A stretch of DNA of 34,808 nt from Oscillospiraceae bacterium (GTDB taxonomy: Bacteria; Bacillota; Clostridia; Oscillospirales; CAG-272), in NCBI GenBank assembly GCA_015064245.1, contig SVSQ01000014.1, positions 1-34,808 of the forward strand. The letters run 5' to 3'. How positions within the stretch are numbered: position 1 is the first letter of the stretch; each line of letters opens with the position of its first letter. The position numbers and the translations under genes are program-made. The notes beneath the pieces were generated by a model, which saw only the letters and a program-made list of their open reading frames with translations, had not been told where the DNA came from and searched no databases. This document shows, in pieces, positions 1-34,808 of the stretch.

Positions 1-199
1 AAGAAAGAAAAGGAAGCAAAGAAAGAAGAAAGAAACGGGTGCTAACATACCACGAAAATCCTCGCGTAACACACTCCGTGTGCTCGGATTTTGGGTACAT
101 GAAATACTGCCGAGTTGCTCCCGCAACTACATAAAGCAGGGAATAGAGTGTGATAATCTTCGTTTATGGGTGAGATGATGTACGCATGATTTGAAAGAG

Positions 200-318
200 G
201 GAGCGCGGACTTTTTTCGAAGAAAATTACGTAGTAATTTGTTTACGGTGATAGCTTCCTGCTATCGCCGTAAACAAAGTTCTTTGCGCAGCTTTCTTTCA
301 AGAAAGCGCGTACTCCCC
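200..318 (+). repeat. Three-hairpin intergenic element, copy H1 (sense on plus strand)
   Basis: GAGCGCGGACTTTTTTCGAAGAAAATTACGTAGTAAT; core stem 238-254/260-276 TTGTTTACGGTGATAGC/GCTATCGCCGTAAACAA; GCGCAGCTTTCTTTCAAGAAAGCGCG. Confidence 0.92.
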
Positions 319-319
319 C

Positions 320-1498
320 TTACATATCATCTGTATAATATATTTCAACATTTTCAAGAGCGGCGTCTTCGAGGGAAGAGAGGTCGGCTTTGGCTTCCTC
401 TTCAAGGACCTTGGCGATGTCGGGACGAGTTTTGGGGTGCTTAGGAGTGAAGACGGTACAGCAGTCCTCGTAAGGAAGGATAGAGGTCTCGAAGGTGTTG
501 ATCTTGCGGGCGATGTCGATGATCTCCTCTTTGTCAAGACCGATGCAGGGGCGGAAGACCAGCATATCAGCCGCGGGATCGGTCACGCCCATAGCGAGCA
601 TAGTCTGAGATGCGACCTGACCGAGGCTTTCGCCGGTAACGAGCGCGTCACAGCCGCGGTTCTTAGCCAGGCGAGCCGCAAGACGCATCATACAGCGGCG
701 AAGGAGCAGAGTGAAATACTGCTCGTCTACGGTGTCGCGCAGACGCTCCTGTATCTCGGTAACCGAGATGCAGGCGACGCGGGTGGGACCGCAGTACGCG
801 CTCATGAGCTTAGCAAGCTGAAGGACCTTTTCCTTAGCGGCGTCCGAGGTGTAGGGGAAGCTTTCAAAGTGAACGGCTTCGATCTTCGCGCCGCGCTTTG
901 CCATCATATAACCCGAAACGGGGCTGTCGATACCGCCCGAAAGCAGAAGCATCGCTTTGCCCGCGGAGCCGACGGGCATACCGCCCGCGCCTCTTACGGC
1001 GTCACAATGCACGAAGGCGTGCTCTTCACGGATCTCGACTGTAACGGTCGCTTCGGGAGCGTCCATAGATACCTTGATCTTACCGTTGAGCGCTTCAAGG
1101 ACTGCTCCGCCTGCGAGAGCCGAGATCTCGGGGGACTTGAGAGGGAAACGCTTATCGGCGCGTTTTGCGTTGGCTCGGAAGCTCTTTTTGCCTTCAAGAA
1201 GCGGAGGGATATACTCCTTTATGACCGCTAAGATGGAGTCCATATCCTTTTCCGTTTCGGCGGCGCGGCAGACCGTCGCGATACCGAAGATCTTGCGAAG
1301 CTCGTCGAAGACCGCGTCGCTGTCCGCGACGTCCTCGAGGGGCTGTACGTAGATCGTTGATTGCGCTCTTGTTACGCTGAATTTGCCGAGAGCGGTAAGT
1401 CTTCTTTTTATTTCCTTGACGAGCATGGCTTCGAACTGGCTTTTGTTAAGACCTTTTAAAGCGATCTCGCCGTATTTGCACAAGAATATTTCTTTCAT
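320..1498 (-). CDS. thiI: tRNA 4-thiouridine synthase (tRNA sulfurtransferase) ThiI
   Basis: 392 aa ORF; N-terminus KYGEIALKGLNKSQFE, PP-loop-like MLLLSGGIDSPVSGYMMAKRG, and VTGESLGQVASQT are typical of ThiI. Confidence 0.95.
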   Translation of the reverse strand: MKEIFLCKYGEIALKGLNKSQFEAMLVKEIKRRLTALGKFSVTRAQSTIYVQPLEDVADSDAVFDELRKIFGIATVCRAAETEKDMDSILAVIKEYIPPLLEGKKSFRANAKRADKRFPLKSPEISALAGGAVLEALNGKIKVSMDAPEATVTVEIREEHAFVHCDAVRGAGGMPVGSAGKAMLLLSGGIDSPVSGYMMAKRGAKIEAVHFESFPYTSDAAKEKVLQLAKLMSAYCGPTRVACISVTEIQERLRDTVDEQYFTLLLRRCMMRLAARLAKNRGCDALVTGESLGQVASQTMLAMGVTDPAADMLVFRPCIGLDKEEIIDIARKINTFETSILPYEDCCTVFTPKHPKTRPDIAKVLEEEAKADLSSLEDAALENVEIYYTDDM

Positions 1499-1578
1499 TT
1501 TGGGATATTTCCTTTTCTTTAGTTGCCTTTATTATATATTATATTTTTAAAAATGTCAATAGATATTTGATTCAAATA

Positions 1579-1625
1579 AAAGAGGCGGACAGCCTTTCAG
1601 AAGACGGGAAGGCTGTCCGCCGTCG
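1579..1625 (-). terminator. Rho-independent terminator downstream of the ktrA-like gene
   Basis: 13-bp stem GGCGGACAGCCTT / AAGGCTGTCCGCC followed on the minus strand by CTCTTTTATTT. Confidence 0.7.
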
Positions 1626-1670
1626 TTTCCTTCTGTCTTTGATCCTTCCGATAAATTTGGATTTGACAGC

Positions 1671-2321
1671 TTATTTCAATTTTCCCAATTTTGCCGTATT
1701 AGCGATCACGATCAAAGAGCTTTCCGCATCAAGCGCCTGCTCGGGATTGATGTTTACGTTAACCTTTTCTCCATTCTTGATAGCAACGATATTGAATCCG
1801 TATTTTTTACGGAGATTCAATTCTATCAAGTTTTTGCCGCACCATTCGTCCTTTACGTCGATCTCAACTATTGACACGTCCTTCGACAGAGAGAGCATAT
1901 CGATAAAGCCGGAGCTGAGCAGGTTTTTGGCAAGGCGGATGCCCGATTCTTTTTCGGGGAAGACCACCTGATCCGCGCCCACGCGAAGCAGTATCTTTTG
2001 GTGCATTTCGTTGGCGCATTTTGCGATAACTTTTTTAACGCCTGCTTCCTTACAAAGCGTGATAGCCATAACGCTTGCCTCAAGGTTGCCTGCCATGCAG
2101 ACGATGACGGTATCGATATTTGCGATTCCAAGACGGGAGATGACCTCCGCATCGGTCACGTCGGCACACTTGCACACGGGCAGATATGCTGCCGCATCGT
2201 TGACGATCCTTTCCTCGGTATCGACGGCGATGACCTCCATACCGTTCTCTACAAGCTCTTTTGCCACGGCTGTGCCGTATCTTCCAAGTCCAAAGACTGC
2301 GTATGTTTTCTTTGTTTTCAT
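1671..2321 (-). CDS. ktrA: TrkA/KtrA family K+ uptake NAD-binding regulatory subunit
   Basis: Rossmann N-terminus YAVFGLGRYGTAVAKELVENGMEVIAVDTEE; TrkA-N plus TrkA-C organisation; next to a KtrB-like gene. Confidence 0.9.
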   Translation of the reverse strand: MKTKKTYAVFGLGRYGTAVAKELVENGMEVIAVDTEERIVNDAAAYLPVCKCADVTDAEVISRLGIANIDTVIVCMAGNLEASVMAITLCKEAGVKKVIAKCANEMHQKILLRVGADQVVFPEKESGIRLAKNLLSSGFIDMLSLSKDVSIVEIDVKDEWCGKNLIELNLRKKYGFNIVAIKNGEKVNVNINPEQALDAESSLIVIANTAKLGKLK

Positions 2322-2333
2322 CGTTTTTCTCCT

Positions 2334-3695
2334 TTATCCTATACTGATGTCTTCCGTCGGCTCGGAAATAACGTTCTGATTTTCGTTTTTACTGCCAAGC
2401 GCCACCGCAAGTGAGATGGGACCGACTCTGCCGAAATACATCGTTACTATTATGATCAGCTTTCCGAATGTGTTCAGCGTTGCCGTTAGATTTCTTGAAA
2501 GTCCGACGGTCGCCGTTGCGCTGACCGTTTCATAGACCGCATCAATGGCTGATGCGGTGCCGGTTGCCATCAATAATATCGTTGATGCGGAGCATATTAT
2601 AATAAACATCACCGCTACTGCAACTGCCTTTTTCACCGAGTCTTCGGAAATACGGCGGCCGAACAGGGTTGCGCTGTTTTTGTTTCTGATGGTGGCGAAA
2701 GCCGAGCAGATAAGCACGGCAATGGTTACGGTTTTCATACCGCCTGCCGTTCCTACAGGTGAACCGCCTATCAGCATCAGGATAATAGATACGGCAGCGG
2801 AGGCGTTTGTTAAATTCTCTTGCGGAACAGAGGCAAATCCCGCGGTTCTCGTAGTGACCGATTGAAAGAAGGACACTTGGATCTTATCGAATAGAGACAT
2901 CTCTCCGATGGTCAACGGGTTTGAGTATTCAAAAGCGAATATAAGAACCGCGCCGACAAGAATGAGCCCTGCCGTAACGGTAATAGCGATCTTTGAGTGC
3001 AAGGTCAAGTGCCTGAATATTTTTCTGTTTTTCGGTGAACGGCTTTTAACCACACGGAGAACATCCCACCACACGATATAGCCGAGACCGCCGAGAATGA
3101 TGAGCGCGGAGGTAACGATATTGATCAAAGGATTTGTAGCGTAATTGCAAAGGCTGTTTTCCGCGATAATGTCAATGCCTGCATTACAAAAGGCGGAAAC
3201 AGAATTGAACAATGATATCCAAATGCCTTTCGCACCGAACTCGGGAACGAATACGAGCATATATAGGATAGCCCCTATTCCTTCAATGATCAGAGTGCCG
3301 AACAGTACGTTTTTAACAAACTTGGTAAGCCCGGACATCGTATTGAGATTGAAGGCATCCTGAATCAGCAAATGGTCGCCGATCCCCATTTTTCTATTGA
3401 GAAGAATCATCAGCCCCGACATTATCGTAATGATACCAAGACCGCCGATCTGTATTAAAAGCAATATGACGATCTGACCGAACACGCTCCACGTTGACAC
3501 CGTGGGAAGCGTAACGAGTCCCGTTACGCAGGTTGAGGTGGTTGCCGTAAAGAGCGCATCGAGGTACGAAACGGCATTTCCCGTGGCGGAGCTTATCGGC
3601 AATGCCAACAGTACGCTTCCTGCGAGAATGGTCACAAGGAAGCTGAGTAATATGATCTGCGTGGTCGAAAGGGTGAATTTCTTTTTTCTAACCAT
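2334..3695 (-). CDS. ktrB: TrkH/KtrB family potassium uptake protein
   Basis: Multi-TM protein with TSTCVTGL, GGLGIIT, TRTAGF and GGSPVGTAGGMKT motifs; ORF opens at 3728 but MVRKKKF with upstream AGAGGA suggests start at 3695. Confidence 0.9.
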   Translation of the reverse strand: MVRKKKFTLSTTQIILLSFLVTILAGSVLLALPISSATGNAVSYLDALFTATTSTCVTGLVTLPTVSTWSVFGQIVILLLIQIGGLGIITIMSGLMILLNRKMGIGDHLLIQDAFNLNTMSGLTKFVKNVLFGTLIIEGIGAILYMLVFVPEFGAKGIWISLFNSVSAFCNAGIDIIAENSLCNYATNPLINIVTSALIILGGLGYIVWWDVLRVVKSRSPKNRKIFRHLTLHSKIAITVTAGLILVGAVLIFAFEYSNPLTIGEMSLFDKIQVSFFQSVTTRTAGFASVPQENLTNASAAVSIILMLIGGSPVGTAGGMKTVTIAVLICSAFATIRNKNSATLFGRRISEDSVKKAVAVAVMFIIICSASTILLMATGTASAIDAVYETVSATATVGLSRNLTATLNTFGKLIIIVTMYFGRVGPISLAVALGSKNENQNVISEPTEDISIG

Positions 3696-3718
3696 ATGAT
3701 TTTCCTCTGAAAAGCATA

Positions 3719-3752
3719 AAGGAACCAACGTCCTCTGCAGTCAGCTGGTTCC
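3719..3752 (-). promoter_or_regulatory. Leader hairpin in the 5'UTR of the ktrB-like gene
   Basis: AGGAACCA...TGGTTCCT stem, between a TTGACG-N17-TATAAT-like promoter and the start codon (minus strand); no long T-run follows. Confidence 0.4.
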
Positions 3753-3852
3753 TATTTATTAATTCGTTTCTATGATTATATCACGTTTCGCTGTTTACGT
3801 CAATATATTTTTGATGATCAAGTAATTAACGAGCTAACGTACAAATTTTGAT

Positions 3853-5787
3853 TTAACTGTTTTGCTGAGCTTTCTTTATCTCTTCCGCTTCGGAAGCGCG
3901 GGCGTTGACCTCGGCGGCGTCCTTGTAGGTGTCTACAACGGTCTTCAGCGCCGCTCTGATAGTCTCGGCGCTGCCGGAGGTTTCAGCCTCGTCGATAGCC
4001 TTCTTGAGAACGGCGAGCTTTTCCTCGACCTGCTGTCTTGTGAGGGGCTTGTCCTTCTCAATGAATATCTTCTTGTTTTCGGTCTTGGTAAGAAGCTCCT
4101 TCTTGATCAGAAGCTCCTCGAAAAGCTTTTCGCCCGGACGGAGACCGATCTCCTTGATCTCGATGTCCTTGCCCGGCTCAAGTCCCGAAAGCTTGATCAT
4201 ATTGATCGCAAGATCGTGGATCTTTACGGGATTGCCCATGTCAAGCACGAACAGCTCTCCCTTTTTCGCCATAGCTCCCGCCTGCATTACCAGACTGCTG
4301 GCTTCGGGAATGGTCATAAAGTATCTGATTATGCCCTTGTCCGTGAGGGTTATTGGTCCGCCCTCGGCGATCTGCGCCTTGAAGAGGGGGATCACGGAGC
4401 CGTTTGAGCCGAGTACGTTTCCGAAACGTACCGCCACGAATTCCGTATCGCCGTCGTTACGGCACTGAACTATCATCTCGCACAGACGCTTGGACGCGCC
4501 CATGACGTTCGTTGGGTTGACCGCTTTATCCGTTGATATGAGAATGAACTTCTTGACGCCGTACCTCTCAGCCGCGCAAGCAGTATTGTACGTGCCGAAA
4601 ACGTTGTTTTTGATAGCCTCGGCAGCGCTTGACTCCATGAGCGGAACGTGCTTGTGAGCCGCCGCGTGGAAGACTATGTCGGGACGGTGCGCGGAGAATA
4701 CCATGTCAAGGCGGCGGACGTCTCTTACCGAGCCTATCTCCACCACCAGATTCAGCTCGCCCTGATATTTTCTGCCGAGCTCCTGCTGAATGTCGTAGGC
4801 GTTGTTTTCGTAGATGTCGAAGATGACCAGCTTCGCGGGCTTCAGCGCGGCAAGCTGACGGCACAGCTCGCTTCCGATAGATCCGCCGCCGCCCGTTACG
4901 AGAACGGTCTTACCGCGGTAACAGCTTTCCGCTTCCTCGCTGAAAGCGTTTATCTGGTCTCTGAACAAAAGGTCTTCTATCTTGAATTCTCTGATGACGC
5001 GCTTTTCGGATTTCGCTTCGCGGGTTTTGACGCCCGACGTCATATCGCTTACGGGAGCGTCGTACAGCTTGGGCGTGTAGCCGATGGCGCTGAAAAATTC
5101 GAACAGCTCCTTCGCTTTTTCGCTGCTCAGCGCGGGGATCGCCACGAACACCTCGTCCACCTGAAGGTTTTTAAGAACGGCTTTCGTCTTGTCGCTTAAG
5201 GGGTAGACGTTCATGCCCAGAACGCGTTTGCCGTTTTTCTGCGTATCCTTATCCATAAAGCATACGGGAGTGTATTTCGAGTCTTTTCTGCAAAGCAGAT
5301 CCTCTGCCAGCAGAACGCCCAGCTGTCCCGCGCCCACGATTGCTGCCTTGAGGCTCTTTTCGCGGTTGCCGACGCTGATGTTCTTCTGACGGTAGATGTA
5401 CTGATAAACGAGTCTTGCCAGAATGGACGCGATGTCGAACGCCATCATAACGAGCCCCGTGTGCCAGACTCCTACGCTTCGCCCGATAAGACCGCAGGGG
5501 ATCACCGCTATAACGCCCGCCGCCACGTCCGCAAGGACGAGGCGTATGGAGACGCTGATCTGAACGTATCTGAGAATGTAGCTGTATATGCCGAATATGA
5601 ATCGGGACAGCATACATACCGTAAAGATGATCGCCGTATTGATAAGGAACAGCGAGGGCTCTGAGTAAACCAGCATTTTTCCGAAAATATTTGAAAACCA
5701 GAGGAAAAATAAGCTTATGATCGCAAAAATGCCAACGTCGTAAACGCACAGCATCAGCTTGCGGCTGCCGAGTTTTTTAAGTATCAT
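3853..5787 (-). CDS. Membrane-anchored polysaccharide biosynthesis protein, NDP-sugar 4,6-dehydratase (CapD/PglF/WbpM-like)
   Basis: N-terminal TM segments, CoA-binding-like domain, SDR motif VLVTGGGGSIGSELCRQL, HAAAHKHVPLMESSAAEAIKNN, RFGNVLGSNGSVIPLF. Confidence 0.9.
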   Translation of the reverse strand: MILKKLGSRKLMLCVYDVGIFAIISLFFLWFSNIFGKMLVYSEPSLFLINTAIIFTVCMLSRFIFGIYSYILRYVQISVSIRLVLADVAAGVIAVIPCGLIGRSVGVWHTGLVMMAFDIASILARLVYQYIYRQKNISVGNREKSLKAAIVGAGQLGVLLAEDLLCRKDSKYTPVCFMDKDTQKNGKRVLGMNVYPLSDKTKAVLKNLQVDEVFVAIPALSSEKAKELFEFFSAIGYTPKLYDAPVSDMTSGVKTREAKSEKRVIREFKIEDLLFRDQINAFSEEAESCYRGKTVLVTGGGGSIGSELCRQLAALKPAKLVIFDIYENNAYDIQQELGRKYQGELNLVVEIGSVRDVRRLDMVFSAHRPDIVFHAAAHKHVPLMESSAAEAIKNNVFGTYNTACAAERYGVKKFILISTDKAVNPTNVMGASKRLCEMIVQCRNDGDTEFVAVRFGNVLGSNGSVIPLFKAQIAEGGPITLTDKGIIRYFMTIPEASSLVMQAGAMAKKGELFVLDMGNPVKIHDLAINMIKLSGLEPGKDIEIKEIGLRPGEKLFEELLIKKELLTKTENKKIFIEKDKPLTRQQVEEKLAVLKKAIDEAETSGSAETIRAALKTVVDTYKDAAEVNARASEAEEIKKAQQNS

Positions 5788-5931
5788 TTTAAATTTTTCT
5801 CCAAACCATGTTGTATATTTTCAGTCGAAAAAAGAGATATTGGCTTTTTCGGCAAAATTCAAATTTTTATTATTTTTATTATAAATAATTATATCACTTT
5901 TTGCGCGATTTGTCAATGGTTTTGAAAAAAC

Positions 5932-6075
5932 ACCTACTTTTCTTGAAAGAAAAGTAGGCAAAAGAACTTCAATTACGCTGACACCGTGAAGGCATCAGCG
6001 TAATTGAATATTTTGATAGTTTTTCTTCGAAAAAAGTTGCATCCCCTTTCCAAGTAAGCGCGTACATATCCTTCC
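5932..6075 (-). repeat. Three-hairpin intergenic element, copy H3 (sense on minus strand)
   Basis: CCTACTTTTCTTGAAAGAAAAGTAGG hairpin; core stem 5968-6008 TTCAATTACGCTGACACC/GGCATCAGCGTAATTGAA; TTTTTCTTCGAAAAAAG; aligns with H1, H2, H4-H6. Confidence 0.85.
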
Positions 6076-6190
6076 CGCAAAGCTTTGTGACGAAAGCCTC
6101 TCGCTCCGCGGAGATATGGATAACTGCGTTATAAAGGTCGCCGCAGGTGACGGAGAATGGAAATGCTCCGCGAAACATTTTAATTTGTTA

Positions 6191-6219
6191 TTGCAATTCT
6201 GCAAAAAATGTGCTACAAT
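6191..6219 (+). promoter_or_regulatory. SigA-type promoter upstream of the sugar isomerase gene
   Basis: TTGCAA - 17 nt - TACAAT. Confidence 0.5.
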
Positions 6220-6242
6220 GAAAAAAACGAAAATTCAAGGAG

Positions 6243-7088
6243 ATGAAGGCTATGTATAAAACGAAATTGTGTCTCGGACTTGGAGGCTTCGGTCCGTCGC
6301 CCGAGGAACAGATAAAGCTTTTCAAAAAGATCGGATGGGACGGCTTTTTCTCGGGTTGGAATAAAGATCTGAAGACCTACCGTGTACTTGCCGACGAGCT
6401 GGAAATGATATACCAGTCCGTCCACGCGCCCTTCGGTAATGCGGCGAAGATGTGGAAGGACGACGCTGACGCCGAAATGGCTAAAAACGAGCTTCTCGCC
6501 TGCGTTCGCGATACCGCTGAGGTAAAGGTCCCGATAGTCATCGTCCACCCGTACATAGGCTTCGGAAAGAACGAAGGTCCCACCGCCTGCGGTATCGAGA
6601 ACTTCAAGGCGGTAGTTGACGAGGCGCGCAGTCTCGGAGTTAAGATCGCTTTCGAGAACGTGGAGGGCGAGGAGTTCCTGCTCGCGCTTATGGAGGCGTT
6701 TAAGGACGATCCGACCGTCGGCTTCTGTTGGGATAGCGGTCACGAGCTTTGCTATAACAGAGGTAAGGATATGCTCGCTCTCTACGGCGACAGACTTATC
6801 GCCACGCACCTGAATGATAATCTCGGTGTCAGCCGCTTCGACGGCGAGACCTTCTGGACGGACGACCTGCACCTGCTCCCCTTTGACGGAATTCACGACT
6901 GGGGGTGCGTTGCAAAGCGCCTCAATAACTGCGGCTTCAACGATATTCTGACCTTCGAGCTTGGTAAATCCAGTAAGCCGAAGCGTCACGATAACGATAA
7001 GTACAGCGCTATGAGTCCCGAGATCTACCTCTCCGAAGCTTACGCCCGCGCTTGCCGCTTGGCGTATTTGAAAAATGGTATGGACTAA
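6243..7088 (+). CDS. Sugar phosphate isomerase/epimerase (xylose isomerase-like TIM barrel)
   Basis: 281 aa; VHAPFG, FENVEGEEF, GFCWDSGHE, ATHLNDN motifs of the AP-endonuclease-2/IolE-like family; start could be at the second Met. Confidence 0.85.
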   Translation: MKAMYKTKLCLGLGGFGPSPEEQIKLFKKIGWDGFFSGWNKDLKTYRVLADELEMIYQSVHAPFGNAAKMWKDDADAEMAKNELLACVRDTAEVKVPIVIVHPYIGFGKNEGPTACGIENFKAVVDEARSLGVKIAFENVEGEEFLLALMEAFKDDPTVGFCWDSGHELCYNRGKDMLALYGDRLIATHLNDNLGVSRFDGETFWTDDLHLLPFDGIHDWGCVAKRLNNCGFNDILTFELGKSSKPKRHDNDKYSAMSPEIYLSEAYARACRLAYLKNGMD

Positions 7089-7121
7089 GGCGATGTAACA
7101 TTCTCGCTGAGAAGGGGGAAA

Positions 7122-7250
7122 CGGTCGCTTTTTGAAAAAAGCTCCGCAAAAACTTCTATTACGCCGACACCAGAAGGCATCGGCGTAATAGAATTATTGG
7201 GTGTTTCCTTCGGAAAGAGTCCGTGCTCCCTTTTCCAACAAGAGCGCACA
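7122..7250 (-). repeat. Three-hairpin intergenic element, copy H4 (sense on minus strand)
   Basis: CGGTCGCTTTTTGAAAAAAGCTCCGCAAAAACTTC; core stem 7154-7193 TTCTATTACGCCGACACC/GGCATCGGCGTAATAGAA; TTTCCTTCGGAAAGAGTCCGTGC. Confidence 0.9.
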
Positions 7251-7410
7251 TCATCTCACCCACAAACGAAAATTTCTACACCAACCTACCCAGCACACCC
7301 CGAAAATGCGAAGCGTGGGCGAGCATTTTTGTAGAAATGACCGCACGGTGATACCATGTACCTTGTGCGAATATCTGCGGGTATCCATCTTTGCGGAGCT
7401 ATTGTACCCA

Positions 7411-7440
7411 AAATTCGCTCCTGCTTTTGAGCGAATTTTC
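7411..7440. repeat. Strong hairpin AAAATTCGCTC/GAGCGAATTTT within the long intergenic element
   Basis: 11-bp perfect inverted repeat. Confidence 0.7.
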
Positions 7441-7657
7441 GGCGAGCCGTTAAAAATCTACCACGGTCTTTCTTTCTTCTTTTTGCGAGCATTTTTCTTC
7501 TTTCTTTCTCGAAAGAAGGAAGAAAAACGCGAAATCTATATTAAAAGAACTTTTAATAGAAAAACAAAAAACTTTACTCAAAATAACCGTCTTATTAAAA
7601 ACAAAAATATTTACACAAATAAAAAATTGCTCGCGGGCAATCCCCCGCAAATAAAAA

Positions 7658-7686
7658 TTGACAAATTGGCAAATATATGCTATAAT
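7658..7686 (+). promoter_or_regulatory. Consensus SigA promoter of cysK
   Basis: TTGACA - exactly 17 nt - TATAAT. Confidence 0.85.
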
Positions 7687-7748
7687 ATAAAGTAACGTAC
7701 TTCAACGCCGAAAAAACCTTTCGGCGCAGGAAAGGTTTGGATTAAACA

Positions 7749-8678
7749 ATGGTTTATAACACTATTCTGGAAGCGATGGGAAACACACCGCTCATCAGAC
7801 TTCAGCACATGGCAGATCCGGAAGGGGCAGAAATACTGGTCAAATTCGAAGGTCTGAACGTCGGCGGCTCGATCAAGACCCGTACAGCCTTCAATATGAT
7901 ACTCGACGCAGAGGAAAAAGGACTCATAAACAGCGATACGGTCATCGTTGAGCCAACCAGCGGAAACCAGGGGATAGGTCTGGCGCTGGTCGGCGCGGTC
8001 AGAGGCTATAAGGTCAAAATTATCATGCCGGACTCGGTGAGCGAGGAAAGACGTAAGCTGGTGCGTCACTACGGCGCGGAGGTCATACTCGTCCACGACG
8101 ACGGAAATATCGGGCTCTGTATAGAGGAATGTCTCAATCTCGCTCTCAGAATGAAGGCGGAGGATCCGAAGGTCTTCGTTCCTCAGCAGTTTGAAAATCC
8201 GGCGAACCCCGAGATCCAAAGAAAACGTACGGGCAAGGAGATACTGGAGCAGGTAAACGGCCCTATCCACGGCTTCTGCTCGGGTATAGGAACGGGCGGA
8301 ACCATTACGGGTATAGGCGAGACACTCAAAGCATCTAACCCCGAAATGACGATATGGGCTGTCGAGCCGGAAAACGCGGCGATTTTGTCGGGCGGAGCTA
8401 TCGGAACTCACGTCCAGATGGGCATCGGCGACGGAGTCATTCCCGCGATACTTAATCAGAATATTTACGACGGTGTGTGCATAGTCAAGGACGAAGAGGC
8501 TCTGCAGACCTCGAAGGACCTCGCCCGCAAGGAGGGCATCATGTGCGGTATCAGCAGCGGAACGAACGTTGCCGCCGCGCTCCGTCTGGCGAAGAAGCTG
8601 GGCAAGGGCAAGACGGTGGTGACCGTGCTTCCCGACACGGCGGAAAGATATTTTTCAACTCCGCTTTTCGACGACTGA
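7749..8678 (+). CDS. cysK: Cysteine synthase A (O-acetylserine sulfhydrylase)
   Basis: NTPLIRLQ, FEGLNVGGSIKTRTAFNMI (PLP-lysine region), PTSGNQGIGLA, GIGTGGTITGIGE, GISSGTNVAAA. Confidence 0.95.
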   Translation: MVYNTILEAMGNTPLIRLQHMADPEGAEILVKFEGLNVGGSIKTRTAFNMILDAEEKGLINSDTVIVEPTSGNQGIGLALVGAVRGYKVKIIMPDSVSEERRKLVRHYGAEVILVHDDGNIGLCIEECLNLALRMKAEDPKVFVPQQFENPANPEIQRKRTGKEILEQVNGPIHGFCSGIGTGGTITGIGETLKASNPEMTIWAVEPENAAILSGGAIGTHVQMGIGDGVIPAILNQNIYDGVCIVKDEEALQTSKDLARKEGIMCGISSGTNVAAALRLAKKLGKGKTVVTVLPDTAERYFSTPLFDD

Positions 8679-8723
8679 GGATTGAAGGCTTCAGGCGAGG
8701 CGTAAGAAAGGACAGGTCATAAA

Positions 8724-9347
8724 ATGCTGAACGTGCAGGCTTTTGATCAGGGGCTTTTGGGATCGAATACTTTTTTGGTCTGGGACGACGCGTCTCTTGA
8801 AGGACTGATCGTGGATTGCGGAAACCGTCCCGAAGCGGTAAAGACCTTTGCGTCCTGCAAGGGTATCAGAGTCAGATATATAGTTCTCACCCACGGTCAT
8901 TACGACCACGCTGAGTACGCTGAAATCTACAAATCGGCGTTTGCGGGTGCGATGCTCGTCTGTCACAGATCGGAAAAGCCGGTGCTTGCGGACCCTCAGG
9001 CGAACGTTTCCGAGCTTTTTGGAACGGAAAACGTCTACCCTTACCCCGATATAGAGCTTGAAGAGGGCGACTCTCTCGCTTTGGGCGAAACGGAGCTGAC
9101 CTGCATCCACACTCCTGGTCACACCCCCGGAAGCATCTGTCTGTACTGCGAGAGTGAGAAGACCATGTTCACGGGTGACACGCTTTTCAATATGGGCTAC
9201 GGCAGGACGGACTTCAAACACGGCGACGAAAGGGCGCTGATCGCGTCGCTTCTGCGGCTTCTGAAGATGGAGCCCGAGACGGTGTTCTATTCGGGACACG
9301 GCGGCAGCTCGACCGTCGGCGCGCAAAAGACGTTTTACGGTGTGTAA
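8724..9347 (+). CDS. MBL-fold metallo-hydrolase (glyoxalase II-like)
   Basis: LTHGHYDHAEY (HxHxDH), HTPGHTPGSICL, FTGDTLF, YSGHGGSST. Confidence 0.92.
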   Translation: MLNVQAFDQGLLGSNTFLVWDDASLEGLIVDCGNRPEAVKTFASCKGIRVRYIVLTHGHYDHAEYAEIYKSAFAGAMLVCHRSEKPVLADPQANVSELFGTENVYPYPDIELEEGDSLALGETELTCIHTPGHTPGSICLYCESEKTMFTGDTLFNMGYGRTDFKHGDERALIASLLRLLKMEPETVFYSGHGGSSTVGAQKTFYGV

Positions 9348-9362
9348 TCGATATGGAAAATT

Positions 9363-9392
9363 AAAAGGACGAGATTTTCTCGTCCTTTTTAC
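9363..9392. terminator. Bidirectional terminator between convergent genes
   Basis: AAAAGGACGAGA TTT TCTCGTCCTTTTT between the MBL (+) and ROK (-) genes. Confidence 0.85.
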
Positions 9393-9416
9393 GTTGCTTT
9401 GTTATGTGTTTACCGA

Positions 9417-10370
9417 TCACATATCGATGAGAGCAGCCGCGCCGACGATGCCTGCGTCGTTGCCGAGGACTGCGCTTCTGATCTGAGTGGTGGTGTCGGA
9501 GCTTCTGGAGTAGACTTCCTTGCCTACCATCTCACGGAGAGGAGCAAGAAGATTTTCCTTTTCGTTTGCAACACCGCCGCCGAAGCATACTACGGAAGGC
9601 TGGAATATGTTGATGATGTTGGCAGTACCGGTAGCAAGGTAAGCCATGTAAACGTCAACGACCTCTTTAGCCGCCTTGTCGCCCTTTCTCATGCAGTCGA
9701 AGGCTGTGCGGCCGTTGACCTTGTCAAGATCGCCGCCAACGTAGTCCCACATAGCTGTGTCCTTGCACTCGTTCATCTTCTCCTTAGTCATACGGATGAG
9801 GGCGGTAGCGGAGCTGTACGCTTCCCAGCAGCCCTTTCTTCCGCAGGAGCACTGAACTCCGTCGTGAACTATAACGATATGACCAAGCTCACCTGCCGCG
9901 TAGTTGAAGCCCGTGTAGAGCTTGCCGTCGATGATGATACCGCCGCCAACGCCCGTACCGAGAGTCAGCATAACGAAATCCTTATAGCCCTTGCCCGCGC
10001 CTGCAACTGCCTCGCCGTATGCTGCGGCGTTTGCGTCGTTTGCGATGAGGACTGTTTCAACGGGGAAGAACTCCTTAAGCTTATCAGCGATGGGATAGTT
10101 GAGGAAGGGAAGGTTGTTGGCGTAGATAACTACTCCGTGATCGCAGTCTGCCATGCCGGGGGTTGCGATACCGACGCTCTTTACGTCGGAAATGGAGATG
10201 CCCTGCTCGTCGCAAAGCTGCTTGCACACCTTTGCCATATCCTTTGTGATCTCGTCTGCGGGACGGGACGCCTTCGTTTCAACGGATGTTTTTCTGATGA
10301 TGTTGTAGTTCTCGTCAACGAGTCCTGCGGCGATATTAGTACCGCCTAAGTCAATACCGATATTATACAT
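9417..10370 (-). CDS. ROK family sugar kinase (glucokinase-like)
   Basis: IGIDLGGTNIAAGLV, TLGTGVGGGIIIDGKLY, GELGHIVI, CSCGRKGCWEAYSS zinc motif. Confidence 0.93.
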   Translation of the reverse strand: MYNIGIDLGGTNIAAGLVDENYNIIRKTSVETKASRPADEITKDMAKVCKQLCDEQGISISDVKSVGIATPGMADCDHGVVIYANNLPFLNYPIADKLKEFFPVETVLIANDANAAAYGEAVAGAGKGYKDFVMLTLGTGVGGGIIIDGKLYTGFNYAAGELGHIVIVHDGVQCSCGRKGCWEAYSSATALIRMTKEKMNECKDTAMWDYVGGDLDKVNGRTAFDCMRKGDKAAKEVVDVYMAYLATGTANIINIFQPSVVCFGGGVANEKENLLAPLREMVGKEVYSRSSDTTTQIRSAVLGNDAGIVGAAALIDM

Positions 10371-10496
10371 AGTTTTTTCTCCTATTTTTTATTTTTAGAG
10401 ATGTATTAAATTAATTGTATCACACAATTGTTAAGAAATATACATAATTTCTGAATTTATGTTAGTTTTGATGGATTTGTTTTCTTATTAAAAAAT

Positions 10497-10702
10497 GGCT
10501 ATGTCACATTAAATGGATGATTTTTGGCAAGATCCCGATGCTGCGCATCGCACTTCGTGTTCGACTTCGCGCCGCCGATGTCATTCTGAGCGACGCGTTA
10601 GCGGAGTCGAACTACGTAGTAGCGCCATAGGCGGAATCTCGGCGGCGCTTCGCTCAGGATGACCATTCTCTCTAATTTTCAGTTATATAGTGTGACATAG
10701 CC
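10497..10702. mobile_element. MITE-like element copy 1 with GGCTATGTCACA terminal inverted repeats
   Basis: Left end GGCTATGTCACATTAAATGGATGAT; right end inverts to GGCTATGTCACACTATATAACT; internal GTCATTCTGAGCG.../...CGCTCAGGATGAC palindromic payload. Confidence 0.75.
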
Positions 10703-10724
10703 TAAAAAATTAAAGTGTCTCCTA

Positions 10725-11699
10725 TCACTTACGTAATTTTTGTGCGCGAATATCACTTCCGGTGAATGGGAAAACAGTAAATTCTCCGCCAAGGCGAGAT
10801 GCTATGCGGTCTGTATATCTGTTTTTTATTTCTTCGCGTACGAGATTGGTATTTATTATGATAGGTCGAGCGTTGTTTGAGCGGGTGTTGATAAGATTGT
10901 AGAAGCAGGCGACGCTGAACTGATTGGTTTCTTCTGTTCCGAAATCGTCGATTATCAGCAGATCGCAGTCGAAATACCGCGAGCTGCCGCCGGACTTATC
11001 AACGTTACCGTAGCTGTGAAAACGCTCGTTACTGAAGGTGGAGATGAGATTCTGAGCCGTTTCATAGACGACGTCGTATCCGCGCTCGATGACCGACGCG
11101 GCAATAGCTGTGGAGAGATGCGTCTTTCCGAGCCCCGTTTTGCCCATGAACAGCAGTGACCCGCTGTTCTTACCGAAGGTCTCGGCGTAATTGCGGCAGC
11201 AATCAAGGATATGTTCCATCGTCAGACGGTCGTTTCCCTGATAATAGTCAAGGCTGAAATTATCAAAGCGCTGTTTGCCGAGGAGCGATCCGAGTCCCGA
11301 GGACTTGTATCCCAGCATGATCAGCTCTTTACGCATACATTCGCACATTTTGAACTCGGTGTAACCCGTATCCTTGCATTTTTCGCAGAAATAGTGGGGC
11401 GCGGTGTAGTTTGCGGGGTGACCGAGAGCCGCAAGCAGCTCCGCTCTGGCTCTTTCAAGCTCCTCGCTCTCCGCTTGAAGCTCGGCGATACGTCTTTGCG
11501 TCGCTTCCTTGTCCTTCAGGTCTGCGAAGGCGAGCATGATCTTTTCTCCTATTTTGGGGAATTCCGCGTCGATATCCTTCAGCTCAGGGCAAAGCTTGTA
11601 GACCTCTATCAGTCTTGCGGTAGCCTCGGCTTCCGCTTTGAGCTTGCGCTCTCCGATAATGCCCTTCGCTACGGCTATGTTTTCAGTGCTGAAACTCAT
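10725..11699 (-). CDS. DnaC/DnaI-like helicase loader (AAA+ ATPase)
   Basis: LLFMGKTGLGKTHLSTAIA (Walker A), LLIIDDFGTE (Walker B), CEKCKDTGY zinc-like motif. Confidence 0.9.
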   Translation of the reverse strand: MSFSTENIAVAKGIIGERKLKAEAEATARLIEVYKLCPELKDIDAEFPKIGEKIMLAFADLKDKEATQRRIAELQAESEELERARAELLAALGHPANYTAPHYFCEKCKDTGYTEFKMCECMRKELIMLGYKSSGLGSLLGKQRFDNFSLDYYQGNDRLTMEHILDCCRNYAETFGKNSGSLLFMGKTGLGKTHLSTAIAASVIERGYDVVYETAQNLISTFSNERFHSYGNVDKSGGSSRYFDCDLLIIDDFGTEETNQFSVACFYNLINTRSNNARPIIINTNLVREEIKNRYTDRIASRLGGEFTVFPFTGSDIRAQKLRK

Positions 11700-11728
11700 A
11701 GAGAAAAACTTCCTTTCTCGTTTGATTT

Positions 11729-12802
11729 TTACTTTTTATCGCCCATTTTTTTGTAACTGCGTTGGATTGCGAGATCAAAAAGCTCATCTATGTCAAAGCT
11801 GCTGCTCTGTTCATTTGAGCTTTTCTTGTTGCTTTTGAACTCATTTACGCGAGCCTGAGCGTCTTCGACGGTCTTTACGCCTGCGGCGAACCAATTCTCA
11901 AGGATCTTACCCGCGTAATCGAAATTGAACGAGCCCTTGGCGTCAACGGTTATCTCGTAAGCGAGACGGACGACGTCCTCGCCGTAGCCGAAATCCTTCA
12001 CCCAACGCTTGATCATACCGTTTTCCTTCTTGGTGTAAGCGCGGGTGCCTATACCCAGCCAGGAGCGAAGCTTGCCCGCAAGCCCGTCGTAAAGCTCCAT
12101 GTCCTTGAGGTAGCTTTCGAGCTGAGCGGGAGTCTCGATGCCGCTATTGACCAGATCAACGGCGGCGCGCTCTATGTAACGGACGTTACAGCCCGGCTTT
12201 TTGCCTGTGTAATACGCGCAGAGCGTTATTACGAACTCGGCGTCAAGTCCGAGCCAGTCGCAGAGCCCGACCATGGTATTGATCTCGTTGGGGTTCAGAA
12301 TGTGGCCGATGAACTGCTGACAGACGTCGATCATATTTCTCAGCTTGCCCCCGTCCTTTTCGAGAAGCTCCGAGATCTGAATACCGCTGTATTTCGGCAG
12401 ATCGTTTGAAAGCAGCTTTTTGTCCTTCTTTTCGATTTCTGCAGATTTTGCAGTTTCCGCAGCTTTCGCAGCTTTCACAGCTTTCGCAGGCTTTGCTTCG
12501 GTTTCATCCGCCGCGGGTTCGAATGACGGCTGTTGCGGCGCGTCATTTGCGACCGTGTCGGCGATGGAGATAACTCCCGCTCCGCGCCAGAAGGCGAGAG
12601 AGCTTTCGCAGACGTCCTCGGAAAGTCCCGTCAGCGCCGAAACAGCGCCTGCGGTCTTTTCGTTTCCGTCGGGAAGTGAGAGGAGCGCGGTAAGCGCGCG
12701 GACGTCCGTAAGAGTCGCTTGACCGCCAACTATCTTTTCGGCGGCAGAGGCGGGAAGGACGGTGACGGCGCTTCCGAAATTTATTAAATAAACGTTTTTC
12801 AT
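11729..12802 (-). CDS. DnaD domain-containing primosomal protein
   Basis: Two DnaD-like segments plus YAGKILENWFAAGVKTVEDA, typical C-terminal DnaD motif; ORF extends to 12835 (non-ATG, overlapping rex), start MKNVYLINFG at 12802 also possible. Confidence 0.85.
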   Translation of the reverse strand: MKNVYLINFGSAVTVLPASAAEKIVGGQATLTDVRALTALLSLPDGNEKTAGAVSALTGLSEDVCESSLAFWRGAGVISIADTVANDAPQQPSFEPAADETEAKPAKAVKAAKAAETAKSAEIEKKDKKLLSNDLPKYSGIQISELLEKDGGKLRNMIDVCQQFIGHILNPNEINTMVGLCDWLGLDAEFVITLCAYYTGKKPGCNVRYIERAAVDLVNSGIETPAQLESYLKDMELYDGLAGKLRSWLGIGTRAYTKKENGMIKRWVKDFGYGEDVVRLAYEITVDAKGSFNFDYAGKILENWFAAGVKTVEDAQARVNEFKSNKKSSNEQSSSFDIDELFDLAIQRSYKKMGDKK

Positions 12803-12818
12803 ATCAGTTAAATAGGTT

Positions 12819-13448
12819 TCACTTACCGGCTTCAAGACAGAGCATCATGATATGATCCGATAAATGGAAGTTTTTGACCTTGATCTTGTTGTTTTGAAGA
12901 GTTGCGTCGGTGAAATTCCATATCTCAGCCGCGGCTTCGGAGTCCTGCGCCTCGGTTAAGGATAGGATCTTTTCGGCGGTCTTTTCGGCGTTTTCGGCGT
13001 TACCCGCGATCATAACGATGTTGGGGCGGGAAAGGGTGAAAAAGTCGTCCAAAGCCTCAAATGGCAACGCGTCGGGCGAAGGGGCGCACCCCATGTCCGC
13101 GAACACTGCCAGCAGCTTGACTCCGCGCTTTGCGAATACCGGAGTCTCAGCCACGGCGCGTGCTATATGGCTCTCGCCGATCATTATGGCGGAGAACTTA
13201 TCCGAGAGCTGGAGTATCTCGCCGATAGTCTTGTATAAGGTGGGAATGCCGTATCCGTAGCTCCGCTGTCCCTGACAGCCGATAGCGCTTATGTCGGCGC
13301 GTACCTGTGATGGTGTGATGCCCATGGCAGACGCCAGCTCCTCTGAGCTTATACGTGAACGGTCTTTTCCGTAGAAGTCTATAAGCGTTCTGAAATACGC
13401 CGGTAAACGGCGTATGAGAGCGGGAGAATAGCGGTTTTGGAGTTTCAT
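12819..13448 (-). CDS. rex: Redox-sensing transcriptional repressor Rex
   Basis: RRLPAYFRTLIDFYGKDRSRISSEELASAMGITPSQVRADIS and GYGIPTLYKTIGEIL are signature Rex sequences. Confidence 0.93.
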   Translation of the reverse strand: MKLQNRYSPALIRRLPAYFRTLIDFYGKDRSRISSEELASAMGITPSQVRADISAIGCQGQRSYGYGIPTLYKTIGEILQLSDKFSAIMIGESHIARAVAETPVFAKRGVKLLAVFADMGCAPSPDALPFEALDDFFTLSRPNIVMIAGNAENAEKTAEKILSLTEAQDSEAAAEIWNFTDATLQNNKIKVKNFHLSDHIMMLCLEAGK

Positions 13449-13550
13449 ATGATTAGTTTCCTTGCGGAGTGTAGTTTGGTTGATTTCTTATTTTTGCATA
13501 AGATGGTTATTAGTGTAAATTTTGATATTTTTCTTGAATTATTCTTTTCG

Positions 13551-13814
13551 CTCTGTCACACTATATGGATGATAATTTCAAATTTTGATTTGTAGGTGTG
13601 TTTGCAAACTTTTTTATACAAATCTCATTAATGTTTGTAGGGACCGGCGTCCTCGACGGTCCGCAAAATCCACAAAGCACACCCGTCTTTAGCAAATAAT
13701 TTGTTTCTCTGCAGGCAGATGCCTGCCGGACCGTCGAGGACGCCGGTCCCTACATTTATAAGAGGAAATTCACGCATAAACTCCAATTTATCAATTATTT
13801 AATGTGACATAGCC
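13551..13814. mobile_element. MITE-like element copy 2, inverted relative to copy 1, carrying a REPIN
   Basis: Ends CTCTGTCACACTATATGGATGAT and ATTTAATGTGACATAGCCAT match the copy 1 ends in reverse order. Confidence 0.75.
13637..13753. repeat. REPIN: inverted pair of GTAG-type REPs
   Basis: GTAGGGACCGGCGTCCTCGACGGTCCG (13637-13663) and its exact reverse complement (13727-13753). Confidence 0.9.
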
Positions 13815-13896
13815 ATTCTTTTTATGTAGTTGTTCATTTCTTTCCTCTTTCTTTCCGAAGAAAGAAGAAATGAAAAGATGCATTCTTCGAATGCTC

Positions 13897-14006
13897 AAAG
13901 AAAGAAGAAAGAAACGGGTGCGGCAGGCGAGCGCCTGCAGGCAAATAAGGGAATATTCTGCGTAAGCAGGATATTCGGGGTGACACACACCTATGTTCGC
14001 ACAAAT
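13897..14006. repeat. Long modular intergenic repeat (partner of 29146-29260, inverted)
   Basis: GGCAGGCGAGCGCCTGC...GGGAATATTCTGCGTAAGCAGGATATTCGGGGTGACACACACCTATGTTCGCACAAA appears reverse-complemented at 29146-29260. Confidence 0.85.
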
Positions 14007-14099
14007 TAAACAGTGTCACCTAAAACCCACTCGCGTAACGCACTCCGTGCGCTCGGGGTTTGGGATGGTTTAAATCTGAGTATGTTCGCACAATGTCCA

Positions 14100-15269
14100 T
14101 CAGAGAGACTCGATTGTACTCATAACGTAGTCGGAGAACTCCTCGCAGGTGCAGCCTGTGTCACGTCCTGTGATAGTGAGCTTCTTCTCGGTGAACATAC
14201 AGATGTCAAGCGCCTTTTCGAGAGCGTCTGCGCGATCCTGATAACCGATGTGAGAAAGAAGCATAACGGCAGCGCGGAGCATGGAGCAGGGATCTGCGTA
14301 CTTGCCTCTGCCCTCAGCGATCATACGGGGAGCAGAGCCGTGAATAGCCTCGAACATAGCGTAACGGTGACCGATGTTAGCAGAGCCTGCAGTACCAACG
14401 CCGCCCTGGAACTCAGCCGCCTCGTCGGTGATGATGTCGCCGTAAAGGTTGGGCAGAACGAACACCTTGAAGGAGGTGCGGCGCTTGGGGTCGATGAGCT
14501 TAGCGGTGGTGATGTCGATGAACCAGTCGTCGGTCTCGATCTCGGGGTAGTTTGCGCCGACCTTCTGGCAAAGATCGAGGAACTTACCGTCCGTAGCCTT
14601 GATGATGTTAGCCTTGGTGATGATGGAGACCTTGCCCTTCTTGTTCTTTCTTGCGTACTCGTAAGCCGCCTTTGCGATACGCTCGGTACCCTCGGTGGTG
14701 GTTACGCAGAAGTCAACGGAAAGCTCGTCCGTGACCGCAACGCCCTGAGATCCGACAGCGTAGCTTCCCTCGGTGTTCTCACGGAAGAATGTCCAGTCGA
14801 TGCCTTCCTCGGGAACGCGTACGGGACGTACGTTTGCGAAAAGGTCAAGAGCCTTACGCATAGCGACGTTCGCGCTCTCAATGTTCGGCCACGGATCGCC
14901 CTTCTTAGGCGTGGTGGTGGGACCCTTCAGAATAACGTGGCAAGCCTTGAGCTCTTCCATAACGTCGTCGGGAATAGCCTGCATGTGAGCAACGCGGTTC
15001 TCGATTGTGAGTCCGTCGATGACCTTGAACTCTACCTTACCTGCGGCAACCTCTTCCTTGAGCATATATTCGAGTACTCTCTGAGCGGAGCTTGTGATGA
15101 CGGGACCGATACCGTCGCCGCCGCAAACGCCGATGATTATTTTGTCAAGCTTGGAATAATCAAGGTCTTCCTTGTTTTCCGTGATCTTTTCGTTTCTTGC
15201 AAGCTGGGCGCGAAGTACAGCTTCGAATTTCTCCTTTGCAAGCGCGATTTCTGCTTCGTAGTTTTTCAT
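14100..15269 (-). CDS. icd: NADP-dependent isocitrate dehydrogenase
   Basis: CGGDGIGPVITSSAQRVLEYML, ENTEGSYAVGSQGVAV, NIGHRYAMFEAIHGSAPR; start MKNYEAEIAL preceded by AGGAGAA, so 15269 preferred over 15338. Confidence 0.9.
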   Translation of the reverse strand: MKNYEAEIALAKEKFEAVLRAQLARNEKITENKEDLDYSKLDKIIIGVCGGDGIGPVITSSAQRVLEYMLKEEVAAGKVEFKVIDGLTIENRVAHMQAIPDDVMEELKACHVILKGPTTTPKKGDPWPNIESANVAMRKALDLFANVRPVRVPEEGIDWTFFRENTEGSYAVGSQGVAVTDELSVDFCVTTTEGTERIAKAAYEYARKNKKGKVSIITKANIIKATDGKFLDLCQKVGANYPEIETDDWFIDITTAKLIDPKRRTSFKVFVLPNLYGDIITDEAAEFQGGVGTAGSANIGHRYAMFEAIHGSAPRMIAEGRGKYADPCSMLRAAVMLLSHIGYQDRADALEKALDICMFTEKKLTITGRDTGCTCEEFSDYVMSTIESL

Positions 15270-15327
15270 TTTTTGTTCTCCTGTATGTGAATATATATTT
15301 TTTTCAATTTGATTTTTCGTTATGTCA

Positions 15328-15351
15328 CGGGCGACCAATGGTCGTCACTAT
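15328..15351 (-). repeat. Degenerate REP (GACCATTGGTC class)
   Basis: CGGGCGACCAATGGTCGTCACTAT resembles the REP at 18945. Confidence 0.6.
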
Positions 15352-15420
15352 GGTGCTAAAAGGGTGTTTTGTGTGGGGGGGAACACGGGTTGTATAATAT
15401 TTGTTGTAGATTTGGGAACA

Positions 15421-15446
15421 CGGGGCGTCGAGGCGCCGCCCCCTAC
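15421..15446 (-). repeat. Solo GTAG-type REP (GGCGCC class)
   Basis: CGGGGCGTCGAGGCGCCGCCCCCTAC; reverse complement begins GTAGGGGGCGG. Confidence 0.65.
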
Positions 15447-15474
15447 CAAGTTTGAGAAAAATTCTTCGTTATTG

Positions 15475-15531
15475 GTAGGAAATGTACGCTCTTGCTTGAA
15501 ATGGGGAGCACGGACTTTTTTCGAAGGCAGG
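15475..15531 (+). repeat. Truncated copy (H7) of the three-hairpin intergenic element, 5' part only
   Basis: GTAGGAAATGTACGCTCTTGCTTGAAATGGGGAGCACGGACTTTTTTCGAA matches the 5' parts of H1/H5/H6, then switches to the GGCAGGCGAGCGCCTGC module. Confidence 0.75.
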
Positions 15532-15697
15532 CGAGCGCCTGCATGCAAATTATTTGTTTTGCGCAACCTGTTGCTTTAACCTTCACCAAATCTCTGCGAA
15601 GATTTCGGTCTTTTCGTAAGAAAAGTTTCGGCTTTGCCGAAAAGAAAGCTTCGAGGGGCGACACATAGCTATGATTGCACTAACTTTCAGTGTCGCC

Positions 15698-16708
15698 TTA
15701 CTCCGCCACAGCGGAAGCGTTGAGGTCGGTGTCGGCGAGATTGCCGTCGAGAAACTCATAGTAGGCTTGAGAAGCGATCATAGCGCCGTTGTCGCCGCAG
15801 AGGGAAAGAGGGGGACAGCAGAAGGTTACCTTGCGCTTGGCGCAAAGCTCGGTCACGGCGGAACGCAGATGAGAGTTCGCGGAGACTCCGCCTGCCAGCA
15901 CTAAGGTCTTGTAGCCGGTACGCTTCAAAGCCTGATCAAGCTTCTTGCAGACGGAAGAGGTAAAGGCGTCCGTAAAGGACGCGGCGATGTCTTCCTTCTT
16001 GTAGCTCTCGTTCTTCTGAGCGAGAGTGTTCAAGGTGTTCAGAACAGCGGTCTTCATACCGCTGAAGGAAAAGTCAAGAGTGTCGTCGCCGATAGCGGCG
16101 GAAGGGAACTTGTATGCGCTCTTGTCACCGATGGACGCAAGCTTGTCCATCTCGGCGCCGCAGGGGTAGTAAAGCCCCATAACTCTGCCCACCTTGTCGA
16201 AGGCTTCGCCTGCCGCGTCGTCGCGGGTACGACCAATGGTAACGAAATCCGTGTAGGAACGGACGTCTATGATGGACGTGTGACCGCCCGAAACGACTAT
16301 CGCCAAAAAGGGCGGCTTCAGCTCGGGATAGACGAAATAGTTCGCCGCGATGTGACCTTTTATGTGGTTGACGGGAACCAGCGGCTTGCCCGTCGAAAAA
16401 GCAAGCGATTTGGCAAAGCTTACGCCGACCAGAAGCGCGCCGATAAGTCCCGGACAGGAGGTAACGCCGATGGCATCGATGTCGTCTATGGTCTTGCCCG
16501 CGCTCTCCAGCGCTTCGGTGACTATCGGACAGATGGCTTCCGAATGAGCGCGTCCCGCTATCTCGGGGACTACTCCGCCGTATAGTCTGTGTATCTCGAT
16601 CTGCGACGCTACCGCAGATGACAGTATTCTTTTTTCGCCTTGCTCAGTGAATTCGCAGACGGACGCCGCCGTCTCATCACATGAGCTCTCAATTCCAAGT
16701 ATTAGCAT
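15698..16708 (-). CDS. tsaD: tRNA N6-adenosine threonylcarbamoyltransferase TsaD
   Basis: LILGIESSCDETAASV, VNHIKGHIAANYF, VVSGGHTSI, LAGGVSANSHLR. Confidence 0.96.
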   Translation of the reverse strand: MLILGIESSCDETAASVCEFTEQGEKRILSSAVASQIEIHRLYGGVVPEIAGRAHSEAICPIVTEALESAGKTIDDIDAIGVTSCPGLIGALLVGVSFAKSLAFSTGKPLVPVNHIKGHIAANYFVYPELKPPFLAIVVSGGHTSIIDVRSYTDFVTIGRTRDDAAGEAFDKVGRVMGLYYPCGAEMDKLASIGDKSAYKFPSAAIGDDTLDFSFSGMKTAVLNTLNTLAQKNESYKKEDIAASFTDAFTSSVCKKLDQALKRTGYKTLVLAGGVSANSHLRSAVTELCAKRKVTFCCPPLSLCGDNGAMIASQAYYEFLDGNLADTDLNASAVAE

Positions 16709-16732
16709 ATTTACAACCTTTCAGAAGAGTTA

Positions 16733-16875
16733 CGGTCGCTTTTTGAAAAAAGCTCCGCAAAAACTTCTCTTACATCGACACCGCGAGGGCATCGATGTAA
16801 GAGAATTATTTAAATGTTTTCTTCGAAAAAAGTCCGTGCGCCCTCTTTTAAAAAGAGAGTACATTTCCTACCCAT
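16733..16875 (-). repeat. Three-hairpin intergenic element, copy H5 (sense on minus strand)
   Basis: CGGTCGCTTTTTGAAAAAAGCTCCGCAAAAACTTC; core stem 16765-16805 TTCTCTTACATCGACACC/GGCATCGATGTAAGAGAA; TTTCTTCGAAAAAAGTCCGTGCGCCC. Confidence 0.9.
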
Positions 16876-16898
16876 ATTTCAAAAAATCCTCTAATTTG

Positions 16899-16968
16899 GT
16901 AGGGGAGGGGCTTGCTCCTCCCGAAAGAAACAAATCCATAAACCGGGAGGACCAAGGCCCTCCCCTAC
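16899..16968. repeat. REPIN, GTAGGGGAGGG class
   Basis: GTAGGGGAGGGGCTTGCTCCTCCCG and CGGGAGGACCAAGGCCCTCCCCTAC in inverted orientation. Confidence 0.85.
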
Positions 16969-16991
16969 CAAAACAACAAAACCTGCGTAAA

Positions 16992-17435
16992 TCAATTATT
17001 CTCTCTGCTCATCAGCACCGCATCTTCCTTTGGGCAGGAATAATACCCTTTTCTCACCCCGTTTTGAACGAATCCGTACTTTTCGTACAGACCGATCGCG
17101 GCGGCGTTGGATGCGCGGACTTCGAGAAACACCTTTTCTGCGCCGCGCTTTTGAGCGTCTTCAAGAGCGCTGTCCATAAGAAGCTTCGAAAAACCTTGCC
17201 CTCTGAACTCCGGAGCGACGGCTATGTTGAAAAGCTCGCTTTCGGGCAGTATCTGCGTGTCTATCACGGCGTAGCCGGCGATCTCGCCGTCGACCGTCAG
17301 AAGCTTGAATACGGAGTCAGCCTTTAACTGAGAAGCAAAGGCGTTTTCCGACCAAGGAGTGCTGAAGCAACGTTTTTCCAGCTCAGCTATCGCAGATATA
17401 TCCTTCGGCTCGGCGTCTCTTACTGATATTATCAT
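16992..17435 (-). CDS. rimI: Ribosomal protein alanine N-acetyltransferase RimI-like (GNAT)
   Basis: LEKRCFSTPWSENAF, VAPEFRGQGFSKLLMDSALEDAQKRGAEKVFLEVRASNAAAIGLYEKYGF; adjacent to tsaD. Confidence 0.9.
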   Translation of the reverse strand: MIISVRDAEPKDISAIAELEKRCFSTPWSENAFASQLKADSVFKLLTVDGEIAGYAVIDTQILPESELFNIAVAPEFRGQGFSKLLMDSALEDAQKRGAEKVFLEVRASNAAAIGLYEKYGFVQNGVRKGYYSCPKEDAVLMSRENN

Positions 17436-17470
17436 GTTGAAAAATCCTTTTTGGAAAAAGTCAAAGATTT

Positions 17471-17575
17471 TTGAAATATCAAAATATCAAAAATTTTAAA
17501 AATAGCAAAAGTATCAGAATATCAATGATACTAAAAATATCAAAAATATCAAAAATATCAAAGATCGAATTGGAT
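17471..17575. repeat. Short AT-rich tandem repeat, about 9-nt period (ATCAAAAAT)
   Basis: atcaatgat-actaaaaat-atcaaaaat-atcaaaaat-atcaaagat plus diverged upstream units, in the LMW-PTP/rimI intergenic gap. Confidence 0.85.
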
Positions 17576-18076
17576 CTTTATGCACTCGATTATATCCTTG
17601 AGACAGCTGTCGTAGACATCTTCGCCGTACATGAACGGATCGGAGATGTCGTAGGGTAAGGAGAGTATCTTCCTGCTGTCGTCGGGGAATTTGCTTAAAA
17701 GCTGAATCGTGTGCGATGTAGTGAGACCGAATACCAAGTCGCTTAAGCTTATAAAATAATCGTCTATCTCAACTGCGTCGTGCTGCGCGTACGGATTTTC
17801 CAGCGTGGAAGGTATTCCCGCTTTTTTCAGAGCTTTTACGGCGTTTTCGGCGATCTTGTCTCCCGCGCAGACGGAAAGTCCTGCGGAAAACGCTTTGTAC
17901 TTACCCTTTCCCAGATGATTGAGCGCCGCCGCCGCCATAGGACTGCGGCAGGTATTTCCCGTACAGACGAAGCAAACGGTTATCGGCTTCGGCGCGAATA
18001 TATCCCACTGTACGAGCTCAGCGGGAAGACGGTTTTCTTTCTTTAATGTTGAGAATGTTGAGCCTTGTTTTTTCAA
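17558..18076 (-). CDS. Low molecular weight protein tyrosine phosphatase family protein
   Basis: VCFVCTGNTCRSPMAAAALNHLG (C-X5-R loop), C-terminal YDISDPFMYGEDVYDSCL. Confidence 0.88.
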   Translation of the reverse strand: MKKQGSTFSTLKKENRLPAELVQWDIFAPKPITVCFVCTGNTCRSPMAAAALNHLGKGKYKAFSAGLSVCAGDKIAENAVKALKKAGIPSTLENPYAQHDAVEIDDYFISLSDLVFGLTTSHTIQLLSKFPDDSRKILSLPYDISDPFMYGEDVYDSCLKDIIECIKIQFDL

Positions 18077-18091
18077 GATATCACCTTTCCT

Positions 18092-18814
18092 TTAACTCTG
18101 GACGTTGTTGTTCAAAACTTCCTTCAGCTCGCTTCCGATATTCACGCAGACGGAAAGATCTCTGTCGTAAAGGTATCTCTGCCCCGCGGAGTCCTCGAAA
18201 TAGCGGACCGAATAGTAGACGTATGGGTTTTCCGTACTGCCGAAATAGATATGCAGAACGGAGTTGTTATTTATAGCGTTGGGATAATCGCATCTCTCGC
18301 CGTTAAGCAGAAGATCGGCGGCAAGCTGCGACTGCTCGGGGCTCATAGCGCCGATAGCGTAGGAGATCTTTTCAACGGCGCAGATCAGCGCCTTGTCCGC
18401 CTTGAAGTCCTCAAAAGAGGGGAGCGGGTACTCCGTGTTGTAGTAAACGTCGATAACACCCATAGTTTCCGTGGCGAGCATACGGTCGGTATCTACCCCC
18501 AGCACCTTATAGAACTCGGTGTCCTTGTACTTTGCGTAGACCTCTTTTCTGTCGATGTCGACGGAATAGCTCATGGGCGCAAGCTCGTAGGTTATACCGT
18601 TGCGTCTGTCGACGACGTTAGAGCCCTCCATGGTGGTGGAGAGATGTATCACGCCTACGTAGTTGCGGAGAAACGCCGTAAGGCATATTATGACCGCTAC
18701 TGCGAGAACGGCTATGGCGAAAAGAAGCAGATAGAAGCTTTTCTGCTCCGTTTCTTTTATCTTGAGTATGGAACGCAGAGTGCGTTTCTGCTTTTTTGTT
18801 TTTGTTTTTGACAT
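18092..18814 (-). CDS. Hypothetical single-TM anchored protein
   Basis: Lys/Thr-rich cytoplasmic N-terminus, one TM (FYLLLFAIAVLAVAVIICLTAFL), extracytoplasmic domain; no family recognised. Confidence 0.75.
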   Translation of the reverse strand: MSKTKTKKQKRTLRSILKIKETEQKSFYLLLFAIAVLAVAVIICLTAFLRNYVGVIHLSTTMEGSNVVDRRNGITYELAPMSYSVDIDRKEVYAKYKDTEFYKVLGVDTDRMLATETMGVIDVYYNTEYPLPSFEDFKADKALICAVEKISYAIGAMSPEQSQLAADLLLNGERCDYPNAINNNSVLHIYFGSTENPYVYYSVRYFEDSAGQRYLYDRDLSVCVNIGSELKEVLNNNVQS

Positions 18815-18944
18815 GGTATTTTTCCTTGATTTTTAAATTACGTAGGTAGATCCCGCTGCTTCGCATCGCACTGCGGGGAATTTTTTCGATAGTTCTATCA
18901 CATTAAATGGCTGATAATAATTTATTTGTGTAAGACTGACTTTT

Positions 18945-18968
18945 CGGACGACCAATGGTCGCCCCTAC
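18945..18968 (-). repeat. Solo GTAG-type REP (GACCATTGGTC class)
   Basis: CGGACGACCAATGGTCGCCCCTAC; reverse complement GTAGGGGCGACCATTGGTCGTCCG. Confidence 0.75.
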
Positions 18969-19023
18969 AACAAACAACGCAAATTCCGCTAAATCAATTA
19001 TTTCGCCGCGGGGCGCTCCCCGC

Positions 19024-19512
19024 TTAATACCCTTTTCTTCCTGTGAGGCTGTCGTCGTCCTCGAGCCATTCGCTGACCTGTACGGTCTTGTAGCTGGTGG
19101 GGGTGTTTCTGATGATGACTGTGCTGATGCCCGCGTTGATTATCAGCTTTTTGCACATGGCGCAGCTGTTGGTATCGGGGACCACCTCGCCCGTCTTTGA
19201 ATCGAGGCAGGTCATGTAGAGAGTCGCGCCCAGCATCTGATCTCGGCTGGCGGCGATGATGGCGTTGGCTTCCGAATGTACCGAGCGGCACAGCTCGTAA
19301 CGCTCGCCTCTGGGAATGTTGAGCTGGTCTCTGATGCAGGTGCAGATGTCGGAGCAGTTCTTACGTCCGCGGGGAGCGCCGTTGTAGCCCGTGGAGATTA
19401 TTGTATCGTTTTTAACTATGATGGCGCCAAAGGATTTGCGCAGACAGGTGCTTCTCGTCGCCACCGTTTGCGCGATGTCAAGATAATAGTTGATCTTGTT
19501 TACTCTTTCCAT
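19024..19512 (-). CDS. dCMP deaminase / ComEB-like cytidine/deoxycytidylate deaminase
   Basis: VHSEANAII (HAE-like) and CLDSKTGEVVPDTNSCAMCKKLIINAGI (PCxxC-like). Confidence 0.88.
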   Translation of the reverse strand: MERVNKINYYLDIAQTVATRSTCLRKSFGAIIVKNDTIISTGYNGAPRGRKNCSDICTCIRDQLNIPRGERYELCRSVHSEANAIIAASRDQMLGATLYMTCLDSKTGEVVPDTNSCAMCKKLIINAGISTVIIRNTPTSYKTVQVSEWLEDDDSLTGRKGY

Positions 19513-19559
19513 TGATTTATTGCTCCTTGTGATGAATTTACGTTTTAGTTCCGATGGAC

Positions 19560-20435
19560 TCAGAGGTTTTTTGCCAGAGCCTTCAGATAACTTCTGAACT
19601 CCTCGCCGAATTCGGGGTTCCTCAGAGCCTGCTCAACGTTTGCGGTGAGGAAGCCCATCTTGGAGCCCATGTCGTAGCGCTTGCCCTCGAAGTCCACCGC
19701 CATCATGGTCTGACGGTTGGCAAGGGTACGCATAGCGTCGGTGAGCTGTATCTCGTTTCCGGCTCCCGGGGGAGTGTTTTCAAGTATCTCAAATATCTCG
19801 GGGGGCAGAATGACGCGTCCGAGAATAGCCAGGTTGGTGATTATCTCCTCTTTTTTCGGCTTTTCGATCATGTCCGTGACGGCGTAAAGTCCGTTTTCCA
19901 ACTTTTTTGCGTCGAGGGTGCAGTAGCGGGTTATCAGCTCGTCGCTGACCTCTTTTACGCCCAGAACTCCCAGGCCCGTACGCTCGTAGACGTCCGTAAG
20001 CTGTTTTACGACGGGGGTTTCGGAGATGATGATGTCGTCTCCGTACAGGACCGCAAAGGGCTCGTCGCCGACGAAGGCTTTTGCGCGCAGTACGGCGTGG
20101 CCGAGTCCCTTGGTCTCAAGCTGACGCAGGAACATGACGTTGACCTTACTGCATATAGCTCTGATCTGCTCGATATAAGCGTCCTTTCCCGCCTCGTGAA
20201 GCTTCTGCTCGTATTCGGGGGAGTAATCGAAATAGTTTTCTATGGTTTCCTTGTTTCTGTTTGTGATTATAAGTACGTCGGTTATTCCGCTTGCCGACGC
20301 CTCTTCAACGAGATAGGAGATCGCGGGGCGATCAACGATAGGGAGCATCTCCTTTGGAACGGTGCGCGCTATCGGAAGCATACGGGTACCGAGTCCCGCC
20401 GCGGGAATAACGGCTTTTGTAACCTTTTTTGCCAT
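19560..20435 (-). CDS. galU: UTP-glucose-1-phosphate uridylyltransferase
   Basis: MAKKVTKAVIPAAGLGTRMLPIARTVPKEMLPIVDRPAISYLVEEA; start 20435 preferred over 20528. Confidence 0.94.
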   Translation of the reverse strand: MAKKVTKAVIPAAGLGTRMLPIARTVPKEMLPIVDRPAISYLVEEASASGITDVLIITNRNKETIENYFDYSPEYEQKLHEAGKDAYIEQIRAICSKVNVMFLRQLETKGLGHAVLRAKAFVGDEPFAVLYGDDIIISETPVVKQLTDVYERTGLGVLGVKEVSDELITRYCTLDAKKLENGLYAVTDMIEKPKKEEIITNLAILGRVILPPEIFEILENTPPGAGNEIQLTDAMRTLANRQTMMAVDFEGKRYDMGSKMGFLTANVEQALRNPEFGEEFRSYLKALAKNL

Positions 20436-20650
20436 GGTGTTTTGTCCTTTCGTTTTCGCGTGGTGTGATATATGACAAAAATATCCGCCTTTATTATATA
20501 ATATAATATTTAAAATTTCAATAAACATTTGGAATTATTATAAAAAATGTTACATATAGATTTTGAGAAGGTATATTTTACGCTATGAAAGGCAATAAAG
20601 TTTGTAATTGCAGATTTTGATTTGTGGGGACGCTGAATACTCCAAGTTTG

Positions 20651-20760
20651 GTAGGGGAGGGGCTTGCTCCTCCCGGCAGGCATCTCCTGCGGAGAAGCAA
20701 GTTTTACGTAAGACGAGCGTTTTATGGAGATTTTGCGGGAGGACCAAGGCCCTCCCCTAC
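20651..20760. repeat. REPIN, GTAGGGGAGGG class
   Basis: GTAGGGGAGGGGCTTGCTCCTCCCG (20651-20675) and CGGGAGGACCAAGGCCCTCCCCTAC (20736-20760). Confidence 0.9.
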
Positions 20761-20856
20761 CGATTTGCGTGAAATTTTATTTGCGCAAACATCTCCTTGT
20801 AACATGTCGCGGGGCGTTTCCCGCCGAGGACTTGTCTGAGAAAGGAGCGAAACAAA

Positions 20857-21372
20857 ATGAAAAAAACGATATGTATATTTCTGCTTTTGATCACAACCGT
20901 TTTGACCTGTTTCAGCGGTTGCGGGCGCGATGAAACGGACATTTACGCCGTTATGGGCGAGCTGTGCGCCTACTTCGATTCAAGCGGCGAGACGTACGCA
21001 AAGTACGTTCTGATGACCGATGATGACGGCACTGCAGAGAAGCTGGGACGGCTTTACACGGGGCTTTACGAAGCGCCCGGGTGTTACCCTTTGATAAACG
21101 GCTACGCCGTTCGACTGCCCTCGGACGAGAGCGGGTTCGAAATACACGCTGTCCGCTGCAGAAATCGCTCTGATACGGCGGAGATCGCCGACCTTCTGCT
21201 AAAAAGGATCAAAAAAATAAGCTTTTCGGAGATAAAGGACTATGCTCCGGAAAGCTTTGAAATGTATTTTGCGGGAAGCGAGATATTCGTTCTGCGCGAC
21301 ACGGTCTACCTGCTGGCGACTCCCGATAACGCCGCGGCGAAAAGGATAATCAGAAAGGTGGCTTTTTATTAA
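20857..21372 (+). CDS. Lipoprotein of unknown function (DUF4358-like)
   Basis: Lipobox LTCFSGCG after a hydrophobic signal; family call from overall pattern only. Confidence 0.6.
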   Translation: MKKTICIFLLLITTVLTCFSGCGRDETDIYAVMGELCAYFDSSGETYAKYVLMTDDDGTAEKLGRLYTGLYEAPGCYPLINGYAVRLPSDESGFEIHAVRCRNRSDTAEIADLLLKRIKKISFSEIKDYAPESFEMYFAGSEIFVLRDTVYLLATPDNAAAKRIIRKVAFY

Positions 21373-21398
21373 ACAAAAGAAAGCAAAGCCCATACCTC

Positions 21399-21980
21399 TT
21401 ATTCTTCTGTGTACAGTTTATCGTAGAGCCACCGAACGGGGTTTTCATAAATATATTGCATATGCTCCTCATAATCCTGGCGGTTACGAATGATATGATC
21501 ATTGGAGCGATATTGCCATATATTTGTTCCATATTCTTTGTTGCAAAATCTTTTGAATGTAGACACGAACCGTGACGGAATGGAATTCTGTACTGTAGGG
21601 ACCGGCGTCCTCGACGGTCCGTCTGTGACCGGCGTCCTCGCCGGTCCGTTTTCAATGCCTTTTACCCACAGCATGATATGGATATGATTGGGCATAATTA
21701 CGTAACTCTCGACAGATAGGTCATCGTAAAAGTCATTCAATTGATTGATGTATTTATCAGCGATCTGTCCGTATTTTGTCAATTCGATTTGCGGACCGTC
21801 GAGGACGCCGATCCCTACAACGCGAGAGAGAACACAACGTCTTTCTTTCGTGCATATCGTGAGAAATACGGCTTGGTTTCGATTATAGTCCGCACTCTTC
21901 AACCGAGTGTTCTTGCGATTTTTCAGTTCATCCATTTCCATCACCCGTTTCATTATATCACAAATCGGCAGAGGAAACAA
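21399..21980 (-). CDS. REP-associated tyrosine transposase (RAYT; Y1/IS200-like)
   Basis: FLTICTKERRCVLS, VIMPNHIHIMLWVKG (HUH motif), YRSNDHIIRNRQDYEEHMQYIYENPVRW (catalytic-Tyr helix); start may be an internal Met. Confidence 0.92.
   Translation of the reverse strand: MFPLPICDIMKRVMEMDELKNRKNTRLKSADYNRNQAVFLTICTKERRCVLSRVVGIGVLDGPQIELTKYGQIADKYINQLNDFYDDLSVESYVIMPNHIHIMLWVKGIENGPARTPVTDGPSRTPVPTVQNSIPSRFVSTFKRFCNKEYGTNIWQYRSNDHIIRNRQDYEEHMQYIYENPVRWLYDKLYTEE
21595..21648 (+). repeat. Two tandem 27-nt REP units inside the RAYT ORF
   Basis: GTAGGGACCGGCGTCCTCGACGGTCCG + TCTGTGACCGGCGTCCTCGCCGGTCCG; first unit identical to the REP at 13637. Confidence 0.92.
21792..21818 (-). repeat. Inverted 27-nt REP inside the RAYT ORF
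   Basis: CGGACCGTCGAGGACGCCGATCCCTAC, one mismatch to the reverse complement of the 21595 unit. Confidence 0.92.
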
Positions 21981-22048
21981 TCACTCTGCCGAAGTTTTCG
22001 TGCCGATAGTTTTCTCTTAAGAACAGCAGAAAAGTCACCAAAAGTATC

Positions 22049-22735
22049 TTAAACGTAAAAAAGTATCAGCAGAGTGCCGTCTTCTACCTCGACCGAGCCT
22101 TCCTTGCCCGGCAGAAAGGAGTTTGAAACTCCGAGAGGGAACGATGGAGAGAGAGTCACGCATTTTGCCTCGTATTTGAAGCCTTTCAGAGTTACTCCGC
22201 GGCATTCTCCGCCGTAAGCGAAGACGGAAAAATGACCTTTCGGACGGGGAGGAAAGGTAAGAGCGCCGTTTTTCAGAACGGTCATCACTAAAGTCTTGCC
22301 CTCTTCCTGCGGCTCGCCGTAAGCGACAGCCTTGCCGCCGCGCTCGGCGATGTATGCAAGGCTCTGGATCGTGGCGACGGAATGGTCGAAGCGCTCTCCG
22401 CCGAGACAGCCGTAAAGAGCGAAGTCCGAGTAACCGCGGTCAAAGCCCAGCTTTATCGCGAGAAGAGTGTCGGTGTCGTCCTTCTCGACGGGGTGGCGTA
22501 TGACCTCGGCGACGCCGAAATCCGCGTTTGGGGTTACGTCGTTTGTCATAGAATCGAAGTCTCCCAGCACGATATCGGGCTGAACGCCCATTTTCTGCAT
22601 GGCTGAAAAACCGCCGTCTGCGGCGATATACAGATCGTTTTTCCGTATTTCTGCAGGCAGGAGAGACGTGGGGTAAACGCCGCCCGCGGCGCCGAATATA
22701 TATACGCGTTTTGGTTGCATCTTGGGTTCTGTCAT
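22049..22735 (-). CDS. thiN: Thiamine diphosphokinase
   Basis: LYIAADGGFSAMQKMGVQPDIVLGDFDSM, HPVEKDDTDTLLAIKLG, YGCLGGERFDHSVATIQ. Confidence 0.92.
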   Translation of the reverse strand: MTEPKMQPKRVYIFGAAGGVYPTSLLPAEIRKNDLYIAADGGFSAMQKMGVQPDIVLGDFDSMTNDVTPNADFGVAEVIRHPVEKDDTDTLLAIKLGFDRGYSDFALYGCLGGERFDHSVATIQSLAYIAERGGKAVAYGEPQEEGKTLVMTVLKNGALTFPPRPKGHFSVFAYGGECRGVTLKGFKYEAKCVTLSPSFPLGVSNSFLPGKEGSVEVEDGTLLILFYV

Positions 22736-22829
22736 TTGAAGACCTCGTTTGCTGACGGAATTTTTTGCGCGTGAATACCGCGCGGGGGAGGATACGATCC
22801 TCCCCCTTTTATTCTTTTATGATTTGTGA

Positions 22830-24509
22830 TTATTTTACCGTGCAGGTGAACTCTCTCACTCCCGGATTAAGCTTGAAATCTATAAAGTATATGGGAGCTT
22901 TGCTTGCCGTCACGTCCTCCGTGATCTCAACGGAGCAGACGCTCGGATCGTACATAACTGCGGTGTCCTCAATGACTACCTTGCCGTTTTCAGCGACTGC
23001 GGGTGCGATTAAAGAGACAAGTCTCTCGGTCAGGACCCCTTCGCCGTCGTAAACGTAGCTGTCCTTCATTATCATTTCGCCGTCGGTAAAGCTGAAGGTA
23101 CGGACGAGACTCTTAAGCTCATCTATGCCGTATGCGCCCGCGATGTCTGTGGTGAATACGCCGTTTTCAAACCTCGTATCCTTTGCGGCGTAATTCGTTC
23201 CGAACTTCTGATACTCGCCGTTTATGATCGGCACGTTGTGTCCCTTTGAGGAGCACTCTATGTAGCCGTAACGCGTCTCTTTGTTGAAATACTGCTTGCT
23301 GTACGGGCCGCTTCCGTGGTCGATGAGTACCTGTCTGCCGTTCTTGGCGAAGATAAAGGAGCCAACGTCGTTATGGTTGTGAGGCTCGTTGTTGTACGCG
23401 CCCTTTGCGGCAAATCCGAAGGAGGGGGTGCGTTTGATCAGCATCTGAGAGTCTGCGGCGTAGTACTCTGCGGGAGTGTCGTCGGGAGTGGGATTGTAGT
23501 AATATTCCTCGCTGAGCCACGTCGCCGCTCTTATTCCCGCGCAGAAACGGGCGCAGCCTGAGTTGACGTAAGAAAACTCGGGATCGTAGACCACCACGTC
23601 ATTTGGAAACTCCTTTTTCAGATAGTGGACAAGACCCATGTGGTATCTGTGAGCGCGGGAGCCGTCCGAGAAGCTGATTATCGCGTTCTTGGAGATGAAC
23701 GCCTTCTGAATGAAGGTCGCAACGGTCCTTACCTTGTCGCGTTTGAAATAGTCCGTCTCGCCCTTCGTGAAGGTGCGGATCATGTCGGCGTAAACGGTGA
23801 AGTAACCGAAGCCGTAATGCCAGTAATGGCAGCCCTCGAGGCAGATGCCGTCGTCCTTGAAGCCGGAGAGGTAACGCTCAAGATTTTCGTCGAACCTTGG
23901 CTTCATCTCGTCCATCATCTCGGGGTGCATCAGCATAAAGGTGCAGCCTATTGAGCCGGTGCAGACCGCGTTCCAGTTGTGCGTCGCCTTTTCCCAGCCG
24001 TACTTGTTCGCCTTGTAGGGATACGTAACCCTTCTGTCGATCTCCGCGACTATGCGGTTCTTGATCAGCGGATCGAGACGGTCGCCCAGAATGTGGTACG
24101 TCTCAGCCAGCGAGAAGGCTGTCTCCGACGCGAAAAGGTCGATGTGACAGTTGTTGTTCGTCTCAAGATTCGGCTGATGGGCGTTCAGACACCAGGTGTA
24201 TTCGTCGCATATCGCGTAAACGATGTCCATCAGAAAATCAAAATACTTAGGCTCCTCGGGATAGATGAGCGACAGCATCGCCGACGCCATCAGCTGACGG
24301 CGGTGCAGATAGTAGTACTTCGAATATGGCGCTCTGTCGCCGTTTACAAAGTAGATCTTGAAGTCCCTGTACTTCAGCGCAAGGATCTCCTGCCCCTCGC
24401 ACTCCTTGTCCCATATGTCCTGCATGTGCTTTCGGTATGCGGTAAAACATTCCTTTGTTCTTACCTCTTCCCAAAATTCTTTACTCATTGCCTTGCCGAG
24501 TAAGTTCAT
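22830..24509 (-). CDS. Heparinase II/III-like polysaccharide lyase family protein
   Basis: ATHNWNAVCTGSIG, EGCHYWHYGFGYF, NEPHNHNDVGSFIFAKNGRQVLIDHGSGPY. Confidence 0.85.
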   Translation of the reverse strand: MNLLGKAMSKEFWEEVRTKECFTAYRKHMQDIWDKECEGQEILALKYRDFKIYFVNGDRAPYSKYYYLHRRQLMASAMLSLIYPEEPKYFDFLMDIVYAICDEYTWCLNAHQPNLETNNNCHIDLFASETAFSLAETYHILGDRLDPLIKNRIVAEIDRRVTYPYKANKYGWEKATHNWNAVCTGSIGCTFMLMHPEMMDEMKPRFDENLERYLSGFKDDGICLEGCHYWHYGFGYFTVYADMIRTFTKGETDYFKRDKVRTVATFIQKAFISKNAIISFSDGSRAHRYHMGLVHYLKKEFPNDVVVYDPEFSYVNSGCARFCAGIRAATWLSEEYYYNPTPDDTPAEYYAADSQMLIKRTPSFGFAAKGAYNNEPHNHNDVGSFIFAKNGRQVLIDHGSGPYSKQYFNKETRYGYIECSSKGHNVPIINGEYQKFGTNYAAKDTRFENGVFTTDIAGAYGIDELKSLVRTFSFTDGEMIMKDSYVYDGEGVLTERLVSLIAPAVAENGKVVIEDTAVMYDPSVCSVEITEDVTASKAPIYFIDFKLNPGVREFTCTVK

Positions 24510-24523
24510 AATGTTACCTCCGG

Positions 24524-24632
24524 GAGTACGCGCTTTCTTGAAAGAAAGCTGCGCAAAGAACTTCGTTTACGGCGATAGCAGGAAGCTATCACCGCAAACG
24601 AATTACTACGTAATTTTCTTTTAAAAACACCC
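24524..24632 (-). repeat. Three-hairpin intergenic element, copy H2 (sense on minus strand)
   Basis: Near-identical to the reverse complement of 206-315; core stem 24564-24579/24585-24600; CGCTTTCTTGAAAGAAAGCTGCGCAAAGAACTTC. Confidence 0.92.
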
Positions 24633-24716
24633 ATTACTTTCGAAAATAATATTAAATTTAATGGGCGCACAATGACTACGCTGTTTGCTTATACTTTGTG
24701 TGGTTTTCTCGTTTCT

Positions 24717-24866
24717 GGGTAAGAAATGTTCGCTCTATTTTAAAAAGGAAACACGGACTCTTTCCGTAGGAAACATACAAATTTTCTCTGACATTGATGC
24801 CCTCGCGGTGTCAATGTCAGAGAAGCTTTTGCGGAGCTTTTCTCGAAAAGCGACCGTATTCTCTCC
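24717..24866 (+). repeat. Three-hairpin intergenic element, copy H6 (sense on plus strand)
   Basis: GGGTAAGAAATGTTCGCTC...CACGGACTCTTTCCGTAGGAAAC; core stem 24784-24824 TTCTCTGACATTGATGCC/GGTGTCAATGTCAGAGAA; GCGGAGCTTTTCTCGAAAAGCGACCG. Confidence 0.9.
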
Positions 24867-26114
24867 TTAAAAATACAGCGGATGTTCCTTAACGAGAGCG
24901 GTTACCTGCTCACGAATGTAATCAGCCTTGGTATCGAACTCGGTAGCGGTGAGCTTGATGAGCTTACCGATGACTTCCATATCAGCCTCTTTGAAGCCGC
25001 GTGAGGTAGCGGCGGGAGTACCGACGCGGATACCGCTGGTAACGAAGGGCTTTTCGGGGTCGTTGGGGATAGCGTTCTTGTTGACTGTGATATATACCTC
25101 GTCCAGCTTCTTTTCGAGGTCCTTACCCGTAATGCCGACCTTGCGGAGGTCAACGAGCATGAGGTGGTTATCCGTACCGCCGGAAACGAGATCGAAGCCT
25201 TCGGAAAGAAGAGTCTTAGCCAGAGCCTGAGCGTTCTTTACGATCTGACCCTGATACTCCTTGAACTCGGGCTTGAGCGCCTCGCCGAAGCAGACAGCCT
25301 TACCTGCGATGACGTGCATAAGAGGACCGCCCTGTGTTCCGGGGAATATAGCCTTATTGATAGCCTTTGCGATGTCCTCGTTATTTGTGAGGATAAGTCC
25401 GCCGCGAGGACCGCGGAGAGTCTTATGTGTGGTAGTTGTTACGACGTCAGCGTAGGGAACGGGCGAGGGATGGAGTCCTGCCGCAACGAGACCTGCGATG
25501 TGCGCCATATCTACCATAAGGTAAGCGCCGACGCTCTTTGCGATCTCGGAAAGACGCTTGAAGTCGATAACTCTCGGATATGCGGAAGCGCCTGCGACGA
25601 TCAGCTTGGGCTGACATTCTTTAGCGCACTTTTCAACCTGGTCGTAGTCGATGACGTTTGTGTCGTCCGTTACGCCGTAAGAAACGAAGTTGTAATACTT
25701 ACCGGAGATATTTACTGGAGAACCGTGGGTGAGGTGACCGCCGTGAGCCAGGCTCATACCCATGACTGTGTCGCCGGGATTGATGAGCGCGAAGTAAACT
25801 GCGGTGTTAGCCTGCGCGCCGCTGTGAGGCTGAACGTTTGCGAACTGCGCGCCGAACAGCTTCTTTGCTCTTTCAATTGCGTAATTTTCAACTACGTCGA
25901 CGCACTCGCATCCGCCGTAGTAACGCTTTGCGGGATAACCCTCAGCGTACTTGTTTGTGAGAACTGATCCGACAGCCGCCATAACTGCGGGAGAGACGAA
26001 GTTCTCTGATGCGATGAGCTCGATGCCTCTCTGCTGACGTGCGCATTCAGCCTTTACAGCCTCGCCGACCTCGGGATCGAACTGCGACAAAAATTCCATA
26101 TTTTCCTTAACCAT
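24867..26114 (-). CDS. glyA: Serine hydroxymethyltransferase
   Basis: [58 protein letters not shown]. Confidence 0.97.
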
Positions 26115-26156
26115 TTTTATATTCCTCCGTGTTTTTTAAATATTTCTTTTTTTAAC

Positions 26157-26243
26157 TTTCGCCGTAGGCGAAAACATCATTTTACCTTTGGTGAAACATC
26201 ATTGCGATTTATCGCAACATCATTTGCCGTAAGGCAAACATCA
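26157..26243 (-). repeat. Tandem array of four different mini-hairpins separated by a constant TGATG spacer
   Basis: Minus strand: TGATG-TTTGCC/GGCAAA-TGATG-TTGCGA/TCGCAA-TGATG-TTTCACC/GGTAAAA-TGATG-TTTTCGCC/GGCGAAA. Confidence 0.9.
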
Positions 26244-26258
26244 CTACAATAAACGCTC

Positions 26259-27653
<1,395 letters not shown>

Positions 27654-27729
27654 TGTCTTTACAGTTAAGTTTCCTTTCTGGTTTATATTAAGGTTGATTT
27701 TAAACGATTTACGCTGATTGCTGCAGTAT

Positions 27730-27860
27730 AAGCCTTCTCCTGTGGGAGAAGGGGGACCGCGATAGTGGTGGATGAGGAATTCATAAGAATTCAAATGTAT
27801 AGAAACACCTCATCCGTCACTCGCTTTGCTCGTGACACCTTCTCCTACTGGAGAAGGCTT
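27730..27860. mobile_element. Non-coding palindromic MITE/REPIN-like element
   Basis: AAGCCTTCTCCTGTGGGAGAAGG ... GGATGAGGAATTCATAAGAATTC ... CCTCATCC ... CCTTCTCCTACTGGAGAAGGCTT; terminal and nested inverted repeats. Confidence 0.8.
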
Positions 27861-27879
27861 TAGTTACCGTGTCCTTTGC

Positions 27880-28680
27880 TTATTGTTTCTTTGACTCTTT
27901 CAAAGCCGCTTCTTTCGCGGTTCTTGCCGCGCGGGCTTTCTTTGCCGCCTCGGAGCGAGCTTTCGCCTTTGCTTCAGCCTTAGCCTCAGCCTCCGCCTTT
28001 TCCTTTTCGAGGGCTTCTATTCTGTCGGAAAGACGCTTGAGCTCCTGGGCGACGGGGTCGGGAATGTGGATCTGGTCAAGGTCGCTCTGAGGAACCTTGT
28101 GATCTCCCCGCTTGACTATCTTCGCGGGAATACCTACCGCGGTGCAGTCCGGAGGGATCTCCTTGAGGACGACGGCGTTCGCCGCGACCTTGGAGTTATC
28201 GCCCACCTTGAAGGGGCCGAGAACCTTTGCGCCCGCGCCCACCAGAACGTTGTTTCCGAGGGTGGGGTGACGCTTTCCTATATCTTTACCTGTACCGCCG
28301 AGTGTTACTCCTTGGTACAAGGTACAGTTATCGCCCAGCTCCGCGGTTTCGCCTATAACTACTCCTGAGCCGTGGTCGATAAACAGTCCCTTACCGATGG
28401 TAGCACCGGGGTGGATCTCTATACCTGTGACGAGTCTTGCGGACTGGCTTACGATCCTCGCCGCAAGAAAGTGGTCTTTCTTATACAGCGCGTGAGAAAC
28501 GCGGTAAGCGAGAACTGCGTGGAGCCCCGAGTAGGTCAGCACGACCTCGAGCGTGCTTTTCGCCGCGGGGTCACGTTCCTTGATGACCTGAATGTCCTCT
28601 TTGATCTCGTCGAGACACAGCTTTACGGAGGAGGGGAGTTTTATTTTTTCTTTGATTTTGTTTTTAATGGTTTTGTCCAT
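27880..28680 (-). CDS. cysE: Serine O-acetyltransferase (EpsC type) with Ala/Lys/Glu-rich C-terminal tail
   Basis: [43 protein letters not shown] hexapeptide repeats; start [13 protein letters not shown] at 28680. Confidence 0.93.
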
Positions 28681-28715
28681 ATTCAAAAATCTTCCTTTCC
28701 GAAAAACCGATATTT

Positions 28716-28743
28716 GGCTTGTTTTGTTATTAAAAAACAAGCC
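28716..28743 (-). promoter_or_regulatory. Leader hairpin upstream of cysE
   Basis: 10-bp perfect stem GGCTTGTTTT/AAAACAAGCC about 35 nt upstream of the start codon. Confidence 0.4.
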
Positions 28744-29043
28744 TTCATTTTATTTTAGCATATATTATATTATTTTTCAAGTATATTTTATGAAAATATT
28801 TGTGATTATGTGATTTTTTATACGAGAATTTATTATTGATTTTATGATTAGAGTTTTTTATTAGTTACATTTTCTTTTTTTATCTTAATTTTCGCTTCTG
28901 TTTCTGTGTGAAATTTGGATCATCAGTACCAATATATCGAGCTATTATACGGAAAATTCTTTTTTATGTTGCTTTCCGATTCTGTCTTCGTGCGAAATCC
29001 AAAACAAAAGTGCAAATATATCAAAAGTTTTTTCTTTTTTTAT

Positions 29044-29071
29044 GTTACTTTCCGCTTCGTCGGAAAGTAAC
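29044..29071. repeat. Strong hairpin GTTACTTTCCG-CTTCGT-CGGAAAGTAAC
   Basis: 11-bp perfect inverted repeat with 6-nt loop. Confidence 0.8.
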
Positions 29072-29145
29072 CAAAGGGACGACCAAAGGGAGTGAGAGGT
29101 TGCGGTTCCACCCCCTCCCTTTGGAATCCCACCCCCATCGCTTTG

Positions 29146-29260
29146 TTTGTGCGAACATAGGTGTGTGTCACCCCGAATATCCTGCTTACGCAGAATATTC
29201 CCGTATTTGCCCGCAGGCGCTCGCCTGCCCACGGTCTTTCTTTTTCTTTCTCGAAAAAAA
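29146..29260. repeat. Long modular intergenic repeat (inverted partner of 13897-14006)
   Basis: TTTGTGCGAACATAGGTGTGTGTCACCCCGAATATCCTGCTTACGCAGAATATTCCC...GCAGGCGCTCGCCTGCC. Confidence 0.85.
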
Positions 29261-29399
29261 AGGAAAGAAATGGGCATTTACTAAAGAAATAGTTACTTTA
29301 AAGTAAAATTATAAAATTTCCTCAAACAAAACCTCTTGCGGTATGACCGCAAAAATAATTACATTAGAAAAAATTTACTATATTTCTATAACTTTTATG

Positions 29400-29428
29400 T
29401 TGACAAAACGGCGGAAATAGTATAAAAT
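29400..29428 (+). promoter_or_regulatory. SigA-type promoter of the DUF1292 gene
   Basis: TTGACA - 17 nt - TAAAAT. Confidence 0.75.
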
Positions 29429-29493
29429 ATAAGTGTGATAAAAAAACAACCGCATTACATAATATATGACGGAGATTTACGGAGGAAAATCAA

Positions 29494-29790
29494 ATGGCAG
29501 ATGAAAAGCTTATACCGGACGACGAGTTCGAGGCTGATATCTACACACTGACAGACGAGTCCGGAAAGGAAAGCCAGTTTGAGCTCATCGGAACTACAGA
29601 ATACCAGGGCGTAACGTATATGGCTATGACTCCCTTTGAGGACGATAGCGGAGAATACGTTATCCTGAAGGTGGTAAAGGACGAGGACGGCGAGGATGTT
29701 CTTGAGACCATCGACGACGATGACGAGTTCGACACGGTCGCTGACATCTTCGACGATATGCTGTTCAGCGAAGAGGATTATGACAAATAA
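29494..29790 (+). CDS. DUF1292 domain-containing protein
   Basis: Small acidic protein; FELIGTTEYQGVTYMAMTPFED, GEYVILKVVKDEDGEDVLETIDDDDEFDTVADIFDDM. Confidence 0.88.
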   Translation: MADEKLIPDDEFEADIYTLTDESGKESQFELIGTTEYQGVTYMAMTPFEDDSGEYVILKVVKDEDGEDVLETIDDDDEFDTVADIFDDMLFSEEDYDK

Positions 29791-29813
29791 TTCCTGAGAG
29801 TAAACGGAATACC

Positions 29814-30045
29814 TACACGGTGTTTTGCATATTCTAAGTAACGGAAAAAGTCGGCTATACGACCGATACTGTTCCAAAAAGCAAAGCTCCTGCGGTGTGC
29901 GTGATATGAACTTTAAGTGGAACCTACAACAGAAAAAAGGAGTCCGAGTCCGGACATTGGTGAGCAGACCTCCTTGCCGCCCTGCTTATGTCACGGCGGG
30001 AACAAGACGTTGGTAGCCCGATATGTTTGGCAGGACACCGCCTTG
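29814..30045 (+). ncRNA. ssrS: Putative 6S RNA
   Basis: Closing stem CGGTGTTTTGC/GCAGGACACCG extended by CATAT/ATATG; internal ATTGGTGAGCAGACCTCC resembles the GGTTGGTGAGCATGCTCGG segment of E. coli 6S RNA; about 230 nt between DUF1292 and a terminator. Confidence 0.7.
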
Positions 30046-30096
30046 CTTTAGCAGGGTTTTCATTATTTTCATACACGGCACTGTGGGTAAAATTAT

Positions 30097-30126
30097 AGGC
30101 TATCCTTTCGGATAGCCTGTTTTTTT
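30097..30126 (+). terminator. Rho-independent terminator
   Basis: AGGCTATCC TTTC GGATAGCCT GTTTTTTTT. Confidence 0.9.
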
Positions 30127-30155
30127 GCGCGGACCGCGCTTTTAAGTTAAAAATG

Positions 30156-31631
30156 TCATCTGAGAAGCAATCGCGGAATACGGGTGCGTTCGTTTGCGGT
30201 AAAATCAGCCAGAAGCGCGGCTTTTACCGCGTTTTTTTGTTCCTCATTTTCGCAAAAGCCGTACGCAGTCAGACATACCTGCTCGTACATGGCAGCCTGC
30301 GAATAGGCAGAGGGATCGCCGTTCAGACGCTCCGAGAGCGCAAGCAAAAAATCAAAGGGTGTGACGCGTAACGGCGACGCGCCCGGCTCGTTTCCGAGAA
30401 TGTATTCAAGGGCGCGGGTGAACCGTCCGCTGTTTACAACTCTGTCGCAGACCTTGGCGATACCGCGAAGCGACATAAGCTCCGAAAAGCTCAAGGTGTC
30501 GGTGGAAAGCACCTCGTAGGACGGCTCGGTCATATAGATCATACCGTATTTTTCGGCGTCTTTAGTGATCCTTGCGCCGTATAACAGCTTTAAAAATCCA
30601 ATTTGGAGCTCGTTACAAACGTAAAACGCCTTGTTTACCCCCTCGCGTATCGAGCCGAGATCCTCGGTGGGAAGACCGCAGATCAGGTCGCAGTGAACGG
30701 GAACGTTTTCGATGCTTTTAAGCCGTTTAAGGTTCTCGAGCTCGCGGACGATGTCACCCCCGCGCCCGCATTCCTTCAAAACCGCAGGGTTTACGCTCTG
30801 TATTCCCGCTTCAAGCTGGAACTTACCCATGGGCGCGCTTGAAAGTATATCGAAGCTCTCCTCGTCCAGAATACCCGGCTGGATCTCAAAATGATAGCAG
30901 TTGGTGTAGCTTTCCGAAAGGAGACCGCGCCAGACGGCTTTCGCACGGGGAAGATCGTAATTAAAGGTGCGGTCCACCAGCTTTACGGTGCGTTTTCCGC
31001 CCGAAAGCTTCTCAAAATCAGCCAGATCCGCAAGAGTTTTCTCAACGCTCTTTGCTCTGACCTTGCAGTCGTTTCCTGACAGACAGTAGCCGCAGGAGAA
31101 GGGGCAGCCGCGGGACGATTCGTAGTAAACGAACTTTCCCGGCGCGAGATCTTCCGTCTCGCCGCTCGGCAGAACGTAATGTATCGGGCGGTTCTCGAAT
31201 TCGGGATCCTGAGGGCTGTTTATGATTTTCGGCAGTTTGGGGTGCGATGAAATGGCGGTCTTGATGCCGATCTCCCCTTCGCCGACGATCACGCAGTCGA
31301 TGAAATCAAGCTCCTGTGTAATCTCCTCTGCGCGAAAGGACGCCTCGGGTCCGCCGAAGACGATCTTACTGCTCGGACGGAGCTTTTTGAGGTTGCGGGC
31401 GATGTCCAGCGTCTCGCGAATGTTCCAAATATAGGTGGAAAAGGCGTAGATATCCGCGTTTTCGCCGTAGAGCGCGCTGAGAACTGCGGCGCGTTTGTCT
31501 TTGAGTGAAAATTCGATAACTTTCGTTTCGTTTTCGGTATTTTTCAACTCTGAAAGTGAAGTCCGCAGAGCGCGGACGGCGAGATTTGTGTGATAATGCG
31601 AGGCGTTATAGGAAAAAAGTACAGTCTTCAT
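30156..31631 (-). CDS. B12-binding domain radical SAM protein (DUF4080-like)
   Basis: SSRGCPFSCGYCLSG (CxxxCxxC) and N-terminal cobalamin-binding-like domain VFGGPEASFRAEEI, VIVGEGE. Confidence 0.9.
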   Translation of the reverse strand: MKTVLFSYNASHYHTNLAVRALRTSLSELKNTENETKVIEFSLKDKRAAVLSALYGENADIYAFSTYIWNIRETLDIARNLKKLRPSSKIVFGGPEASFRAEEITQELDFIDCVIVGEGEIGIKTAISSHPKLPKIINSPQDPEFENRPIHYVLPSGETEDLAPGKFVYYESSRGCPFSCGYCLSGNDCKVRAKSVEKTLADLADFEKLSGGKRTVKLVDRTFNYDLPRAKAVWRGLLSESYTNCYHFEIQPGILDEESFDILSSAPMGKFQLEAGIQSVNPAVLKECGRGGDIVRELENLKRLKSIENVPVHCDLICGLPTEDLGSIREGVNKAFYVCNELQIGFLKLLYGARITKDAEKYGMIYMTEPSYEVLSTDTLSFSELMSLRGIAKVCDRVVNSGRFTRALEYILGNEPGASPLRVTPFDFLLALSERLNGDPSAYSQAAMYEQVCLTAYGFCENEEQKNAVKAALLADFTANERTRIPRLLLR

Positions 31632-31750
31632 TTTTTCTCCCGGATAAATTTGTTTATTTTCAGTATAGCTTCAGTATAACATAAGGAGGTTTTTTTGTCA
31701 AGGTGAGATGGGGGATTGCCGAAGGCATACAGCTTGCCGTAGGTATGCAT

Positions 31751-31773
31751 GCTTTCCTTTCAAAAAGCGACCG
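31751..31773 (+). repeat. 3'-end fragment (H8) of the three-hairpin intergenic element
   Basis: GCTTTCCTTTCAAAAAGCGACCG matches the GCTTTTTTCAAAAAGCGACCG end of H4/H5 in sense. Confidence 0.6.
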
Positions 31774-31823
31774 TTCTCCTTTTAGAACATAATGTAAACT
31801 TTTTGGAATTTTATAATTAAGGG

Positions 31824-31852
31824 TTGACTTTAATATGAAAAAGGTATAAAAT
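31824..31852 (+). promoter_or_regulatory. SigA-type promoter upstream of rny
   Basis: TTGACT - 17 nt - TAAAAT. Confidence 0.7.
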
Positions 31853-31948
31853 ATAAATTGTGTAATTGTTAAGTCATTTATAAATATACTCATTTATTGT
31901 GATTTTGCAGATAAACATAATACAAAAAACAACAAACAGGAGGACACT

Positions 31949-33505
31949 ATGCCGACACCGGTAATTATCGTAATTTCAGTACTGGTATCTCTGATAGTAT
32001 TCGGTCCCATAGGATTCTTCCTCGGATTCATCCAGCGTAAGAAGATCGCGGAAGCAAAGATAGGCTCCGCTGAGCTTGAAGCAACAAGAATAGTTGACGA
32101 AGCAGTCAAAGAAGCTGAAAGAAGCAAAAAGACGGCGGTACTGGAAGCCAAGGAACAGATCCTTAAGGAAAAGAACGAAACAGAAAGAGAACTTAAAGAG
32201 CACCGCGCGGAGATCACCCGCCAGGAGCACAGAATCGTAGCCAAGGAAGAGGCGCTCGACAAGAAGAGCGAGAACCTGGACCGCAAGAACGAACAGCTTT
32301 CCCAGAAGCTTAAAGAAGCAGACGCGCTCAAGGAAGAGATCGGAGCCGTACTTGACAAGCACATGGAGGAGCTGCAGAGAATCTCAGGCTGCACCATCGA
32401 CGAGGCAAAGGCTGAGCTGCTGGAGAGAATCGAGGCAGACGTACAGCATGACGCCGCGCTCAAGATCATTGAAATCGAATCCCGTCTCAGAGAGGACGCA
32501 GACAAGAAGGCGAAGGAGATCATCTCTCTTGCGATACAGAGATGCGCTTCCGACCACGTTTCGGAGACTACGGTTTCCACAGTCGCGCTCCCCAACGACG
32601 ACATGAAGGGACGCATAATCGGACGCGAGGGAAGAAACATCAGAGCCATCGAGCAGCTTACGGGCGTTGACCTCATCATCGACGACACCCCCGAGGCTAT
32701 CACGGTCTCCTGCTTCGATCCCATTCGCAGAGAGATCGCAAGACTTACTCTTGAAAAGCTCATCTCCGACGGACGCATCCATCCCACCCGCATCGAAGAT
32801 ACCGTTGAAAAGTCCCGCAAGGAGGTTGAGACTGAGATCAAGCAGGCGGGCGAAAGAGCCACCTTCGAGATCGGCATCCACAACATCAATCCCGAGCTTG
32901 TTAAGCTCCTCGGACGTCTTAAATACCGTACCAGCTACGGTCAGAACGTTCTTACTCACTCTCTTGAGGTCGCTTACATATCCGGCATCATCGCTGATGA
33001 GCTGGGTGTTGACAGCGTTATCGCAAAGCGCGCAGGTCTTCTCCACGATATCGGTAAGGCTCTTACCGCAGAGGTCGAAGGATCCCACGTTCAGCTTGGC
33101 GTTGACGTAGCCAAGAAGTACAAGGAGAACGCCGAGGTCCTTCACGCTATCGAAGCTCATCACGGAGACGTTGAGCCTCAGACGATCATCGCAGTTATCG
33201 TTCAGGCTGCTGACGCTATCTCCGCCGCAAGACCCGGCGCGAGACGAGAGAATCTTGAAAACTACATCAAGAGACTTCAGAAGCTCGAGGAGATCGCAAA
33301 CGAGTTCGGCGGAGTTGAAAAGTCCTACGCCGTTCAGGCGGGACGCGAGGTTCGTATCATGGTCAAGCCCGAGGAGGTCAACGACGAACAGATGGTTCTC
33401 GTTGCCCGCGATATCGTCAAGAAGATCGAAGAGAGTCTTGAGTATCCCGGTCAGATCAAGATCAACGTCATCAGAGAAAGCCGCGCTGTAGATTACGCAA
33501 AATAA
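31949..33505 (+). CDS. rny: Ribonuclease Y
   Basis: N-terminal TM plus coiled coil, KH segment [33 protein letters not shown] motif LLHDIGKA. Confidence 0.97.
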
Positions 33506-33532
33506 TAGATGCGAGCTTTCATAAAAAAAGAG

Positions 33533-33577
33533 AAAACGGTCGTTTTTCACGAAAAGGTGAAAAACGACCGTTTTTTT
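33533..33577 (+). terminator. Rho-independent terminator of rny
   Basis: AAAACGGTCGTTTTTCAC GAAAAG GTGAAAAACGACCGTTTTTTT. Confidence 0.92.
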
Positions 33578-33761
33578 GTGACGCAGTCACGGAAAACAGC
33601 GGGAAAATATGCTATAATTATCACAGAAAACGGCAGAAGAGCAAAAAAAACGTAATCAACGTTAGCTCGGAAAGCTTTAGAAAAGAATAACAGAAGCGTA
33701 ATATATAAATTGAAAAGCGGTAGGATATATATCCGAAGCTATTTGAAAGGAGTTTTAAACA

Positions 33762-34424
33762 ATGCAATACTTAATATCATTTTTTGAAGGAATCATAACA
33801 TTTATATCGCCCTGTCTGCTTCCTATGCTGCCGATCTATATTTCCTACTTTGTGGGCGGCGGAGAACGTACAACGGCGAAGACTCTGAAAGGCGCGCTTG
33901 GATTTGTCACCGGATTTACGGTGGTATTCGTAGCGCTGGGAGCGCTTGCAGGAACTGTCGGAAGCTTTTTGAGACAGTACCAAACGGTGGTCGACATAGT
34001 ATCCGGAATTATAGTGATACTGTTCGGTCTCAGCTTCCTTGGTGTATTCAAGCTGAGCTTTTTCAAGGGAAGCAGATTTGAAGTCAAGGCGGAGAACATG
34101 GGTTTCTTTTCCGCAATGCTGTTTGGAGTGATATTCTCGATAGGATGGACACCGTGTGTCGGCGCGTTCCTCGGTTCAGCTCTGATGCTTGCGGCGCAGC
34201 AAGCTCATGCGGTGGAAGGAATGCTGATGCTACTTGCGTACTCGCTTGGACTTGGAATACCGTTCGTGTTCAGCGCGGTTTTGATAGACTATCTGAAATC
34301 AGCCTTCAACTGGATAAAGAAGCATTACAAGGTGATCAATATAGTGAGCGGCGCGTTACTGGTGCTGCTTGGAATCCTGATGGCTACAGGAACCTTCGGA
34401 CGGTTCATAGGACTGTTCGCATAA
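33762..34424 (+). CDS. ccdA: CcdA/DsbD-family cytochrome c biogenesis/thiol-disulfide transmembrane protein
   Basis: FISPCLLPMLPIYISYF and SIGWTPCVGAFLGSALMLA, conserved Cys-Pro motifs in a 6-TM layout. Confidence 0.9.
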   Translation: MQYLISFFEGIITFISPCLLPMLPIYISYFVGGGERTTAKTLKGALGFVTGFTVVFVALGALAGTVGSFLRQYQTVVDIVSGIIVILFGLSFLGVFKLSFFKGSRFEVKAENMGFFSAMLFGVIFSIGWTPCVGAFLGSALMLAAQQAHAVEGMLMLLAYSLGLGIPFVFSAVLIDYLKSAFNWIKKHYKVINIVSGALLVLLGILMATGTFGRFIGLFA

Positions 34425-34452
34425 AAAATAACAGAAAGGAATTATTGTAAAT

Positions 34453-34808
34453 ATGATGAATATGAAAGGTATAAAATTGCTTGCGATCGCTCTTTCGCTT
34501 GTGCTGGTGGTGAGCGGGGCTTCAGTGGTTTACGACGTCCTTAGCAAAAACCACTCGCCCGGATCGCAGATAACGATAATCGATCCTAACGCGTCGCTTG
34601 GCGGAAACGGAGGCGGTAGCGGTGGCGGCGGACTATCGATAATAGGCGGAGGCGCAAGCCAAAACAGTAAAAACGATACTGAAGATAATACTGAAGATAA
34701 TACTGAAGATTCAGCTGTCGAAAACACGAAGAATGATGATGGCTCAAACGTTCAGCCCGATCCTCAGCCCGAGCCGGAACCCGATCCTCAGCCTGAGCCG
34801 GAACCCGA
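34453..34808 (+). CDS. Truncated secreted or membrane-anchored protein with Gly-rich, acidic and Pro-rich repeats
   Basis: Open to the window end: MMNMKGIKLLAIALSLVLVVSGASVVYDVL..., GGNGGGSGGGG, (NDTED)n, PDPQPEPEPDPQPEPEPD; no stop so absent from the ORF track. Confidence 0.75.
   Translation, partial: MMNMKGIKLLAIALSLVLVVSGASVVYDVLSKNHSPGSQITIIDPNASLGGNGGGSGGGGLSIIGGGASQNSKNDTEDNTEDNTEDSAVENTKNDDGSNVQPDPQPEPEPDPQPEPEP

Follow-up and report, generated by a model that had tools for sequence, protein, structure and literature searches.

The stretch of DNA analysed here (34,808 nucleotides in all, hereafter the window) carries on its reverse strand an open reading frame for a REP-associated tyrosine transposase (RAYT; Table 1). 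This assignment, already made in the initial annotation, is borne out by agreement among a protein family profile, a structural relative and the HUH and tyrosine motifs. The NCBIfam profile NF047646 matches with E=1e-11 and a score of 44.9 bits, a figure under its curated cut-off of 80, and a Pfam scan of the protein gave no match. E. coli TnpA_REP (PDB code 4er8) is matched by sequence (E=8e-7) and is also the best PDB fold match to an AlphaFold model of the protein (E=1.5e-7). The protein thus combines the HUH motif and a single catalytic Tyr in a Y---NP context with the TnpA_REP fold, as is characteristic of RAYT/TnpA_REP proteins. Its motifs (NHIH, WQ and YIYENP), its length of 178-193 residues and the REP at site 2 correspond to subclass 2.4 of TnpA_Y1, for which NH[IFV]H, WQ and YIxNNP-type motifs, a length of about 194 residues and a variable REP-derived insert between HuH and Y have been described (PMC6006769). 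In E. coli TnpA_REP it is the WQ...R region that reads the GTAG (PMC6006769). Since the TATAAT-like box lies downstream of the TTG at 21980, initiation at that codon is unlikely; translation probably starts from the ATG at 21941 or 21935, giving a protein of around 178 residues that begins MDELKNRK..., and the homologues begin with MDELKKRK.

Table 1. Positions of the RAYT gene, its motifs, its REPs and an intergenic REPIN within the window.
Feature	Position	Strand	Remarks
RAYT open reading frame	21399..21980	-	193 residues if read from TTG
Conserved 5' block	21952..21992	-	Hairpin CGGCAGAG...CTCTGCCG (21965-21992) and TATAAT-like box (21952-21957), before the start codon; from alignment of RAYT loci
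Site 1 in-gene REP, GTAGGGATCGGCGTCCTCGACGGTCCG	21792..21818	-	Encodes VGIGVLDGP; GTAG toward the 5' end of the gene
HUH motif, PNHIHIML	21669..21692	-	Between the two in-gene REPs; N83, H84 and H86 invariant in homologue alignment A1
Degenerate tandem unit adjoining the site 2 REP, TCTGTGACCGGCGTCCTCGCCGGTCCG	21622..21648	+	22/27 identical, foot GTGA not GTAG; encodes GPARTPVTD
Site 2 in-gene REP, inverted, GTAGGGACCGGCGTCCTCGACGGTCCG on the + strand	21595..21621	+	Encodes ...SRTPVPT; GTAG toward the 3' end of the gene
WQ of the WQ...R region	21513..21518	-	From homologue alignment
Catalytic tyrosine motif, YIYENP (class 2 Y---NP)	21438..21455	-	Y161 and N165 invariant in alignment A1
Intergenic REPIN	13637..13753	.	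Two perfect inverted copies of the REP of the RAYT, 63-nt loop, within a longer imperfect inverted repeat

Two GTAG-footed REPs lie in frame within the gene, inverted with respect to one another and placed on either side of the HUH motif. The 27-mer at site 2 recurs exactly at 13637-13663 and 13727-13753, as well as with a single mismatch, in inverted orientation, at site 1, and no chance matches to it were found in shuffled sequence. In these respects, and in the encoded peptides GPARTPVTD-GPSRTPVPT and VGIGVLDGPQ with the HUH motif between them, the initial annotation was accurate. Two of its statements hold in part. The second unit at site 2 is a tandem copy as claimed, but a degenerate one, sharing 22 of 27 bases and lacking the GTAG foot; and the claim that the repeats are multiples of three and stay open is true of the window's gene, whereas genes of the family also use REPs of 24 or 25 nt at the same sites. 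Tandem multiplication of REP units in 27-nt steps, the inner units losing their GTAG foot, is seen inside other RAYT genes too (L016, L059, L060). Both in-gene REPs are predicted to fold as strong hairpins with the GTAG foot unpaired. At the protein level the anticipated location of the encoded peptides in loops agrees with the AlphaFold model, in which site 1 forms a short loop and site 2 is disordered (pLDDT < 50). The arrangement of the pair, two inverted REPs with GTAG outward, is that of a REPIN; a REPIN is, however, a short non-coding mobile unit, and the segment between the in-gene REPs is coding. Its mobility is only hinted at, by a locus (L182) discussed below.

The repeat is also dispersed through the host genome, a point on which the initial annotation had made its reading depend. 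The 27-mer has 39 matches (20 + 19) with no more than 3 mismatches in the 2.15-Mb draft genome, compared to none for the reversed pattern in the same genome at the same tolerance, and an association of dispersed cognate GTAG-REPs with the RAYT extends over 98 genomes (see below). Many of the genomic copies form inverted pairs with GTAG outward, intergenic in the one pair looked at within the window. Among the dispersed REPINs with flanks that were inspected, most occupy the middle of a longer imperfect inverted repeat whose ends resemble GCTCTGTCACA... (L001, L006, L041-L043, L047, L049, L055, L056 and window positions 13500-13820), and their loops come in two versions, of 22 and 63 nt, each found in both orientations. 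The window contains further GTAG-REP types (16899-16968, 20651-20760, 15421-15446 and 18945-18968), among them inverted pairs of GTAGGGGAGGGGCTTGCTCCTCCCG, of which the host genome has 24 copies; the draft genome, 80% complete, yielded no RAYT of this type. Elsewhere, inverted REP pairs 620-920 bp apart enclose longer segments (L194 on contig 144 of G022, L195 and L196 on contigs 68 and 88 of G037, L197 and L198 in G057), and these are possibly composite REP-bounded units.

Homologues were drawn from 98 related genomes and from a scan of GTDB genomes, yielding 125 distinct RAYTs, mostly from Clostridia. A GTAG-footed hairpin was sought separately on each side of the HUH codons, each arm being found on its own in place of an earlier procedure that maximised complementarity between arms. 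In this set, recruited with a REP-bearing query and leaning to Clostridia, 102 of 125 genes bear the pair, 12 have site 2 only, 3 have site 1 only and 8 have neither; reversed-sequence controls gave 6 matches in 250. Every one of the 102 pairs has GTAG outward at both sites, as in a REPIN. At site 1 the GTA is a codon in 102/102, while the CTAC end at site 2 falls in either of two frames, in 87 and 15 genes respectively. The two arms are equal in length (27, 25 or 24 nt) in 101 of the 102 genes and have a mean within-gene identity of 0.955, a figure that may be compared to 0.573 when partners are permuted, with a maximum of 0.619 in 1000 trials. The carriers of both in-gene REPs include the cultured Gemmiger formicilis (L125). 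Beyond Clostridia the few loci include one from Spirochaetes with both sites (L163) and others with site 2 only, from Fulvivirga (L165), Planctomycetota (L170) and Histophilus (L178). The initial annotation had raised the possibility that homologues from genomes without REPs encode the same peptides. The REP-less homologue L108, 50% identical, does not: it has other residues in loops at the same places, and REPs of this clade number 1 in its genome, compared to 33, 16 and 53 in three genomes that bear them.

The alignment check proposed with the initial annotation thus places the REP segments at the same two sites and in the same orientation across most of the family. Its description of REPs within an open reading frame as unusual is apt when set against the textbook REPtron, yet the feature is common to these RAYT homologues. 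Its suggestion of a REP insertion tolerated as a protein linker proves too weak, the pair being ancestral, its sites, orientation and site 1 frame fixed and its hairpins conserved as DNA. The related idea of many independent, tolerated insertions into flexible loops might call on REPs that enter other genes in frame (PMC3733652) and on tandem units multiplied in frame at these very sites (L009, L016, L059, L060), but two sites, an orientation and a site 1 frame that are constant in 102 genes largely refute it, and we consider it most improbable. Because these properties are shared, common descent rather than repeated insertion accounts for them, and comparison of the sequences establishes the in-gene pair as an ancestral and retained architecture.

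What is retained is the hairpin. Among 103 distinct arms, stem pairs 3 to 6 occur as G-C, C-G and A-T, and pairs 3 to 5 also as T-A, with few breaks. In ten instances a stem difference between the arms of a single gene is offset by a matching change within that hairpin (for example in L077, L103, L112 and L113), so that the conserved unit is each arm, and neither arm-to-arm pairing, which was rejected as a conserved structure on the same grounds, nor the encoded peptide. An earlier codon test had picked its gene pairs by REP identity and was therefore partly circular; it was replaced by an unconditioned test on 51 nearest-neighbour pairs picked by protein identity outside the arms. The arms proved more alike in nucleotides than the rest of the gene in 47 of these 51 pairs (0.864 against 0.669, Wilcoxon p=1.6e-9). 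Selection on the peptides themselves, for example as loops that read the REP, would suit the constant loop positions and the nearly invariant V-G and P-T anchors. These anchors are nevertheless simply what GTAG and CTAC encode, the peptides differ wholly between REP types, site 2 is read in the two frames noted above, and synonymous sites are conserved too; with site 2 disordered in the model and other loop residues in L108, we give a protein-level role very little credence. Each arm is, on the evidence of these alignments, conserved as a GTAG-footed hairpin at the DNA level.

The form of the hairpin varies with the RAYT. Clustering of the in-gene REPs gives about 25 types that differ between RAYT lineages, and on a RAYT tree built without the REP columns, many forks of which are unresolved, the type changes 39 times, compared to a mean of 81 and a minimum of 73 with shuffled labels. 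Where a genome has a RAYT of the matching type, at least 5 copies beyond the gene's own are present in 18 of 25 genome-type cases, and where it has none, in 16 of 465, these being counts of five REP types, the fifth entered by hand, in 98 genomes that are not fully independent. Even a two-base swap that preserves the stem, CCGG to CAGG, is sorted by genome in the manner of a REP type: the CAGG version has 0 copies in four genomes with a CCGG-type RAYT (G000, G024, G037 and G057) and 19 and 9 copies, respectively, in G036 and G008, which are of CAGG type. RAYTs that share a genome differ in REP type in 28 of 32 pairs; G036, for example, has two RAYTs (L014 and L061) with ACAGG and CGCGA REPs, each accompanied by a matching dispersed population. 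The correspondence has exceptions in both directions, with many REPs but no matching RAYT found in G017, G070 and G072 and for type 5 in G000, and RAYTs without dispersed copies in G044, G054 and G028. These sequences show the two arms, and with them the dispersed REPs of the genome, changing in step with the RAYT lineage.

Several loci bear marks of exchange. At L015, in G018, the site 1 REP has received one arm of a dispersed REPIN along with flanking sequence; L182 has a RAYT REP-to-REP segment inside an extended REPIN; and two sister copies of a RAYT 3' fragment that begins with the site 2 REP (L190 and L191) differ in REP version through a swap. The window's own genome, G000, contains a second RAYT copy (L058, contig 38, 8347-8721) that has lost the HUH segment between the REPs and remains open over 130 residues. 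A similar loss of the HUH segment is seen in G046 (L079). On the strength of the exchanges and the loss in L058, recombination at REPs is real, whether homologous or by the RAYT itself. The strongest rival to a functional reading builds on such events, holding that REPs once entered two tolerant loops and have since been kept like the genomic REPs by recombination or gene conversion only. The traces in L015, L182 and L190/L191 could indeed yield part of the matching without selection, and REPs of the matching type are abundant in the same genomes. Yet RAYTs sharing a genome mostly keep different types, and type follows RAYT clade; arms unlike each other still keep their own hairpins; and outward GTAG orientation and site 1 frame are constant. 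Weakened above all by the coexistence of types in one genome, this explanation seems to us unlikely.

A separate observation concerns the ends of the RAYT locus. The conserved 5' block has a counterpart directly after the RAYT stop codon, GGGCTTTGCC..GCCTTTGTAATACAAAGGC, and in several genomes the 5' and 3' blocks occur together without a RAYT as elements of some 250-350 nt, often directly before a start codon (L010, L199-L215, L218). Such an element has the appearance of a MITE-like or leader sequence, and the RAYT gene would be one of its versions. In L206 (G057 contig 153, about 4700-4960) an open stretch beginning MSLDYNEKNITPAKNLRKNATPQEKHLWYDF lies between the element ends; it is apparently the start of another gene, which we take to resemble DUF559-type proteins. 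An Rfam search of the RAYT loci and the dispersed end elements produced only one match, at chance level.

Genes of the IS200 family are controlled by leader hairpins, and the RAYT protein might similarly limit its synthesis by binding the REP hairpins of its own transcript, or of single-stranded DNA from the gene, the REPs then being operators inside the open reading frame. The strong predicted hairpins with an unpaired GTAG foot and the conserved 5' hairpin at the promoter of the gene are in keeping with autoregulation of this kind. Arm 2 is nevertheless present on the mRNA only as the complement, with a CTAC foot, and for other RAYTs the REP complement is inactive (PMC8266576), leaving autoregulation as the main role of the pair decidedly improbable.

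The interpretation that we favour, and hold to be reasonably probable on sequence grounds, is that the in-gene pair is the cognate substrate of the RAYT and co-evolves with the protein, the gene carrying its own substrate. The layout is shared by about 100 relatives, in each of which the hairpin takes its own form, and on this account the gene seems to bear a tag that specifies its target. The proposed mechanism begins from a RAYT of subclass 2.4 type with its cognate REPs set into the reading frame on either side of the HUH codons, inverted and oriented as in a REPIN. The protein would recognise these in-gene REPs, there being one active hairpin per DNA strand with GTAG at its 5' side, and this recognition would keep in-gene REPs, protein and dispersed REPs matched. 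Dispersed REPs might be seeded or refreshed from the gene, and the protein may also limit its own expression. Self-recognition, which the initial annotation had put forward together with autoregulation, would fit the RAYT-specific co-variation. A bolder version, which we advance only tentatively as a possible but doubtful extension, holds that the REP family has its master copy in the RAYT gene, which would be an 'inside-out' transposon with the recognition hairpin in the transposase frame; genomic REPs and REPINs would be seeded from it and exchanged with it. If true, the specificity of the protein and its substrate would be inherited as one unit.

One difficulty in working out how RAYTs recognise and spread REPs is that protein and substrate have to be matched through their proximity or abundance. 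Each of the present genes points to its own presumed substrate, which provides about 100 natural RAYT-REP pairs and some 25 hairpin types with which recognition might be decoded and co-evolution tested. The genes also present coding sequence under constraint at the level of the hairpin across proteins only about 40 to 60% identical.

Among known systems, the E. coli RayT REPtron (4er8; Nunvar et al. 2010, PMC2817692) shares the GTAG-REP hairpins, the HUH/Y1 fold and the WQ region. Two inverted REPs are said always to flank a RAYT gene (PMC2817692); the rayT gene of E. coli is followed by a GTAG hairpin, and its coding sequence contains none. The window's gene, by contrast, has the pair inside the coding sequence and is not flanked by its REPs, the nearest outside cognate REP in the window being about 7.6 kb away. 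Of 94 homologous loci, only 14 have a cognate REP outside the gene at a distance of up to about 1 kb, so that the usual REPtron is here inside out. REPINs (Bertels and Rainey 2011, PMC3116915) have the same inverted pair with GTAG outward, but the 'loop' of the present pair is coding sequence that includes the HUH motif. Palindromic repeats read through as peptide are known from the Rickettsia RPE and from intragenic REPs, which have been reported in frame in other genes (Di Nocera et al. 2013, PMC3733652); those lie in unrelated genes at varied sites, whereas the present ones are in the gene of their presumed own transposase, by descent. The closest relatives are TnpA_REP/RAYT genes of subclass 2.4 (PMC6006769; group 4 of Bertels), likewise class 2 RAYTs with NHIH, WQ, Y---NP and in-frame REPs. 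In-gene REPs are given as unique to that subclass, where they generally lie between HuH and Y on a peripheral extension (Quentin et al. 2018, PMC6006769); the genes examined here, of a Clostridia lineage, differ in having an inverted pair at two fixed sites, one of them before the HUH motif. The 2018 text describes neither a pair, nor conservation at the hairpin level, nor co-variation with dispersed REPs, and in the main text of the open-licence literature we found no description of an inverted pair around HUH, of compensated hairpins or of a cognate-REP label. What appears to be new, the in-frame REPs of the subclass having been known since 2018, is that the REPs form a conserved pair, that this pair is conserved at the level of the hairpin and that it co-varies with the RAYT.
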